From Deltaproteobacteria bacterium (GTDB taxonomy: Bacteria > Desulfobacterota_D > UBA1144 > Nemesobacterales > UBA2774): a stretch of DNA of 64,000 bases. The notes under the pieces are model-generated. The model did not search any database and was not told the origin of the DNA. It worked only from the letters and a program-made list of their open reading frames with translations. Shown one piece after another: positions 1-64,000 of the stretch (positions are counted from its first letter, which is position 1; every line of letters begins with the position of its first letter). Location of the stretch: contig JAVKFU010000015.1 of NCBI GenBank assembly GCA_040223695.1, positions 480,534 to 544,533 on the forward strand, written 5' to 3'. A program made the translations under genes and the position numbers.

Positions 1-570
1 TTCTCCCTTATGCTCGGTATGATATTCCTGGGTGAGAGGCTCAACAGGGGGGAGAGCGTCGGTATCGTGATAACTGTAGCCGGGGGGGTAGTGGTGGCTT
101 ATCAGAGCGACATATCTCTTCTGATCGGCACATTCATGGCGTTAGGCGCGGCTTTTTTCTATTCGACGTTGGCTTTCGCCGTAAAGAAAGTCGCGCAAAA
201 CCTTAATATGCTTACCGTGGCTACGCTCAGGGCGCTCGGAGTATCACTTGTCCTGATTATATATCTAATAGTGACAGGAACACTCGAGATGCCCGAGCCT
301 GTAGACTTAATCTACATGGCCTTCGGTGGGATAACGGGGGCTTTTATAGCAAAGGGGTGCCAGTTTCAGGCGATCAAGCTCATTGACGTCTCGAGGACTA
401 CCGCCGTAATGCCCATGGAGTCCCTGTTCGTCGTGCTGCTGTCCTATTTCATATTCGACGAGATACCGTCTGTCTTAAGGCTCCTAGGCGGGGCGGCGAT
501 AATCACCGGCGTGATATTCCTGGTTATATACAGGGATGTTAAGCCGATTGACCTCGGCGAGGGAGAGTGA
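1..570 (+). CDS. DMT/EamA-family transporter, C-terminal part
   Basis: The reading frame is open to the left edge of the window, so the 5' part of the gene lies outside it. The visible part begins inside the 'FLGER' segment that ends the first half of EamA (drug/metabolite transporter) proteins and continues through a second set of about five membrane helices, with a second family-typical 'FDEIPS' segment near the end. EamA proteins are inner-membrane exporters of small metabolites or amino acids; the substrate cannot be told from sequence. It ends at 570 and converges on the LysE-family gene that follows. Confidence 0.8.
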   Translation, partial: FSLMLGMIFLGERLNRGESVGIVITVAGGVVVAYQSDISLLIGTFMALGAAFFYSTLAFAVKKVAQNLNMLTVATLRALGVSLVLIIYLIVTGTLEMPEPVDLIYMAFGGITGAFIAKGCQFQAIKLIDVSRTTAVMPMESLFVVLLSYFIFDEIPSVLRLLGGAAIITGVIFLVIYRDVKPIDLGEGE

Positions 571-624
571 GGCAGTGTGTTCAGGGATTTAATTCAGGGA
601 AATCGAGCGACTACAGACAGGGTC

Positions 625-1254
625 CTATGCCGCCTGAATGCCCAGAATACTTAAGAACGCATACACCCCGCAGGCAAGTATGAAGATTCCGGTTATCTTG
701 TTTACATAGGAAAGACCCCTCTCGCCTATCCTTCCTCTCAGGTTCGCAACCACCCAGCATAGCGCGGTCCATAGAAAAAGACACCCGGCGAAAATACCCA
801 GTACAAGTATTGAGGCAGCTCTGTAATAGTCACCCTGCTTTGTGACGCCCAGTATGGCGAAGAGAGCGAGTATCGAGAGTATGACTATCGGGTTTGAGAG
901 CGTAAGCAGGAATGCGGAGCCGAATGTGCCGAAATGATTTACGTCGCTGTCAGGCTCCGAATAGGAAGGCGGCCTCGAGGAGTACACACGCACGCCGAAG
1001 ACGAGGAGAATTATGCCGCCTATAACCCGCACCCAGACTTCGTTTTCGGCAATCAGTCCCGATATGAATGTGAGGCCGAACGCGGCTATTACCGCATAAA
1101 CGGCGTCCCCTACTGATGCTCCTACCCCGGATACCATGCCCGAGAACCTGCCGTTATTTATCGTGCGCTGGACTATAAGCGCGCCTACCGGTCCTACCGG
1201 GGCGGTGATTACTATTCCTACTACGAATCCTTTAATGAAATAAGTTAAATCCAT
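625..1254 (-). CDS. LysE/RhtB-family exporter
   Basis: This is a polytopic inner-membrane protein of about 209 residues with six hydrophobic segments. Near the N-terminus it has the LysE-family pattern 'APVGPVGALIVQRTI' followed by a Gly-rich second helix. Family members export amino acids or related metabolites with proton exchange. The ATG at 1254 (MDLTYF) is preferred because the frame otherwise extends only through a TTG at 1275 that adds seven polar residues before the first helix. The substrate is unknown, and nothing in the neighbourhood suggests one. Confidence 0.75.
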   Translation of the reverse strand: MDLTYFIKGFVVGIVITAPVGPVGALIVQRTINNGRFSGMVSGVGASVGDAVYAVIAAFGLTFISGLIAENEVWVRVIGGIILLVFGVRVYSSRPPSYSEPDSDVNHFGTFGSAFLLTLSNPIVILSILALFAILGVTKQGDYYRAASILVLGIFAGCLFLWTALCWVVANLRGRIGERGLSYVNKITGIFILACGVYAFLSILGIQAA

Positions 1255-1369
1255 TCTTGAAAGCTCAGACAACAATATACCAGAATAGGAATCGGTTTAC
1301 GTAATTTACAAAAATTAACACTTTCTTTATAAATTCCGATAACTCAACCGGGAAATGCTTTTTAATTGT

Positions 1370-2392
<1,023 letters not shown>

Positions 2393-2487
2393 TTATACGT
2401 TTTCAGTATGACTACAAAAGTTTAAGCCTATTTGAGCAATCGGCATATGGGCGCATACTTGTTTAAGGTTTTAAAAGACTTATTGCT

Positions 2488-4248
2488 TCAGTTCCCGGAT
2501 ACGATCTCGGCAACGAACTCCGGAGGGAATTTCTCTCCCCAGTTTTTTACGACTTCGTTAGTCGCGTAGTCCTTTATTTCCGATTCTGTTTTCAGCTTAA
2601 GGCAATTTTTTGTTATCTCCCTCGATTCCTTTTCGGTAATCGTGTTGAGGAGCTTTTTCACTTTGGGTATGGAATGGGTGTTCATGCTGAGCTCATCCAC
2701 GCCCATTCCGACAAGCAGCGGCACACAGGAGAGCTGGCTCGCCATCTCGCCGCATACGCTTACGGGAATGCCTTTCTCATGCGCGGATTCGACGATGCCC
2801 CTTATAAGACGCAGGATCGCAGGATGAAACGGTGTGTAGAGGTAGGAAACATGATCGTTTATTCTGTCCACGGCCAGAGTATATTGAATGAGATCGTTTG
2901 TTCCTATACTTAAAAAATCCACCTCTTCGGCGATATCGGAGGTCAATATAGCGGCTGAAGGCGTCTCAATCATAACGCCTATTTCCCACGAGCCGTCCGT
3001 ACCGGTCTCCCGGGCAATCTCGGATATAATCCTTTTTGAATCTCTGATTTCTCCGAGCGTGGAAACCATAGGAATTAATATCCTTACCTTGCCGCCGCGG
3101 GATGCCCCGAGGATTGCTCTTATCTGTGTGCGGAACGTACCCTCGTCCTGAAGTGAGTATCTTATCCCCCTCAAGCCGAGAGCGGGGTTTAAGCGGTTCG
3201 TGGGCTCCATACCGGCGGGGAATTTGTCGCCGCCTATATCAAGGGTTCTTATCGTTACCAGGGGTGAATTAAGAGCCGACATCACTTTTCTATAACTTTC
3301 CAGCTGCTCTTCTTCGTTCGGGAAATAAACGGATTTCGTGAAAAGGAATTCCGTACGGTACATCCCTATCCCCTCAGCCCCGTAGCACACAGCGTGATTG
3401 AGCTCTTCTATTATTTCTATATTCGCGTTTACTTTTATTTCCTTCCCGTCAAGGGTCCTGCCCGGGAGCTTCGCATAATCCAGAAGCTTCTTCTCAAGCG
3501 CGATGTAGTCGCTCCTCCTGCTCCTGAACCCCTCCCTCTCCCCCTCGTCGGGAGTGAGAATTACAGCGCCTTTGTATCCGTCTATGAAAATTGTGTCTCC
3601 CGGGGACGCCCTGAGAGTTATATCCTCAAGTCCCATCACCGTGGGGATACCGAGCGATCTGGCGACGATCGCGCTGTGGGAAGTGGGGGCCCCGATATCG
3701 GTCGCAATACCGGTTATATGGTGCTTGGCGTAACCCACGACATCTACGGCGGAGATGTCATGAGCGACGAGAACGGAATCGTGCGCCAGCTCGGGCAACT
3801 CATCACTTACCCCGTGAAGGTTCCGTAGAATCCTCTCGCCCATGTAGTAAATATCCGCAAGTCTCTCTTTCATATATACGTCTTCAACGTTTTTAAATGC
3901 TTCGCTCTTCTTCGACAGCACGGAGTTCACCGCCCACTCTGCGTTCACCAGCTCGGCCTCGATGAACCTCATCACCTCGTCCGAGAACAGCTCGTCCTCG
4001 AGCATCATAATGTTGATATTCAGTATTTGCAGGTGCTCACCCGTGTCGGACGACTCGAGTCTTTCCCTGATGGAAACAAGCTGTTCCTTGGATTGTCCGA
4101 CAGCGGTGAGAAACCTCTCTTTCTCCGACTCTATATGCTCCGCGTCTATCGTCGTCCGCTCCACGATCATCCTGGAACGGTCGAGAAGCACCACCTTGCC
4201 AAGAGCTATCCCGGTCGATATCGGAATTCCTTTTCTTTCGACCCTCAT
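2488..4248 (-). CDS. ptsI: Phosphoenolpyruvate-protein phosphotransferase (PTS enzyme I)
   Basis: This cytoplasmic enzyme of 586 residues, full length for EI, transfers phosphate from PEP to HPr. The phosphohistidine is H191 in 'GAPTSHSAIVARSLGIP'. The C-terminal PEP-binding barrel shows 'GIGMYRTEFLF', 'RTLDIGGDK', 'GTNDLIQYTLA' and the catalytic Cys in 'VCGEMAS'. It overlaps ptsH by 4 bp (ATGA), so the two are translationally coupled. No sugar permease (EII) or IIA is near, so a regulatory rather than transport PTS is possible, but components may lie outside the window. Confidence 0.95.
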   Translation of the reverse strand: MRVERKGIPISTGIALGKVVLLDRSRMIVERTTIDAEHIESEKERFLTAVGQSKEQLVSIRERLESSDTGEHLQILNINIMMLEDELFSDEVMRFIEAELVNAEWAVNSVLSKKSEAFKNVEDVYMKERLADIYYMGERILRNLHGVSDELPELAHDSVLVAHDISAVDVVGYAKHHITGIATDIGAPTSHSAIVARSLGIPTVMGLEDITLRASPGDTIFIDGYKGAVILTPDEGEREGFRSRRSDYIALEKKLLDYAKLPGRTLDGKEIKVNANIEIIEELNHAVCYGAEGIGMYRTEFLFTKSVYFPNEEEQLESYRKVMSALNSPLVTIRTLDIGGDKFPAGMEPTNRLNPALGLRGIRYSLQDEGTFRTQIRAILGASRGGKVRILIPMVSTLGEIRDSKRIISEIARETGTDGSWEIGVMIETPSAAILTSDIAEEVDFLSIGTNDLIQYTLAVDRINDHVSYLYTPFHPAILRLIRGIVESAHEKGIPVSVCGEMASQLSCVPLLVGMGVDELSMNTHSIPKVKKLLNTITEKESREITKNCLKLKTESEIKDYATNEVVKNWGEKFPPEFVAEIVSGN

Positions 4249-4526
4249 ACGCCTTCTCCGAAACCGCTTTCGATGAGATCCTCGATTTCCTTCATGGCTG
4301 CAGCCGCGTCATCCCCCCTGGTGACAACCCTTACTTCGCTTCCCTTCGTAGCAGCCAGCGACAGCACCCCAAGTATGCTTTTACCGTCGACTTCGTATCC
4401 GTCTTTGCTCAGCTTTACGTCGGAGCTGAATTTGCCCGACAGCCTGACGAAAACGGCCGCCGCACGGGCATGCAGACCCAGTTTGTTCTTAACTGTAAAT
4501 TCTTTGACAACCTCTATTTCGGACAC
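4245..4526 (-). CDS. ptsH: HPr phosphocarrier protein
   Basis: This small soluble protein of 93 residues is the phosphate acceptor of enzyme I. The active site H19 lies in 'GLHARAA', and S49 in 'GKSILGVL' matches the regulatory serine of HPr proteins that are substrates of HPr kinase; no HPr kinase gene is in the window. The gene starts with GTG, with a GAGG Shine-Dalgarno about 9 nt upstream, and overlaps ptsI by 4 bp. About 120 bp separate it from the next gene upstream, leaving room for a promoter. Confidence 0.95.
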   Translation of the reverse strand: MSEIEVVKEFTVKNKLGLHARAAAVFVRLSGKFSSDVKLSKDGYEVDGKSILGVLSLAATKGSEVRVVTRGDDAAAAMKEIEDLIESGFGEGV

Positions 4527-4644
4527 AGAGCAGCAACCTCGGGCGATGTGTGAAATATACAGTCTTTTCCCGGATCAGTATGAGCGCGATTTGTCATTAG
4601 ATTTTAATTATAGTTTTCTGACGCGTGAATTTCAAATTAACGTT

Positions 4645-5412
4645 TTATGTGGATGGCTTGAATAATCTGCCGTCAACGTTTTTATTCAGTTCAACGTCGG
4701 GCTCGTACACAATATTTATGGATAGTTCGCCTGTCTTGAAATCTATCTCTTTCGGAAAGTAATGGCCGTCCACGAGCTCCCCGAAGTAATCATATCTTAT
4801 CATGGCCCTTTTTCCGTTTGCCAGTGAGAAATCCGCTTTTTCGACGCGGTAATTCTCAGGATTGACCCATATGTGGTTCTCCGACCCGGTGCCCGCGTCT
4901 TTGTACGTAAGCTTTATATGACCGGAATCGGCGGTAAGCACAGGACTGACCGGAGAGTCGTAAATTTTGTAGGGAAGACGTCCCATCACCAGGTTTACGA
5001 GGCTATCGGCAGTTATCCTGAGGTCGAGTCCGGGGTAGACATATGAGAGATCGAACTCCTCGCGGGAATCGTAAACATCCCTTTCCGATGATGAAATAAT
5101 ATAAATATTTTCACCGTCGGATGAAATAAAACCGACAGTGCTTCCGAAGGGATTGAGGGCTTCAAGCCTCAGCAGATTAGGCTCTCTGGCAACAGTAACC
5201 TGAGTGTAGGAGACTTTTTCGAGCGGGGTTTTTATCCTTACCCTGGCAAGCCCTTTGACCGACCTGATAACGCCCTGGAAAAGCTCCACCCTTTTAACGA
5301 TATCGGCGGCGGAAGCTCTTTGTGTATCGGCATCCGGAACCCTCGGCGCGCAGGACGCGACCAGGATAAAAAAGGACATTATGAAGAAAATTTTATTCAT
5401 AGGATTTTTCAC
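4645..5412 (-). CDS. LolB-like (DUF4292-type) envelope lipoprotein
   Basis: A signal peptide ends in the lipobox 'LVASC' (C21), so this should be a lipoprotein of 255 residues. The mature part is beta-rich, with segments like 'VKGLARVRIKTP', 'LLRLEALNPFG' and 'KEIDFKTGELSINIVY' that match the half-barrel of LolA/LolB-like and DUF4292 proteins, which bind lipids or lipoproteins in the periplasm. It is the last gene of an operon with the TPR lipoprotein (2 bp gap) and the transglutaminase-like protein. A role in envelope biogenesis or export is an inference from this context. Confidence 0.65.
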   Translation of the reverse strand: MKNPMNKIFFIMSFFILVASCAPRVPDADTQRASAADIVKRVELFQGVIRSVKGLARVRIKTPLEKVSYTQVTVAREPNLLRLEALNPFGSTVGFISSDGENIYIISSSERDVYDSREEFDLSYVYPGLDLRITADSLVNLVMGRLPYKIYDSPVSPVLTADSGHIKLTYKDAGTGSENHIWVNPENYRVEKADFSLANGKRAMIRYDYFGELVDGHYFPKEIDFKTGELSINIVYEPDVELNKNVDGRLFKPST

Positions 5413-5414
5413 TG

Positions 5415-7199
5415 CTAGCTTTCGACGTTTGGATTTTGTGTTATACGATTTATTTTTTCCTGCAGTCTTTCTTTGATTTCATTTTCTTCCTTGCTGCCGG
5501 TTCCGTCACTGGCAAGCATTTTTAAACCCTCTCTGTAATATCCAAGAGCGGCGGAGTTATCACCCAGATCGCTGTACACGTCACCCAGGTGCTCGAAAAT
5601 CGCGGGGTCGCTGGACTCAAGCTCAAGAGCCTCCTTCAGCGCATCTATCGCTTCCCCGTATCTGCCCTGCTTGTAATAGACCCATCCCAGACTGTCCAGT
5701 ATATACCCTTTATTGGGTGAAATACTGAGGGCTTTCTTGACGAGCGCTTCAGCTTCATCGAGATTTTCCCCCTTTTCCGCATATGAATATCCCACAAAAT
5801 TGAGGGCGTCGGCGTGATCGGGGTTTATCTCTATCAGCTTTTTCATCGTGGCGATCGACTTATCTTCCCGATCTACCAGATAATATGTGACGCCGAGGGA
5901 ATAATATATAGTTTCGCTGACCTTGTTTGTATCCAGGAAGTTCTCATAAAGCCTGACGGCATCTTCATCCCTGCCCATTTTCCTGTAAACGCTGCCCAGA
6001 TAATTCACTATTACTTCGTTATTCGGCTCCCTGGCGTATACCTCCTCCATCATTCTGAGCGATTCTTCCAGGAAACCCTGTTTCTCGAATATAAAGGCCT
6101 TTTGTACCAGACTCTCATCATAGAATTCCGAATACGCAGGTACGGAGTTCAGGATTTCTAGCGCCGATTCGTATCTCCCCGTCTCTATATAACCGAGGGC
6201 CAGATAGTATTTTGCCCTTTCGTCCTCGGGATTCCCCATGAGTATGAGCTGAAACTCTTCGATAGCTTTGTCGTACTCCCTGTTCTCGATATAAAGGAGC
6301 CCCAGCCTGAGCTTGAGGTCAGGGTTTTGAAAGTCCAGCGTTTCCGCCTTCTCGAATTGCTCTCTCGCGTCTTCCATGCGGTTTACCCTGAAAAGGAAAT
6401 TACCGTAACGGACGTAAGACTCGAGGCTGTTCGGATAAAGCACTATGACATCCTTGTAAATTTTCTCCGACTCTTTAAATCTGCCCTGCTGCTCATACAC
6501 AATAGCAAGCTCGACAAGGGCAAGGCCGAAGCTGGGATTTATGTTAAGCGCCTCCTTGTAACTCTCCTCCGCCAGGGCATAATCCCCTTTTTCGTAATAA
6601 AGTTTTCCCAGAAAAAAATATCCCCTTTCGTTATCCGGGTAGAGCTGGGTGATCTTTTTGAATTTCTTTTCGGCGTTCTCGTAATCCCCGGCCTCTGTAT
6701 CCATTATCGCGAGGAAAAGCAGGCTTTCGGCGTCATCGGGATTGAGGTCTACGGCGCGTTCGAGAATTCCGACGGATTTCTCCCTTTCTTTCGGATTTGA
6801 GGAGGAGGCATAGACTTTGCCGAGAAGTGTATATGAAGAGGCAAAACCGGGGTCTCGCTCTATGGATTCTTCAAGCTTCGTGAGGGCTTCATTCATCCTT
6901 CCGGCCGAGATATAAAGGAGAGCCAGGTTGTATTTCAAATAGGCGGAATCCGGGTCAAGCTGCTCGGCAATTTCAAGCTCCTTTAGCGATTCAGTGAACC
7001 TGTTATCGAGAAATAGCATCCTTGAGGCCGCAAAATGGTAATAGGCCTCGTCCTTCGGTTTCAACGAGGATTCGATCGGAGAGTCGGCATCCGCCACTGC
7101 GTTTGCTTTCACATTTTTCTGCGAGCAGGAAAGAAAAGCCGGCGCAAAAAGGATTAAAGCCGCTACAATGCCGGTTGTTAAATAACTTTTTTGATTCAT
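5415..7199 (-). CDS. TPR-repeat lipoprotein
   Basis: From the ATG at 7199 the protein has 594 residues and a lipoprotein signal peptide with lipobox 'AFLSC'; a TTG at 7214 would add five residues. Nearly the whole mature chain consists of tetratricopeptide repeats, about a dozen, with the usual Gly-x-x-Tyr and Ala-x-x-x-Tyr/Phe spacing (for example 'AKYYLALGYIETGRYESAL'). TPR lipoproteins act as scaffolds in envelope complexes. The start is one base from the stop of the transglutaminase gene and the end is 2 bp from the LolB-like gene, so the three are cotranscribed. The partner is unknown. Confidence 0.8.
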   Translation of the reverse strand: MNQKSYLTTGIVAALILFAPAFLSCSQKNVKANAVADADSPIESSLKPKDEAYYHFAASRMLFLDNRFTESLKELEIAEQLDPDSAYLKYNLALLYISAGRMNEALTKLEESIERDPGFASSYTLLGKVYASSSNPKEREKSVGILERAVDLNPDDAESLLFLAIMDTEAGDYENAEKKFKKITQLYPDNERGYFFLGKLYYEKGDYALAEESYKEALNINPSFGLALVELAIVYEQQGRFKESEKIYKDVIVLYPNSLESYVRYGNFLFRVNRMEDAREQFEKAETLDFQNPDLKLRLGLLYIENREYDKAIEEFQLILMGNPEDERAKYYLALGYIETGRYESALEILNSVPAYSEFYDESLVQKAFIFEKQGFLEESLRMMEEVYAREPNNEVIVNYLGSVYRKMGRDEDAVRLYENFLDTNKVSETIYYSLGVTYYLVDREDKSIATMKKLIEINPDHADALNFVGYSYAEKGENLDEAEALVKKALSISPNKGYILDSLGWVYYKQGRYGEAIDALKEALELESSDPAIFEHLGDVYSDLGDNSAALGYYREGLKMLASDGTGSKEENEIKERLQEKINRITQNPNVES

Positions 7200-7200
7200 G

Positions 7201-8631
7201 TTAAGAGGCTTCAAGAATTCTAAGATTTATTTTACCGACTACTTTCATGATGCGGGAGCTTTTTTCTAAATCTCCTTCTATGAATTTTATGTGTGTCGCG
7301 TCCGCCGGTAGCTGACCGAAGGTAGGATCAGCCGCAACCCATTCACCCACGAAAACCTCATTCCAGGCATGATAGTAAAATCTGCCGTCGATGTATAGTG
7401 TACCTGAGACGGTTTTGGTTGGAATGCCCGAAGCGCGCGCAAGCGCGGCGAACAGGGCGGAATGTTCGTTACAGTCCCCCTCCCCCGTCCGAAGCACATC
7501 CAAAGCGCTCGGAATAGTAGCGGAACCCTTTTTTTTCAAGTTGGCATACACCCAGTCGTTAATCTTTGATGCAGCCCTGAGTGAATCCGTTTCACCGTCA
7601 AGAATTTCTCTCGATTTTGATATTATTTTCATGTGCGTGCTCTGAACAAGTTCATCCGCCTTCAGATATTTCCGGAATTTATCGCCTCCGTAGGGAAGCT
7701 TGTAGGTGTTTATCCCAGAAGGCTCGCCCGACTTTATCTCTACCGTCCTTCCGTCCCACGACTGCCTGTAGCCGTCGCTGAAATCAAAACCGCCGTCCGA
7801 ACCGACGCCCTCAATCCTCACCTTCATATAACTCAGGTCTCTCGCATTCCCGAGCCTTGTATCAGAGGGAATAGAAGTGGTAGCGGCGACGTCCCATTCG
7901 GAGAGTTCCGTTTCCATAATATTGGATTTTGTATCTTTATACGCCGTCATTGACGGGGGGAAAATTTGTTTAATCGCCTCCCCCTTATCGGTAATCCAGG
8001 TCGTGAACTCGATATCCGGCAGGGCGGTTACGACCTTGACGGTCTCAAAGCTGCCGAGAAACGGTACATCTACCATTTCAGCGCCAGCTATGCTATTTAC
8101 CGCATTCATGCTCTTTTGGCCGGAACCCGTAATTATCAACGCAGGATCGAAAATGAGCGCGTTATACGACTGCCCCGGCTCGGACTTCTGCCCGGCAAGC
8201 CACTTGGGAAGCATAGAAGGCGGAATCAGGGGTACCGAAGCCGGAAAATCAAGCTCTCTTTCTTCCGAGACGCTTTTAATTTTTATCTGAAGTTCGCCTC
8301 CCCGCCTCACGCCCTCGGCGCGGGTTACGCCTGAGGGGGATTTGAATTCGTATTCGAATTCTTCGATCCGGTAGCCGTCGAGCACATACTCTGCTCTGGT
8401 ATCGATCTCCTGCGCCGAATCGAGCAGCCTTACCCTGAGCCTCATGATTTCCGTAACTTCAGTAAGCCCGTCAACCTCTTTTTGCGAGCTGTAGGAATAG
8501 CCGATCCTCTTGCCGCTCGAATAAACGGCCATCCAGCTTTCTTCGGCTCCCGTATTTTTACCGAAGGAGACTGAAAGGAGGGGCGACAATAGGAGGACGG
8601 CCAGAATACAGGCCTTTAAATAATTAGTCAT
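7201..8631 (-). CDS. Exported transglutaminase-like protein
   Basis: The protein of about 476 residues from the ATG at 8631 begins with a signal peptide ('ILAVLLLSPLLSVSFG'); a TTG at 8667 gives a longer N-terminus that would displace the signal. The C-terminal third is a transglutaminase core with the Cys-His-Asp triad: Cys in 'GEGDCNEHS', His in 'YYHAWNEVF' and Asp in 'VAADPTFGQ'. The first 300 residues are beta-rich and unassigned. Bacterial members are usually proteases or crosslinking enzymes acting outside the cytoplasm. It heads an envelope operon with the TPR and LolB-like lipoproteins and is divergent from mqnC. Confidence 0.75.
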   Translation of the reverse strand: MTNYLKACILAVLLLSPLLSVSFGKNTGAEESWMAVYSSGKRIGYSYSSQKEVDGLTEVTEIMRLRVRLLDSAQEIDTRAEYVLDGYRIEEFEYEFKSPSGVTRAEGVRRGGELQIKIKSVSEERELDFPASVPLIPPSMLPKWLAGQKSEPGQSYNALIFDPALIITGSGQKSMNAVNSIAGAEMVDVPFLGSFETVKVVTALPDIEFTTWITDKGEAIKQIFPPSMTAYKDTKSNIMETELSEWDVAATTSIPSDTRLGNARDLSYMKVRIEGVGSDGGFDFSDGYRQSWDGRTVEIKSGEPSGINTYKLPYGGDKFRKYLKADELVQSTHMKIISKSREILDGETDSLRAASKINDWVYANLKKKGSATIPSALDVLRTGEGDCNEHSALFAALARASGIPTKTVSGTLYIDGRFYYHAWNEVFVGEWVAADPTFGQLPADATHIKFIEGDLEKSSRIMKVVGKINLRILEAS

Positions 8632-8800
8632 TATGCAGCTATAATTTACCCTCGTTTGGTAAGGCAAACAACGGATACTTCATACGCGACGTAATTAGAG
8701 AAAGCCCGGTGAGTTTCAATTATTCGTCAAACCATTTAGGTTTAACAGGGAGAAATTACAGATTGACAGTAAACTTCATTTTAGGTTCACTAAATATGGA

Positions 8801-9877
8801 ATGAATGTAAAAGATATATTCGGCAAGGTATTTGAAGGTGAAAGGATAAGCTCAGATGAAGGGCTTTTCCTTCTGAAAAATGCGGACACAATACAGATGG
8901 GCTCGCTTGCCGATTCGGTAAGGAGAAAGTTTCACCCGGAAGGACTGGTAACCTTCGTCGCCGATACAAACCCCAACTATACGAATGTGTGCGACACCGA
9001 GTGCCTCTTCTGCGCATTCTGGAGACCGCCGGGCGTTCAGGACGCCTACACACACAGTGTGGACAAGGTAATAGAGATGATGAGGACGTCGTACCACAAC
9101 GGCGCCACTACGGTTTTGCTTCAGGGCGGGCACAACCCTGAGCTTAAACTGGATTATTACCTCGACATTATAAGGAGAACTACGGAGGAAATACCGGATT
9201 TACACCTGCACGCTTTTTCGGCGCCCGAAATCAGCGCCATAGCGAAATACTCCGACCTTACGACCGAGGAAGTGCTGAAGCGGTTCTGGGACGCCGGGCT
9301 CAGGACAATCCCCGGGGGCGGGGCCGAGGTGCTTTCAAACCGGGTAAGAAAAAAAATAAGCCCGCTCAAGATAGACGCCGACCAGTGGATGAAGGTCACA
9401 AGAGAAGCCCATCTGATCGGGTTTAAAACGACCGCGACAATGATGTTCGGACACTTCGAGGAGGACGGGGACATTCTGGAGCACCTGGAGAGAATAAGAG
9501 CGCTTCAGGATGAAACGGGAAATTTTCTCGCCTTCATACCCTGGACCTTCAAGCCCAAAAACACCTTCCTTGAGAGGAAGCTCCCGAACGAAACAAGCGG
9601 CGACAGATACCTTAGAGTGCTCGCCCTGTCCCGAATTTACCTCGACAACTTCACGCACATACAGGGCTCCTGGTTTACTCAGGGGAACAAGGTCGGCTCT
9701 CTTTCGATGCACTACGGCGCAAGCGATCTCGGCGGAACCCTTTTCGACGAGAACGTTCTGAACTGCGCGGACAATAAATACAGATCAACCGTGGATGAGC
9801 TGATTCATATGATCAGGTCTGCGGGATTTGTCCCGGCGCAGCGGGATACATACTACCGCGTGTTGAACCGTTTCTGA
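8801..9877 (+). CDS. mqnC: Dehypoxanthine futalosine cyclase (radical SAM)
   Basis: This 358-residue radical SAM enzyme closes the ring of dehypoxanthine futalosine in the futalosine route to menaquinone. The cluster motif is C64-x3-C68-x2-C71 in 'CDTECLFCAF'. Family marks are 'ADTNPNYTNVC', 'IPGGGAEVLSNRVRK', 'TATMMFGH' and 'MHYGASDLGGT', the last favouring MqnC over MqnE. It is monocistronic here; other mqn genes are outside the window. A TTGACA at 8764-8769 lies about 30 bp before the start, with only a weak -10. Start codon context is poor, so the start could be one of the nearby in-frame codons. Confidence 0.88.
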   Translation: MNVKDIFGKVFEGERISSDEGLFLLKNADTIQMGSLADSVRRKFHPEGLVTFVADTNPNYTNVCDTECLFCAFWRPPGVQDAYTHSVDKVIEMMRTSYHNGATTVLLQGGHNPELKLDYYLDIIRRTTEEIPDLHLHAFSAPEISAIAKYSDLTTEEVLKRFWDAGLRTIPGGGAEVLSNRVRKKISPLKIDADQWMKVTREAHLIGFKTTATMMFGHFEEDGDILEHLERIRALQDETGNFLAFIPWTFKPKNTFLERKLPNETSGDRYLRVLALSRIYLDNFTHIQGSWFTQGNKVGSLSMHYGASDLGGTLFDENVLNCADNKYRSTVDELIHMIRSAGFVPAQRDTYYRVLNRF

Positions 9878-9909
9878 TCAGGTCAATTTAATCCGATATT
9901 TGAGTGATA

Positions 9910-10305
9910 TTAATTATGTCCTATGTCGGTCGGGGAAGCGGGATCTTCTATTTTAATTCTCCACGCGTTTCCGGTGAACTCCGCTATACAATCGAACGAA
10001 GAAAGATTCGCGAGCAGAAAATCGAAGAACTCGTATGCGGAGCTGGTATCAACGGGCCTCCCGGTATAGTGACCTACATCGGCTTCTTCGGGGTTCAGGC
10101 TCTCGCCGGGGGACAGCTCGAAATCCACCGATTCCTCTCCCGGGCTCCCTTCCGCCTTGCCCAGACTCTCTATCGAGATATTCCCCTGAGAGTCTTTTTT
10201 ACTCACATTGAATCCGAGCGCTCCGCCTCCTGCTTCGATTAAGCGCTCCGCGAGAAAAGCGTCGATCTCAGAGATATGGATTTCTTTGATAGCACCTTCT
10301 TTCAC
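9910..10305 (-). CDS. Hypothetical acidic protein
   Basis: A 131-residue reading frame starts at a GTG, with no clear ribosome binding site. The product is acidic and soluble, without signal peptide, membrane segment or recognisable motif. It lies tail to tail with mqnC. An overlapping plus-strand frame of 112 residues looks like its shadow, since the minus-strand product has more natural amino-acid composition. No function can be assigned. Confidence 0.45.
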   Translation of the reverse strand: MKEGAIKEIHISEIDAFLAERLIEAGGGALGFNVSKKDSQGNISIESLGKAEGSPGEESVDFELSPGESLNPEEADVGHYTGRPVDTSSAYEFFDFLLANLSSFDCIAEFTGNAWRIKIEDPASPTDIGHN

Positions 10306-10391
10306 TGTAAAAACATAATATCAGAACTGCGAGTTCAATCCATACTTAGTAATGAACCCTCAGCGCGACGCGAGAGACGACGGGGACGGGC

Positions 10392-12038
10392 TTATCTCCG
10401 CCCCGAGCTCGTTACGTACGATTTATTGTTGAATGATCTTGGCGAAGCGGCCCTGCCACGGGTCTTTACATTGGAGTAGTTATTATTTGTGGCCTTTGTC
10501 CCTTTATTGTTATATTTGTGGGGACCTCCGCGTTGAGCCTCTCTATTCACGTTCTTTGCCTGCGCATTATTATTTTTGGGATTGGATCTGTAGGCAGGAT
10601 TATTGTTCCTGGCGCTCTTATAATTATTCTGCTGTTTCCGGGGGGCTCTGTTTTGCGCCTTTATCTTGTTACCGGGGCCGTTTTTATAGTTGTTGCGAGC
10701 ATTTTGCTGATTCTTGCCCGCGCTATTCCGATCAACCGTTTGCCGTACCGGTCTTGTCTCTGTCCGACGCGCCCTTACATTAACAGGGTTCATTTCAGGT
10801 GGCTTCCGGGACTGGTAAGCCTTCTCCGCATAATTCGCGCCGTTGTTTCCGGGTTTGTAGGAGGGACCATTAGCCCTTGTGCGAATTTGCCTCGAAGGAT
10901 GCGCCGTATTCCCCTGATACCGGGTGTTCCTTTCAGTCTTGCGGTCCAATACGGGTTTCCTGTTTACCTTCTGTTCCCTGATCGTACCGTAGTCGTTCTT
11001 ATGGTTGCTGTAACGGGAATTGTTCCTGTTCAGGGTTTCACGCCGTTCTCGAACCGGCCCGCTGTTCAGGCTTTTATTAACTCTGCCGACCCCGGAATTC
11101 GAGTTTTTATCGCTGACTTTCGGTCTTAAAGCGCGAGTCTCTCTGACGCCCGTATTTTTGTTTCCGGAGTATCCCCGGTCGAAAGGTGTTTCACCCTTTC
11201 TTTTCTCGACTTTGGGCCTGTAAACGTTATAGCTGTTGCCTTTCACCGTATTTACGTCTTTTTTCCCTCTGACGACTGTGAGATCGCGGTCGACCAGATT
11301 TAACTTGTTCAGTTTCCTGTTGGTCGTTCTTTCTATATGGCTCCTGTCCGGTCCGTAGTTGATGACCTTGTTATTGACGACTTTTATGTTGGTGACGTTT
11401 TTAACATTCCTGATGACGGTAAGGTCATGAGGGCCTTCAAGCGCTGCAAGGCGGGCATTTTTATGCGTAAATTTATGCTCAGGGACGAAAACATAATGAT
11501 CCCTGCGGGGGTAATAATCATTATCGTAGTAATGATGCCTGTCGTGATGATGGTGGTGGTGATTGCGACCGTAGTAGTAACCGCCGTAACCATAATTGAT
11601 GAAGCTTATGCCGATTTCGAGAAAGAAATTATTGTCGGGCGGAAGGGGCGACCATCCTACATACCCCGGGCTCTGGTACCACGAGACCCATGCCGGCGCC
11701 CATGCGGTTCCGGGTATCCAGACCCAGCCGTAATAGTCGTCGAATATCCATCTGCCGTAGTGGTACGTTGCCCATCCCCAGGGCTCGTATGAAACCCATA
11801 GCCAGCCCTGGTCAGACCATTCCCACCTTCCGTCCGTGTAAGGTTTCCAGTAGGGGTCCGCCTGGGCCGGGTACCATGCGTATCCGTAATCCGGCACATC
11901 GACCCAATTGCCGTAAACAGCCAGAGAGTCGAAAAAGAGATCGAAGCTTACTGACGTGCGGGCGTGCGCCCGGTCATCCAATGCGGCTCCGAAAAATAAC
12001 GCTATTAATAATGCCCCGACTGCCAGTCTGTTTCTCAT
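10392..12038 (-). CDS. Exported Trp/Tyr-rich DUF6600-like protein with His cluster and basic disordered tail
   Basis: This 548-residue protein starts with a signal peptide and has a strong GGAGG site before the ATG. Residues about 40-135 are crowded with Trp and Tyr in repeats of the form W-x-W and 'GRW' ('DGRWEWSDQGWLWVSYEP', 'YGRWIFDDYYGWVW'), typical of DUF6600 proteins. A glycine/tyrosine stretch leads into six consecutive His (160-165) and more His nearby. From about residue 220 to the end the chain is Asn, Arg and Lys rich, very basic and probably disordered. An exported polyanion- or metal-binding surface protein is plausible; the function is unknown. Confidence 0.7.
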   Translation of the reverse strand: MRNRLAVGALLIALFFGAALDDRAHARTSVSFDLFFDSLAVYGNWVDVPDYGYAWYPAQADPYWKPYTDGRWEWSDQGWLWVSYEPWGWATYHYGRWIFDDYYGWVWIPGTAWAPAWVSWYQSPGYVGWSPLPPDNNFFLEIGISFINYGYGGYYYGRNHHHHHHDRHHYYDNDYYPRRDHYVFVPEHKFTHKNARLAALEGPHDLTVIRNVKNVTNIKVVNNKVINYGPDRSHIERTTNRKLNKLNLVDRDLTVVRGKKDVNTVKGNSYNVYRPKVEKRKGETPFDRGYSGNKNTGVRETRALRPKVSDKNSNSGVGRVNKSLNSGPVRERRETLNRNNSRYSNHKNDYGTIREQKVNRKPVLDRKTERNTRYQGNTAHPSRQIRTRANGPSYKPGNNGANYAEKAYQSRKPPEMNPVNVRARRTETRPVRQTVDRNSAGKNQQNARNNYKNGPGNKIKAQNRAPRKQQNNYKSARNNNPAYRSNPKNNNAQAKNVNREAQRGGPHKYNNKGTKATNNNYSNVKTRGRAASPRSFNNKSYVTSSGRR

Positions 12039-12184
12039 ATCACACTTCCTCCATCTGTTTTCAACACTACCATATTAAACTCGCGGAACATACAGAAAGT
12101 TTCAGAGGGCCGGATTTGGAAATGAATACATCGGATAACCGTATAAAATAAATGAAGGTTTATGAGCGTTAAGGGGGTGTGAAT

Positions 12185-13663
12185 TCAGCCGTTATTGAGG
12201 AGATTCTTGTAAATCTGCGTATACTTTTTGCCCGAACTCCTCCATGAGAGGTCTTCTCTCATGGCCTTTGTAATGAGATGTTTCCATTCATCTTTGTTTT
12301 CATAAACGGAGATGGCCCTTATAAGCGCGTCCAGCATACTTACTGTGGAGAATTCATGAAACAAGAACCCGTTCCCGTTCTCTTTGTCCTCCGTATAGTC
12401 GCTGACAGTGTCGAGAATCCCCCCAGTGCCCCTCGCAACCGGCACGGAGCCGTATCTGAGCGCTATAATCTGCCCCAGTCCGCAGGGCTCGAATCTCGAA
12501 GGCATGAGAAACATATCGGAGCCCGCATATACTTTTCTTTCAAGCTCGTCGTTGTTAACATCCACAGTCACGGAGATGCTGCCGCTGTATTTTCTCATTG
12601 CCCTCCTGAGTGAATTTTCAAATTTGCTCGTTCCCGCGCCCACTATAGCCATTTGATATCCGAGATCCAGTATCTGGGCCAACGACTCCGTTATCAGGTC
12701 AGTGCCCCTCTGCTCGTCGAGCTTTGAAACCACACCTATGAGCGGTTTATCCTCGGATGAATCGAGCCCCAGTTCCTTTTTCAGTTTTTGTTTGTTTATT
12801 TCCTTGTTCTTTAAGTTCCGGACTCCGTAATTCCGGTAAATGCACTCATCCTTCTCCGGGTTCCAGCTTTCATAGTCTATGCCGTTCAGTATGCCTGTCA
12901 GATTGTTATGATCGCGGGAAATCCATTTCAATACCGCGTCAAGGCCGTAAGCATACTCTCGCTTTTTTAATTCCTCCGCGTATGTCGGGCTTACGGTGGT
13001 TACCAGATCGGAGTAGATTATCCCCCCTTTCAGAAGATTAGCCTTTCCGTAAAGCTCAAGCCCCTGCGAAGTAAATAGAAATTCCGGAAGTCCGAATTTA
13101 TCGAGAAGCCCTCTTTCGTAGAGCCCCTGATATGATATGTTGTGGATAGTAAAAACCGTTTTTGTGTTCTTGAAAAACTCGTCGTCCTTGACGTGCTTTC
13201 TCCATTTAAGGCATATAGGCAAGAGCGCTGTCTGCCAATCGTGACAATGTATTATGTCGGGCTCGAAACCGACCTTTTTAGCTACTTCCAATGCTCCGAG
13301 CGATAAAAACCCGAACCTCATGTCGTTGTCTTCATAGTCGCCGTCGTGTGTTGAGTATATGTATCTCCTGTTGTAATACTCGTCGTTTGACAGAAGATAC
13401 ACCGTGACGCCGTCCGACTGAATTTCCTTTATCTCACCCTCGACAGGGAGCCAGTCCATGCACAGTACAACTCTCTCTTTACGGTCTTTGGGTTTGATTC
13501 CCAGCCTGGACAGATTGCTTTTGACGCTCCGGTAGTAGGGTATGACCACCCTGACGTCTAAACCGAGCGCGGCGATTCTCCGCGGCAGTGAGCGTATTAC
13601 ATCAGCGATTCCGCCTACTTTGGCAAAAGGCGCCATTTCCGAAGCTACAAAGAGGATCTTCAT
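12185..13663 (-). CDS. glgA: Glycogen synthase (ADP-glucose type)
   Basis: This GT5-family glycosyltransferase of 492 residues, full length, extends alpha-1,4-glucan from ADP-glucose. The substrate loop near the N-terminus is 'KVGGIADV' (from K15), where most members have KTGGL. Other marks are 'HCHDWQTALLP', 'FTIHNISYQG', 'GILNGIDYESWNP' and the catalytic 'PSRFEPCGLGQ' with 'RGTGGILDTV'. It seems to be monocistronic, with an aldolase gene 66 bp upstream. Storage glycogen would suit the stress and dormancy genes of the window, but that link is only inference. Confidence 0.93.
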   Translation of the reverse strand: MKILFVASEMAPFAKVGGIADVIRSLPRRIAALGLDVRVVIPYYRSVKSNLSRLGIKPKDRKERVVLCMDWLPVEGEIKEIQSDGVTVYLLSNDEYYNRRYIYSTHDGDYEDNDMRFGFLSLGALEVAKKVGFEPDIIHCHDWQTALLPICLKWRKHVKDDEFFKNTKTVFTIHNISYQGLYERGLLDKFGLPEFLFTSQGLELYGKANLLKGGIIYSDLVTTVSPTYAEELKKREYAYGLDAVLKWISRDHNNLTGILNGIDYESWNPEKDECIYRNYGVRNLKNKEINKQKLKKELGLDSSEDKPLIGVVSKLDEQRGTDLITESLAQILDLGYQMAIVGAGTSKFENSLRRAMRKYSGSISVTVDVNNDELERKVYAGSDMFLMPSRFEPCGLGQIIALRYGSVPVARGTGGILDTVSDYTEDKENGNGFLFHEFSTVSMLDALIRAISVYENKDEWKHLITKAMREDLSWRSSGKKYTQIYKNLLNNG

Positions 13664-13729
13664 TGTGCAAATCTTTTATACAGGTCTAATTTAAAACTAC
13701 CTGATAATTATAATGCCACGGGCGCAATC

Positions 13730-14359
13730 TCACGGTTTTATCGTGCCTGCTAATCCCGCGACGAATTTTCGCGCGTTTTTAGCTATAACATCGGGGTCTA
13801 TCTTTTTATCCTCTCCGAGTAGAGCGCTCGAGACCCCTACCGCCGAAGCGCCCGCGTCAAAAAAATCCAGGTAGTTGTCGATTCCCACGCCGCCCGTAGT
13901 CATAATTTCTATATCGGGCAGAGGCTCCTTCATGGCCCTCACGTAAGAAGGCCCGCCGACCGAGCTTACCGGGAAAATCTTGACCATATCCACACCGAGC
14001 TTCCATGCCCTTACGATCTCGGAAGAGGTGAACGCGCCCTGTATAACCGCCATATTATTCTTCCTCGCGAACGAGACAAGCTCCCGGTCGGTATGGGGGG
14101 AAACCAGAAAACGCGCTCCCGCCTCTTTCGCTTTCCGGGCCATATCCGGGTCTAAAACGGTGCCCGCCCCCGTGAGCATCCCTTCCCTCTCGCTCAGCTT
14201 CGACATGACCTCTTCAGCGCCGGGGAAAGAAAAAGTAACCTCGATTAGTCTCAACCCGCCCGTTATGCAGCCCTCCGCGAATTGAAGCGCGGCCTCGGCA
14301 TTATCCGCTCTTATTACAGCTATAACCTTATGTCTTCTGATTGCATCCAGTGGGTTCAC
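13730..14359 (-). CDS. eda: KDPG/KHG aldolase
   Basis: This class I aldolase of about 209 residues cleaves 2-keto-3-deoxy-6-phosphogluconate or 4-hydroxy-2-oxoglutarate to pyruvate. Family marks are 'RHKVIAVIRADN', 'EVTFSFPGA', 'GAGTVLD', 'FLVSPHTD', the Schiff-base Lys in 'VDMVKIFPVS' and 'TTGGVGIDNY'. The GTG at 14359 gives the normal family N-terminus; a TTG at 14419 would add 20 residues with no family counterpart. It is divergent from the Fur-type regulator gene. No Entner-Doudoroff dehydratase is in the window. Confidence 0.85.
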   Translation of the reverse strand: MNPLDAIRRHKVIAVIRADNAEAALQFAEGCITGGLRLIEVTFSFPGAEEVMSKLSEREGMLTGAGTVLDPDMARKAKEAGARFLVSPHTDRELVSFARKNNMAVIQGAFTSSEIVRAWKLGVDMVKIFPVSSVGGPSYVRAMKEPLPDIEIMTTGGVGIDNYLDFFDAGASAVGVSSALLGEDKKIDPDVIAKNARKFVAGLAGTIKP

Positions 14360-14515
14360 CTCAATTAACTTACCGACGTGGGGGCTCCTTGCAAGGGCTA
14401 TAGCGTTATAATTCGGCAACCCGCTCTTTAATCAGAGATTTCATACTCTCCGCAAACACAAATTCTGGATATTTTTCTAGTTATTATGTAAAATTAACGA
14501 AGGAAAAGTTCCACG

Positions 14516-14965
14516 ATGAATTACATAAATAAAGAAATGATAGAACAAAGGGTGCACGAGTTTATCGAGCGCAGCAAGGACCTGGGCCTGAAAGTCACAC
14601 CCCAGAGGATTGCCATATACAGGGAGCTCGCCAGCACCAACCAGCATCCGAGCACGGAGAATATCTACAAGAAGATAAAAGATTACTACCCTAACATATC
14701 TCTGACAACAATTTACAGGACCCTCGAGACGTTCGAGAAACTGGGTTTGATCTCGGTTGTGAACGTTCTTTACAACGCGGCGCGCTACGACGCGAACCTC
14801 GACCCGCACCACCACGTCGTCTGTACGGAGTGCAAAAAAGTAGAGGACTTTTACGATGAGTCCCTGTCGAACCTCGATGTATCGGACATGACTATGAATG
14901 GCTACCGTATTAAGGGCTATTCGATGCTTCTTAACGGTCTTTGCAAAGACTGCAGGGACGAATAA
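14516..14965 (+). CDS. Fur/PerR-family transcriptional regulator
   Basis: This 149-residue DNA-binding metalloregulator has a winged helix ('SLTTIYRTLETFEKLGLI') followed by a dimerisation domain. It carries His residues in 'DPHHHVVC' and two CxxC pairs, C103/C106 and C143/C146, that hold the structural zinc. The overall pattern is closer to PerR than to Fur, but metal and target cannot be decided here. The ribosome site 'GAAGGAAAAG' precedes the ATG. It is divergent from the eda gene across about 150 bp. Confidence 0.85.
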   Translation: MNYINKEMIEQRVHEFIERSKDLGLKVTPQRIAIYRELASTNQHPSTENIYKKIKDYYPNISLTTIYRTLETFEKLGLISVVNVLYNAARYDANLDPHHHVVCTECKKVEDFYDESLSNLDVSDMTMNGYRIKGYSMLLNGLCKDCRDE

Positions 14966-15070
14966 ATTCGCCCGTTCTTGATCAGCAATTTCCATCTCTA
15001 GATAAAACCATACTTTTCATTTAGATAATATTTGTGTAATCCTATTCGAAAAACCGTTAAGGAGAACCGT

Positions 15071-16375
15071 ATGAGTATCCCAGAAGGACTTAACGTCGCT
15101 CTCAATTTCGGATTTATGGACGCAGTTTTCACGAGGCGCTCCCGAAGGTTCGGACTGGGGATGGAGATAAAGGAGGGGACGCTCAAGCATCAATCCCGGC
15201 ACGATCCGGTGCCCCTGTCGGAGCTTGAGGAGGCGTTTTTAATATGGGCCGGTACGGGGATGACCGGGCTCTCGCTGGGCGACCTGCCGCGGACGGGGAT
15301 CTCGTGGCTCTTCCAATGGACTGGGCGGAGCTGGCCCTGCTCCTGCAATTCGCACTCTACGGAGCTTTTCTACACGAATGACGACGGGGTCTATATGGTG
15401 AGACTCCACGACATGATGCCGGCGCACGGAGAGACGACGATATTCCACGGACTGACAGAGGACAAGAAGCTGGAAAGGGTGCTCAATCTATTCAGGAAGA
15501 GCCTGGTCAGGCTCGAAGACGGAAGGGCCGACCTACCCCAAGGCGAGCCGGGTCTCTTCGACTTTAACGCCTGGAACTGCAACCGGCCGGGCACGACGTT
15601 TTTTATTCCGGTCACCAACACCACTGTCGAGTACATGGTTCTCCTGTTTATATATTTCGGCGCGAAGTACGGCTTTAATATAATCGACGAGCTTAACGGG
15701 GGGAGGTCCTGCGGGCTCGATAAGTGGATAGACAAGGGTTACATAAGAAAGGACGTCGAGCTTTCATTATTCGACCTCGAGCTCAGGGTGCTGACTACGC
15801 TCAACGTGGAGCAGGCGTTTATCTGCCAGAATATGAACCTCGCGCTTCAGACGCTCGGCCTAGGCGGATGGGCGTTCACGGGACTTCTCCCGCATTACGC
15901 CCTCGGAGTAAACCCCGAGTACAAGGGCCTGGGGTTCAGATTTACGCGGCCCGAAAAGACGCTCAGGAGCGCGACCCCGCCCGTTCCCGTGGGAAGGGAC
16001 GGCGTATTCGAGGCGCTCTGCCCGCCATACGTAAATGACATGGGGGAAGCGGTCGATAAATTCCTCATGATGAGGGGAAGGTTCTGGGAGGAGGACAACC
16101 CCTACCCATATAAAAACCCGGAGGGTGTGCTTGCCGACGAGTATCATCCGAGTGAAGTGAGAATCGAGATTGTGAAGGATTTCTGCACCTACGTTTACGA
16201 GAATTACGGACGCTTCCCGGCGTTTCTGGACCCGATGTTCGCACGGCTGGTATTTCAGGCTCATCATCTGGACCTCGAATTCTATGACAAATATTACTCG
16301 GAAGGCGCCTATACGGAAGTCCACAAGAGCCATTTCAAACTATGGCATCCTGATACAAAAGACCCGTTTGGATAG
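15071..16375 (+). CDS. Nitroreductase-like protein, uncharacterised
   Basis: The ATG at 15071 follows a good GGAG site, so an upstream in-frame ATG at 15032 is probably not used; this gives 434 residues. The N-terminal 'MDAVFTRRSRRFGLG' and 'PVPLSELEEAFLIWAGTG' look like the FMN-binding entry of nitroreductases, and 'QAFICQNMNLALQTLGLGG' looks like their central helix. Long additional segments have no match that I recognise. No partner gene is adjacent. A second copy of the last 30 or so codons lies 1.26 kb downstream, on the far side of an AT-rich nuclease gene. Confidence 0.55.
   Translation: MSIPEGLNVALNFGFMDAVFTRRSRRFGLGMEIKEGTLKHQSRHDPVPLSELEEAFLIWAGTGMTGLSLGDLPRTGISWLFQWTGRSWPCSCNSHSTELFYTNDDGVYMVRLHDMMPAHGETTIFHGLTEDKKLERVLNLFRKSLVRLEDGRADLPQGEPGLFDFNAWNCNRPGTTFFIPVTNTTVEYMVLLFIYFGAKYGFNIIDELNGGRSCGLDKWIDKGYIRKDVELSLFDLELRVLTTLNVEQAFICQNMNLALQTLGLGGWAFTGLLPHYALGVNPEYKGLGFRFTRPEKTLRSATPPVPVGRDGVFEALCPPYVNDMGEAVDKFLMMRGRFWEEDNPYPYKNPEGVLADEYHPSEVRIEIVKDFCTYVYENYGRFPAFLDPMFARLVFQAHHLDLEFYDKYYSEGAYTEVHKSHFKLWHPDTKDPFG
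16278..16369 (+). repeat. Direct repeat copy 1 (3' end of nitroreductase-like gene)
   Basis: This 92-bp stretch inside the end of the nitroreductase-like gene recurs at 17537-17628 in the same orientation, about 84 of 92 bases identical by eye. The differences cluster in one codon and in the four codons before 'DPF'. The two copies flank the AT-rich nuclease gene. Confidence 0.9.
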
Positions 16376-16398
16376 AAATTACTGAGTTTGAATTACTG

Positions 16399-17436
16399 CT
16401 AATTTTGAATGGCTTCTAATAAATCATATACTTTCTTTATCATCAACGATGAAATATCTTTTTGGCAGTCCTCATTTCTAATTAAGTTTTCATCAATCCA
16501 AGAACAAATCCATCCATCTTCTTCAATTACTTCTTTTTCTGAGTGCCTGAAAGTGTTAACAATCGTATTATCGTACTCGTTACCATCCACACCATAGCAA
16601 AGTGGTTTCCCATATTTTCCCCAGAATTGATACCACACTCCAAAGTAGAGTAACTCTTGGTTGTTATCGTCTTGTATATATATACTGTATTCTTCATTGT
16701 TAGATAAAGGTCTCCTAATCTTAATTTTGTTCCCAAACTCAATAGTAAGGTCATCGCGTAGATCGTCAACTATTTTGAATAGTTTTGTAATGACTTGAGG
16801 AATTTGATCAGAGAACATAAGTTTCACCTCCGAATTAGTAAATATTATAGGCATTCTCTCAAACCAACTCTTTAAGATGTTTACAAAATCATTGAAGTAT
16901 TGATTTACACTGGGAAGTTCATGCTTTTCTAGTTGCTCGATTATATCATTCCAATAGAGCTTTTGAGTTTTTACGTTTGAGTTCGGTAATACTATAGGTG
17001 TTCTTTTCCGCCATTCTTCTTTTTTAATTTCTCCAGGCATTCCTTTTCCCCACAGCTCTTTATGTCTATAATCTTTGGGGATTAAAAAAACTAGCCATTT
17101 CGTATTTTGATTACATTTGTTCAAATATTCAAGATAGCTCTTTGGTTGATTATTCGTGAGAGTGACGCTGCTAATTTTAATTTCAAAAATAATTTCAACA
17201 TCAACGTTACTAATGATTAGGTCAGGACGCCCATAGCGATAAAGAAATTTCTGTGTATCACAGTCCTCAAACTCAATCTTATCTAATATTTCTTTTTCTA
17301 AAAACAATTCGAGAACCGCAGATCTAAACGGTTTGAATTGCAGTAAATTACAAAACAATTCAGTTATAGTATCTTCATTTCTGACTATATTGTGAAATAT
17401 ATTGCGGTATCTATTGTTCATTTTCTTAAAAAACAT
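16399..17436 (-). CDS. PD-(D/E)XK nuclease-family protein
   Basis: This 345-residue protein carries a nuclease motif: D72 in 'YGRPDLIIS' and E85-x-K87 in 'EIIFEIKIS', the spacing of the PD-(D/E)XK fold. The N-terminal third resembles standalone PD-(D/E)XK proteins of phages and defence loci, and the remainder is unassigned. The gene is clearly AT-rich and rich in Asn, Lys and Ile codons, unlike its neighbours, and it lacks a good Shine-Dalgarno site (a second ATG is at 17421). It lies inside a pair of 92-bp direct repeats, so it was probably acquired. Target and role are unknown; anti-phage defence is possible but unproven. Confidence 0.65.
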   Translation of the reverse strand: MFFKKMNNRYRNIFHNIVRNEDTITELFCNLLQFKPFRSAVLELFLEKEILDKIEFEDCDTQKFLYRYGRPDLIISNVDVEIIFEIKISSVTLTNNQPKSYLEYLNKCNQNTKWLVFLIPKDYRHKELWGKGMPGEIKKEEWRKRTPIVLPNSNVKTQKLYWNDIIEQLEKHELPSVNQYFNDFVNILKSWFERMPIIFTNSEVKLMFSDQIPQVITKLFKIVDDLRDDLTIEFGNKIKIRRPLSNNEEYSIYIQDDNNQELLYFGVWYQFWGKYGKPLCYGVDGNEYDNTIVNTFRHSEKEVIEEDGWICSWIDENLIRNEDCQKDISSLMIKKVYDLLEAIQN

Positions 17437-17490
17437 TTGTGATAGTAATATTTTTTCATCTAATGAGCAATGTTTTCATATATATGACTC

Positions 17491-17640
17491 ATGATTGCTT
17501 CGCTAAGACTCTTCCGGTCCTACCATTTCGATTTTAAATTCTATGACAAATATTACTCGGAAAGTGCCTATACGGAAGTCCACAAGAGCCATTTCAAACT
17601 ATGGCATCCCGGCGCGAAGGACCCGTTTAGCTCTAAATAA
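17491..17640 (+). pseudogene. Remnant of a second nitroreductase-like gene, 3' end only
   Basis: The frame ending at the TAA at 17640 encodes 'FYDKYYSESAYTEVHK' and on to 'DPFSSK', nearly the same as the C-terminus of the protein ending at 16375. Weaker similarity ('HFDFK' against 'HLDLE') reaches back to about 17491, and nothing homologous is seen before that. It is either the tail of a lost tandem paralogue or a gene end brought in with the nuclease gene. The AT-rich stretch 17641-17905 that follows holds no feature I can support. Confidence 0.75.
17537..17628 (+). repeat. Direct repeat copy 2
   Basis: This is the partner of 16278-16369, offset by exactly 1259 bp. The intervening 1.17 kb holds only the AT-rich nuclease gene and its flanks. 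Confidence 0.9.
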
Positions 17641-17905
17641 CGAGTAAGGTCGAATAACTTCACTAAGGTTCGGGTTCACAGAAAACCTTTCGGTTCTTAC
17701 ACCAAAAAAATGTTCATTTAATATGGTTTAGTAACAATTAGTTGTATGCCATACTTTATGTATTATACGAAGCCAAACTTTTCTTCTTGTATCCTGTTAA
17801 TTCCACATTTACCTTGCTATATTACACTCTTAATAAAATGGTTTAGGTATAGGTCTATATATACAGTACCTACGGATAGATAAACATAGATAACTAAGGT
17901 ATTTT

Positions 17906-18382
17906 CTAGGATATGTCGCAGTCAGGAATTCCGTGTAAAGAAAGATATTTGTTTTTATACCTTTTATCGTCCGTTACTTCGGCCCCGAGCCAATCAGGAG
18001 GAATAAAGGTTTTACTTTGATCCTCAGTTTTGAATTCAACCTCGGCAACTTTAAGCCCATGCAGATTGCCTGAATATATGTCAAGCTCGATTAAAAATCC
18101 CTCATATTCTATCTCATATCGGGTTTTCTCTATCCTTTTACCCTCGGTCATGGGCCAGAGAGCCTCGAATTGATCCCGGCTCAGCTCAATTTCGACCTCT
18201 CTTCTGACAAGCCCGCCGTCTGATTTGACCGTTTGATAGTATTGATCCCCCTTTTTACGCAAGCGGACCTCAAGGTCATCCGTAACAGCGATATAGCCCT
18301 GCTCTATTCTATGATTCGGATACTTATTTAGTTCCGGAGGCGGCTTAACTACTAAAAATTTTCTCTCTATTTCCCGGTTCAT
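17906..18382 (-). CDS. CYTH-domain protein (triphosphate tunnel family)
   Basis: This 158-residue single-domain protein has the N-terminal signature 'EIERKF' (residues 4-9) and alternating charged strands ('LEVRLRKKGDQYY', 'REVEIELSRDQF', 'LIELDIYSG', 'VAEVEFKTE') that line the tunnel of CYTH enzymes. Members hydrolyse inorganic triphosphate or nucleoside triphosphates; some make cAMP. It is the last gene of an operon with a ParA ATPase (38 bp upstream) and a CYTH-CHAD protein, so inorganic polyphosphate or triphosphate is the likely substrate class. The motif is intact, so activity is expected. Confidence 0.85.
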   Translation of the reverse strand: MNREIERKFLVVKPPPELNKYPNHRIEQGYIAVTDDLEVRLRKKGDQYYQTVKSDGGLVRREVEIELSRDQFEALWPMTEGKRIEKTRYEIEYEGFLIELDIYSGNLHGLKVAEVEFKTEDQSKTFIPPDWLGAEVTDDKRYKNKYLSLHGIPDCDIS

Positions 18383-18420
18383 CTTCAGTAAAGTGAGTTT
18401 AGAATATGAAAAGCTGCCCC

Positions 18421-19170
18421 CTATTTTTGGTTCATTATTCCCTTAATTTCATTCCACAGTTCCGTGTATATTCGGGTCGAGGGCGAGCCCGGCTCGGTTG
18501 CGGGCACAGGCTCCCTGTAAATTCCCATCTTCTCTATATCCGAGCGGTACGGGATGAGGGTTTTAAGAAAGTTATTGTCGCCGGAGGATAAATTATCGAT
18601 TATTTCCCTGTGCAGGTTTTTTCTGATTTCCACCATGGAAAAGAACGTATATAAATTCTTTCGCTTGAACCCCTTCTTCTTAAAAAAGCCGAGCAGCTTT
18701 TCGTAGGTGAGTACGGACAGGGTTGTCGGGACGAGAGGCACCAGAATATAATTCGCAGCGTCGAATACGTTCTCAGCAATGAGGGATATGCCCGGGGGAC
18801 AGTCGAGGAACAGGTAATCGTAATCATGACGTACCTCTTTAAATATCCTGCGGAGACGTGTGCCGGATTTCTTCATGTCGTCGAGCGCCAGGTCGAGATT
18901 TCGGAAGGATAGCTTTGAAGGAAGGAGGTCTAAGTTAGAATAGTCCGTGCCCCTGATATTTTTAACTATATTCCCCCCTCCCTTGATGAACTTGTTAGAA
19001 TTAAAGTTCTTTGATGCCTTGATCCGAAAATAAAAAGAGCATGCCCCCTGCGGGTCGAGGTCACAAATGAGAGTGCGAGAGCCTTCAAGCGCGGCCAGAT
19101 AGGACAGATTCACGGCAGCCGCTGTTTTACCTACCCCGCCTTTCATGCTGTAAAGGGCAATTGTTTTCAT
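18421..19170 (-). CDS. ParA/MinD-family ATPase
   Basis: This 249-residue P-loop ATPase has the deviant Walker A 'KGGVGKT' (residues 10-16), Walker A' 'CDLDPQG' and Walker B 'LFLDCPPG'. ParA-type proteins bind DNA non-specifically when ATP-bound and position plasmids, chromosomes or large cytoplasmic cargo. No parB, parS-like repeat or replication gene is adjacent. It sits between a CHAD gene (12 bp upstream) and a CYTH gene (38 bp downstream), so the cargo may be connected with polyphosphate. An orphan chromosome-partition role is the alternative. Confidence 0.85.
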   Translation of the reverse strand: MKTIALYSMKGGVGKTAAAVNLSYLAALEGSRTLICDLDPQGACSFYFRIKASKNFNSNKFIKGGGNIVKNIRGTDYSNLDLLPSKLSFRNLDLALDDMKKSGTRLRRIFKEVRHDYDYLFLDCPPGISLIAENVFDAANYILVPLVPTTLSVLTYEKLLGFFKKKGFKRKNLYTFFSMVEIRKNLHREIIDNLSSGDNNFLKTLIPYRSDIEKMGIYREPVPATEPGSPSTRIYTELWNEIKGIMNQK

Positions 19171-19182
19171 AAGACCACTACT

Positions 19183-20739
19183 CTAATGGCCGGAGAATAA
19201 TTTTTCAAACAACGCATCAGTCTCTTCATTGCTGAATTCCTCGAATCTTTTTTTGAAGGCCGCTCTTATTCCCTTCTGCCGTCTGTAGAGCTGGGATATA
19301 AGCCCGCCGGCAGACGCTATAATATCCCTTTCGGAATCCGTGCCGGAATCAAGCCCGGCTATATAACCCTTCAGCGTTTCCTGCTGGACGTGAAGGTCGT
19401 TGTAATCACCCAGGTTATCCTGAAGACCTTTTAATTGTTTAACCGTCTGCCTGATTTCCCTCTCCGGGAAAAGGGATTCGAAAAATTCCAGAAAATACCT
19501 GAGCTTTTTACACTCGATGCGCAGGGTATGCAGATCGCTTTCGGGCGAATCGTCGTTTATTTTATTGCCGAGCTTCAGAACCTTTTTATAACGTTTTCGA
19601 ATGTGCTTGTCCGCAAGCTCTATAACCGGCATAGCCGCATTCTTCGAAGGCCCGTCTGTTTCGTGAGGTTCGTTCAAAAATTTTTCCCAGGACTGGAGAA
19701 CGTTCCTGCAGGCCGGACTGTTTATGTATTCTACAAACTCCCGGTGGGCCTGCTGTCTTTCCTTCCGAATTATGGCGAATAACCTGTCGAGCCCGGGGCG
19801 GAGCTCCGCGGGGAGCATTTCCAAGTATTCGTCTTTTTTAAGAAGATATATATCGAGGTCCCTGAGTAGATTGGTCTTTTTGCCTAGCCCGGCGAAATCC
19901 CTCTTGTACCGGGTCTGTATCCTTTTTTGAAAGACGCCCTTTATGAGCGTCAGCACGGAGCGGGTTCTTCTGACCGCCACCCTGAAATCGTGGAGGAACT
20001 CGATGTCGATATCCTCCACAATTCCGTCTACATTTACCTTAATTGTATCGAGAAGGCTAAATAGTATTTTTCTGACAGCCTCCGAAGAGGACATATCCGG
20101 CTCGAGCTTGACGTTTATTTTGGACGAATATTCCCCCGGTGTTCTTCCCGCCAATTCGAGCGCGAGGGAGAGTAAATTGAGATCTGTTTTTTCAAGGCCG
20201 GGACGGTCCAAATACTGCTTCATCCTTTCGAGCTCTTCTACATACCCCCTGACAGGCTCTATATAAATCATATTAGCGGCTTTATTCTCGTGGCCGCCTT
20301 CAGTTAACCTTATTTCCTCATGACCGAGGAAAAGCACTGTTTTGTCATCCTTGTTAAGTAGCCTGTATCTGCTTATCAACCTCTCTACGCTCGTGAGAGG
20401 TAGGAGTGCCCTCACATCAATACAGGAGCGCAGTTTCTCCCTAAAAGAAGAGTCGGCAAAGTCCCACCAGAATTTAGGTTTCTTTTTCGTTTTGATGATA
20501 ACCGAATCCACTGTATCGTTACCTTGTGCTTTTATAAGAGCGTACCGGCTGCCCTCTCTCGCGAGCAAAAGACCATTTTTGTAGATTTTGTAATCGAAGG
20601 TGTCAAAATAGTTTTCCTCCTTCGTATGAGTCCCTTCTTTCCTCAGTTTGTAATTACTCTTGAGCTGACCAAGTACGGTATTGAAACCGGCCTCGTCATC
20701 GATAACAAAATATTCGATATTACTCAAACCCAACTCCAT
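19183..20739 (-). CDS. CHAD-domain protein with degenerate N-terminal CYTH domain
   Basis: The protein has 518 residues. About residues 1-200 resemble a CYTH domain ('YFDTFDYKIYKNGLLLAREG') but lack the N-terminal E-x-E-x-K signature, so catalysis there is doubtful. About residues 215-510 form a CHAD domain with the conserved basic helices 'FLHDFRVAVRRTRSVL' and 'LHTLRIECKKLRYFLEFF', which bind polyphosphate. It is the first gene of the CHAD-ParA-CYTH operon. The start ATG at 20739 has a TATAAT-like box about 15 bp upstream, which is close for a promoter. It is probably cytoplasmic, binding polyphosphate granules. Confidence 0.85.
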   Translation of the reverse strand: MELGLSNIEYFVIDDEAGFNTVLGQLKSNYKLRKEGTHTKEENYFDTFDYKIYKNGLLLAREGSRYALIKAQGNDTVDSVIIKTKKKPKFWWDFADSSFREKLRSCIDVRALLPLTSVERLISRYRLLNKDDKTVLFLGHEEIRLTEGGHENKAANMIYIEPVRGYVEELERMKQYLDRPGLEKTDLNLLSLALELAGRTPGEYSSKINVKLEPDMSSSEAVRKILFSLLDTIKVNVDGIVEDIDIEFLHDFRVAVRRTRSVLTLIKGVFQKRIQTRYKRDFAGLGKKTNLLRDLDIYLLKKDEYLEMLPAELRPGLDRLFAIIRKERQQAHREFVEYINSPACRNVLQSWEKFLNEPHETDGPSKNAAMPVIELADKHIRKRYKKVLKLGNKINDDSPESDLHTLRIECKKLRYFLEFFESLFPEREIRQTVKQLKGLQDNLGDYNDLHVQQETLKGYIAGLDSGTDSERDIIASAGGLISQLYRRQKGIRAAFKKRFEEFSNEETDALFEKLFSGH

Positions 20740-21189
20740 TTGATAAATTATAAATAAAGGGCATTTTATAATTTAACCTACGCCGAATGCTTTACCATAC
20801 CGGTTACGTTTCAAATCTTGAATGCAGGGAAATGATAAGCCGGGAAGATACCGGCTTTCAACCCGTAATTTCCATTTATTTCTGTGAATTTGTCAAAACC
20901 GTGCATCAGGATTGAATTTCAGGCTTAATTGTATTACCGACTGTAATAGTATATCCTTTAAAATTGCATAAGTTTGATAGCTGAAAGGGTCGATAAGCAA
21001 TCTTTAACATAATATGTTCAAATTCTGTCCGGAAAACTCTTCAGCCAATCCTTTGACGCTTCCTTAATTTCTTTACATCAAACGGGACTCAATTCAACAT
21101 TTATGTGAGATTTTGTTCTCTGAAAATTTGTCGACCCGGGGTCTCTGCGATTTTATATGAGGACGGAAGCCAAGGGGGCAGGTTGATTT
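20740..21189. other. Divergent intergenic region with one hairpin
   Basis: This 450-bp gene-free stretch lies between the divergent CHAD operon and the trypsin-fold gene. It must hold both promoters. A 7-bp hairpin, AAGCCGG at 20837-20843 and CCGGCTT at 20851-20857, has only three T after it, so it is not a clear terminator; a small RNA or attenuator is possible. A TTGTCG-N18-TTTATA pair ahead of 21190 is a weak sigma-70 candidate. I see nothing else. Confidence 0.5.
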
Positions 21190-21873
21190 ATGTACGAAAC
21201 AGCGATAAATAAAATATGCAATTCGATGTTCCCGGTCTTCTATACGATTCACCGGAACGGAATTACGACAGTCGGGATTTGCGGGACCGCTTTTTTTATA
21301 AACGATATCGGACACTTCATGACCGCGCTCCAGGTGACGAATGATATACCTGCGGGATCAAAATTAATGTATGCGGGCAACCTGCCACACAGCTCGCTTG
21401 ACCGCCCTATTGAGATTAAAGAGGTCTATCAAAACAAGTTAAAATTTATTTACATCGGCAAAGTGCCCGAATCCGACCTGCGTGGAGTAAACTTCTCTGT
21501 AGATTCCTCCAGCATCGGCGCATCCGTATGTATGGGCGGGTATCCGGTGACCGATTTGCCTATCAATACAGACGATACGGTGAATTTAAGCACCGTGAGA
21601 CAGTACTGGCAGCCTACTACTGTAATTGACGGGATAGAAGCCGCTATTAATCACGGCACTCGAGGCGGATTTGTAACCCTGCACTCACCACTGAACGGAA
21701 TGAACGGGGGCCCGGTCTTCAATCAGGAGGGGCTTGTATGTGGTATGGATATCACATCTTTTATACGCGAGGTCCCCGAGCCTAACGGGGGAAAAACCTT
21801 TGTTAGAAATGGGGTGGTAATAAGCACACTCAACTTAAGAGATCTTGTGCCGGATCATATTCCTCTCAGTTGA
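21190..21873 (+). CDS. Trypsin-fold protein without catalytic His and Ser
   Basis: This 227-residue protein keeps the trypsin/HtrA frame: 'GTAFFINDIGHFMTALQV' in the place of 'GTGFFV...LTNAHV', 'ESDLRGVNF' in the place of the catalytic Asp strand, and 'LNGMNGGPVFNQEGLVCGM' in the place of 'GNSGGPLFN'. The His position is Q48 and the Ser position is N172, so it should be proteolytically inactive. There is no signal peptide, so it is cytoplasmic. It stands alone between divergent and convergent genes with a 'GGGGGCAGG' ribosome site. A binding or scaffold role is an inference. Confidence 0.65.
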   Translation: MYETAINKICNSMFPVFYTIHRNGITTVGICGTAFFINDIGHFMTALQVTNDIPAGSKLMYAGNLPHSSLDRPIEIKEVYQNKLKFIYIGKVPESDLRGVNFSVDSSSIGASVCMGGYPVTDLPINTDDTVNLSTVRQYWQPTTVIDGIEAAINHGTRGGFVTLHSPLNGMNGGPVFNQEGLVCGMDITSFIREVPEPNGGKTFVRNGVVISTLNLRDLVPDHIPLS

Positions 21874-21914
21874 GAACTTCTCGATTAATCCCTAAGTCCT
21901 GTAGCGATAACCCC

Positions 21915-22940
21915 TTAAAGCACCAGCACCTTAGCCCCCCTTATCCTGCCTTCCTTTAACTCCAGTAGCGCGCGGTTCGCGTCTTCGAGAGGATATTCTT
22001 CCGTATCGGGCTTAATCGGAATCCTTGCCACGAGCTCTAGGAATTCGCTCACGTCCTTTCTGCTTACATTGGCGACACTCTTTATCCCCTTCTCCATCCA
22101 GAGGTGTTCCGTATAATCCAGTTTAAGAAGGTAGTCCTTATCGACGTCCTCTTTACGAATTGCGTTAATCACGAGCCTGCCTTCGGTGTTGAGGTTCTTG
22201 AGCGCCTCCACTACAGGCTTCCACACGGGGGTGGTGTCAATTACGGCGTCCAGTCTTTCAGGGGAATATTCCTCCGTGTCCCCGGCCCATACGGCGCCCA
22301 GCTCCTTTGCGAACTCCCTTTCACCCTCGCTCCTCGCGAATACGAATATTTTAGTGTCCGGGAACATCTCTCTCGCCATCTTTATGACCAGATGCCCGGA
22401 GGCTCCGAATCCGGTAAGCCCCAGACGCTGTCCGTTTTCTATCCCGGTTAGCCTGAGCGATCTGTATCCTATAGCTCCAGCGCAGAGAAGCGGGGCGGCT
22501 TCGCGGTCGCTAAAGGTTTCAGGTATGGGGTAAGCGTATTTTTCGCTTACTTTCATATACTCCGCATAACCCCCGTCGGCGTCCCTCCCTGTTGCCGTGA
22601 AATCCCTGCAGAGATTATCGTTCCCTTCGAGGCAGTATCGGCACTCCCCGCAGGAGGAATATATCCAGGCTACCCCTACCCTATCACCCTTCCTGAATGA
22701 GGAAGCGTCCTCTCCGTTTTCCTCCACTGTACCTACGACCTGATGACCCGGAATTACGGGCAGCTCGGGCGGCGGGGTCCTTCCCTCTATTTCGTCAAGC
22801 TCAGTATGGCAGACCCCGCAGGCGGTTACGCGTATTAGAATCTCGCCCTCTCCGGGCGCGGGGTCGGGCACGTCTTTGAGCTTGAGAGGGTCCCTTTTAT
22901 CAATGAGCGACACTATTTCGTTTAAAACCATTGCCTTCAA
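21915..22940 (-). CDS. Zinc-dependent alcohol dehydrogenase family protein
   Basis: This 341-residue medium-chain dehydrogenase shows catalytic zinc ligands in 'CGVCHTELDEIEG' and 'GHQVVG', and the four-Cys structural zinc loop 'CGECRYCLEGNDNLC'. The NAD(P)-binding segment is 'RLGLTGFGASGHLVIK'. The pattern is that of the YjgB/AdhA-like branch, which reduces aldehydes or oxidises alcohols; the substrate is not known. It converges on the trypsin-fold gene and is divergent from hsp20. A 'GGGGAGAG' site precedes the ATG. Confidence 0.85.
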   Translation of the reverse strand: MKAMVLNEIVSLIDKRDPLKLKDVPDPAPGEGEILIRVTACGVCHTELDEIEGRTPPPELPVIPGHQVVGTVEENGEDASSFRKGDRVGVAWIYSSCGECRYCLEGNDNLCRDFTATGRDADGGYAEYMKVSEKYAYPIPETFSDREAAPLLCAGAIGYRSLRLTGIENGQRLGLTGFGASGHLVIKMAREMFPDTKIFVFARSEGEREFAKELGAVWAGDTEEYSPERLDAVIDTTPVWKPVVEALKNLNTEGRLVINAIRKEDVDKDYLLKLDYTEHLWMEKGIKSVANVSRKDVSEFLELVARIPIKPDTEEYPLEDANRALLELKEGRIRGAKVLVL

Positions 22941-23213
22941 TTCACTTCTCTCCCCTGAATCATGTTATACACTAATTTACAATCAAACCGTCTTCGATTT
23001 CAAAGATTTTTTCCCTCGCCATAATTAACGTCACAGAAAACTACATATATACAACCGGCACATTCCATTCAATCACAGAGGCTTGACAGACAATCTTTCG
23101 ACTAAATTATTGAGAATGATAAATGTCAAATTTTCTTACAACGTACAGGAAAACAATGGTAGTTAACAAACGCGTCAAGAGGCAGCACACCTAAAACATT
23201 CCGATGTTTCATA

Positions 23214-23229
23214 TGGCATGAAAATTGTA
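23214..23229 (+). promoter_or_regulatory. Candidate sigma-54 promoter of the hsp20 operon
   Basis: TGGCATG-AAAA-TTGTA keeps the GG-N10-G spacing of sigma-54 promoters but has GT rather than GC at -12. The expected start point is near 23240, leaving a leader of about 33 nt to the hsp20 ATG. The near-identical element at 63954-63970 has the canonical GC. Confidence 0.4.
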
Positions 23230-23249
23230 TCTATATCGTATATATAGAT
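23229..23249. promoter_or_regulatory. Inverted repeat at hsp20 start region, candidate operator
   Basis: Arms ATCTATAT (23229-23236) and ATATAGAT (23242-23249) are perfect with a 5-bp spacer. The repeat covers the expected start point of the -24/-12 element just upstream, a position suited to a repressor, or to a leader hairpin. Confidence 0.45.
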
Positions 23250-23272
23250 CTTAAAACAAGGGGGTAGTAATT

Positions 23273-23725
23273 ATGGCACTGAAAAGATGGACACCGAGAA
23301 GCATGGAGAAGTTTTTTCATGAGATGTTTGAGGAGCCTGTCCCGGAGAGATTCCTTAGAAGGTTTCCCGCTCTCAAATGGATGAGGGACTATGAGGAGAT
23401 ATCACCTGCAGTGGATATGTACGACAATAAGGATGAGATCGTCGTAAAGGCCGAAGTCCCCGGAATCGAGAAAGAAAATATCAAGATATCGATTTCAGAT
23501 AGCGTTCTCACCATCAAGGGCGAGATGAAAAAGGAAGAGGAGACCAAGGAAGAGGATTATTATTACTCCGAGAGGTCTTACGGCAGCTTCCTAAGATCGC
23601 TCAATCTTCCGGCAAAGGTAGTGGAGAATAAGGTAAAGGCCGAGTTCAAGGACGGTATACTCGAAATTCACATGCCGAAAGCTGCTGAAGCGAAGCCGAA
23701 AGAGATAAAAGTCGAAGTCAGGTAA
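23273..23725 (+). CDS. Hsp20/alpha-crystallin small heat-shock protein
   Basis: This 150-residue chaperone holds unfolded proteins in an ATP-independent way. The alpha-crystallin domain runs from about residue 40 to 140, with 'VDMYDNKDEIVVKAEVPGI', 'SYGSFLRSLNLP' and the closing 'VKAEFKDGILEIHMPK'. The ribosome site is 'AAGGGGG'. It heads a run of stress genes, with the first universal stress protein 55 bp downstream, probably in one operon. Complex control sites lie upstream. Confidence 0.95.
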   Translation: MALKRWTPRSMEKFFHEMFEEPVPERFLRRFPALKWMRDYEEISPAVDMYDNKDEIVVKAEVPGIEKENIKISISDSVLTIKGEMKKEEETKEEDYYYSERSYGSFLRSLNLPAKVVENKVKAEFKDGILEIHMPKAAEAKPKEIKVEVR

Positions 23726-23780
23726 CGGGCAATCGGGAGGAGAGTATCCCTCCCCTGTTTCTCTTTAAACGGAGGCCGGA

Positions 23781-24644
23781 ATGAAAATAGATAAAATCGT
23801 TTGGGGGACTGACGGATCGAAAGATTCCATGCATGCACTCAGGCTGGCGGAAATCCTGTCCGCAAAGTTTAAATCCCGTATTCTCGGTATTTCTGTAATT
23901 CCCGAATACTACACGGTAGTGAACGCGTTTCCGCCCGCTGAGAAAGCGAAGTTTCACGACTGGGTCGAGCATAATCTGATAACAAGGAATAAAGAGAGCA
24001 TGGAAAAAATCAAGCGGGAATTATCCAGGAAAGAAATAAAATTCGATTATGAAATTATAAAGGGAATACCTTCAAAATCCATAACGAAATTTGCCGAGAA
24101 TGAAAACGCCGACCTTATAGTGCTGGGAAGAGGCAGGCTCCCCGAGCAGACGATCCTCGGCGGCACTGCCCTCAAGGTGCTCAGGACATCGAGGATACCG
24201 GTCCTGACCGTACGGGATGATAAATTGAAATACACGATAAATAAAATCCTGGTCCCTATAGCTCTGTCCCACGGTTTATCAAAAAATTTCGGCTACGCCA
24301 TGGACCTGTCCCGCGAGTTCTGCTCAATGGTGGATATTTTGAATGTAGTCGAAGTCGGATACCACCATTACCCACTCGAGCTTGCCGAGCTGCTTAAGGG
24401 GTTCGCTCACAGGGAGCTTCAGGGTATCGTCGGAAAATCCAGAATAACGGACAATCTCGACATGCATACCGTTACCGCCGTTAACGGATGGCGGGGAATA
24501 GTGGATTTTGCAATACGGAAAAAATCGGATTTAATTGTAATGAGTAGTTACGGGGAAGGGAAATTTAAAAAGGAATTTATAGGGAGTGTCTCGGAGAAGG
24601 TAATACAGGAGTCCCGCTGCCCTGTAATCACGATGACTCCCTGA
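23781..24644 (+). CDS. Tandem-domain universal stress protein (UspA family), copy 1
   Basis: Two UspA domains occupy about residues 1-145 and 150-287. Each starts with a beta strand followed by a Asp- or Pro-containing loop ('KIVWGTDGSKDS', 'KILVPIALSHG') and ends with the family C-terminal strand ('SRIPVLTV', 'SRCPVITM'). The ATP motif G-2x-G-9x-G is imperfect in both domains, so nucleotide binding is uncertain. A GGAGG site lies before the ATG. It lies between hsp20 and a second Usp gene 23 bp downstream, and all three are likely cotranscribed. Confidence 0.9.
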   Translation: MKIDKIVWGTDGSKDSMHALRLAEILSAKFKSRILGISVIPEYYTVVNAFPPAEKAKFHDWVEHNLITRNKESMEKIKRELSRKEIKFDYEIIKGIPSKSITKFAENENADLIVLGRGRLPEQTILGGTALKVLRTSRIPVLTVRDDKLKYTINKILVPIALSHGLSKNFGYAMDLSREFCSMVDILNVVEVGYHHYPLELAELLKGFAHRELQGIVGKSRITDNLDMHTVTAVNGWRGIVDFAIRKKSDLIVMSSYGEGKFKKEFIGSVSEKVIQESRCPVITMTP

Positions 24645-24667
24645 GCACGGAGAGCGGCGGAGCGCTT

Positions 24668-25567
24668 ATGGAAATAACTAAAATCCTCTGGGCTTCTGAC
24701 GGTTCCAGAGAATCGGATGAAGCGTTTAAAATGGCAATTTATCTGGCGGAAACATTCGGCGCGGAGATACTGTGTCTTTTCGTCAACGAAGTCCACATAC
24801 CGGTTACGCATCTCTACCCGAGCTACGAAGAAGTTATTCTGGGAGCGACCGAGAAAACCGAGTCCAGATTCAGGAATATGTTCGAGGAGCTGGGTAAAAA
24901 AAATCCGGGTATCGAATTCTCATCAAAAATCGTCAGGGAGAACATCGTGGACGGAATAATAAAATCCGCACGCGAAGAGAGCGCCGACCTTATAGTCATG
25001 GGGAAAAAGGGTCACGGGCTAATAGGGAGCGCGCTTCTCGGCAGCAATACCCTTAAAGTGCTCAGGAATTCTCCCGTGCCGGTTCTCTCGCTGAAACTCG
25101 AGGAAGGCAGGCAGTCTTACCGCGTCGGCAGGATACTCGTCCCGGTTGACATTTCGGACACAGCCGAATCCGCGCTCTGGAGCGCGCTCGGGCTCGCGGA
25201 AAAAACGGGGGCCTCCATAACGGCCGTTTATGTTTTCTGGATTAACGGAAATATATACGACCTGAGCCCTTCCCTGGTCGATGAGCTTATAGACCATTCG
25301 GCCGCTGAACTGAAATCCAGGGTGAGGCAGGTAAAAGAGGATTATGGACGTGCGCATAATAAAACCCCGGAGAGTGATATAAAAACCGAGGTGCTGAGCG
25401 GTGTAAGTCCCGGAGTTACAATAACGAATTACGCCGCGGATAATAATTTTGATCTCATAGCGGTCAGCACCCACGGAAGAAAAGGGTTTGAGAGGCTGAT
25501 ACTCGGAAGCGAGACCGAAAAGGTTATACGAGAGGCCCGTTGCCCGGTTCTGGCCTTAAAGCCCTAG
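24668..25567 (+). CDS. Tandem-domain universal stress protein, copy 2
   Basis: This 299-residue protein has two UspA domains. The first has the full ATP-binding motif G-2x-G-9x-GS in 'GKKGHGLIGSALLGS'; the second has 'STHGRKGFERLILGS', where the first Gly of the motif is replaced. Both end in the expected strand ('SPVPVLSL', 'ARCPVLAL'). The protein is probably an ATP-linked cytoplasmic stress regulator. It is the third gene of the hsp20 operon; a structured stretch follows it at 25608-25655. Confidence 0.9.
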   Translation: MEITKILWASDGSRESDEAFKMAIYLAETFGAEILCLFVNEVHIPVTHLYPSYEEVILGATEKTESRFRNMFEELGKKNPGIEFSSKIVRENIVDGIIKSAREESADLIVMGKKGHGLIGSALLGSNTLKVLRNSPVPVLSLKLEEGRQSYRVGRILVPVDISDTAESALWSALGLAEKTGASITAVYVFWINGNIYDLSPSLVDELIDHSAAELKSRVRQVKEDYGRAHNKTPESDIKTEVLSGVSPGVTITNYAADNNFDLIAVSTHGRKGFERLILGSETEKVIREARCPVLALKP

Positions 25568-25607
25568 AGAGAGTAATGTAAATCGACCAAACCGCTTCTA
25601 TTGAGTT

Positions 25608-25655
25608 TATCGGCGGAGGACGCGCGAGCCTGAAGAGAGCCTTCTCCCGCCGATA
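25608..25655 (+). other. Long-loop stem-loop between stress operons
   Basis: Perfect 9-bp arms TATCGGCGG (25608-25616) and CCGCCGATA (25647-25655) enclose about 30 nt that contains a smaller GAAG/CTTC stem. No T-run follows on either strand, so it is not a standard terminator. It may be a structured 3' end or a small RNA. The evidence is the symmetry alone. Confidence 0.35.
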
Positions 25656-25793
25656 CCGCGGGAAGATTACGGAAAACTGACAATCCGGCAGAGAATGCCG
25701 CCCTGGGCTCCGTAATGTTTCGCGACAAGAAATCTTCTTCATGAAATCATTGTCAAATGCAAAGAGGTGGAAAGCATTATTTTTATTAGGTTA

Positions 25794-25807
25794 TTTAATC
25801 GATTAAA
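25794..25807. promoter_or_regulatory. Perfect 14-bp palindrome upstream of the third Usp gene
   Basis: TTTAATC-GATTAAA is a perfect palindrome lying 38 bp before the TTG start at 25845, in an AT-rich stretch. It is well placed for an operator at a promoter. The binding protein is unknown. Confidence 0.4.
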
Positions 25808-25844
25808 ATAAGTGCCCTACAAAAGGAGATAAGGAGGATTAAAA

Positions 25845-26714
25845 TTGATTGATAAAATCGTTTGGACATCAGACGGTTCCAGAGACTCGCTCGACGCGCT
25901 GAATTACGCCGTGAATCTTGCCCGGATCTTTGGCTCGGAGATAGTGGGTCTCTACGTCATACCGGACTACTTCGAGGTTCCGACTCTCGATGAATTCCCG
26001 AGCACCGAGCTCGACCTCCTCGCTAGCTGGATCAAGGAAAAGGAATCAAAGGGCAGCGACAGGCTTAAAAGCATAGCAGAGGACCTGAGCTCGAGGGGAA
26101 TAAAGTTCAGCACGCGCATTACTCAAGGGGTTCCCTATCTTAAAATTATAGAGACGGCTGAAGAGCTGAACGCCGACCTCATAGTAATGGGCAAAGGCAG
26201 GGCCGAGGAAAAAAATATTCTCGGCGCAACAGCCCTGAAAGTTATCAGACGCTCAAGGATTCCCGTACTGGTAGCAAAAATGGATAAGTCTAAGGCGGAG
26301 ATAAAGAGAATCCTCATTCCAAGCGACATCTACAACATTCGTTCAAGGGATTTGGAGCTGGCGCTTGATTTCTCAAAGGATATGGGGGCCGAGCTTTTCA
26401 GTCTCAATGTAGTCGTAACCGGAGAGGGGAAATATCCGCCGGAGGTGATAGAGCGGATGAGGGGAAACGCTTACGACAAGCTCACCCAAACACTTGATGA
26501 TGAAGGGCTGGGAAAGTTAATAGAGCCTGTAGTCACTACCTCAAAAAACGCGTGGATGGGGATTGTAGATTTTGTTAAGGAAAAGGACGTAGACCTTATT
26601 TTCATGAATTCGTATCAGGGAGGCAAATTCCGGAGGGAGGAGTTTATAGGAAGCGTGGCCGAAAGGGTGGTACAGGAGGCTTCATGCCCTGTTATCACCG
26701 TAAAACCACTGTGA
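25845..26714 (+). CDS. Tandem-domain universal stress protein, copy 3
   Basis: This 289-residue protein resembles copy 1 in the 'IVWTSDGSRDSLDALNYA' start and in the second-domain ending 'FIGSVAERVVQEASCPVI'. The start is TTG at 25845, chosen because a strong AAGGAGG lies seven bases upstream. The first-domain motif is 'GKGRAEEKNILGATALK', again not a complete ATP motif. It has its own upstream region with a palindrome and is followed after 64 bp by the potassium channel gene, likely in the same transcript. Confidence 0.88.
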   Translation: MIDKIVWTSDGSRDSLDALNYAVNLARIFGSEIVGLYVIPDYFEVPTLDEFPSTELDLLASWIKEKESKGSDRLKSIAEDLSSRGIKFSTRITQGVPYLKIIETAEELNADLIVMGKGRAEEKNILGATALKVIRRSRIPVLVAKMDKSKAEIKRILIPSDIYNIRSRDLELALDFSKDMGAELFSLNVVVTGEGKYPPEVIERMRGNAYDKLTQTLDDEGLGKLIEPVVTTSKNAWMGIVDFVKEKDVDLIFMNSYQGGKFRREEFIGSVAERVVQEASCPVITVKPL

Positions 26715-26778
26715 AATTGACTCCGGTATAACGGGGTAATACGGAAACGTTTGCAAATATTTTTTAAACTGGCGGAAA

Positions 26779-27786
26779 ATGGTTCTAAAATTCAGAAGCA
26801 AGCTCCTGCTATCAATATTCCTCATAGTTTTTATCACCGCTGTAGGCACATCAGGATACATGATTATAGAGGGTTGGAATTTCAGAGATTCTCTATACAT
26901 GACTGTTATAACCCTTACCACCGTCGGATACGGCGAGGTGCATGAGCTCACGCCCGCGGGTGAGATATTCACCATGATAATCCTCATACTGGGTGTGGGG
27001 ATCATACTCTACCTGCTTGCCGTTGAGGCGAAAATAATTCTGAGCGGGGAGCTTAGAGATATTATCGGGAGGACAAGAATGGAAAAAAGAATAAAGGATC
27101 TTCGCAGTCATTATATTATATGCGGCTACGGGAGGATGGGGAAAACCGTAGCGAAGGAGCTGTTGTCAAAAGACGAAAAGTTTATTATTGTCGAGAAATC
27201 GTCATCGAAGATACCGGACGACGAAGAGCATATCTTCCTCGAAGGCGACGCCACAATTGACGAGGTGTTAAAAAAAGCCGGTATCGAGAGGGCAAAGGGG
27301 CTCGTATCCGTCCTGCCGACAGACGCCGAGAACCTCTTCGTAGTACTCAGCGCCCGTGAGCTGAACCCGAAATTATTGATCGTAACGAGGGCGAGCGAGG
27401 AGACCTCCGAAATCAAGATACTCAGGGCGGGAGCCGACAGGGTTGTTTCCCCTTACTACACGGGCGGACTGAAGATAGCGCACATGATACTCAAGCCCGC
27501 GGTAGTGGACTTCATCGAGTTCGCGACGAAAAACGGAAACCTGGAAATTCAGATGGAAGAAGTAGCAGTACGTCCGGGGTCGTCACTGGCGGGGGCCGAG
27601 CTTGAGGAGACAGGGATCGTGAAAGACCTGGGGATAATAATTATCGCCGTTAAGAAGTCCGACGGAACCATGCAATTCAACCCCGCCTCAAGGGCCGTCA
27701 TAGAGCAAGGGGATACTTTGATAGCGCTCGGAGAAATAACGAAACTAAACGAGCTCGAAAGGCTTTCCGGAAAAGTGGCGGTATAA
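26779..27786 (+). CDS. Two-helix potassium channel with RCK (TrkA-N/TrkA-C) domains
   Basis: This 335-residue inner-membrane protein has two membrane helices around the selectivity filter 'TTVGYGE' (residues 47-53). A cytoplasmic Rossmann RCK domain follows ('YIICGYGRMGKTVA', from 112), then a TrkA-C domain near 'VRPGSSLAGAELEETGI'. The architecture is that of ligand-gated MthK-like K+ channels. Linked with universal stress genes, it probably serves membrane-potential or ion control under stress. The gene ends 4 bp from a convergent small gene. Confidence 0.9.
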   Translation: MVLKFRSKLLLSIFLIVFITAVGTSGYMIIEGWNFRDSLYMTVITLTTVGYGEVHELTPAGEIFTMIILILGVGIILYLLAVEAKIILSGELRDIIGRTRMEKRIKDLRSHYIICGYGRMGKTVAKELLSKDEKFIIVEKSSSKIPDDEEHIFLEGDATIDEVLKKAGIERAKGLVSVLPTDAENLFVVLSARELNPKLLIVTRASEETSEIKILRAGADRVVSPYYTGGLKIAHMILKPAVVDFIEFATKNGNLEIQMEEVAVRPGSSLAGAELEETGIVKDLGIIIIAVKKSDGTMQFNPASRAVIEQGDTLIALGEITKLNELERLSGKVAV

Positions 27787-27789
27787 CCA

Positions 27790-28032
27790 CTAGTCTTCTT
27801 CGTAGCCGGCAGTCGAGGCCCTTTTGAGCATATCCCTTACAACGCTCAAAGCCTCCTTTGAGGCGCCGCGCCTATCGTCTTTATGCCCGCTTACGCTCAC
27901 TATTACCCTGATGCTCCTTATCCTCCCCTTTATTTTTTCCTCCTTTTCAATATATCCTAATGTGGCCTCGGTCGCGTCCCTCTCGCCGTTATATGTAGTA
28001 TCAATCAGATAAAGGACACCGTAATCAGACAT
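27790..28032 (-). CDS. Small hypothetical protein
   Basis: The frame runs from 28053, but the ATG at 28032 is preferred because GGAGGAGG lies just before it; this gives 80 residues. The chain is soluble, with an alpha/beta look ('GVLYLIDTTYNGERDATEAT', 'IRVIVSVSG'), a Lys/Glu-rich middle and no family I recognise. It converges on the channel gene with a 3-bp gap and stands alone on this strand within the stress island. Confidence 0.6.
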   Translation of the reverse strand: MSDYGVLYLIDTTYNGERDATEATLGYIEKEEKIKGRIRSIRVIVSVSGHKDDRRGASKEALSVVRDMLKRASTAGYEED

Positions 28033-28225
28033 AAAGACCTCCTCCGTCATCAATAAACAGCTTTAGTTTTGCAAATCCGGAGCCAAATTTTATCATGCGG
28101 AAAGGAATATGCATTTTTCCGGGCGGCTTCGCTATGAGTGTCAGAAAATCCGACACACGACACAATCACTCTTTAATCCGCCGTGTAAACGGCTTGTTTA
28201 GAGTTACAATCAGGGTTTCGCGCAG

Positions 28226-28241
28226 CGGCATATTTGTTGCT
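28226..28241 (+). promoter_or_regulatory. Candidate sigma-54 promoter of the CBS gene
   Basis: CGGCATA-TTTG-TTGCT has the exact GG-N10-GC spacing and the TTGCT -12 box; the -24 box is weaker (CGGCATA for TGGCACG). A start near 28252 would exclude the upstream ATG at 28234 and fit the start at 28303. Confidence 0.4.
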
Positions 28242-28302
28242 CTATTCTATTACAGCGAATGTCGATCGGTTTGAGCAAAGTCACACGATTTCGGAGATAA
28301 AT

Positions 28303-28755
28303 ATGAGAGGCAATATAAAGGATGTTCCCGATTTGTTAGATGAGGTCATAAACAGAAACGTCATCACGATTTCCCCTTCTTCCCCCGTCTCGGAGGCGGC
28401 CTACATAATGATGAATGAGGATATAGGCGCACTTGTTATAGTATCGGATAATGATACGAGGCCGGTCGGTATAATTACGGACAGGGACCTTGTTATATCC
28501 GTCATGGCGGAGAGGAGAAACCCGGATGAAGTGACGGTTGAGGAGGTTATGACCAAAAACCCTGTAATCATCGACGAGAATACCGATATATTCGAGATGC
28601 TGAGAAAGTTGTCCGAGCACTCCATAAGAAGGCTCCCGGTAACGAAGCGGGGAAAACTTGCGGGAATCGTGTCTGTCGATGACTTGATTGTGGTTGTGGC
28701 TACCGAACTCGTAAACGTGGCAATAGCTATGAGCAGCAAATCGAAGATTCTTTGA
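28303..28755 (+). CDS. CBS-domain-pair protein
   Basis: The ATG at 28303 follows a GGAG site; the frame opens earlier at 28234 without one. The 150-residue protein holds two CBS domains ('NVITISPSSPVSEAAYIMM', 'VEEVMTKNPVIIDEN') with the 'GIITDRDLV' and 'GIVSVDDLI' strands, the fold that binds adenosine nucleotides. It has no catalytic domain, so it is probably a nucleotide-sensing regulator, similar in design to mycobacterial Hrp1. It is followed after about 100 bp by another Usp gene. Confidence 0.88.
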   Translation: MRGNIKDVPDLLDEVINRNVITISPSSPVSEAAYIMMNEDIGALVIVSDNDTRPVGIITDRDLVISVMAERRNPDEVTVEEVMTKNPVIIDENTDIFEMLRKLSEHSIRRLPVTKRGKLAGIVSVDDLIVVVATELVNVAIAMSSKSKIL

Positions 28756-28852
28756 TATAAGAGAGGAACTAAATATGTTAGACTTATCTGCCTTTGCGCT
28801 CAGTTGGAAATAAAATGGAAGCGCGGAAAATAAATAAAACGGGTAGCTGAAT

Positions 28853-29761
28853 ATGAAAATAAAAAGAATATTATGGGCGACGGACGGCTCGACGGAAGCC
28901 GAGGCGGCGCTTGATTACGCAAAATACCTGGCCGCGCTCACAAAGGCCGAGATTATAGGGGTGCACGTTATACCCCTCCCTGTACAGCTTCTTTTCAAGG
29001 AGCTGAGAGAAGAGGACGTCAAGTTTCATGAATGGGAGTCGAGGGCCGAGAAAAGGGTTGCCGACAGATTCAGCGCCATAGGCAAATCCCTCGATAAGGC
29101 GGGGATTAAATTCGACGGAGTAATACTGAAGGGAATTCCCGGCGATAAGATACGTGAGTTCTCCCGCTTGAGGAAAGCCGATCTGATCGTCATGGGAAAG
29201 CAGGGTCACGGGCTCATTGAAAGCATGATGGTCGGAAGCGAGACCGTAAAGGTCCTTAAGAAATCGCACATACCCGTCCTTGCCGTAAAAGGAGGGGGAG
29301 CGGGGAAAAAGGTCGGCATTAAGAAGATTCTTGTTCCGCTCGACCTTTCCGACGACAACGTATCCGCCCTTAACTATGCCATCGGTCTTTCTACTCTAAC
29401 GGGCGCTGCGGTCACGGTTATCTACGCGCTCAGGCTTGACATGTACGCTCAGGACATGCCCACGGGGGCGCTCGATATAGTGATCAAGCAGTCGGTCCGT
29501 GAGATCGAAAACAGGGTGAGCGACATAAAGCAGAAATTTGAAAAATCCGGCGGTACAAAATTAAAAACCGATGTCAGGACGGAAGTTATTCACGGACTGA
29601 GCCCGGCAATTTCCATAGCGAACTACGCATCAAGAAATGGCAGCGACCTGATAGTGATAAACACGCACGGGAGGACGGGAATCAAGAGACTCATTCTCGG
29701 AAGCGTTACCGAAAGATTGATTCCGGAATCGCCGTGCTCCGTTTTATCACTCAGGCCCTGA
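28853..29761 (+). CDS. Tandem-domain universal stress protein, copy 4
   Basis: The protein has 302 residues and two UspA domains. The first has a full ATP motif, 'GKQGHGLIESMMVGS' (G-2x-G-9x-GS); the second has 'NTHGRTGIKRLILGS', missing the first Gly. It is closest to copy 2 in both domains. It begins a run of four closely spaced genes (kinase, VIT1/CCC1, P-type ATPase) on the same strand; the kinase start is 22 bp after its stop. Confidence 0.9.
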   Translation: MKIKRILWATDGSTEAEAALDYAKYLAALTKAEIIGVHVIPLPVQLLFKELREEDVKFHEWESRAEKRVADRFSAIGKSLDKAGIKFDGVILKGIPGDKIREFSRLRKADLIVMGKQGHGLIESMMVGSETVKVLKKSHIPVLAVKGGGAGKKVGIKKILVPLDLSDDNVSALNYAIGLSTLTGAAVTVIYALRLDMYAQDMPTGALDIVIKQSVREIENRVSDIKQKFEKSGGTKLKTDVRTEVIHGLSPAISIANYASRNGSDLIVINTHGRTGIKRLILGSVTERLIPESPCSVLSLRP

Positions 29762-29783
29762 CAGTACGTCAGCACTTGAACGA

Positions 29784-31394
29784 ATGCTAAACGAAGATAG
29801 TGTGAAGAGGTCGGATTTAATCGATTTCCTTCTTAAACCCTCCGCCTACCCTCATAACCCCGACAAAGTAATTCACATACAAACACACGCCTCTGATGTT
29901 TTCGTCGTGCCTCCCTACGTGTACAAAGTAAAAAAACCCGTGGACTTCGGATTTCTGGACTTTTCCACTCTGGAAAAAAGAAAGCTGTTTTGCGAAAAAG
30001 AAATAGAGCTAAACAGAAGGCTTTGCGGGGAAACATATATAGGAGTGGAGGAAATTAAATTCAAAGACGGCGCATTTGCCTTTTCAGGGGAAGGGGAGAC
30101 AGTCGAGTACGCCGTTAAAATGAATAAGCTCCCGGAGGAGAAATTTCTTATTAATATCCTCGGAAGGGGGGAAGCGACCGAGGAGAATTTCACAAGACTG
30201 GCTCGCAAACTGAGAGATTTTTACAGCGGGCAGACTACCGGGACAGAAGTGCTCGATTACGGGGCGCCCGAGAGGATAAAGGTAAACATTGACGAAGTCC
30301 TCTCTATCTCAAGAACATTCACGGACACTACGCTGTCTCCCGCACAGTATAACGCGATCAGCTTTTATAACGGGCAATTCTTCGCAAACAAAACCGGCCT
30401 GCTGCTTAAAAGAAAAGACGAAAATTATATTAAGGACTGCCACGGCGATCTGCATCTGGAACATATAAATTTCGCCCCCCCGGAAATCTGTATTTACGAC
30501 TGTATAGAGTTCAACGAAAGGTTCAGGTACATAGACATCGCCTCCGACATAGCGTTTCTGGCAATGGACCTCGATTACAACGGCTACTACGGCTTCTCCG
30601 GCTTCTTCGTTTCCGAAATCCAAAAAGAAATGGATGACAATACAATGGGAGAGGTTATTGACTTTTACAAGTGCTACAGGGCCTGCGTAAGGGGGGAAGT
30701 GGAGAGTATAAGGGGGACTGAAAAGGAAGTGCCGGAGGAGGGCAAACGTCTCGCGCTCTCAAGGGCGGAGAAATATTTCAAACTCGCCTTGAGATATGCC
30801 CTTTTCGGCTCCCCTCCAGTGGTAATCGTAACCTTCGGGATAATCGGCACGGGAAAATCAACGCTCGCCGGGAAGCTTGGAGAAGAGCTGGGCGCAAATG
30901 TAATATCCTCGGATTATATAAGGAAAGAGATAACCGGTATGGCCGCTCAGGAGAAGAAATACGAAGGTTACGACAAGGGTATATATTCCCCGGACATGAC
31001 GGAAAGGACTTATAGAGAGCTGCTCGCGCGCGGAGGGGAGGAAATAAAAAAACACAATATCGTTATCCTTGACGCGAGTTTTTCAAAGCTTAAATGGAGG
31101 GAGCTGCTCGCGCGAGACGCCTGGCTAGAGAGATATGAGGTTTACTACTTCAGAACCGATGCCCCGGAGGCGGTCATACGGGAGAGGCTCATAAAGAGAG
31201 AGCTTGAGGGAGCCTCCGTATCCGACGCCCGGGTAGAGATAATGGACAGATTTATGAGGGAGTTCGAGGAGCCGGAGGAGCTTCGGGACAAGAGTTATTT
31301 CACCGTAAATACTGTGGGGGATGAAGGCGGGATTATAGATTCCCTCTTTCGGGAAATTATTTCAAGGCAATTCTCTACCGAAGCCGGAGAATAA
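29784..31394 (+). CDS. Bifunctional APH-like / P-loop kinase-like protein
   Basis: This 536-residue protein has two halves. About residues 20-335 resemble aminoglycoside phosphotransferases (COG2187 type), with the catalytic loop 'CHGDLHLEHINF' (219-230) and 'CIYDCIEFN'. About residues 345-530 are a P-loop kinase (COG0645 type) with Walker A 'GIIGTGKST' (352-360). Drug resistance is unlikely; this fusion often sits by universal stress genes, and from memory Rv2004c of the DosR regulon has the same design. The substrate is unknown. The VIT1/CCC1 gene starts 3 bp after its stop. Confidence 0.8.
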   Translation: MLNEDSVKRSDLIDFLLKPSAYPHNPDKVIHIQTHASDVFVVPPYVYKVKKPVDFGFLDFSTLEKRKLFCEKEIELNRRLCGETYIGVEEIKFKDGAFAFSGEGETVEYAVKMNKLPEEKFLINILGRGEATEENFTRLARKLRDFYSGQTTGTEVLDYGAPERIKVNIDEVLSISRTFTDTTLSPAQYNAISFYNGQFFANKTGLLLKRKDENYIKDCHGDLHLEHINFAPPEICIYDCIEFNERFRYIDIASDIAFLAMDLDYNGYYGFSGFFVSEIQKEMDDNTMGEVIDFYKCYRACVRGEVESIRGTEKEVPEEGKRLALSRAEKYFKLALRYALFGSPPVVIVTFGIIGTGKSTLAGKLGEELGANVISSDYIRKEITGMAAQEKKYEGYDKGIYSPDMTERTYRELLARGGEEIKKHNIVILDASFSKLKWRELLARDAWLERYEVYYFRTDAPEAVIRERLIKRELEGASVSDARVEIMDRFMREFEEPEELRDKSYFTVNTVGDEGGIIDSLFREIISRQFSTEAGE

Positions 31395-31397
31395 AAA

Positions 31398-32114
31398 ATG
31401 GAAGGAATAGTCAAATCCGAAGCTAAAATCAGCTCCTACCTTTCGGACTTCGTTTTCGGCGGAATCGACGGGGCGGTTACGACCTTTGCAGTGGTAGCGG
31501 GGGTGGCGGGTGCTTCCCTTTCGCCCACTATCGTGCTGATTCTCGGATTCGCAAACCTGTTCGCGGACGGATTCTCCATGGCCGTCGGAAACTACCTGAG
31601 CACAAAATCGAGGAAGGAGTTCGCCGAGAAGGTGAGGAAATCCGAGGAACACTCGGTCCACAATATCCCCGAGGAAGAAACCGAGGAAATAAGGGATATA
31701 TTCTCCAGGAAAGGCTTTAAAGGCCGGCAGCTCGAAGAAGCCGTCGAGACGATAACGGGAAACAAGGATATTTGGGTAGATACAATGATGAAGGACGAAT
31801 TCGGGATATTCGAAGACCACACCTCCCCGGTTAAGAGCGGGGCGGTTACGTTCGTATCATTTAACCTGATAGGGTTCATACCTCTTCTCGCTTATGTCTG
31901 GGCATATTTTATCGGGCCCCTAAAAACCGATACCTTCGCAATTTCCGTGGTTCTGACTTCCTGCGCGCTTTTTATAGTCGGTTCGGTAAAGGGAAGAATA
32001 ATGGAGCACAGGTGGTATTATTCGGGTCTCGAGACCTTCTTTGTCGGGGGCGCGGCCGCCCTCATAGCGTACATCGTCGGCTATCTCTTAAAAGGCCTAG
32101 CTCAATTTGGATAG
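31398..32114 (+). CDS. VIT1/CCC1-family iron/manganese transporter
   Basis: This 238-residue membrane protein has five hydrophobic helices. The first two carry the family pattern 'DFVFGGIDGAVTTFAVVAG' and 'NLFADGFSMAVGNYLS'; between helices two and three lies the acidic cytoplasmic segment ('EEETEEIRDIF') that binds metal in this family. Members export Fe2+ or Mn2+ from the cytoplasm or into stores. It is translationally close to the kinase gene, with the P-type ATPase 65 bp downstream. Confidence 0.85.
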   Translation: MEGIVKSEAKISSYLSDFVFGGIDGAVTTFAVVAGVAGASLSPTIVLILGFANLFADGFSMAVGNYLSTKSRKEFAEKVRKSEEHSVHNIPEEETEEIRDIFSRKGFKGRQLEEAVETITGNKDIWVDTMMKDEFGIFEDHTSPVKSGAVTFVSFNLIGFIPLLAYVWAYFIGPLKTDTFAISVVLTSCALFIVGSVKGRIMEHRWYYSGLETFFVGGAAALIAYIVGYLLKGLAQFG

Positions 32115-32179
32115 CGTCCGGTCGCATTTTATAGAGCCATACGAATACAGAATCAATTTCCGGGAATTAATGACAATCT

Positions 32180-34858
32180 ATGGATATTAAAGCTCCCTAC
32201 AGCATCGAGCCAGACGAGCTACTCGGACTTTTAGACGTTTCCGCGGAAACCGGCCTTAACAGCGCGGGCGCCTCGGAGCGGCTTCGTAAATACGGCAAAA
32301 ATCGCCTGGCCGCCGCAACGCGCCTGAGCGCGTGGACTATCCTGATTAGACAGCTCAAAAGTCTTATAGTCGCGCTTCTGACGGTAGCCGCGATCATCTC
32401 TATCCTTTTTGGAGATTGGCCCGAGGGAATAGCGATAATAGCTGTCATCCTTATAAACACCGCAATCGGGTTCTTTACCGAAATCAGGGCGGTAAGATCG
32501 ATGGAAGCCCTCTACAAGCTCGTACGCATTGATGCCAAGATCAGGCGGGAGGGAAACGTAAAAGTGCTCCCTTCCGAGCAGATCGTCCCGGGGGATATCG
32601 TTATCCTCGAAGCGGGCGACATTGTTCCGGCCGACCTCAGGATCATAAAGGCCTCCAACATCGAGTCCAGCGAATCCTCGCTCACAGGGGAATCCGTCCC
32701 TGTCGGCAAAAATACGGAAGCTGTATCCGAGGACACGCCCATTGCCGACCGTACAAATATGTTGTTCATGAGCACCCCCATAACAAAAGGCAGAGGGGAA
32801 GGAGTGGTTACGGCCACGGGACTCAATACCGAGATAGGGCGCATCAGCGCTCTCGTCCAGGAGGCCGAAGAGGAAAAAACCCCGCTCGAGAAGAGCCTCG
32901 ACCGTTTAGGGAACAAGCTCATATGGGTAACCATTCTTCTTGCGGTGCTCGTGATCATAACCGGGATTCTCCGGGGCAGGGACATACTGCTCATGGTGGA
33001 GACAGGAATCGCACTTGCCGTAGCCGCGATCCCGGAGGGACTTCCCGTTGTGGCTACAATCGCCCTTGCGAGAGGCATGCTCAGGATGGCCGAGCGGAAC
33101 GCTCTTGTAAACCGCCTGAGCGCCGTCGAGACCCTGGGCTCGACAAACGTAATATGTACGGATAAAACCGGCACGCTCACTGAGAACAAAATGAGCGTTG
33201 AGCTGATAGCAACCGATTCGGGAGCTGTCCGGATAGTAGAGGGAGGGAAAGAGGGAGAGGCTGCTTTTCTGGTAGACGGGGTCAAGGAAAATCCCCGTGA
33301 GGACGATATTTTAATGAAAGTCCTCGAGACAGGAGTGCTCTGCAACACTGCGTCTTTAAACGGCAGCTCTGAAAAAAACGCAGACGCAATCGGCGACCCT
33401 CTCGAAATAGCTCTGTTAATCGCGGGATTAGACGCAGGTATCGATAGAAACGAACTGTTGTCGCGCTATCCCGAGACCGGCGTTGAGCCTTTCGACAGAT
33501 CCGTAAACATGATGGCGACTTTTCATAAATCGGACGGCGTTTACAGAGTAGCGGTAAAAGGCGCCCCCGACTCGGTCCTTGAATCTTCCACTTCAATTCT
33601 CACCGAAAAAGGGGAGATGGAGTTGACAAAAGAGACGAAAGAGGAGTGGAGCGAAAAAAACGAAGAGCTCGCCGGAAGGGGCTACAGAATAATAGCCCAC
33701 GCGGAAAAAACTGCCGGAAGCCCGGACGAAGAACCATACGCAAATCTCACATTCCTCGGTCTCGTATGCCTTCTCGACCCTCCGCGCTCCGACATAAGGG
33801 AGTCGATTGAGAGGTGCCTTGAGGCCGGCATTAAAGTAGTAATGGTAACGGGAGATCAGCCGTCCACGGCGAGAAACATAGCTCATGCGGTAGGCCTTGT
33901 GGAAAACGAGGAAGCGAAGGCTATACATGGAAAGGACCTGAGAAATATAGAGGGCCTGTCCGAACGAGATAAAGAGGACATATCCGGGTCGCTAATACTA
34001 GCCCGTGTGAGTCCTGAGCAGAAACTCGACGTCATCTCGTTATATCAGGAGAGAGGAAACGTGGTCGCTATGACAGGGGACGGTGTAAACGACGCCCCCG
34101 CCCTCAAACAGGCGGATATCGGAATCGCGATGGGCCTGAGAGGGACGCAGGTTGCGAGAGAAGCCGCGGATATAGTTTTAAAAGACGACTCCTTTTCGAC
34201 GATAGTACACGCAATCGAGCAGGGACGAACCATATTCGGAAATATAAGAAAATTCATTTTCTATCTGATCTCCTGTAACGTAAGTGAAATAATGGTCGTA
34301 ACCATAGCTTCGTTCGCTTCTATACCATTGCCCATACTCCCTCTTCAGATTCTGTTTCTGAACCTCGTTACAGATGTCTTCCCCGCGCTCGCGCTCGGGA
34401 TGGGAGAAGGGAACGAAAATATAATGAAAATGCCGCCCAGGGAACCGGGGGAGCCGATAATAACCAGAAGAAGCTGGCTCGGAATCGCCGGATACGGTCT
34501 GCTCATAACGGCGGCAGTCCTGGGAGCCCTCCTAATATCCATAAAAGAACTGGGATTCGACGACCAGAGGGCGGTATCCGTCTCATTTCTTACGCTCGCC
34601 TTCGTTCAGCTGTTTCACGTATTTAACATGAGAGAAGCCCGTTCCGGCCTTGTTAAAAACGAGGTAACGCGGAATAAATACGTGTGGGGCGCGATCATGC
34701 TTTGTGCGGTAATTATCCTTACCGCCGTATATTTCACCCCCGCGGCTCAAGTTTTGAGTGTAGCAAACCCCGGCGCCGACGGATGGACACTCGTTATAGC
34801 GATAAGCCTCATTCCACTGGTAATCGGTCAGGCGCTTAAGTACGTATTAAGACCCTGA
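32180..34858 (+). CDS. Cation-transporting P-type ATPase (Ca2+/PMR1-like)
   Basis: This 892-residue ATPase has an N-terminal cation-ATPase domain, the actuator 'SLTGES' (167-172), 'PEGLP' in helix 4 (285-289), the phosphorylated D328 in 'TDKTGTLT', the hinge 'MTGDGVNDAPALKQADIG' and a set of C-terminal helices with 'NLVTDVFPALALG'. The helix 4 and 6 patterns fit type II Ca2+ pumps more than heavy-metal pumps. In the same type of stress regulon in mycobacteria the pump is CtpF. It is the last gene of the Usp-kinase-transporter run. Confidence 0.9.
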   Translation: MDIKAPYSIEPDELLGLLDVSAETGLNSAGASERLRKYGKNRLAAATRLSAWTILIRQLKSLIVALLTVAAIISILFGDWPEGIAIIAVILINTAIGFFTEIRAVRSMEALYKLVRIDAKIRREGNVKVLPSEQIVPGDIVILEAGDIVPADLRIIKASNIESSESSLTGESVPVGKNTEAVSEDTPIADRTNMLFMSTPITKGRGEGVVTATGLNTEIGRISALVQEAEEEKTPLEKSLDRLGNKLIWVTILLAVLVIITGILRGRDILLMVETGIALAVAAIPEGLPVVATIALARGMLRMAERNALVNRLSAVETLGSTNVICTDKTGTLTENKMSVELIATDSGAVRIVEGGKEGEAAFLVDGVKENPREDDILMKVLETGVLCNTASLNGSSEKNADAIGDPLEIALLIAGLDAGIDRNELLSRYPETGVEPFDRSVNMMATFHKSDGVYRVAVKGAPDSVLESSTSILTEKGEMELTKETKEEWSEKNEELAGRGYRIIAHAEKTAGSPDEEPYANLTFLGLVCLLDPPRSDIRESIERCLEAGIKVVMVTGDQPSTARNIAHAVGLVENEEAKAIHGKDLRNIEGLSERDKEDISGSLILARVSPEQKLDVISLYQERGNVVAMTGDGVNDAPALKQADIGIAMGLRGTQVAREAADIVLKDDSFSTIVHAIEQGRTIFGNIRKFIFYLISCNVSEIMVVTIASFASIPLPILPLQILFLNLVTDVFPALALGMGEGNENIMKMPPREPGEPIITRRSWLGIAGYGLLITAAVLGALLISIKELGFDDQRAVSVSFLTLAFVQLFHVFNMREARSGLVKNEVTRNKYVWGAIMLCAVIILTAVYFTPAAQVLSVANPGADGWTLVIAISLIPLVIGQALKYVLRP

Positions 34859-34964
34859 TTATCCGTTATAAACTTATAATCGAGTAAAATCACTTCCGAG
34901 TCCCAGCCGCGGTTTTAAGGGGAGCAGGTTTAAAAAACCGCCAGTATAAATTAGAATATATAAA

Positions 34965-36692
34965 ATGAGCTACAGGGAATCCGATCAGTGCGGCAGATTT
35001 CTGGCCAAGCTTAGAGCACAGGGCAAGGAAAAAGGCCTAGTTCAGTACACATACAACCCTCCCCTTCAAAGGGTGATGGATATAATCTCAATAGTCATGC
35101 TTGTGGCCGCAATACCGGCTGCCTGGTATTTCGGCAAGTGGTATTACGCCCTGATTCTGGGTCTTGCCGCATTGTTCACGTTTTCGATCAGGGAGCTGTT
35201 CGTTCAGGACGACAGGACTCTTATCAGGATATACGGGCCGCTGGGCAGAGTACGCTATCTGTTCGAGGACACGTTCAGGGACAAATATCTTCAGTACTTC
35301 AACGAGACGAACACAAACGGGAGGCCGATTCCGAGGATAGTCAGGGACTACATATATCAAAAGGCAAAGCGCATAAAGCCGCTTTCGAGCTTCGGAACCG
35401 AACTCGACATGTTCGATCTCGAAAACACCGCGCAGTCTCACATACTGCACCGCAACTTTACCGGCGCTCATACCAAGGCAGGCTACGAGGTCATAATCGG
35501 GGAGAAAAGACCGGAGGTGAGACCGTTTAAGGTAAGGAATATTCTGAACGTCTCAGCCATGAGTTACGGATCCATAAACTGGAAGGCCGCCGAGTGCATA
35601 AGCATAGGCGCCCGGGACGTTGCCTACGTAAACACCGGGGAGGGAGGATACGGCCCGCACGGAGTCGCCGGAAACGACGTAATATTCCAGATCGGCACGG
35701 GCAAGTTCGGCGTGGGGAAAAACTTCGAATTGAATGACGGCATGCATACACGTCTTCTGGACGATGCTCTTCTCAAGGAACTCGTCCGGGAGCACGATAA
35801 TATAGGGATGATTCAGATCAAGATTTCCCAGGGGGCCAAGCCGGGAATGGGCGGTGTGCTGCCCGGCGTAAAGGTTACCCCTGAGATAGCGGCTGTGAGA
35901 AAGGTAGAGCCCTGGAAAACCGTCATAAGCCCGCCCCAGCATGCGGAATGTATCGCCTCCACACCGGGAGACTCCGTACTCAAGCTCATGGAATTCATAA
36001 AAAGGGTAAGGAAGCTCACCGGGCTTCCTGTCGGTATAAAAATGTGTGTGGGCAGGATCGAGGAGATCGATCTTCTGATAGAGGCAATGAAGCACACCGG
36101 AGACGGCCCGGATGCCATACAGATAGACGGGGCCGACGGAGGCACAGGCGCGGGAGAGAACATTTATATGAACTACGTCGGTTACGGGAGCGCGTTCGAG
36201 ACCACCTACTATCTGGATAAAAAACTGAAAGAGGCAGGGCTCAGGGACAGTGTAACGATAAGCTGCTCGGGAAAGCTGTTCACGCCCGCGCACGCCGCTC
36301 TCGCCTTCGCCGTGGGAGCGGACGTAATCGACACGGCAAGGGGCGCCATGCTCGCGCTCGGATGCATACAGTCCTTAAAGTGTCATACCAATGAATGCCC
36401 TACTGGAATCACCACTAACAGTAAATGGAGAATACACGGCGTTAACCTGCCTGAAAAATCCACGCGGATACATAATTATCTGACGGGGTTTCACAGGGAC
36501 ATGCTCGACCTTACGGAAGTGCTCGGTCACAGCGACCCGCGCGATATAAACCCCAGTGATATAAGGATCATCAGTTATAAAAACGTTTTTGTCAGGTTTT
36601 TCGATGAAGACCCGTTCGGGGTCTATCTGCCTTCTAATCCGGGACTGGAAGAATCGATAGACGATCAGCTTTACAGAAGCCTGAAAAGCTGA
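34965..36692 (+). CDS. FMN-binding glutamate synthase-family protein, membrane-anchored
   Basis: The protein has 575 residues. The N-terminal 80 residues carry two hydrophobic segments. The remainder is the FMN barrel of glutamate synthase ('NVSAMSYGSINWKAA', 'DGADGGTGAGE', 'GADVIDTARGAMLALGC') and the 3Fe-4S-type Cys set C467, C473 and C478 in 'CIQSLKCHTNECPTG'. It lacks the amidotransferase and small-subunit partners, so it is a standalone family member, not a proven glutamate synthase. It lies 106 bp after the P-type ATPase on the same strand. Confidence 0.8.
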   Translation: MSYRESDQCGRFLAKLRAQGKEKGLVQYTYNPPLQRVMDIISIVMLVAAIPAAWYFGKWYYALILGLAALFTFSIRELFVQDDRTLIRIYGPLGRVRYLFEDTFRDKYLQYFNETNTNGRPIPRIVRDYIYQKAKRIKPLSSFGTELDMFDLENTAQSHILHRNFTGAHTKAGYEVIIGEKRPEVRPFKVRNILNVSAMSYGSINWKAAECISIGARDVAYVNTGEGGYGPHGVAGNDVIFQIGTGKFGVGKNFELNDGMHTRLLDDALLKELVREHDNIGMIQIKISQGAKPGMGGVLPGVKVTPEIAAVRKVEPWKTVISPPQHAECIASTPGDSVLKLMEFIKRVRKLTGLPVGIKMCVGRIEEIDLLIEAMKHTGDGPDAIQIDGADGGTGAGENIYMNYVGYGSAFETTYYLDKKLKEAGLRDSVTISCSGKLFTPAHAALAFAVGADVIDTARGAMLALGCIQSLKCHTNECPTGITTNSKWRIHGVNLPEKSTRIHNYLTGFHRDMLDLTEVLGHSDPRDINPSDIRIISYKNVFVRFFDEDPFGVYLPSNPGLEESIDDQLYRSLKS

Positions 36693-36744
36693 TTCTTTCC
36701 AGGCGGAACCCCTTAGACCCTAACCGCGTAAGGAATAAGTTTCA

Positions 36745-37722
36745 CTACGTCGGATCAGACACAATCTTGTATATTACGCTGTTCCCGCTGTAAAACGGCT
36801 GGTAGTAAGCTCCGCCGAAGAGAAAGTACGTCGCGCCGCCGACTTGAGTTTTCTGCGCTCCGTCGGGAAGGTACTGTACCATTGCCCCCACGGGAGGCTC
36901 GGCTACCCTGTATCCGTTGCCGGCGCGGGAGTAAAAAGCTCCCCCGCAGTCGAAATATTCGCCCCCTCCGGCATACACTGTACTGCAGCTCGGCGGAAGT
37001 GAAACGACCACAGCGTTAACCGGGGGCGGTACCACCACGTATTGATTGTCCTGAGGCGCGTAGTACACGCCGTCGGAGTAATAGAAAGGATTTCCTTCCA
37101 CGTAAACTGTGTTGTAGGACGGAGGAAGGCTCGCTATCGCCGCGCCGACCGCCAGGCCGCCCGCGAACGCCCAGCCGGAGTAGTAGCCGTTCCATGAGTT
37201 CCAATAACCGTGCCAGTAATTGTTGTAGTAGTTATCATTATAAATATTGACGGTGTTGTTATTGAAGTTATCTATGTCGTTACGCCTGTTCTCCTGATTG
37301 TTAGAAATGGAGTCCTGTCTGTTCTCTTGATTGTTCCCGATAGAATCCTGTCTGGATGTCTGATTGTCGGATATGGCGCCCTGCCGGGAGCTGATATTTT
37401 CCTGCCTGTTCTGACTCCAATTGCCGCTGTCCTGGCCCTGCACGCGGCCTGAGCCGAGATTGCCCGCCTGATAGCCGCCGTAGTTAGAGCCCCTGTCGGA
37501 GCCGAGACTGTTCCCTGAGTACCTGACGCTACCCATACCCCTGCCCCCGTACCCTGAACCGCCGAAACCGCCGCCTCCGCCCCGATATCCTCCTCCGCCG
37601 AAGCCTCCTCCGCGTCCGCCGCGGGCATACGCATAGGGAGTGAGTATCAGACCGATAAGCACGAGAACAGCTATCACGGTCATAAGAAAATATTGTTTGC
37701 CGGATTTTTTGTCTTTATACAT
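36745..37722 (-). CDS. Exported Gly-rich DUF6515-like protein
   Basis: The ATG at 37722 follows 'GGAAGGGGGAT' and starts 2 bp after the stop of the DUF2092 gene; the frame further upstream overlaps that gene and is not used. The 325-residue protein has a signal peptide, a Gly/Arg/Tyr tract ('ARGGRGGGFGGGGYRGG'), a polar tract with several 'NNQENRQDSI'-like repeats, then three copies of a 40-45 residue beta unit with 'GGAYY' or 'DGVYY'. That repeated C-terminal unit is the DUF6515 pattern. It is probably an outer-surface protein; the function is not known. Confidence 0.7.
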   Translation of the reverse strand: MYKDKKSGKQYFLMTVIAVLVLIGLILTPYAYARGGRGGGFGGGGYRGGGGGFGGSGYGGRGMGSVRYSGNSLGSDRGSNYGGYQAGNLGSGRVQGQDSGNWSQNRQENISSRQGAISDNQTSRQDSIGNNQENRQDSISNNQENRRNDIDNFNNNTVNIYNDNYYNNYWHGYWNSWNGYYSGWAFAGGLAVGAAIASLPPSYNTVYVEGNPFYYSDGVYYAPQDNQYVVVPPPVNAVVVSLPPSCSTVYAGGGEYFDCGGAFYSRAGNGYRVAEPPVGAMVQYLPDGAQKTQVGGATYFLFGGAYYQPFYSGNSVIYKIVSDPT

Positions 37723-37724
37723 TG

Positions 37725-38564
37725 CTATCCCCCTTCCTGATTTGCTAATTTTATAAAATCGATCCTGGCCGCCCTTTTCGGTATCACGGGTTTGAATATG
37801 GATTCGCTTCCCTCCGGACCTAAGTTCCACTCGGAGAACACCGCTGTGTACTGGGGCGAACCCGGTACTGTCTTATAAGTTATTACGAGCTTGCAAGGGA
37901 GTTTCTCGACGCCCCCTGAAACCCAAAGCTGCCAGTCTATATATTTCTCTACGAATGCCAGATGGCGGCACTCACTGCCGTTTATACTGCTGTTCCCAAC
38001 CACAACGCCCGCGCGGACGTTCTTCATTAAGGAGCCGTACGGGTCGCTGAACACTATATCCGCGAGAGGAAGCGTAAAACCGTAGTCTTTCATCAGATAA
38101 TCCATAGTCTCGTCTAAAGTGGCGGGCACCTTGAGCTGCCCGTAAAAATTGTCGTCCGTATTAAGGACGGTAACTTCATCTCCGCTATACCAGATCTTTC
38201 TGCTGTGAAGATCCCCGTTGTACACCGCGTGGAGCAGGTTGGGGCGTTTTACCGTGACGCTTGCTTCACCGCCAAACTGTATCTTCTGACCCGAGGGCAG
38301 CAGCTCGTCGAAGGTAATGTTGGCGTTGAAAGAAAGCTCCCCGGCCGACTTGAGCGTATTGCCCATTTCCTTTAGCAGGGCGTCTGCCGAGGGATCGACT
38401 ATCGGTTTAATATTTGCGGCATCCTGCTCGTTCGACGTCGTACCCTTTTCGTTTTCCTCCGCCGCCGCAGGAATGCCGGGCGTGTAAACCGGAAGTATCG
38501 ACAATACGGCAAACAGAGCCGCGACAGTGAACACTTGCGGTAAATTCTGCAGGAATTTTATCAT
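37725..38564 (-). CDS. Exported DUF2092-type (LolA-fold-like) protein
   Basis: This 279-residue protein with an N-terminal signal peptide is predicted periplasmic. The mature part has the DUF2092 pattern 'ALLKEMGNTLKSAGELSF', 'VTVKRPNLLHAVYNGD', 'FYGQLKVPATLDETMDYLM' and 'DWQLWVSGG', a half-barrel related to LolA. It is cotranscribed with the Gly-rich DUF6515-like gene (2-bp gap), a pairing that suggests they act together in the envelope. A 'GGGGAG' site precedes the ATG and a palindrome sits at the promoter. Confidence 0.8.
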   Translation of the reverse strand: MIKFLQNLPQVFTVAALFAVLSILPVYTPGIPAAAEENEKGTTSNEQDAANIKPIVDPSADALLKEMGNTLKSAGELSFNANITFDELLPSGQKIQFGGEASVTVKRPNLLHAVYNGDLHSRKIWYSGDEVTVLNTDDNFYGQLKVPATLDETMDYLMKDYGFTLPLADIVFSDPYGSLMKNVRAGVVVGNSSINGSECRHLAFVEKYIDWQLWVSGGVEKLPCKLVITYKTVPGSPQYTAVFSEWNLGPEGSESIFKPVIPKRAARIDFIKLANQEGG

Positions 38565-38588
38565 CTCGTGTTTCTCCCCGGAGTGATG

Positions 38589-38602
38589 GTATTACCTAAT
38601 AC
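38589..38602. promoter_or_regulatory. Palindrome at the promoter of the DUF2092 operon
   Basis: GTATTA-CC-TAATAC is a perfect 6-2-6 inverted repeat. On the minus strand it directly follows a TATAGT -10-like box (38601-38606), so it covers the likely start point, where a repressor would sit. Confidence 0.4.
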
Positions 38603-38638
38603 TATATCTTTTTTTAATTAAAGAACATACTGATATGG

Positions 38639-39076
38639 TTAGTCCGTCTCGCGCCTTACTACCAGCACCGGACAAGGAGATGTGAACATCACCCTGTGGC
38701 TGGTAGTGCCTACCGAAAGCTCGCCCGTCTCGGTTTTGAGTCCGTGAGAGCCCATTATTATAAGGTCTATATTTTTATCTTTGGCGTATGAGTTTATAAC
38801 CCTCCACCTCGGACCGATTATTATTTCCGTATGAACGTTCAGGCCCCTTTTCTCGAAAACCTCCTGCTCATGTCTCATTTTCTCCTCGAGCTGGCCTTCG
38901 AGGTTCCTGTAAAATTCCTTAATTTCCTGGTCTATCTGATCGTATTCGAGCGGCTCGATGGCATGGAGAAGATAAACAGTCGACTCGAGCGCTTCCGCAA
39001 GATAAAGAACATACTCTCTCGCGCTTAGTGATCTGGAAGAAAAATCCGTCGGGAAAAGAATCTTTGCGATCTTCAT
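38639..39076 (-). CDS. Single-domain universal stress protein
   Basis: This 145-residue, one-domain UspA protein starts 'AKILFPTDFSSRSLSAREYV' and ends 'SPCPVLVV'. The nucleotide loop 'GSHGLKTETGELSVGTTS' keeps the first two Gly of the ATP motif with one extra residue before the third. It is the fifth Usp gene of the island and the only one with a single domain. It follows the CBS gene by 52 bp on the same strand and may be cotranscribed with it. Confidence 0.9.
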   Translation of the reverse strand: MKIAKILFPTDFSSRSLSAREYVLYLAEALESTVYLLHAIEPLEYDQIDQEIKEFYRNLEGQLEEKMRHEQEVFEKRGLNVHTEIIIGPRWRVINSYAKDKNIDLIIMGSHGLKTETGELSVGTTSHRVMFTSPCPVLVVRRETD

Positions 39077-39128
39077 GAATGGTCTCCTCTAGTGAAGCAA
39101 ATTCAAAGATTCAGGTCAGGGTGAAAAT

Positions 39129-39524
39129 TTACTTGTCTTTGACCTCGTCGAGCGCCTGAACGAGTCCGTTCAGAATATCGGTTGTCGTCAGAACACCGGT
39201 CAGCTCGCCGCCCTCTGAAATCACGGGAAGAGCGTTAAACTTGTTTTTGCTGATCAAACGGGCCGCATCCTTTAGCTCCGCGTTTTCTTTTACGATGACG
39301 GGGTCGAGCGTCATTACAGATTTAACCGTCAACGCGGGCTCTGTCTCATACTGAACAAGGGCCATACGGAGATCCCTGTCCGTGATAATCCCCTGAAGCC
39401 TGCCGCCCTCTATGACAGGTGCCTGCCTTATGTTGTGGTCGGTCAGTGTGTTGAAGGCGACCTTTATGTCTTCATCGGGTGAAACCGTGAGAGGGTTTTT
39501 TGTCATGTGTTCCTTTACAAGCAT
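39129..39524 (-). CDS. CBS-domain-pair protein
   Basis: The start ATG at 39524 has GGAGG just upstream; the frame opens at 39638 without such a site. The 131-residue protein consists of two CBS domains ('VKEHMTKNPLTVSPDEDI', 'VKSVMTLDPVIVKEN') with the 'GIITDRDLRMALV' and 'GVLTTTDILNGLV' strands. It is a likely adenine-nucleotide sensor. It lies between the TetR gene of the nos cluster and the single-domain Usp, at the end of the stress island. Confidence 0.88.
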   Translation of the reverse strand: MLVKEHMTKNPLTVSPDEDIKVAFNTLTDHNIRQAPVIEGGRLQGIITDRDLRMALVQYETEPALTVKSVMTLDPVIVKENAELKDAARLISKNKFNALPVISEGGELTGVLTTTDILNGLVQALDEVKDK

Positions 39525-39674
39525 TACCGTACCTCCATTAAAATAGTACCCAATTTCGGGGAAAAGTAGTTCTACTGCCAAATGCGTCCGTGCAGCGCCG
39601 GATATATCGTACCCATTGAAACCAAAATCGCTTTGCATAACGTTCCGTACCGGTGTTATGCCGTATTTCCCCGT

Positions 39675-40244
39675 CTACTTAAAGAGGACTCTCAGGGCCG
39701 ATTTTTTTGTTTCCTCTATCAGTTGTTCATAGGGCGGATTCAGTATGCCTTTTTTATGGAATAGTATGGTTCTGGTTATCATTCCGATTATGTGAGCAGC
39801 CATAAGGTCTTTTCCGGCTTTTCTGAATTTTCCCTCCCTGATTCCCTCCGCTATAACTTTTACGAACAGGTCCTTGGGTTTTTGCTTTTTAAAGGGCATT
39901 TTTTCGAGCTCCGTGTAATGGCCCATCATGATGTACGCATAAGCCTGGGGCTCTCTCTCGGCGAATTCGAAGAAAGATAAGATCATACCGGACAGCTTTT
40001 CCTCAGGGAGGGAGCCGTTCCGTGCGCCGTCGGCGAGCTTATCCCGGAACATATCCATATACTGCACAAATAAGTGATAAGCAATATCGTTCTTGCTCCT
40101 GAAATAGTTGTATATGGTACCTTCCGAGATACCGGCTTTTTTCGCGATCTCTTTTGTAGTCGTTCCCTTTATGCCCTTTTTTATAAAAAGGCCTAGCGCG
40201 GCGTTGCTTATTTTGGTTCTGGGGTTTTTGAGCGCTCTATTCAT
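39675..40244 (-). CDS. TetR-family transcriptional regulator
   Basis: This 189-residue repressor-type regulator has the N-terminal helix-turn-helix 'TTKEIAKKAGISEGTIYNYF' and a helical ligand domain. It follows nosL on the same strand after 110 bp, with its own promoter in that gap. That promoter contains a sequence similar to a palindrome far upstream of the nos operon, so it may control both itself and nos. The ligand is unknown. Its first codons also contain GAGCGCTC, the core of that palindrome. Confidence 0.88.
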   Translation of the reverse strand: MNRALKNPRTKISNAALGLFIKKGIKGTTTKEIAKKAGISEGTIYNYFRSKNDIAYHLFVQYMDMFRDKLADGARNGSLPEEKLSGMILSFFEFAEREPQAYAYIMMGHYTELEKMPFKKQKPKDLFVKVIAEGIREGKFRKAGKDLMAAHIIGMITRTILFHKKGILNPPYEQLIEETKKSALRVLFK

Positions 40245-40276
40245 AGTAATAACATTCGGTCCCGGATCAGGCGTAT

Positions 40277-40305
40277 AGGATAATAAGGGCTCACCTTAAT
40301 ATCAA
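40277..40305 (-). promoter_or_regulatory. Promoter of the TetR gene with candidate operator
   Basis: On the minus strand TTGATA (40300-40305) and TATCCT (40277-40282) are separated by 17 bp. The spacer contains AAGGTGAGCCCTTA (40284-40297), matching AAAGTGAGCGCTCA of the palindrome at 47895-47908 at 11 of 14 positions. Binding there would block RNA polymerase. Confidence 0.5.
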
Positions 40306-40353
40306 TATACTAACAACTCGTTAACTGAAGAGTACTAATCCCTGTAAGGGTCT

Positions 40354-40803
40354 TTATCTATGACCACCCTGCCCTATCAATTCGCCGAAACCGCCGAGCT
40401 CCCGCCCTTTTTCAAAACCCGGATACGCGAGCAGGGATTCTCTATCACCGAAGGCGATTATACCGTAGCCCATGGGGGTGTTTACATCGCCGCTCCGGAG
40501 ATAAAACGCCTTTTTCCCGTCGGTCCAGCCCCCGGAGTTAAAGTCCACAACATAAACGGCGGCCAGGTTCGTGATCTCATTTTCATTCTCTCGGAAATGC
40601 TCGACCAGGCAACCGAGGTCATCGAACTTTCTGGACTCCCTTCGGGGCAAAAGATACTGGGCCGCGAAATTCTTTTCGCTTATTATCATCTTGCATCTTT
40701 CACATACATCTTCTCCGTAATGTATCTCTACCGGCCCTGTTCCGGCTTTATCCCTGCACGAGACGAGCAGAATAACAACCAATAAAACAAAAGAGGCCCT
40801 CAT
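40354..40803 (-). CDS. nosL: NosL copper chaperone lipoprotein
   Basis: This 149-residue lipoprotein has lipobox 'LLVSC' (C16). It binds Cu(I) for NosZ assembly; ligands are expected in 'CERCKM' (C34, C37, M39). The ATG at 40803 overlaps the nosY stop by 4 bp and has 'GGAGGGAG' upstream, so the longer frame to 40866 is not used. It is the last gene of the nos operon, downstream of nosDFY as usual. Confidence 0.93.
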   Translation of the reverse strand: MRASFVLLVVILLVSCRDKAGTGPVEIHYGEDVCERCKMIISEKNFAAQYLLPRRESRKFDDLGCLVEHFRENENEITNLAAVYVVDFNSGGWTDGKKAFYLRSGDVNTPMGYGIIAFGDRESLLAYPGFEKGRELGGFGELIGQGGHR

Positions 40804-41639
40804 AACTCCTCCCTCCTCAATACGCTGAATGAAATATAGGCGAGCGCCAAAGGTATAAAGGTCCACAAAGCCATTATAGAGATGAGCAGAATCATGAGCC
40901 CCTCCTTACCAAAAGTTCTTACGGCGTATACCCCCACCGGGCCGAGTATCTCGAACCGGGGGCTGAGAATGAGCACGGACGAAATCTTGAATACCTCTGC
41001 GGGATTTATCACAGCGAGAATAAACAGCTGTTTTATCCCCAAATCCATAGCGGCGGCAGTGCCCATGATTCCGAGGTCCCCGAGTATTATGAACACGAGC
41101 CAGAGGAAAACGGAAATTCCTATCGCTTTGGAGGACTTTCCGGAGTATACGGAGACTACGAACCCCACGCTCAGAAGCGCGGCTGCCAGAAGCCCCGACA
41201 TCAGCGCTGTGAGTATGTAGCCCGAAACATTTCCGGCGCCGCCTTTAAGAGCGACGCCGACTCCCGCAAGCCCGAATCCGAGCGAGATCGAAAACCATAT
41301 CGGAACCAGCACGCCTATGAACTTCCCCGTAAGAACCTCGGCTTTCGTAACCGGATGCGAGAGAAGGTAGTGGAGGGTGCCGTTCTCCCTCTCGTTTGAA
41401 ATGCCGATAGCCCCCGTGACAAGCGCTATCAGGGGAACGAAGAGCAGTACGAGGTTTATAAGGCTCGCAGCCGTCCTGCCGTATCCTGAGAAACCGGCGA
41501 TCTCCCCGCCGCCTCCGGCTATGAACAGAATCAGTATCGCCAGCGCCGAGAAAGATACTGTATAAAGCACGAACCACCTGTTCTTGATGGATTCCCTCAT
41601 CTCTTTACCTGTAATAATCAGTACGTTCCTAATATCCAT
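40800..41639 (-). CDS. nosY: NosY ABC transporter permease
   Basis: The protein has 279 residues from the ATG at 41639, which has a 'GAGGGTGG' site and overlaps the end of nosF by 11 bp. It is an integral inner-membrane protein with about six helices and the cytoplasmic 'NERENGTLHYLLSHPVTKAE' segment of ABC-2 permeases. With NosF and NosD it forms the transporter that supports copper-sulphur centre assembly in NosZ. An upstream in-frame start at 41681 would lie well inside nosF. Confidence 0.92.
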   Translation of the reverse strand: MDIRNVLIITGKEMRESIKNRWFVLYTVSFSALAILILFIAGGGGEIAGFSGYGRTAASLINLVLLFVPLIALVTGAIGISNERENGTLHYLLSHPVTKAEVLTGKFIGVLVPIWFSISLGFGLAGVGVALKGGAGNVSGYILTALMSGLLAAALLSVGFVVSVYSGKSSKAIGISVFLWLVFIILGDLGIMGTAAAMDLGIKQLFILAVINPAEVFKISSVLILSPRFEILGPVGVYAVRTFGKEGLMILLISIMALWTFIPLALAYISFSVLRREEL

Positions 41640-42528
41640 TTCCACCCTCACTGTCAAGAATGTTCTCCATAGACGGCTCATCCATAGTGAAATCGATTAC
41701 GGGGATTTTCTGTGTCATAAGCTCATTGAGCGGTTTCATCTTTTCCACCGCGCTCACCTCGACGATAATGCCCCTTCCATTTTTTCCATGAACCCTGACG
41801 CCCGCCCGGGCGAGAATGTCAACGGCTTCTCTTATATGCTCCTCCGGGATTTGGATATTCATTCTGAGAGCAAGACCGACTGACTCCGCAAGATTCCCCG
41901 GACTGTCTTCAAGGACCAGCTTCCCGTCCCTCAAAAGAGCCGCCCTGTCGGCGAGATAATCCACCTCGTCCAGCCTGTGGGACGAGAACACAACCGTTTT
42001 GCCGCCCTTCTTATACTCTCTCACGAGATTCAGAAACTCCCCCCTAGCACGGGCGTCGAGATTTGAAGTAGGCTCATCGAGCAGAAGAACTTCAGGCTCC
42101 GAAAGGAGCGCGATCGCGAAAGAGAGCCGCTGTCTCATTCCTCCGGAAAGCTCCGAGGCGTATTTGGATGAGTGTCCGGCAAGACCCACTTCACTCAGCA
42201 CCCTCTCGCCAATTTTGCCGTCCACTTTCCTCAGGCGGGCGAAAAAACGGATTATATCTATCGTCTTCATATCATAGAAAACCGGCTCCTGCGGGAGGTA
42301 GCCGATAAGGGACTTCGCCTTCTTCGAGTGTTTTCTTACGTCTATCCCGTTTACGGCAATCTCACCCGTAAAGTCGAGAATGCCGAGTATGCATTTAATG
42401 AGTGTGCTCTTCCCCGCGCCGTTAGATCCTAGTAGAGCGACCGCTTCGCCCCACGCTACTTCGAGGCTCACGGAATCAACCGCCCTGAGCTTGCCGAAAC
42501 GCTTCGTTACGTTTTTTATCTCTATCAA
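41629..42528 (-). CDS. nosF: NosF ABC transporter ATPase
   Basis: This 299-residue ATPase has Walker A 'GSNGAGKST', signature 'LSGGMRQRLSFA' and Walker B 'VLLLDEPTSNLD'. It starts with TTG (42528) behind an AGGATGG site, since no ATG lies in the right place. It powers the NosFY transporter. The gap to nosD is 14 bp. The last 70 residues form a regulatory-type tail after the ATPase domain. Confidence 0.93.
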   Translation of the reverse strand: MIEIKNVTKRFGKLRAVDSVSLEVAWGEAVALLGSNGAGKSTLIKCILGILDFTGEIAVNGIDVRKHSKKAKSLIGYLPQEPVFYDMKTIDIIRFFARLRKVDGKIGERVLSEVGLAGHSSKYASELSGGMRQRLSFAIALLSEPEVLLLDEPTSNLDARARGEFLNLVREYKKGGKTVVFSSHRLDEVDYLADRAALLRDGKLVLEDSPGNLAESVGLALRMNIQIPEEHIREAVDILARAGVRVHGKNGRGIIVEVSAVEKMKPLNELMTQKIPVIDFTMDEPSMENILDSEGGNGY

Positions 42529-42542
42529 TTTCTATCCATCCT

Positions 42543-43925
42543 TTAACTCTTGAGTAAATACCCGTAGAAAGAAAGCGGGATCAGAACCATCGATAAAGAT
42601 AGGACAAGTAAGGCGGGGGAGAGCTTCCGTCTGTCTTTTTTCAGATGTTCCGGCACCCCGGCCCCGACAAGAGGATAATCGTCCGTCAGCTTGGGCGCGG
42701 GCTTCATTAGGGGAAAAGCTTCCGACGCGAGCTCGATAGCCTTTGATACGGGGCTGTGCACGAATATCCTGAGCTCGGGTCTGGAATCTATAATGTTCTC
42801 AAAAAGGCTCTCCGATTTGTAGGGTATTTCCCCTATCCCGTCGCCGTCTCCGTCATAACCCACGTAATCGCTCCAGTAATTTCCCCTGTTGTGCTCGTTC
42901 CATTCGTTTCCCTTGAGCTCTCCCCCTCCCCTGACCTCGACCTGCTCGTGGTTGTCCATAAAACTGTTGGAGACGAAAATATTCCTCTCGATGGAGGGCA
43001 TCATCGAAATGCCGATGTCGTTATAAGCGATTACGTTGTCGTCAATTTTATTCCAGGAGTCGATGAGGTGGGGCGAGTTGTCCAGGTACATACCGATCCT
43101 GTTGTCTATGAAGAGGTTCCCTTCCGCTACTATGTCGTCGAGGTCCTTAAATCCTATGCCGTACCCTGTAGCGGGGCCCTGATTTCGCGCGAATATATTG
43201 TTATGGAAGGTTATACCGCTGCTGTACATAAGGAATCCACCCACGTAGTTATCTATGAATACGTTATCCTTGAAAAGGTTGTCGTTACTGTACATGTAGT
43301 GAAGTCCGTACCTCCCCTTCTCGACCCTGTTCCCCTCGATCACCGTGTTCCCGGACCACCACATCACGAGGTCTCTCGCGTTTACGACATGGTTGTTCAG
43401 TATCTTCGTGCCCGAGCTGTACCAGAGCCTTATACCGTCCCCCCTTTCGGGAAGGGGGAGGTCTTTGCCTCGTATAAAGTTCTTGCTTATTAGACCGTCG
43501 GGAGAATTTTTGAGATAAATACCGAACAGGACGTCATCGAGTCGGTTATTTTCTATTACGCTTCGGGGCGCGGAATCGAGCAGTATACCGCCGTGCTCCA
43601 GATTAAGGCTCTCCCCGCTGCCCGTAACATTGAAGCCCCTGAACACCGTGCCGGGGGCCTTAATCAGTACGACAACGCCCTTTCCTTCGCCGTCGATTAC
43701 AGGATAGTCCTCCCCTGTGAGTGTAAGCGTTTTATCGACGACAATGTGCTCTTTGTATTCGCCCGAGCGGACCCGGATCGTGTCGCCTTTCTCCGCCGAC
43801 TGTATAGCCGCGGAAATCGACGTGTAGGGGCCCTCGGGCGAAACCGTATGAACGGTCACGTTAGAATCTGCGGCTGCCAGATATGCCGACAAAATAAAAA
43901 CAATTGCCACTATACGCATTATCAT
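42543..43925 (-). CDS. nosD: NosD periplasmic maturation protein
   Basis: This 460-residue exported protein is needed for assembly of the copper site in NosZ. It has a signal peptide and a right-handed beta-helix of repeated units such as 'SVIENNRLDDVLFGIYL' and 'NDNLFKDNVFIDNYV', and a C-terminal hydrophobic helix that anchors it ('ALLVLSLSMVLIPLSFYGYLL'). A 'GGGAGGGG' site precedes the ATG. It works with NosF and NosY directly downstream. Confidence 0.93.
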   Translation of the reverse strand: MIMRIVAIVFILSAYLAAADSNVTVHTVSPEGPYTSISAAIQSAEKGDTIRVRSGEYKEHIVVDKTLTLTGEDYPVIDGEGKGVVVLIKAPGTVFRGFNVTGSGESLNLEHGGILLDSAPRSVIENNRLDDVLFGIYLKNSPDGLISKNFIRGKDLPLPERGDGIRLWYSSGTKILNNHVVNARDLVMWWSGNTVIEGNRVEKGRYGLHYMYSNDNLFKDNVFIDNYVGGFLMYSSGITFHNNIFARNQGPATGYGIGFKDLDDIVAEGNLFIDNRIGMYLDNSPHLIDSWNKIDDNVIAYNDIGISMMPSIERNIFVSNSFMDNHEQVEVRGGGELKGNEWNEHNRGNYWSDYVGYDGDGDGIGEIPYKSESLFENIIDSRPELRIFVHSPVSKAIELASEAFPLMKPAPKLTDDYPLVGAGVPEHLKKDRRKLSPALLVLSLSMVLIPLSFYGYLLKS

Positions 43926-44016
43926 GACAAAACGCCCCTCCCGAGGATTACATTAAAGCCGGAACTGCACAGTTTTAATTTCTTGTCCATTTCCGGGACA
44001 GAAAGAGTATTTACGC

Positions 44017-44679
44017 TCAAGCGCTCCGGGCTTCCCGGGAATCCACAATCAGTGGCTTGTATGCCCTCCGGTGAAAATATAAGCCGATGATTATCAGCAC
44101 GGACGCCGCGATCGACATATAAAGTCCTATCTCCCAGGTAGCGATAGTGCTGAACTGCGCTATCTTCCCCTCTCCGAGTATCGGCGGGACAAACGGTTTT
44201 ATCGCGCCGCTCAGGGGTGCGTTTCTGTCGAGGTTCATGCCGAAATTCCGCATCCAGAAATAGAGGTCCCCCAGAAAGAACACGGGATAGAGGAGCGCCG
44301 GAATACAGAGAAAAAGGGCAACGGGGCTGTGTACATAAACCGCGCCAGCTATGAGAAGCGCAAGGCCGATTATGATGAACACGCTCAGCGTGCGCTCAAG
44401 GACAGCCGCCTCGCCCATAGGCTTCATACCTATATAGTGGTTGAGCCCGTCTATCTCATGAACATCCCCCGTGAGCCTGTTGACGTACATGCTGGCCTCA
44501 AGGCCGTCCGGATACTGGGGCGCGAAGAGCGTTATTTTCCAGTAAGGCAGAAATATGGATATAAAGAGAATGACCGCCGCAGCGACCAGAATTATCGACG
44601 GAAGAAGAAACCTCTTTCTCTCTTTTTCCCATAATTCTTTTGGGATACGGGGGCCGAATATAAGCTCATTTTCTTTCAT
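44017..44679 (-). CDS. Nos-cluster integral membrane protein (possibly NosB-like)
   Basis: The ATG at 44679 follows GGAGG; the frame opens at 44724. The 220-residue protein has an N-terminal cytoplasmic stretch ('FGPRIPKELWEKERKRF') and about four membrane helices, with a large outer loop between the first two. Many clade II nos clusters carry a membrane protein between nosZ and nosD, called NosB in Wolinella; position and topology fit, but I cannot confirm homology. It may take part in electron transfer or NosZ assembly. Confidence 0.6.
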   Translation of the reverse strand: MKENELIFGPRIPKELWEKERKRFLLPSIILVAAAVILFISIFLPYWKITLFAPQYPDGLEASMYVNRLTGDVHEIDGLNHYIGMKPMGEAAVLERTLSVFIIIGLALLIAGAVYVHSPVALFLCIPALLYPVFFLGDLYFWMRNFGMNLDRNAPLSGAIKPFVPPILGEGKIAQFSTIATWEIGLYMSIAASVLIIIGLYFHRRAYKPLIVDSREARSA

Positions 44680-44805
44680 TAATAACCTCCGGAAGCAGTA
44701 GAATAGAATATCGTGCTCCGTCACTCGTTCAGGGGGACTACTCTCGTATGCTGCCTTCCTGGAAGTAATCCCCCATGAATCGGGGAAGCGACTTAACCGG
44801 GAATC

Positions 44806-45174
44806 TTATTGTCCCGTCAAAATTCTTTTGGCGTTCAATCCCGCTGTCGCGGCTTTTACGTAATACTGCCATGCCATGTTGTAGCCGAAATTCGCCTTCT
44901 CCCATTCCTGTTTTTCCATGGCTTCATCACCCTGCGCCATATATTTATCCCCCTCGCCAAGCTGAGCCACAGCGTCGGCGATCAGGTCTTTTGCCACAGG
45001 GTTATCCTGGTCTCCTGTCTTTTCCAGCTCCCCGTAAACACTCATGACCGCCGCCCTCGTGTCGGTCGCCTGCTCCTGCCACGACCTGGCGGTTTCTTCA
45101 TTCTCGGCGCCGGTGGCAATACCAGAGACTGCAAACATCATTATCAATCCGAATAATACGCCTAGCTTTCTCAT
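44806..45174 (-). CDS. Small periplasmic protein of the nos cluster
   Basis: The protein has 122 residues, a strong 'GGGAGG' site and a signal peptide ('VLFGLIMMFAVSGIATGA'). The mature part is helical and polar ('SWQEQATDTRAAVMSVYGEL', 'AMEKQEWEKANFGYNMAW'), with no haem motif and no Cys. It lies directly downstream of nosZ (about 110 bp). It could be a helical-bundle accessory of NosZ maturation or delivery; no family known to me matches. Confidence 0.7.
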   Translation of the reverse strand: MRKLGVLFGLIMMFAVSGIATGAENEETARSWQEQATDTRAAVMSVYGELEKTGDQDNPVAKDLIADAVAQLGEGDKYMAQGDEAMEKQEWEKANFGYNMAWQYYVKAATAGLNAKRILTGQ

Positions 45175-45287
45175 TACGTAACCTCCCTCGGTACATAGTT
45201 GATAAATGCACTTCCCGTTGTATCCGCCTTGCCTCCCTCAGCTTTAACTCCGTGCGCAGGGGAGGCAAGGCAATTCGCGGCATTGCT

Positions 45288-47333
45288 TCAATTACCGTCA
45301 GGCTCCACGAGCAGATAACCCATCATCTCCAGGTGGAGAGCCGAGCAGAACTCGGTGCAGTAGAAGGGATATACTCCGGGCTTGTCGGCCACGAACTTGA
45401 CCGTATTAGCTTCGCCGGGCTCGATACTCAGGTTGACGTTATAACCGTCTATAGCGAAGCCGTGAGTAGCGTCCCTTGCGCGCTCAACATTCGTTATGTG
45501 GAGGATAACCTCATCACCCTCGTTAACGGATATATGCTCGGGGTTGAAGTGGCTCCTGATCGCCGACATCCATACTTCCACCTTGCCGTCCTCACGGACG
45601 ATCTTCTCGTTTCCGGCCGTTGCCGCATTCGGGTCCACGCTCATTGTTCCCGGATTGAACCCTACCTCCGGATAAACGGACCACGGATCGAGTTTGTCAG
45701 TCTTTATCATCTGAACGTAATGGGGCTCGCCACTGCCTATGGGCATATCGTAGAGGAGCTGCATTTTATCTCCCGACACGTCAATAAGCTGGAAATTTTG
45801 CGGGAGCAAAGGACCGACAGGGGTGAATCTGTCGATAGACCACTTATTCAGCGCGACGCAGTATTTTCCGTCAGGAGAAACGGTATCGCCCTCGGCGCAG
45901 ACGGTGTGGCCTATATTGTAATGGACCGGTATCTTCTCCGTGAGAGTCCAGGCATCTTCACCCTCGTTGTAAGGGGGGCCCAGCTTCCACTTGGCGAGCG
46001 TGCTCTCTATGAATACGCTCGTATAGGCGTTACCCTCATTGTCGAACTGGGTATGTAAAGGCCCGAGCCCGATCTCGAGCTGCGCCGTCACGACGTCGTT
46101 GTAATTGAGAATGGGAACGCCGTAAGTGTCTTCTCCTTCAATGAGTTTATCCTTTATCGCTTTTTGAATTTTGTCAAACCCGTAAATTGTCGCGTGAGTA
46201 TCGAGCTTGCCCGCTACCACTACGTAATCGCCGCCGGGAGCTACATCCACGCCGTGGGGGCTCTTGGGCTCGGGTATGAAGTAAAGCAATCCCTCCGCAA
46301 TAACAGTTTCCATGGGAATAACGTTTACCCCGCCGATTTCCACGGTTTTCCCGGGCTGTCCCGCAACTTCCGCTGCCTTCTTCCAGTCGATCACGTGCAT
46401 ATAGTCCATGTCCCTTGCCGACACGCCCGCCTCGAAAGGAGGATTTCCCTGCTCTATACCGCCCGTAGCCATTTCGGTGTTTATAGAGTTACAGAAGAGC
46501 CAGCCCTCGCTTACTTTCTTTCCGGCGTCGCATAGGTCCTGCCAGTAAGGTGGTACTTCCATCTGGAATGACCCTTCCTCCACGATCCTTCCCTTTTCCC
46601 TGTCGAACTTGTGGAACGCAATAATACCGCGGTACTTTTCCTGATACTGGTCGATCGGAGCGTACTCGCCCAGTAGTATGGGAGTCGCGTACTGAGAAGC
46701 CTCGATTACGAACTCGGTATTAGGCGTAACGAAAGTAGAGCCGTGATCCGAGATCATATTCGGCGTCTTTATTATCTGCTTTACTTCAAAGTCGCGAAGA
46801 TCGATCACCGCGACCCTGGCGTTAGCCTTGTCGTTGATGAATAAGAACTGCCCGTCGTAATCGCCGCCCGTCTCGCTCAATGCCGGATGGTGAGTGTCGG
46901 CCCACCTGAGCTCTCTATTCTCACCGAACGGCATATTACCCGAATTGAGGATATGCTCGGACTCAACGGAGCCGAACCCGAATCCCTGCCACGGCTCGGG
47001 CGTAAATACCGCTATCTCCTTGAGAAGGCGCATGGACGGAACGCCTATAACAAACACCTGTCCGGAATGACCCCCGGAGGCAAACATCAGGTAATCATCA
47101 TACTTCCCTGTAGGCACATAGGTCTTAAGCGCGGCTTCCACGTCCTGCGGCGTGAGTCCGCGCGCTTCGGCTATCGCCTGCGCTCCATTGCCCACTTGCC
47201 CCTCCTGCCTGACCGTCTTCCCGTTTTCATCCTTTTCCACCTCTCCTTTCTCCTGACAACCGGTGAAAAAGGCTATCGAGAGGGCCAGGAGCAACAGCGG
47301 TAATACCCCTAATAACCTCTTGGATACTGTCAT
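45288..47333 (-). CDS. nosZ: Nitrous oxide reductase, clade II, Sec-exported
   Basis: This 681-residue enzyme reduces N2O to N2 in the periplasm. The N-terminus is a Sec signal without a twin-arginine motif, and ends in 'FFTGC' (C26), which could be a lipobox. The propeller domain has clade II segments 'DTHHPALSETGGDYDGQFL' and 'ISDHGSTFVTPNTEF'. The C-terminal cupredoxin has the CuA motif with C659, C663, H667 and M670 in 'CTEFCSALHLEM'. Electrons probably come from the cytochrome c encoded 38 bp upstream. The remaining cluster genes serve its copper centres. Confidence 0.95.
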   Translation of the reverse strand: MTVSKRLLGVLPLLLLALSIAFFTGCQEKGEVEKDENGKTVRQEGQVGNGAQAIAEARGLTPQDVEAALKTYVPTGKYDDYLMFASGGHSGQVFVIGVPSMRLLKEIAVFTPEPWQGFGFGSVESEHILNSGNMPFGENRELRWADTHHPALSETGGDYDGQFLFINDKANARVAVIDLRDFEVKQIIKTPNMISDHGSTFVTPNTEFVIEASQYATPILLGEYAPIDQYQEKYRGIIAFHKFDREKGRIVEEGSFQMEVPPYWQDLCDAGKKVSEGWLFCNSINTEMATGGIEQGNPPFEAGVSARDMDYMHVIDWKKAAEVAGQPGKTVEIGGVNVIPMETVIAEGLLYFIPEPKSPHGVDVAPGGDYVVVAGKLDTHATIYGFDKIQKAIKDKLIEGEDTYGVPILNYNDVVTAQLEIGLGPLHTQFDNEGNAYTSVFIESTLAKWKLGPPYNEGEDAWTLTEKIPVHYNIGHTVCAEGDTVSPDGKYCVALNKWSIDRFTPVGPLLPQNFQLIDVSGDKMQLLYDMPIGSGEPHYVQMIKTDKLDPWSVYPEVGFNPGTMSVDPNAATAGNEKIVREDGKVEVWMSAIRSHFNPEHISVNEGDEVILHITNVERARDATHGFAIDGYNVNLSIEPGEANTVKFVADKPGVYPFYCTEFCSALHLEMMGYLLVEPDGN

Positions 47334-47371
47334 CTTTCAATACCTCCTTCTGTGTTACTGATTTTATTAAG

Positions 47372-47779
47372 CTACTTCTCAGCTTTTTTAGAGTCTTCAT
47401 ATTCGAAATACTCGATCAGAATATCAATTTCCTCGTCACTGAGGCCCTGATTGGGCATCGGAACGAGGTATTCCTTTAACATTTCCTTGGCTATAGGGTC
47501 CGTATATATCATCGTGTCCGGGGACTTGAGCCATTGTTTAAGCCATTCCTCCTCCCTCCTCTCGGTGACGCCCAGCAGGTCGGGCCCGGTAATTTTGCCC
47601 TTGCCTATCGAATGGCACGCAACGCACCCCTTTTCCTTGAAAATAGCCTGCCCTTTTTGCGCAACCCCTTCATCCGCGCCTGCGGCGGAACTGAACGTAA
47701 TTGCGGCAAAGACCAATACCGGAATCAGCAGTGTAAAAAACCCGAACTGTGAAAAACGCGACAAGAAAAGTGAAATCAT
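47372..47779 (-). CDS. Monohaem c-type cytochrome, likely NosZ electron donor
   Basis: The start ATG at 47779 has a consensus AAGGAGGT; the expected transcript from the -24/-12 promoter would begin near 47797, excluding the upstream frame. The 135-residue protein has a signal peptide and one haem site 'CVACH' (C52, C55, H56) with a distal Met in 'LVPMPNQGL'. It is the first gene of the nos operon. A class I cytochrome next to clade II nosZ is typical and probably links the quinone oxidase to NosZ. Confidence 0.88.
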   Translation of the reverse strand: MISLFLSRFSQFGFFTLLIPVLVFAAITFSSAAGADEGVAQKGQAIFKEKGCVACHSIGKGKITGPDLLGVTERREEEWLKQWLKSPDTMIYTDPIAKEMLKEYLVPMPNQGLSDEEIDILIEYFEYEDSKKAEK

Positions 47780-47806
47780 ATCAATACCTCCTTTCCCCAT
47801 TTATTT

Positions 47807-47822
47807 AACAATTTGGGTGCCA
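47807..47822 (-). promoter_or_regulatory. Candidate sigma-54 promoter of the nos operon
   Basis: Minus-strand TGGCACC-CAAA-TTGTT has a perfect -24 box and GG-N10-G spacing, with GT for GC at -12. The expected start near 47797 leaves an 18-nt leader that just contains the ribosome site of the cytochrome gene. Confidence 0.5.
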
Positions 47823-47894
47823 TTCGTAATCTGCCGTATTTGTTTGATATTACTTATTCAACGGTTGTAAGTTGTCAGAAAACCGTACATTAAA

Positions 47895-47908
47895 AGTGAG
47901 CGCTCACT
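47895..47908. promoter_or_regulatory. Perfect 14-bp palindrome upstream of nos
   Basis: AGTGAGC-GCTCACT is a perfect palindrome lying about 100 bp upstream of the predicted start, a usual distance for an enhancer-type activator site. It has the GTGAGC half-site look of TetR-family operators and is mirrored in the TetR promoter at 40284-40297. Confidence 0.55.
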
Positions 47909-47973
47909 CACAATGAGGGCGGACAACTATTAAACGACAATTGTGGCGGGGTAATCCGAGGGGGATGAGCACT

Positions 47974-48002
47974 AAAAACCGGGATAGTATGAATCTCCCG
48001 GT
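47974..48002 (-). terminator. Rho-independent terminator after sufS
   Basis: On the minus strand a stem with arms ACCGGGA and TCCCGGT (plus positions 47996-48002 and 47978-47984) and an 11-nt loop is followed by five T. It lies about 80 bp after the sufS stop and insulates the nos operon from suf transcription. Confidence 0.7.
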
Positions 48003-48082
48003 ATAAAACTGTATTATTGTACGGAAGTCGGTGACTTAAGGATTATTGCCTGGTTTGTAGTTTCTCAAGGCGGAAGATAATA

Positions 48083-49330
48083 CTATCCGAAAATCCGTTT
48101 GGCTTTCTGAAGCGCCTTGATTGCGAGGTCTATTTCCTCTCTGGTATTGTAGAGGTAAAAGCTCATCCTGGCCGCGTAATCCATCCCGAGCTCCGCCATG
48201 AGCGGCTGCGCGCAGTGATGGCCTGAACGTACTGCTATACCCTCTTCGTCCAGCACACCAGCCACGTCGTGGGGATGCACACCCTCCACGTTAAACGATA
48301 TTACGCCTACCCTGTGCCCGGTACGCGGGCCGTAAATCTTTATCCACTCAAAAGCGCTCAATCCCTCAATCGCGTGCTCAAGGAGGTCTTCTTCATGGGA
48401 CATGATATTATCGAGTCCGGCGGCTTTGAGGTAATCGACTGCCGCGCCTAAAGCGATGCCGCCCCCGATATCCGGCGTCCCGGCCTCGAACTTCCACGGA
48501 AGCTCGTTCCAGGTGGACTTTTCCATAGTTACCTTCTCTATCATATCGCCGCCGTAGAGAAAGGGATCCATACCGGAAAGAATTTTTTCCCTCGCGTACA
48601 GAAAACCCGTCCCCGAGGGGCCCATCATCTTGTGACCGGAAGCCGCGAGGAAGTCGCACCCTATATCGTTAACATCAATCGCCATATGGGGGACTGACTG
48701 AGCGGCGTCGATTAGTACGAGCGCCCCCGCTTTCCTGGCCTCTTCCGCTATTCGCTTCACAGGGTTCACCGTACCGAGGACATTTGAGGCATGGACTATT
48801 CCCACGAGTTTAGTCTTCTCGGTGAGGAGCTCCGGAAGCTTGTCCAGGTTCAGATTGCCTTCACTGTCCACCCCGAGGTACTTGAGTTTTATTCCCCTCT
48901 TGTCCCTCAGCATCTGCCAGGGCACGATATTGGAATGGTGCTCCATGATGGTTATGAGAACCTCGTCCCCTTCGCCGAGATTATTAAGACCCCACGCGTA
49001 CGCGACAAGGTTTATGGACTCCGTAGCGTTACGGGTGAATATGATATTTCTCCAGTCAGGCGCGCCTATGAAATCCGCTACCTTCTTGTGCGCCTCCTCG
49101 TACATGACGGTGGACTCGTAGCTTAGAGTGTGCACGCCTCTGTGTATATTGGAATTATGCTTTTTGTAAAAATTATCCAGTGCCTGTATCACCTGGATCG
49201 GCTTCTGTGTCGTAGCCGCGTTATCGAGATAAACGAGCGGCTTCCCGTTAACCTTTCGTTCGAATACGGGAAAATCGCTTTTTACCTTATAAGGGTCAAA
49301 GCCCTTCAGTGGTTTGATCGATCTTTGCAT
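48083..49330 (-). CDS. sufS: Cysteine desulfurase, SufS type
   Basis: This 415-residue PLP enzyme takes sulphur from cysteine for iron-sulphur cluster assembly. Marks are 'NAATTQKPIQVIQAL', 'RNATESINLVAYAWG', the PLP lysine segment 'SGHKMMGPSGTG' and the catalytic C373 in 'RSGHHCAQP'. The group II pattern (SufS) is clear. It is preceded by the scaffold gene sufU (35 bp) and followed by a terminator. sufBCD are not in the window. Confidence 0.95.
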   Translation of the reverse strand: MQRSIKPLKGFDPYKVKSDFPVFERKVNGKPLVYLDNAATTQKPIQVIQALDNFYKKHNSNIHRGVHTLSYESTVMYEEAHKKVADFIGAPDWRNIIFTRNATESINLVAYAWGLNNLGEGDEVLITIMEHHSNIVPWQMLRDKRGIKLKYLGVDSEGNLNLDKLPELLTEKTKLVGIVHASNVLGTVNPVKRIAEEARKAGALVLIDAAQSVPHMAIDVNDIGCDFLAASGHKMMGPSGTGFLYAREKILSGMDPFLYGGDMIEKVTMEKSTWNELPWKFEAGTPDIGGGIALGAAVDYLKAAGLDNIMSHEEDLLEHAIEGLSAFEWIKIYGPRTGHRVGVISFNVEGVHPHDVAGVLDEEGIAVRSGHHCAQPLMAELGMDYAARMSFYLYNTREEIDLAIKALQKAKRIFG

Positions 49331-49365
49331 GGATACACCGTTTATTTGCCGAAAGCGGCTTTATG

Positions 49366-49743
49366 CTACTCAACGGCTGTTTTCGCCAGTAACGCTTTTT
49401 TGAGAACCTTAAGTCCGAGGAGAGCGCATTTGAATCTTACCGGCGAGATTTGTTTTCCCAGAGACTCCAGCATCTCGTCCTCTTTAAGAGAGAGTATTTC
49501 GTTTACGGTTTTGCCGGCCACCTTCTCGGTCAGAATCGATACCGAAGCCTGACTTATCGCGCATCCCTTTCCGGTAAATTTAACGTCCTCAACCCTTCCG
49601 CCGTCAAGCTTGAGATCCAATCTGATTACATCGCCGCAGGAAGGAATACCCTCTTCGTGTGAAACGTCCGCGCCTTCTATCGTTCCGTAGTTTCGGGGAT
49701 TCTTGTAGTGGTCGAGAATGAATTCGTACTGATCTGGTTCCAT
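49366..49743 (-). CDS. sufU: Fe-S cluster scaffold/sulphur acceptor, SufU/NifU-N type
   Basis: The protein has 125 residues and three conserved Cys: C36 in 'SCGD', C61 in 'KGCAIS' and C106 in 'RFKCALLG', with D38. The first segment 'ILDHYKNPRNYG' and the Lys before the third Cys match SufU rather than IscU, but the 45-residue gap between the second and third Cys is shorter than in Bacillus SufU. It accepts sulphur from SufS, encoded just downstream. It has its own extended -10 promoter at 49786-49794. Confidence 0.88.
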   Translation of the reverse strand: MEPDQYEFILDHYKNPRNYGTIEGADVSHEEGIPSCGDVIRLDLKLDGGRVEDVKFTGKGCAISQASVSILTEKVAGKTVNEILSLKEDEMLESLGKQISPVRFKCALLGLKVLKKALLAKTAVE

Positions 49744-49785
49744 ATTTATTGCCGGTCGCGTTCCTGTTTATATAGTATTTAATTT

Positions 49786-49794
49786 ATTATACCA
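49786..49794 (-). promoter_or_regulatory. Extended -10 promoter of sufU-sufS
   Basis: On the minus strand TG-G-TATAAT is a full extended -10 element. The start point would be near 49779, about 36 nt before the sufU ATG. Confidence 0.5.
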
Positions 49795-49899
49795 GAGATT
49801 GTATTCGCATCCATGCCGAGCGGGATAAGAGTAATCCCGGGGGATGCATGGAGCTTCGGATCTTGGATTTTTGTTTTAAACGGCTTCCTCTGTCGTCAT

Positions 49900-50490
49900 T
49901 TAACTATGAATGGTGCTTACCTTCGTGTTTCCGGCGCGCAGCTCCTTCTCCACTTCGCCGAAATTACAGTTGACTACCCAGAAATAGTAGAGCCTCCGGT
50001 TTTCAGGCGCGACACTGAACGAGAGAACCTTTTCCGAATGGTTTTGTATCACGTGGAGCACATCGAAAAGACTGACATCGTCCGGCATCTGGACTTCGAG
50101 TCTGAGAGGTTTTTCATGAAAGCCGAGCAGGTTGAGGAACGCGTCGAGAAGGTCGGTTACGCTCAGAATACCGACAAGCTCGTTCCTGCTCGAAACAACC
50201 GGCAGCGCGTTGAATTTTCCGCTCCTGATAATTTCAGCGGCCCCCTCGACGGACGCGTAATCAAAAATAGTAATCGGACCCGATGACATTATGTCACGAA
50301 CCTTCAAATCCTTGTTACTTCCAATATGCGTCCTTATGTCCCGGTCGGTTACTATACCGACCAAATTGCCGTCTTCGACAACGGGGCACTGTCTGAAATT
50401 GAGCTTCTTCATCATCTCCAGGGTCTCGCCGGCTCCCGCTTCAGGACTCACGGTAACCGGGTTCGGTGTCATACAGTCTTTGACGATCAT
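49900..50490 (-). CDS. CBS-domain protein with C-terminal ACT-like domain
   Basis: This 196-residue protein has two CBS domains ('VKDCMTPNPVTVSPEAG', 'VRDIMSSGPITIFDY') with 'GIVTDRDIRTHI' and 'GILSVTDLLDAFL', then about 65 residues ('LRLEVQMPDDVSLFDVLHVI') that look like an ACT-type ligand fold. AGGAGG precedes the ATG. It is probably a ligand sensor. It is divergent from cobA-hemD and lies 157 bp upstream of sufU, from which a separate promoter divides it. Confidence 0.85.
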   Translation of the reverse strand: MIVKDCMTPNPVTVSPEAGAGETLEMMKKLNFRQCPVVEDGNLVGIVTDRDIRTHIGSNKDLKVRDIMSSGPITIFDYASVEGAAEIIRSGKFNALPVVSSRNELVGILSVTDLLDAFLNLLGFHEKPLRLEVQMPDDVSLFDVLHVIQNHSEKVLSFSVAPENRRLYYFWVVNCNFGEVEKELRAGNTKVSTIHS

Positions 50491-50663
50491 TTCAGGCCTC
50501 CTGAATCAATGCTCACAAAATTTCGGTTGAATACGGCAACCCTGCTCGATAAAGCTTCATAACTAAAACGCGCAATTATAATACATTTAAAATATACAAA
50601 TTTCAGCAGATTGTTCAATTCTTGACATTAGCCCCGGGCTTCGGTTTTCTTTTACAAACCGTC

Positions 50664-52199
50664 ATGGTAAAAAAAGGAACTGTTTATCTCATAGGAGCGG
50701 GTCCGGGAGACCCCGGTCTTATGACCATCAAAGGGAAAGAGGTACTGGGGTCCGCTGATGTAATCGTATATGACTACCTGGTAAACAGGAGATTGCTGGA
50801 GCTCGCCCGGAATGAGGCCGAAACAATATACGTAGGCAAAAAAGCCGGTGTAAAAGAGATGTCTCAGGAAAGGATAAACGCGCTCCTGGTAGAACACGCC
50901 GAGAAAGGCAGAGCAGTCGCAAGGCTCAAGGGAGGAGACCCTTTTATATTCGGCCGGGGCGGCGAGGAAGCGGAGGAGCTGGCAAGGAAAGGTATCCCTT
51001 TTGAGATCGTACCGGGCGTGACCTCAGCTTCGGCGGTGCCCGCTTACGCCGGTATCCCCCTCACACACAGGGATATCACTTCATCCTTCGCAGTAGTCAC
51101 CGGTCATGAGGACCCCTCGAAGGCGGAGTCGAGCATTCCCTGGAGAGTGCTTTCGAAGATAGGAACTGTCGTGTTTCTCATGGGTGTAAAAAAACTGGGC
51201 GTAAATATGAGAAGGTTAATTGACGCGGGCAAACCTCCTGCCACACCGGCAGCCGTTATAACATGGGGAACATATCCGTCACAGTCAACCGTCACGGGCA
51301 CCATAGAGAACATTGCCGAGACGGTGCGGAAGAGGAAAGACATAACCTCGCCCGCAATCGTGGTGGTCGGGGAAGTGGTGGCCCTGAGGGATATAATGAA
51401 CTGGTATGAAAGCAAGCCTCTATTCGGGAAAAAGGTGGTCGTGACCAGAGCGGAGGAGCAGGCTTCAACATTTACCGCCCTGCTCGAGGGAGCGGGGGCT
51501 CATGTTGTCCTGTTCCCGGCGATAAAAATAGAGCCCCCGAAAAGCTATAAATCTCTTGACTCGGCTATAGATAAACTGCATAAATACGACTGGATAGTTT
51601 TCACGAGCGTGAACGGAGTAAAGAGTTTTTTCGACAGGATGCGGGCGAGGGGAAAGGACCTCAGGGAAATGCACAGAATCCTGATCGCCGCTATAGGGGA
51701 AGTTACGGCATCCGACATAGAGAAAAGGGGCATGAACATAGAGCTTGTTCCTCAAGATTACAGGGCCGAGGGTCTGATAAAGCTCTTTCGAAAGAAAAAA
51801 CTGCAAGGCGCCAAGATACTGATACCCAGGGCAAAGGAGGCGCGCGATATTCTTCCGGCGACCCTTCGCGAGATGGGGGCGGACGTTCAGGTAGCCACGG
51901 CGTATGAGACAAAAATGCCGGGAAAGAGAAGAGCGGACAGGATTAGGAAGATGCTCTCTCAAGGGGAAATAGACGTTCTTACATTCACGAGCTCCTCAAC
52001 GGTAAGGAATTTTCTTTCAGCCGTAGGAGGGCTTGATACCGCGCCCGCGAAGCCCGTTATCGCCTGTATAGGACCCGTCACGGCGAACACTCTTAAGGAA
52101 AATGGATACAGGGCCGATATAGTTCCGGGAGAATACACGGTCAATAGGCTGACTGAAGAAATTATTCTTTATTTTAACAGGCCGGGCAATCGGAAGTAG
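50664..52199 (+). CDS. cobA-hemD: Fused uroporphyrinogen-III methyltransferase / uroporphyrinogen-III synthase
   Basis: From the ATG at 50664 the protein has 511 residues. About 1-245 are the SUMT domain ('VYLIGAGPGDPGLMT', 'RLKGGDPFIFGRGGEEAEEL', 'TSASAVPAYAGIPLTHR'), which makes precorrin-2; about 255-505 are the HemD domain, which makes uroporphyrinogen III ('VFTSVNGVKSFFDRM', 'LTFTSSSTVRNF'). It thus joins two consecutive tetrapyrrole steps towards sirohaem and haem. The gene stands alone; hemC and hemB are not near. The 50622 frame start has no ribosome site. Confidence 0.92.
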   Translation: MVKKGTVYLIGAGPGDPGLMTIKGKEVLGSADVIVYDYLVNRRLLELARNEAETIYVGKKAGVKEMSQERINALLVEHAEKGRAVARLKGGDPFIFGRGGEEAEELARKGIPFEIVPGVTSASAVPAYAGIPLTHRDITSSFAVVTGHEDPSKAESSIPWRVLSKIGTVVFLMGVKKLGVNMRRLIDAGKPPATPAAVITWGTYPSQSTVTGTIENIAETVRKRKDITSPAIVVVGEVVALRDIMNWYESKPLFGKKVVVTRAEEQASTFTALLEGAGAHVVLFPAIKIEPPKSYKSLDSAIDKLHKYDWIVFTSVNGVKSFFDRMRARGKDLREMHRILIAAIGEVTASDIEKRGMNIELVPQDYRAEGLIKLFRKKKLQGAKILIPRAKEARDILPATLREMGADVQVATAYETKMPGKRRADRIRKMLSQGEIDVLTFTSSSTVRNFLSAVGGLDTAPAKPVIACIGPVTANTLKENGYRADIVPGEYTVNRLTEEIILYFNRPGNRK

Positions 52200-52238
52200 C
52201 GTTCTGACAATCATCTTAAAAAAACCGGTTTCATGCTA

Positions 52239-52247
52239 TGATATAAT
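52239..52247 (+). promoter_or_regulatory. Extended -10 promoter of rsmE
   Basis: TG-A-TATAAT forms an extended -10 box 38 bp before the rsmE start codon; no clear -35 is needed with this type. Confidence 0.5.
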
Positions 52248-52285
52248 CACCCGAAAGACGCCGGGGCCGGAGACTGAAAAAAGAA

Positions 52286-53008
52286 ATGCCGAGATTCCCG
52301 ATTTCAGAGAAACAGATAAACGGATCGAAAGCCGTTATCGGAGGCGCAGATTACAGGCATATCGTAAAGGTGCTCAGGCTCAGGACGGGCGATCCCGTGA
52401 CCCTGTTCGACGACTCCTCGTTTGAGCATTACGGCACTATAGCCGAGATCGGAAGCAGGGAACTCACAGTCAAAATCTCCGAGACCAGGAGAGTAAACAC
52501 CGATTCCCCCATCCGAATCACTCTTCTCCAAGGCCTCCCCAGGGGAGACAGGATGGATTATATAGTGGAGAAAGCCACCGAGCTCGGGGTGCATACTGTC
52601 GTGCCCGTTATTACCGAAAGATCACAGGTGAGAACATCTCAAAAGAAAAGAAGATGGGAGAGGATAGCGGTTGAGGCCTCCAAGCAGTGCGGGCGTACAA
52701 TACCTACAGTAATAGAAGATACTTTAAACTTTATTGAAGCATTAAATATATATAATGACAATGCGTTAAAGATAATACTTCATGTTAATAGTGAAGCAAG
52801 CATGAAAGAATTTCTTAATAATTCTTTACAATTCTCCAAAAATATAATATTATTCATAGGACCGGAAGGTGGATTTTCTGAAACAGAAATTCTCCTTTCC
52901 AGTGAATTGGGTTTTACCTCCCTGGGTCTGGGTCCCAGGACTCTTAGAACGGAGACCGCAAGTGTAGCGGTCCTTTCTATAATCCAGTTTCATCATGGAG
53001 ACTTGTGA
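52286..53008 (+). CDS. rsmE: 16S rRNA m3U1498 methyltransferase
   Basis: This 240-residue SPOUT methyltransferase modifies U1498 of 16S rRNA using SAM. It has an N-terminal PUA-like part ('HIVKVLRLRTGDPVTLFDD') and the knotted SAM site 'LFIGPEGGFSETE' and 'LGPRTLRTETASV'. The stretch 52735-52860 is much more AT-rich than the rest of the gene, coding for a variable linker. The stop TGA abuts the stop of the convergent cytochrome gene (TGATCA), with no space for a terminator. Confidence 0.92.
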   Translation: MPRFPISEKQINGSKAVIGGADYRHIVKVLRLRTGDPVTLFDDSSFEHYGTIAEIGSRELTVKISETRRVNTDSPIRITLLQGLPRGDRMDYIVEKATELGVHTVVPVITERSQVRTSQKKRRWERIAVEASKQCGRTIPTVIEDTLNFIEALNIYNDNALKIILHVNSEASMKEFLNNSLQFSKNIILFIGPEGGFSETEILLSSELGFTSLGLGPRTLRTETASVAVLSIIQFHHGDL

Positions 53009-54484
53009 TCAAAATCGCAGTCTCCGTGTAATCTCCACAAGCTCGGCTTTCTTCGATTCCCTTAGCTTCCTGTACCTTTCCTCTTCAACTCCTCCCGCTT
53101 CGAATCTATCGTCAAGTGCGGCAATCTCCCTTATAAGGGAGCTTCGTTTATCGAGGAGAGACTCTCTCGTTACAGGCTTATTCTCCTGACTCTTACTCTT
53201 TCCGCCCCTGACCGAGGAGTATATGATCCCCGCTCCCACAAGGAGTACTATAAACCCTAAAGCCGCCCATTTAAGGTATTCGGAATAATCACGCGGATTA
53301 ATAAAAGTTATGATGATTTCATGTCCGGGTTTCAGATCCGCCCCTGTCCACCTCAGAAACTTCTCATTCTCTATCTCTACCGCTTCCTGTCCAGACAATC
53401 CGTCTACCTCTATTTCGCTTCCTGTATCTGAAACAAGCAGGAGAAAGCTCCCGGTCGGGTATTCAATCGTCTTGTCGATGCTGGTATCACCGGAATCAAG
53501 CGGCAGGTTATACGCGAAGACCACACGTTTGTCGCCCGGCAGAACCCCTGCGCTATCGGAAAAACCATTTTCGGTCCTGACTACGCTCCCGGGGTCGAGA
53601 CCGTGTATGAAATTAATGTTTCCAGCTTCCTCTGGCACGCTGAATCTTATCGTTTCTTTCTTCCCCTCGCCGATATCCATGCTGCCCGTATACATTTTGT
53701 CGCCCTTATTCTCGAATATGGAAAGGTCGGCTATTGAAAGTCCTTCCTCCATGACCTGTACAATCATGTGGGCTTCTTTCACCGTTATGTCCGCGTCGCT
53801 TGTCGTAGGCTCGTAGACGGGAAGCTCAAGGGTCTTCGTATCCTCTCCCGGGTAGAAAACCATCTTGTCGGTCGAATATTCCGCGTCTTTGTGTCTTACG
53901 GTAACGGCGTAGCTCCTGTCCCAGGAGAGGTCTCTGAACGCGAACTCTCCGCCGGGTTCTGTTACGGCTTCCGTCTTTCCGGTCTCTTTGTCCCCCATAA
54001 AAGAAGTGAGCGTGATATTTATTCCGGACGCGGCCTCATCGTTTGTCTTATTTACTACTTTGCCCGAAATGGCGCCGCCCTCCCCCGCATCGGGCTTTAC
54101 CTTTACGGTGAGCAGGTAATCCGTGATGGCGCTTGCCGCCATCGGGTGTATTTGCATGGGCGGCATTGGAGGATACCCTTCATTAACCGGCATCTTTCCC
54201 GTTGACTGATAAATCTGCTGCGGGTTTTCGATCCATTTGATAATTTCCTCTCGCGAGTATCTTTCACCTACCCCCTTCAGATCGGGGCCGACGAACCTTC
54301 CCCTGCCTATCGTATGGCACCTTACGCATCTGTTCTCGATAAAGAGGTCCCTGCCCATGTTCTCCATATCATGGGGGGAGTTCTGGCCGTATGAATCGCG
54401 AACCGTAAAGAGAGAAATTATTAATACGGTGAGCGCCGTAATCACGAGTGAGCTAGAAAGTAGTGGCTTGTTTATTTTCAGCAT
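53009..54484 (-). CDS. Membrane-anchored c-type cytochrome with CarboxypepD-like domain
   Basis: This 491-residue exported protein has a signal/anchor, then one haem site 'CVRCH' (C53, C56, H57) and a Met in 'MPVNEGYPPMPPM'. Residues about 140-225 form a carboxypeptidase-regulatory-like beta sandwich ('ISGKVVNKTNDEAASG'), followed by a beta-rich middle of unknown type, a membrane helix near residue 415 and a C-terminal coiled coil ('RSSLIREIAALDDRFEAGG'). It overlaps the CcmI-like gene by 32 bp, so it is translated with the ccm operon. An electron-carrying or haem-delivery role is possible. Confidence 0.7.
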   Translation of the reverse strand: MLKINKPLLSSSLVITALTVLIISLFTVRDSYGQNSPHDMENMGRDLFIENRCVRCHTIGRGRFVGPDLKGVGERYSREEIIKWIENPQQIYQSTGKMPVNEGYPPMPPMQIHPMAASAITDYLLTVKVKPDAGEGGAISGKVVNKTNDEAASGINITLTSFMGDKETGKTEAVTEPGGEFAFRDLSWDRSYAVTVRHKDAEYSTDKMVFYPGEDTKTLELPVYEPTTSDADITVKEAHMIVQVMEEGLSIADLSIFENKGDKMYTGSMDIGEGKKETIRFSVPEEAGNINFIHGLDPGSVVRTENGFSDSAGVLPGDKRVVFAYNLPLDSGDTSIDKTIEYPTGSFLLLVSDTGSEIEVDGLSGQEAVEIENEKFLRWTGADLKPGHEIIITFINPRDYSEYLKWAALGFIVLLVGAGIIYSSVRGGKSKSQENKPVTRESLLDKRSSLIREIAALDDRFEAGGVEEERYRKLRESKKAELVEITRRLRF

Positions 54485-55010
54485 CCCCCTTTATCTTGGC
54501 TCCGCACTTCGAGCAGAACAGGTCCCCTTGCACGCCTTCGTTTCCGCATTTCCGGCATACGAGCCTGTCTTTATCCATTTGCCATGCCGCCTCGCGCGCC
54601 CTGAGGATTTCTTTCTCAATCTCCTCATCTTCATAATCGGAAAGGAGCAGTTTTCTCTCGGCGCTTATCTCCTTTTCCAGATCCTCGTCGGTCATGATAT
54701 TGCCGGACTTGCTAATCAGTATATCCATTTCCCTGAGAGCGGAAGCGGCTTCCACCTTGTATTTATCGCGAAGCTCCTCGAAATCCTCCCAGGACAGCTT
54801 TCCGAGCCCGTAGTCGAACTCTATATCTTTTATGGCTGATAGAAGGGATTCCTTACGGCCCTCAAGGGTTTTTATTTTCTCCAGCACCGGATCTGGATCG
54901 AGACTCCCTTGCTCAGAGCCGGGGTTCTCCCTTCCGGACCCGAGAAAAAACGGTAATGAAATAAAGAGAGCGGCTAAAGCCGCTATAACCAGAGCTGGTA
55001 TCGTTTCCAA
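54453..55010 (-). CDS. CcmI-like membrane protein with zinc ribbon
   Basis: This 185-residue protein starts with a membrane helix (about 5-24), continues with a coiled coil with the CcmI-like segment 'IKDIEFDYGLGKLSWEDFEE' (60-79), and ends in a zinc ribbon (C152, C155, C166, C169: 'CRKCG', 'CSKCG'). It lies about 46 bp after ccmF and overlaps the next cytochrome gene. CcmI holds apocytochromes in System I; here the TPR domain is missing and a ribbon is present instead. The function is inferred from context. Confidence 0.65.
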   Translation of the reverse strand: METIPALVIAALAALFISLPFFLGSGRENPGSEQGSLDPDPVLEKIKTLEGRKESLLSAIKDIEFDYGLGKLSWEDFEELRDKYKVEAASALREMDILISKSGNIMTDEDLEKEISAERKLLLSDYEDEEIEKEILRAREAAWQMDKDRLVCRKCGNEGVQGDLFCSKCGAKIKGDAENKQATTF

Positions 55011-55056
55011 ATTAGTTCCTATAGATAAATTTACAGCAAATGACGAAAAGGACTGT

Positions 55057-57063
55057 TCATGCCTTTACAGTACTGTCCTTCTCACCCAGAGTGTACCTGA
55101 CGAACGCCCCCTCGCGCTCCTTCCGTCCCTCGGGCCACATGGTAACAATCGCCCCAAGAAGGAGCACCAGGCCTCCGGCCCATATCCAGCTTACCATAGG
55201 GTTTATTATGATCCTGAAAGTAGCGGAGCCGTCGTTTGAAAAATTCATCAGAATGACGTAGAGATCATTCGTGAATGTAGACCTGAGCGCAACCTCCGTT
55301 TCCTGGTTGATTTCGCGGTTGCCCTCATACTTGTAAACGTTTTTTTCAGGCTCGATCACACCTATATCCTTTCCGCCCTCAAATGCGGCGAGACTCGCTA
55401 CAGTCGCGTTCTTGGCGTCGGTGGTGTATTGCTCGATGCCCTCATACGTAAAGGTGTAGTCTCTCAAACTGACCGACTCGCCTTTCTCAAGCGTAGCCTG
55501 AATCTCCGTAACGAAAACCGAGGAGGATGTAATTCCTATAACTATCAGAACGACTCCTATATGCACTATATAGCCCCCGTACCTTCTCCTGTTTCTCGAT
55601 ACGAGACGCGTGAAAGCGAGAAGGGGATTCTCGCCCCTCCTGCTCCTGACTCTGACACCCCGGAAAAATTCGGTAAACACTGTCATGGAAACGAACGCGC
55701 AGAAGGCGTATGACAACAGGGCGTAAATTTCGCGTATGCCCAGTGCTATCAGAACCGCAGCAGTCACCGCAGCGGCTATAACGGGAACCAGGAAATTTTT
55801 GGCAAGGTTTTCCCTTGACGCCTTTCTCCATGATATAAGCGGGCCCACTCCCATGAGAAATATTAATAAAAGCCCTATCGGCACGTTTACCCTGTTGAAA
55901 TAAGGGGAGCCCACGAGAATCTTCTCCCCGGTGACCGCCTCTGAGATGATAGGGAATAGCGTTCCCAGAAAGACTGCGAACGCGGCGCCCAGGAATAAAA
56001 GGTTATTGAATATGAAAGCGCTTTCCCTTGAGAGTATGGAATCAAACCTGTTCTCCGATTCCAGATCGCCGAGCCTGTAGAGGAACATGGCGAACGAGAA
56101 GAGAAGTATGAACGCGATAAAGCCCAGAAACAGCGGGCCTATGTCGGACTGAGCGAAGGAATGAACAGAAGATATTATGCCGCTTCTGGTAATGAATGTC
56201 CCGAATATCGCGAGGAAGAACGTAATAATAATAAGGGACATGTTCCATTTTTTCAGCATGCCCTTTTTTTCCTGGATCATGACGGAATGTACAAACGCCG
56301 TTCCTGCAAGCCAGGGCATGAATGCCGCGTTTTCCACCGGGTCCCATGCCCAGTACCCGCCCCATCCGAGCTCCAGATACGCCCAGCGCGCGCCCAGAAG
56401 AAGGCCCACGCTGAGGAACGTCCATGCGAAGAGGGTCCATTTGCGCGAGTATCTTATCCACTCGTCCCCCAGTCTCCCGCTCAGAAGAGCGCCCATACCG
56501 AACGCGAAGGGCACCGTCACGCCCACGTAGCCCAGATAGAGAGTGACCGGATGAATGGCCATATAGACGTTCTGCAGAATTGGATTTAATCCCCTTCCCT
56601 CTTGAGGCACAAAGGCAAGCTTCTCAAACGGATTCTCAACGAAGGCCGTGATGAACAAGAAAAATACGGATACGGCGCCGAGCGTCGCTATTACATAGGG
56701 CATGAGCGCCCTGTTCTTGTTTTTCGTCTGCAGAACTACGATGGCCGAATAGATGGAAAGGATGAAAACCCAGAGCAACAGAGAGCCGGCCTGACCCGCC
56801 CAGAGCGAGGTAATTCTGTATATAACCGGGAGATCGGTGCTTGTATTAAGCGCAACATACTTCAGACTAAAGTCGAGATTAATGAGTGAATGCAGAAGGG
56901 ATATTATCGCGATAAAAAGTAGTATAAACACGGCGACGGTCCCGTTCCGCGCGCTTTTTACGAAATCCCTTCTATTGGTTTTCGCTCCGTATACCGAAGC
57001 CAGCACGACGTAGATGGAAATAGCAAAAGCAAGTAAAATCGAAATCTTGCCCGTCTCTACCAT
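55057..57063 (-). CDS. ccmF: CcmF cytochrome c haem lyase subunit
   Basis: This 668-residue inner-membrane protein has about 14-15 helices. The tryptophan-rich haem-handling motif 'WGGYWAWDPVEN' lies at 234-245, with conserved His in 'HPVTLYLGY'. It transfers haem from CcmE to apocytochromes. Its ATG shares one base with the ccmE stop (TGATG), so the two are coupled. No CcmH, which usually partners CcmF, is found in the window. Confidence 0.95.
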   Translation of the reverse strand: MVETGKISILLAFAISIYVVLASVYGAKTNRRDFVKSARNGTVAVFILLFIAIISLLHSLINLDFSLKYVALNTSTDLPVIYRITSLWAGQAGSLLLWVFILSIYSAIVVLQTKNKNRALMPYVIATLGAVSVFFLFITAFVENPFEKLAFVPQEGRGLNPILQNVYMAIHPVTLYLGYVGVTVPFAFGMGALLSGRLGDEWIRYSRKWTLFAWTFLSVGLLLGARWAYLELGWGGYWAWDPVENAAFMPWLAGTAFVHSVMIQEKKGMLKKWNMSLIIITFFLAIFGTFITRSGIISSVHSFAQSDIGPLFLGFIAFILLFSFAMFLYRLGDLESENRFDSILSRESAFIFNNLLFLGAAFAVFLGTLFPIISEAVTGEKILVGSPYFNRVNVPIGLLLIFLMGVGPLISWRKASRENLAKNFLVPVIAAAVTAAVLIALGIREIYALLSYAFCAFVSMTVFTEFFRGVRVRSRRGENPLLAFTRLVSRNRRRYGGYIVHIGVVLIVIGITSSSVFVTEIQATLEKGESVSLRDYTFTYEGIEQYTTDAKNATVASLAAFEGGKDIGVIEPEKNVYKYEGNREINQETEVALRSTFTNDLYVILMNFSNDGSATFRIIINPMVSWIWAGGLVLLLGAIVTMWPEGRKEREGAFVRYTLGEKDSTVKA

Positions 57064-57494
57064 CAGTAAGATTCGTCCCCTGAATAGTTTTGCTGCTGAT
57101 ACAAGGAATCCGTAGATTCATATTTCGTAGGACATTTGGCAAGGAGCGTATCGGCCTCGAATACGTTTCGCTCTGTATATACGCCTTCAACAACCGCTTC
57201 GACATCGTCCTTGAAAATATCGGGAACAACGCCGCCGTAGACGACATCTATATTGTTCCCGTCTTCTGTAATTTGAAACTCGAGCGCGCCGTCAGTATCC
57301 TGGTTAATCGTTCCGGGCACCACTGTTCCCGAAACCCTGACCCTCTCGTTATAGACCGAGGGGACTCTCTGTTGAAGCTCCTCCACCGTGAGATAGTAAA
57401 CCATTGTATCCTTAACCCCGCCGTAGACCAGATAACTTATGCCGAGAGCAATTACCAAGATAGCGATTATAAATTTGAGTTTGCCTTTTAGCAT
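57063..57494 (-). CDS. ccmE: CcmE haem chaperone, Cys-type variant
   Basis: This 143-residue periplasmic haem carrier has one N-terminal membrane helix and an OB-fold ('VRVSGTVVPGTI', 'VVYGGVVPDIFKDDVEAVVEG'). The haem-linking residue is C121 in 'LLAKCPTKYES' (C-x3-Y125), not the H-x3-Y of Escherichia coli. This variant is known from archaea and Desulfovibrio as the System I* type. It is encoded between the lipoprotein-CcmD fusion and ccmF. Confidence 0.93.
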   Translation of the reverse strand: MLKGKLKFIIAILVIALGISYLVYGGVKDTMVYYLTVEELQQRVPSVYNERVRVSGTVVPGTINQDTDGALEFQITEDGNNIDVVYGGVVPDIFKDDVEAVVEGVYTERNVFEADTLLAKCPTKYESTDSLYQQQNYSGDESY

Positions 57495-57531
57495 TTCTCC
57501 CTGCCTCTTTAGGCTCCTGCGTCCAGGCGCC

Positions 57532-58200
57532 CTACCGAGCTGCCGTCTCCAGGGACGCCAGCTCCTTTTTTATCCTTCTCTGTTTTCCTATCAAGTTATA
57601 AATATATAGTATGAGTATTATCCATACAACAGCGTGCCCCCAAAAAAGATAGTCGATCCTCAGGGGACGGGAGTCGAGCGCTACGTCGTCAATCCACACC
57701 TTACCCTTCCCGTCAACGACCAGGCCGAGTAATACCTTTTCCGGCTTGCCCCCCTTATCTACATATAACACCGTCTCCACAGGGGTCCAGTCAGTAGTCC
57801 CCGTAGGCGGTATTCTCGGGCCCCGTGAAACAAGCTCCTCCCCGTCCGGGAACAGGACCTTCATCTCCAGATACGCAATCCCCTTCATTTCCCCCTCCCC
57901 GCTAAGCCCCTCCGTTCTGATCATCGCCCTGTAAACCGCTCTCGTATTGTCGAGACCGGGGTCCTCGATCTCAAACAGCTCCACAGTTTCGAGCGACTCG
58001 GTCCGGAGCATCAAAGAGCCGTTTCCGTCTGAAGAAATTTCCCTGTCGATCTCGACCCCCGTTCGGGTGCTCAGCTCGTCAATGTCAGAGACGGGGAAAC
58101 GAAGATTTACGGTCCCGCCGTCCCGGGAACCGTAGCATCCTGACACCAGGGGCAATACAGCAAGAGCAAGAAATAGCATAAGAAAGTTTTTCTTCTTCAT
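57532..58200 (-). CDS. Lipoprotein fused to a CcmD-like tail
   Basis: The start ATG at 58200 gives a lipoprotein signal with lipobox 'LVSGC' (C22); the longer frame to 58332 hides it. Residues about 30-180 form a beta-rich periplasmic domain ('VDKGGKPEKVLLGLVVDGKG', 'VWIDDVALDSR') that resembles carbohydrate-binding-like modules. The last 39 residues are one membrane helix followed by 'GKQRRIKKELASLE', the layout and charge of CcmD. Since ccmA, B, C, E and F lie around it and no separate ccmD is visible, this probably does the CcmD job of releasing holo-CcmE. Confidence 0.7.
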   Translation of the reverse strand: MKKKNFLMLFLALAVLPLVSGCYGSRDGGTVNLRFPVSDIDELSTRTGVEIDREISSDGNGSLMLRTESLETVELFEIEDPGLDNTRAVYRAMIRTEGLSGEGEMKGIAYLEMKVLFPDGEELVSRGPRIPPTGTTDWTPVETVLYVDKGGKPEKVLLGLVVDGKGKVWIDDVALDSRPLRIDYLFWGHAVVWIILILYIYNLIGKQRRIKKELASLETAAR

Positions 58201-58376
58201 ACGAGTCGGGGCTTTATTAGAATACCTGCCACGGGCACTATTCGAACTATCGCGCCTACATTGATTAAGACGCATAAGCGTGCAAACGGTTGCAGTTGTT
58301 TTAATTTTCATAGATTTTACCATACGGGTCAATGATTAATTTTAGTTATAAGCCTTAAACCCGCAGCCGGCAACGG

Positions 58377-59021
58377 TCATTCAGCCGTTTTTTCCGCCTC
58401 CTCCTCTCCCTCGGCAACTCCCTCTGCCTCCTCGCGTCGGAGAAGCAGCGCGTACTGGACGACAAAGCCGAACACGCCGAGACCGAACCAGATTATCGCC
58501 ATCCTGTAGAGCTGATCCTCTCCCAGGGTATTGAGGAATCCGGGATCAAGCGGGTCGAAGTTCCTGGTCAGCAAATACGCAATACCGGTCACAGCAGCGA
58601 ATGCTCCGCCGAAGGACGTGGCAAGAATAATCATCGGCTTCCGGAAGAAGACTGCCAGAATCCCCCCTGCCGCCGACGAAGCCGCCACGACCCAATAGAC
58701 GGGACTTTCATTAAGGAGACCGTAAACGTACGCCGTAATCGCGAAACCGAGAGCGGCTCCAAGAGCAAAAACCCCTATAAAATAGAGCCAGTAAATGAGT
58801 AAAGCCCCTATAAAGCCGCCCGCCAGACCTACGATAACTGAAATTAACTCACTCCCTCCGGATAGCTCGAACCCGAGGCTTCCTGCAATAACCGCTCCCG
58901 TTATAAAACCTATCACTCCCAGTAGAAACCTGAATATCCTGTAACCGAAGAAGCACTCGATTAAACCTACAGCAGATGCCGCAGCCATGTAGAAGTCGAA
59001 CATATCGGTATTTATATCCAT
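58377..59021 (-). CDS. DUF4203-like polytopic membrane protein
   Basis: The ATG at 59021 follows 'AGGTGCCGGG'; the frame continues to 59054. The 214-residue protein has about seven hydrophobic segments rich in Gly and Ala ('GVIGFITGAVIAGSLGFE', 'FALGAALGFAITAYVYG') of the DUF4203/TMEM198 type, and an acidic C-terminal tail with Glu and Ala. It is inside the ccm cluster between ccmC and the CcmD-like fusion. The function is unknown; it may not be tied to cytochrome assembly. Confidence 0.65.
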   Translation of the reverse strand: MDINTDMFDFYMAAASAVGLIECFFGYRIFRFLLGVIGFITGAVIAGSLGFELSGGSELISVIVGLAGGFIGALLIYWLYFIGVFALGAALGFAITAYVYGLLNESPVYWVVAASSAAGGILAVFFRKPMIILATSFGGAFAAVTGIAYLLTRNFDPLDPGFLNTLGEDQLYRMAIIWFGLGVFGFVVQYALLLRREEAEGVAEGEEEAEKTAE

Positions 59022-59164
59022 TACCCGGCACCTGTACCTGAGCAACCAAATCAAACGCTCATACTACGTCATATATACAGAATGTTCGATGTAACATGCC
59101 CTACTGTTTATTTAAAAATACAAGTCTGTTATCGACTGCATTACCACAGGGATAATACCGAATT

Positions 59165-59827
59165 TTAGACCTCTGTCCCGAGTTTTAGCTTTGAAAGCGT
59201 GTCATTCATACGCTCAAGGTCCATGCGCTCGAGCAGAAGCACTATAAAAAGAAGAGAGCAAGCTACGAGGTTTATGAGCAGAGCGTGCATCATCTGAGAC
59301 TCTATCCCTCCCCCTCCGGGACCGAATACCACGGGAGAAATACCCCTCATTACCCTTACGGATATATAGACCAGAGGCAGGTCGATAAACGCGATTATTC
59401 CGAATACGGCGGCGAACTTGGCCTTCTTCGTATCGTTTCCGGCAGAAGACCTGAGCACGAGGTAAACGAGATAAAGTATCCAGAGTATGAAGGTGGTCGT
59501 GAGCTGCGGGTCCCATGTCCACCAGGTTCCCCATACGGGTTTTGCCCATATGCTTCCGGTGATAATTGTGATGGTCAGGAACAGAACGCCGAGCTCGGCG
59601 GAGCAGTAAGCAAGTATGTCCCACTTGCGAGACTGCTTCCAGAGGAACATGATGCTTGAGACAAATACCATTATAAAGGCGACGGTAGCCACCCATACAG
59701 TACCCATATGAAAATAGAATATCCTCTGTATGTGGCCCATTTTAGGCTCTGTGGGAGCGTAAATGAACGCCGCGTAGAGTGAAGCAACCATTGCTATAAA
59801 CGTGAGTATTACGAGTAGTAGTCTCAT
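59165..59827 (-). CDS. ccmC: CcmC haem exporter protein
   Basis: This 220-residue membrane protein of six helices has the haem-binding motif 'WGTWWTWDPQ' (99-108) and flanking His, one in 'RIFYFHMGTVW' and one in 'SQMMHALLIN'. It delivers haem to CcmE together with CcmA and CcmB. A 30-bp perfect tandem duplication lies directly before its ATG, between it and ccmB, and no clear Shine-Dalgarno is visible there. Confidence 0.94.
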   Translation of the reverse strand: MRLLLVILTFIAMVASLYAAFIYAPTEPKMGHIQRIFYFHMGTVWVATVAFIMVFVSSIMFLWKQSRKWDILAYCSAELGVLFLTITIITGSIWAKPVWGTWWTWDPQLTTTFILWILYLVYLVLRSSAGNDTKKAKFAAVFGIIAFIDLPLVYISVRVMRGISPVVFGPGGGGIESQMMHALLINLVACSLLFIVLLLERMDLERMNDTLSKLKLGTEV

Positions 59828-59828
59828 T

Positions 59829-59888
59829 TTTTTATGCTGTGCGGATAGCCCCCTCAGGTTTTTATGCTGTGCGGATAGCCCCCTCAGG
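59829..59888. repeat. Perfect 30-bp tandem duplication
   Basis: Two identical 30-bp units (59829-59858 and 59859-59888) sit between ccmB and ccmC. One unit includes the ccmB stop region, so the duplication lengthens the gap before the ccmC start. Confidence 0.9.
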
Positions 59889-60555
59889 ATTCTTCTATTA
59901 CGAATTCGAACACCACCGCGCAGGCGGCAATAAAGATTATATCGAAAGCAATGAGGAGTTGTAAAGCGGAAGACCCTTGAGCTATCGATTTCCCGTCCAG
60001 AACCTGTCCCGATAATTTTACGGCGCTTACTATAAGAGGGATTATAATCGGGAAGAGCAGTATGGGAAGGAGCACTTCTCTTAGTCTCGTGTTAACGGCC
60101 ATAGCCGAAAATAGCGTTCCCACGGACACAAACCCGAGGGACCCCAGAAATAGAACGGGCACCAGCGGGATAAGCGTATCCAGGAAGCTGTAATTGAAAA
60201 ACAGTACGAACATCGGAACTATGACCAGCCCGACCAAAAAGACGAAAACGGTGTTGCTAATCATCTTGCCGAAATAGATAAGGCTTCTGTCGGTGGGTGT
60301 GAGCAGAAGACCCAGAACGGCGTTCCCCTCTTTTTCCAGCGCGAAAGAGCGGGAGAGACCGAGAACCCCGGCGAATGTAAAAGTAATCCAGAGCATCGCG
60401 GGCGCCGCGAGCCTGACAATCTCGGCAGAAAAACCGAAAGCGAAATTGAATATTACAATCACGAGCAATGCGAAAGTGAGCATGGAGGTAAATATCTCCT
60501 TTGTTCTAAGCTCCGTAACTATGTCCTTTCTTACAATCGCCAGCACCTTTTTCAA
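59884..60555 (-). CDS. ccmB: CcmB haem exporter permease
   Basis: This 223-residue ABC permease subunit with about six helices has 'RKDIVTELRTKEIFTSMLTF' at the start and 'LGLLLTPTDRSLIYFGKM' in the first cytoplasmic loop. It starts with TTG; GGAGG lies 11 nt before it. With CcmA and CcmC it forms the ATPase complex that frees holo-CcmE. Its own promoter and a terminator upstream separate it from ccmA. Confidence 0.92.
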   Translation of the reverse strand: MKKVLAIVRKDIVTELRTKEIFTSMLTFALLVIVIFNFAFGFSAEIVRLAAPAMLWITFTFAGVLGLSRSFALEKEGNAVLGLLLTPTDRSLIYFGKMISNTVFVFLVGLVIVPMFVLFFNYSFLDTLIPLVPVLFLGSLGFVSVGTLFSAMAVNTRLREVLLPILLFPIIIPLIVSAVKLSGQVLDGKSIAQGSSALQLLIAFDIIFIAACAVVFEFVIEES

Positions 60556-60601
60556 TGCCTGTTCATCCTCCAGATCCTGCTTTTTCCCGGACAGGAATGC
60601 T

Positions 60602-60607
60602 ATTATA
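60602..60607 (-). promoter_or_regulatory. -10 box of the ccmBC promoter
   Basis: A TATAAT on the minus strand lies about 47 bp before the ccmB start; the -35 (TTATAT at 17 bp spacing) is weak. It lies downstream of the terminator at 60721-60767 and so begins a new transcript. Confidence 0.4.
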
Positions 60608-60720
60608 ACAGATTGGGGTATCGAATATAAGATATTAAGGGATTAATGAAAATGGAAATTGTATTTACAGCTTATATATTGTGGATTGTCGGCTAGTTAG
60701 AAATAATATTTAATAGCCTC

Positions 60721-60767
60721 ATTTAAAAATAAAAAAGGCGGTGAGGTTAAACTCTTAACTCACCGCC
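60721..60767 (-). terminator. Strong rho-independent terminator after the P460-type gene
   Basis: Arms GGCGGTGAG (60737-60745) and CTCACCGCC (60759-60767) pair perfectly, with a further 4-bp inner stem. On the minus strand six T follow, then A and five more T. It ends the transcript of the gene at 60836-61360. Confidence 0.88.
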
Positions 60768-60835
60768 CGAAGAAGCGGAGGGTATTGAGACAATACTTCA
60801 TAACTATAACATAACTCCTCTTATTTATTAGGATT

Positions 60836-61360
60836 TTACTGGTTAACAGGAGTCATGATGTTGTGAACCCCGCCTGTAGAGGCGGCGTGGCACATAGCGC
60901 ACATCGTGTGCTTTCCTCCCGCAACGGAAGTGGTCATCTTTTTCCCGTCCTTTTCCATTTCCATAGTGGCCACAGTGCCATCCGGATTGAATTTAACCCA
61001 GAACCAGTCATCCTTGTCGTCGCCTCTCTTGTCCATGACCGTGATAGCAGCAAGCTTCTCATCGGGCATGTAGTTCTCCTTTATAAGTATAGACCCCATG
61101 GGAAGCTCCTTAGCGCCCGACTTAAGCGCCTGATCCGCTGTCTCATTAACGTAAGTAGTCAGGAGCATACCGTGAGGCTCGGTCCCTTTGTAGAGTTTTC
61201 CCTTCCCTGGAAAGAGAGCCCAGTTATCCTGATACTTAGCGTCCTGAATCGTGCTCCAGAGCTGAGCGGCCTGCTTTTCGGTATCCCCTGCGTAACTCAC
61301 GCCCGCAAGGACAACGCCAAATAACAATGCAATAACAGACAAACAGATAATCTTCTTCAT
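60836..61360 (-). CDS. Exported P460-type c-haem protein
   Basis: This 174-residue protein has a clear signal peptide and 'GGGAGG' site. The chain matches the cytochrome P460 pattern ('LYKGTEPHGMLLTTYVN', 'GSILIKENYMPDEKLAAITV', 'DWFWVKFNPDG') and ends with a haem site 'CAMCH' (C154, C157, H158). Family members oxidise hydroxylamine or handle NO; the crosslinking Lys of true P460 cannot be confirmed. It lies between ccmA and ccmB with its own terminator. Confidence 0.8.
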   Translation of the reverse strand: MKKIICLSVIALLFGVVLAGVSYAGDTEKQAAQLWSTIQDAKYQDNWALFPGKGKLYKGTEPHGMLLTTYVNETADQALKSGAKELPMGSILIKENYMPDEKLAAITVMDKRGDDKDDWFWVKFNPDGTVATMEMEKDGKKMTTSVAGGKHTMCAMCHAASTGGVHNIMTPVNQ

Positions 61361-61472
61361 AGCATACCTCCCTGAAACTGTTTATAAGATAAGATGCGCC
61401 TGCAAGTAATCGGTTTCAGAAAGATTGTTCGAGATAAAAATTCGAGATAAAAAATGTATGGTCAGTTACGGA

Positions 61473-62204
61473 TTAAATCTTTTCTACCTTGGATAAATAA
61501 AGTTCCTTGAATTCCCGCGCGTCCATGCCGTCACGTGCACCTTCATACACCATGCGCCCGCCGGCCAGTATCCCGACCCTGTCACTCAGGTCGAGACCTT
61601 CGTCGATATTGTGAGTGGTCATGAGGATAGTGCGATTATCTGACTTGAGCAATGTGAGCATATTCCCGAAAACGCGCGCGCCGTGCTGATCGAGCCCGGT
61701 ATAGGGCTCATCGAGGAGGAGAATCGAAGGATCGTGCACAACGGCTCTTGCGACCGCAAGACGCTGCTTCATGCCCCGGCTGAAATTCCTGACGAGGTCG
61801 TGCATACGCGTCCCGAGGCCTACCCGATTGATTACATCCCTGGCCTTCCTGTCTATGTCCCAGACTTCGTAGAGCGTCCCGAAGAACTTTATGTTCTCAA
61901 ACGCGCTCAGGTTTTCGTAGAGAAACGGGTCGTGGGATATTACTCCCGTAATCTTCCTCACACTGTCGGCTTGCTTTTTCGTATCATATCCCGATACGGT
62001 AAGCGTTCCCGCGGAGGGTTTTATCAGCGTCGCAAGCAGTTTTATAAAAGTTGTCTTACCGGCGCCGTTAGGGCCGAAGAGTGTAAAGAACTCACCTTTT
62101 TTAATATCCAGATCTATGCCGCGGAGCGCTTCGAAATTACCGAACTCCTTTTTTATTCCCTCGGCTTTTATTTCATAGACGGGATTTTTGATCGAGTCAG
62201 GCAT
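61473..62204 (-). CDS. ccmA: CcmA haem exporter ATPase
   Basis: This 243-residue ABC ATPase has Walker A 'GPNGAGKTT', signature 'FSRGMKQRLAVARA' and Walker B 'ILLLDEPYTGLDQHG'. It powers release of haem-loaded CcmE with CcmB and CcmC. It is separated from ccmB by the P460-type gene, an unusual order. The assignment to ccm is by position, since the sequence alone could be another ABC ATPase; no other candidate is in the cluster. Confidence 0.85.
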   Translation of the reverse strand: MPDSIKNPVYEIKAEGIKKEFGNFEALRGIDLDIKKGEFFTLFGPNGAGKTTFIKLLATLIKPSAGTLTVSGYDTKKQADSVRKITGVISHDPFLYENLSAFENIKFFGTLYEVWDIDRKARDVINRVGLGTRMHDLVRNFSRGMKQRLAVARAVVHDPSILLLDEPYTGLDQHGARVFGNMLTLLKSDNRTILMTTHNIDEGLDLSDRVGILAGGRMVYEGARDGMDAREFKELYLSKVEKI

Positions 62205-62297
62205 GTCAGTGGCAGAAAGAAAATTACATTAAAAGCCGTGGGGTTGCAATCATGAGGCATCGTCATTATTCACGCCGGGAAATAAAGGGCGGCGTTT

Positions 62298-63329
62298 TCA
62301 GTACTTTAGCAGCGCATCCGTCCCGCCCAGGAGGTTTACCCAGTCATGCATCTTCCTCATTCCGTCGTCCAAATCGACGGTGGGCTCGTAACCCAGATCT
62401 CTCCTCGCTTTCTCGATCGAGTAACTTCTGCTCCCGGCGAGCGCGGCTACAGCGAATCTTGTAAGGACGGGCGGCTTTTCGGACTTGATAAGACGGTAGA
62501 CAACCTCCATAAACGCCGCACCCGAATATGCCAGCTTGTAAGGTATCGAGAAGCCGGGCTTCCAGTCTATACCCGCCGCCTTGAGCTGCTTCCGGAGAAA
62601 CTCCATATAACCTATTTTAACGCCGTCGTTTATAAAATAAATGTTCCCGGAGACGTTGCCCTTCTCGGCCGCGAGCAGAAGGGCGTGGGCAAGATTGTCC
62701 ACATGACACGGGGTTACGGTTCTCTCTCCGCTTCCCATGGGGAAGAGTATTCCCTTCTTCGCAGCCATGGCGACGCGCGGGAGAATCACGGTATCGCCTG
62801 CGCCCCAAACGTTCGACGGCCTTATAACTACCGTTTCCAGGCTCTTATTACTGTTAAAACTCAGCACAAGCTTCTCGGCGTCCGCCTTGGAGGCGTTGTA
62901 GTTATCATTGTACTTATCCCTGTAGGGAAATGTCTCGTCAATATCCGTGAGGTTGTGTACGTTCCAGAAATCGGATTTCCACACTACGGTGGAAGAGCTC
63001 ATATGTACGAACCTTTTGACGCCCGAATTAAGGGAGGCTTCGAGAAGCGTCCTTGTGGCGTCCACATTGTACCTGTAGAAATCCTCTCTCTCGCCCCAGT
63101 CCGAGACGAGGGCCGCGAGGTGGAATACCACATTCCCGCCTTTCGGAAGCCTCTTTAAGGATTCGGTGTCTCCCAGGTCGCCGTGAACAAGCTCCACCCC
63201 AAGCTCCTTAAGAATCTTCACGTCGCTCGTGTCCCTGACGAGGCATCTGACCTTGTAGCCCTTCTCCACAAGCTCCTCGACGAGCCTTCCGCCTATAAAA
63301 CCCGTACCCCCTGTGACAACCGCTTTCAT
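62298..63329 (-). CDS. NAD-dependent epimerase/dehydratase family protein
   Basis: This 343-residue extended SDR has 'GGTGFIGG' (7-14) for NAD binding and the catalytic Y144-x3-K148 ('YNASK'). The C-terminal part ('RRDLGYEPTVDLDDGMRKM') is that of 3-beta-hydroxysteroid dehydrogenase or HpnA-like members, which act on sterols, hopanoids or sugars. Its substrate is not known. It lies 94 bp upstream of ccmA on the same strand and is not linked by function. Confidence 0.82.
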   Translation of the reverse strand: MKAVVTGGTGFIGGRLVEELVEKGYKVRCLVRDTSDVKILKELGVELVHGDLGDTESLKRLPKGGNVVFHLAALVSDWGEREDFYRYNVDATRTLLEASLNSGVKRFVHMSSSTVVWKSDFWNVHNLTDIDETFPYRDKYNDNYNASKADAEKLVLSFNSNKSLETVVIRPSNVWGAGDTVILPRVAMAAKKGILFPMGSGERTVTPCHVDNLAHALLLAAEKGNVSGNIYFINDGVKIGYMEFLRKQLKAAGIDWKPGFSIPYKLAYSGAAFMEVVYRLIKSEKPPVLTRFAVAALAGSRSYSIEKARRDLGYEPTVDLDDGMRKMHDWVNLLGGTDALLKY

Positions 63330-63445
63330 TTATAAAGCTCTCCCGACGTACAAGGCGTCCACTGCAGCTTCAATTAATATACTCTTAAACCGGGAATGGC
63401 GTCAAAAAGAAAGGAAACAATTCATGATTCACGGGGAGGCATGAA

Positions 63446-63674
63446 AGAAATCGGATATGAGCTTACATCATGCGCCTCAGCACATAACATGTGCTCGCAT
63501 TCGGGAGCAACGAAACTGACGAGGATGATCGACCAGACCGGGGAGCCAGAAAGAAATCGGATATGAGCGCACATTGTGCGTCAGCGGAGTCGGAACGATA
63601 CCGCCCCCGCAATTATTAAAAATGAGGAGCTCAGAAGAAATCGTAGAAGCACACCATCATGTGTGCTTGGTCAG
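63446..63674. repeat. Three-copy short repeat with small hairpins
   Basis: Units at 63446-63480, 63552-63584 and 63636-63674 each begin AGAAATCG, contain a GC-ending ACA/TGT hairpin or part of one, and end TCAG. The best stem is AAGCACAC/GTGTGCTT (63648-63655 and 63661-63668). The spacing is irregular (about 106 and 84 bp), so this is not CRISPR; the units look like REP-type elements. The rest of the 345-bp gap 63330-63674 holds nothing else I can support. Confidence 0.65.
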
Positions 63675-63893
63675 TTAGTTGTAAGTAGCGAGCCAGTTTT
63701 CCATCCACTCTCTGGTTTTTTCAGCAAGCTCTTTACTCGATGTCGACGAAATCTTGTTTTCATCGAGAAAGACCCCCCAATAAGTAATGGGCGTGTGAAA
63801 GTCTCTGATATGAAGCTCCCTATTCATACCGACAGCCTCATGCGAGCAATCGCAAGAAGGTTCCACTGTATATGGGGCGATAGTTATCTCCAT
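63675..63893 (-). CDS. Small hypothetical protein
   Basis: The protein has 72 residues, with a 'GAGGTGAAG' site and a good sigma-54 promoter about 60 bp upstream. The chain is soluble: 'MEITIAPYTVEPSCDCSHE' at the start, a Trp-containing core ('TPITYWGVFLDENKI') and a C-terminal helix ('KELAEKTREWMENWLATY'). There is no family I know. A longer plus-strand frame over the same region lacks such signals. The repeat unit at 63636-63674 abuts its stop. Confidence 0.6.
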   Translation of the reverse strand: MEITIAPYTVEPSCDCSHEAVGMNRELHIRDFHTPITYWGVFLDENKISSTSSKELAEKTREWMENWLATYN

Positions 63894-63953
63894 TTGTCTT
63901 CACCTCGCTATATTTATTTGAAAACCTGCATATCACACATTGCAATTATAATA

Positions 63954-63970
63954 AGCAATTATCATGCCAA
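63954..63970 (-). promoter_or_regulatory. Sigma-54 promoter
   Basis: Minus-strand TTGGCATG-ATAA-TTGCT matches the consensus YTGGCACG-N4-TTGCW at all but one position, with exact GG-N10-GC spacing. The start point would be near 63943, about 50 nt before the ATG of the small gene at 63893. Confidence 0.7.
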
Positions 63971-64000
63971 TTGACAAATTAAGCATTAATGTCATGAATT

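Follow-up and report, generated by a model that had tools for sequence, protein, structure and literature searches.

A CHAD-linked clade of ParA-type ATPases as a candidate machine for positioning or sharing out polyphosphate stores

The window, by which the whole analysed stretch of 64,000 nucleotides is meant, carries a ParA-type ATPase gene between the genes for a CHAD protein and a stand-alone CYTH protein. The CHAD-linked ParA is a member of a separate clade, marked by invariant residues that other ParAs lack, and its linkage to CHAD is real, being seen from both sides. For the placement and inheritance of bacterial polyphosphate (polyP) bodies, the CHAD-linked ParA, which is found in many phyla, offers a concrete candidate. 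It is regarded here as a strong but unproven candidate for a machine that positions or shares out polyP stores. The three-gene layout of CHAD, ParA and CYTH, with gaps of 12 and 38 bp, was confirmed: the open reading frames lie on one strand, exactly where the preliminary description had placed them, and the Pfam assignments agree, as listed below.

19183-20739, minus strand: gene 1, pseudo-CYTH and CHAD, 518 aa, called as an open reading frame with Pfam CHAD (7e-59); residues ~9-185 form a CYTH (TTM) fold lacking ExExK and residues ~205-514 a long-type CHAD
19171-19182, minus strand: 12-bp gap from the CHAD stop to the ParA start
18421-19170, minus strand: gene 2, ParA-type ATPase, 249 aa, Pfam AAA_31/ParA-type (2.1e-35)
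18383-18420, minus strand: 38-bp gap from the ParA stop to the CYTH start
17906-18382, minus strand: gene 3, stand-alone CYTH (triphosphate tunnel metalloenzyme), 158 aa, Pfam CYTH (1.7e-12)

All three genes are kept in the relatives from the window's order with untruncated loci (14 loci), so the arrangement lies far beyond chance. Promoter and terminator scans gave no signal above chance. The motifs on which the earlier functional reading relied are also present, namely an intact deviant Walker A in ParA (KGGVGKT), accompanied by the Walker A' DLDPQ and the Walker B D123, and an intact triphosphatase motif, EIERK, in the stand-alone CYTH.

The CHAD protein provides the connection to polyP. 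Its predicted structure (pLDDT 89.6) found as top Foldseek match 6QVA, the CHAD of Chlorobaculum tepidum in complex with polyP, with 40% identity and a TMt of 0.95. C. tepidum CHAD binds polyP, and mutation of H253, R256, R260, R296 or R418/Y419 weakens binding (PMC6537752). The polyP-contact residues correspond to H250, R253, R257, R293, R414 and Y415 in the window protein, which thus combines the CHAD fold with the contacting His, Arg and Tyr side chains, and in the alignment they are invariant in 21 of 21 ParA-linked CHAD proteins. Regarding the N-terminal domain, the model matches thiamine triphosphatases (ThTPase) and YgiF in Foldseek, indicating a TTM fold. E. coli YgiF resembles the window protein in its CHAD domain, its polyP contacts and its tie to ppk genes, as does the C. 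tepidum protein; YgiF, however, is an active tripolyphosphatase (PMC4641920), whereas the N-terminal domain of the ParA-linked proteins, that of the window included, lacks the catalytic ExExK. The name CYTH-CHAD used for gene 1 in the preliminary description therefore holds for the fold of the first 200 residues but not for the catalytic motif, and gene 1 does not encode a functional CYTH-CHAD enzyme. The idea of a Vtc4-like polymerase in this domain was dropped, as few tunnel residues appeared conserved when alignment A2 was inspected by eye.

Loss of the catalytic motif is a general property of the linked proteins. The ExExK of the N-terminal domain is gone in 86 of 87 long ParA-linked CHADs, and 84 of the 87 contain no such string anywhere within the first 75 residues; the three exceptions are two Nitrosomonas proteins (L052, L057), where the string lies outside the first strand, and a sphingomonad outlier (L079). 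The motif is present in 20 sampled unlinked CHAD proteins, a comparison that is partly selected because these come mainly from a Pseudomonadota sample picked for lying away from the linked ParA, and 13 other unlinked CHADs, mostly close kin of the linked type, also lack it. Both kinds occur together in Nitrosomonas ureae, in which the linked copy (L049) has lost ExExK and the unlinked copy (L174) retains it.

The linkage was approached from each partner separately. Of the 39 closest loci (L032-L070) in a search with ParA only, 35, spread over at least eight phyla, have CHAD next to ParA, and of 25 more distant control ParAs (L087-L111) none does. The linked loci selected in this way belong to Dadabacteria, Calditrichota, Latescibacterota, Binatota, Pseudomonadota, Desulfuromusa, KSB1 and Bacteroidota, among others. 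Conversely, a CHAD-profile search of about 400 genomes per phylum in two phyla, with query genomes excluded from the counts, returned ParA beside 73 of the 89 full-length matches examined (56/67 for Bacteroidota and 17/22 for Desulfobacterota), while low-scoring CHADs had an adjacent ParA in 0 of 7 cases. Most of the matches without a ParA neighbour adjoin genes for polyphosphate kinase, among them eight from Bacteroidota that lie beside ppk1. The earlier proposal was to be abandoned if this ParA rarely lay next to CHAD elsewhere; the frequencies of 35/39 and 73/89, obtained from both directions, show the reverse. The two genes overlap by 4 bp in 42 of 87 pairs, compared with the 12-bp gap in the window. 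In Binatota L042 and L047 the ParA and CHAD genes converge, with an overlap of the reading frames of ~185 bp and no operon.

One of these pairs probably includes the very CHAD that was crystallised with polyP. Over 310 aa the CHAD of L263 shows 100% identity to the chain crystallised from C. tepidum (3E0S), for which reason the species is taken as C. tepidum; a ParA of the linked type lies 2 bp downstream, and ppk1 ends about 1 kb upstream. The idea is therefore testable at once, since the pair occurs in an organism with a solved CHAD-polyP structure. The role of CHAD as adaptor, suggested by the preliminary description, gains support from the same source, as a ParA-linked C. tepidum CHAD binds polyP in the published structure. 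At Chlorobium-type loci, a repeat protein with units resembling CSGNRLxSLxGxP precedes CHAD (L263 3181-4002, L179 334-1437, L188 200-1363).

The ParA itself is a recognizable member of its superfamily. Its model matches Soj/ParA structures with TM scores of 0.81-0.85 in Foldseek, and the closest relatives in both fold and sequence are the Soj/ParA entries 9A6N, 8RAY and 6IUB. Judged from the sequence, the protein lacks an N-terminal DNA-binding extension and ends soon after its last helix, and inspection for a membrane-targeting tail revealed none that was obvious. Residues K10, K15, T16, D37, D39 and D123 are invariant in 85-86 of 86 linked ParAs, which places them among the deviant-Walker-A ParA/MinD ATPases. 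Beyond this common core, R49, R90, H187, E213 and G216 are found in 86/86 and K184 in 85/86, while neither R49 nor R90 occurs in any of 38 other ParAs. Mean net charge also differs, at +8 for linked ParAs versus -4 for comparison ParAs. In a tree built by a quick method, the relatives of the CHAD-linked ParA are set apart from ordinary ParAs by a long, fully supported branch, and CHAD linkage is clustered on the ParA tree, requiring 7 changes versus ~23 in shuffles.

CHAD linkage is not universal within the family, since sphingomonads and two Pseudomonadota subclades are unlinked, some members lying beside truA. A rule that all ParAs matching the profile are CHAD-linked was consequently rejected, as sister Pseudomonadota subclades adjoin other genes (truA) and sphingomonads are mostly without CHAD. 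In a broad Pseudomonadota sample of 399 genomes, CHAD was adjacent in at least 7 of 70 genomes with a ParA-profile match, and most of the unlinked matches fall in the sister subclades. L123, L126, L128, L137, L143 and others represent such a sister subclade without adjacent CHAD, some near truA-like genes. The sphingomonad-type relatives L078 and L080 lie directly before a Ppx/GppA exopolyphosphatase gene.

Since its fold is that of Soj/ParA and its ATPase motifs are intact, the protein might serve chromosome or plasmid partition and merely be placed in this operon. This explanation appears highly improbable. The sole ParB of the genome is encoded on contig C17 beside its own parA, which constitutes a separate canonical parAB; no ParB match was obtained on the window's contig and no parS-like site with up to 2 mismatches in the window, in accordance with the absence of parB and parS described earlier; and the ParA falls in its own clade with CHAD as a steady neighbour. 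Plasmid or phage partition was rejected in view of the missing ParB on the contig, the missing parS and the separate parAB. A defence system was likewise discarded, PADLOC having returned one weak match, to the Walker A region only.

The residues that contact DNA in Soj-type proteins were compared in addition. In HpParA, Lys227 and Lys230 contact DNA (PMC11229316). The residues Lys199, Lys227, Lys230 and Lys247 of HpParA align with R188 (mostly R/K), Y208, D211 and G228 of the window ParA, and among the linked ParAs position 208 is Tyr in 67/86 and position 211 Asp/Glu in 80/86. The equivalents of Lys227 and Lys230 are therefore mostly Tyr and Asp/Glu, and Soj-style nucleoid binding is not supported; the aligned residues would nevertheless be compatible with another DNA-binding surface. 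Compared with chromosomal Soj/ParA, its nearest relative in fold and sequence with the same intact ATPase motifs, the window ParA thus differs in its lack of ParB and parS, its clade, its replaced DNA contacts and its charge. Loop residues 50-52 of HpParA contact the ParB peptide (PMC11229316), and in the alignment the invariant R49 falls just after this loop, making a docking site for a specific partner plausible in this region.

The genes surrounding the pair relate it to polyP metabolism. Genes for polyP enzymes flank the pair or its ParA at 8 of the 39 loci of the family versus 0 of 25 controls (Fisher two-sided p=0.018), and in Desulfobacterota the PPK1, CYTH, CHAD and ParA genes form one run at L210, L211, L214, L217 and L223. 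Among 41 genomes of the window's order, 16 contain the CHAD-ParA pair and none has this ParA without CHAD; in 10 genomes of one genus of this order CHAD lies beside ppk1 instead of ParA, and in three of these loci that were examined the CYTH motif is intact and ppx is also present. All 16 genomes with the pair, comprising the window genome and 15 relatives, contain PPK2 and lack PPK1, so that polyP granules are not to be assumed there. Outside the order group, PPK1 was found in 33 of 36 genomes searched, which had been chosen for bearing the linked ParA or its sphingomonad relatives.

Such neighbourhoods also suit the main rival to the positioning reading. BcsQ acts in cellulose secretion, and the ParA could similarly switch the assembly or the activity of the polyP machinery instead of positioning it, its ATP-dependent dimer binding the pseudo-CYTH-CHAD protein and controlling synthesis, chain length or the access of PPK or CYTH. 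The neighbour of this CHAD type in Bacteroidota is either ParA (57) or PPK1 (8), and two genomes, G483 (L178/L236) and G840 (L237/L183), each hold a pair of pseudo-CYTH-CHAD paralogues, of which one adjoins ParA and the other ppk1. The unconserved Soj DNA contacts point in the same direction, and BcsQ folds also match the ParA model, but less strongly than Soj (E about 1e-12 versus 6e-20). Since enzyme regulation by this ParA is purely hypothetical, the switch is held to be a tentative possibility.

The third gene of the operon has a close counterpart of known activity. The stand-alone CYTH matches the structures of Nitrosomonas europaea NE1496 (2FBL, E=1e-44; 3TYP, E=7e-45), a protein given as a tripolyphosphatase (PMC13318637), with which it shares the stand-alone architecture, a length of ~155 aa and EIERK. 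Having both ExExK and an NE1496-like sequence, gene 3 can be assigned to the NE1496 type, and its activity is predicted; NE1496 is a counterpart of this third gene only. The earlier view of CYTH as a trimming enzyme is strengthened by this resemblance. A further explanation sees the unit as part of a general response to phosphate or metal stress, copper tolerance being one example, in which ParA would have some supporting role. A CHAD protein has been linked to copper resistance in E. coli in a paper that also shows the Acidithiobacillus order folD-ppk-parA-CHAD (PMC10892726). The same paper saw no metal-resistance genes nearby, and the need for a ParA-type ATPase would be left unexplained, making this explanation quite unlikely.

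Taken as a ParA-type system with polyP as cargo and pseudo-CYTH-CHAD as adaptor, the operon finds a reading that we consider somewhat probable. The link from ParA to a polyP cargo is strong, while we infer movement, nucleoid binding and contact between ParA and CHAD. The pseudo-CYTH-CHAD protein would coat polyP through its CHAD domain, polyP binding by the window protein being deduced from that of C. tepidum, and ParA would then act on the coated cargo, with the dead N-terminal CYTH domain as a plausible ParA-facing adaptor. The separate intact CYTH may hydrolyse tripolyphosphate or short chains, given its kinship with NE1496. McdA spaces carboxysomes by an ATP-driven cycle, and in a comparable cycle polyP bodies would most likely be spaced or split between daughter cells. 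The two systems are alike in a ParA/MinD ATPase without HTH beside a cargo-binding partner, here the conserved CHAD neighbour, and in an organelle-like cargo. They differ in that the window partner is a folded pseudo-CYTH-CHAD protein rather than McdB and the proposed cargo is polyP; McdA is a moderate relative of the window ParA (Foldseek E about 1e-12, 20% id), and inspection of the CHAD proteins in alignment A2 by eye revealed neither a conserved basic tail like that of ParB at the N or C terminus nor a basic disordered activating tail as in McdAB-like partners.

The proposal of polyP positioning thus gains from the linkage and from the adaptor and trimming roles, while the role of ParA as motor stays putative. 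Two sequence facts, the unconserved DNA-contact lysines and the missing basic ParB-like tail, speak against a plain Soj-like motor. With both features missing, a nucleoid ratchet is not the sole option. A more far-reaching and doubtful idea is a widespread, undescribed ParA class dedicated to polyP, which would not ride the nucleoid in the manner of Soj and, being acidic at the DNA-contact positions yet strongly positive in overall charge, may grip polyP or the CHAD-coated granule surface directly, the dead enzyme domain acting as docking adaptor.

Searches of the open-access literature brought up no earlier suggestion that polyP is served by a ParA system. AlgP of P. aeruginosa is required for even spacing of polyP granules (PMC9239181) and is comparable as a spacing factor, but it is a histone H1-like DNA binder and no ATPase. 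A 2025 review names AlgP as the sole polyP-granule factor and leaves open the need for ATP hydrolysis in positioning (PMC13052382). The conservation of folD-ppk-parA-CHAD in Acidithiobacillus was recorded without a functional reading (PMC10892726), and CHAD is unmentioned in a survey of multiple ParA/MinD ATPases per cell (PMC10241942).

Two further features of the window were observed near the operon. A 118-nt direct repeat (84%) at 16265-16382 and 17524-17641 duplicates the 3'-terminal part of the 15032-16375 gene, and between the repeats lies a 345-aa open reading frame (16399-17436) of low GC (about 33%) with no Pfam match; the picture resembles the insertion of a gene accompanied by duplication of the edge. 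At 23781-26714, three tandem reading frames that by eye resemble universal stress proteins follow an Hsp20-like reading frame at 23273-23725.
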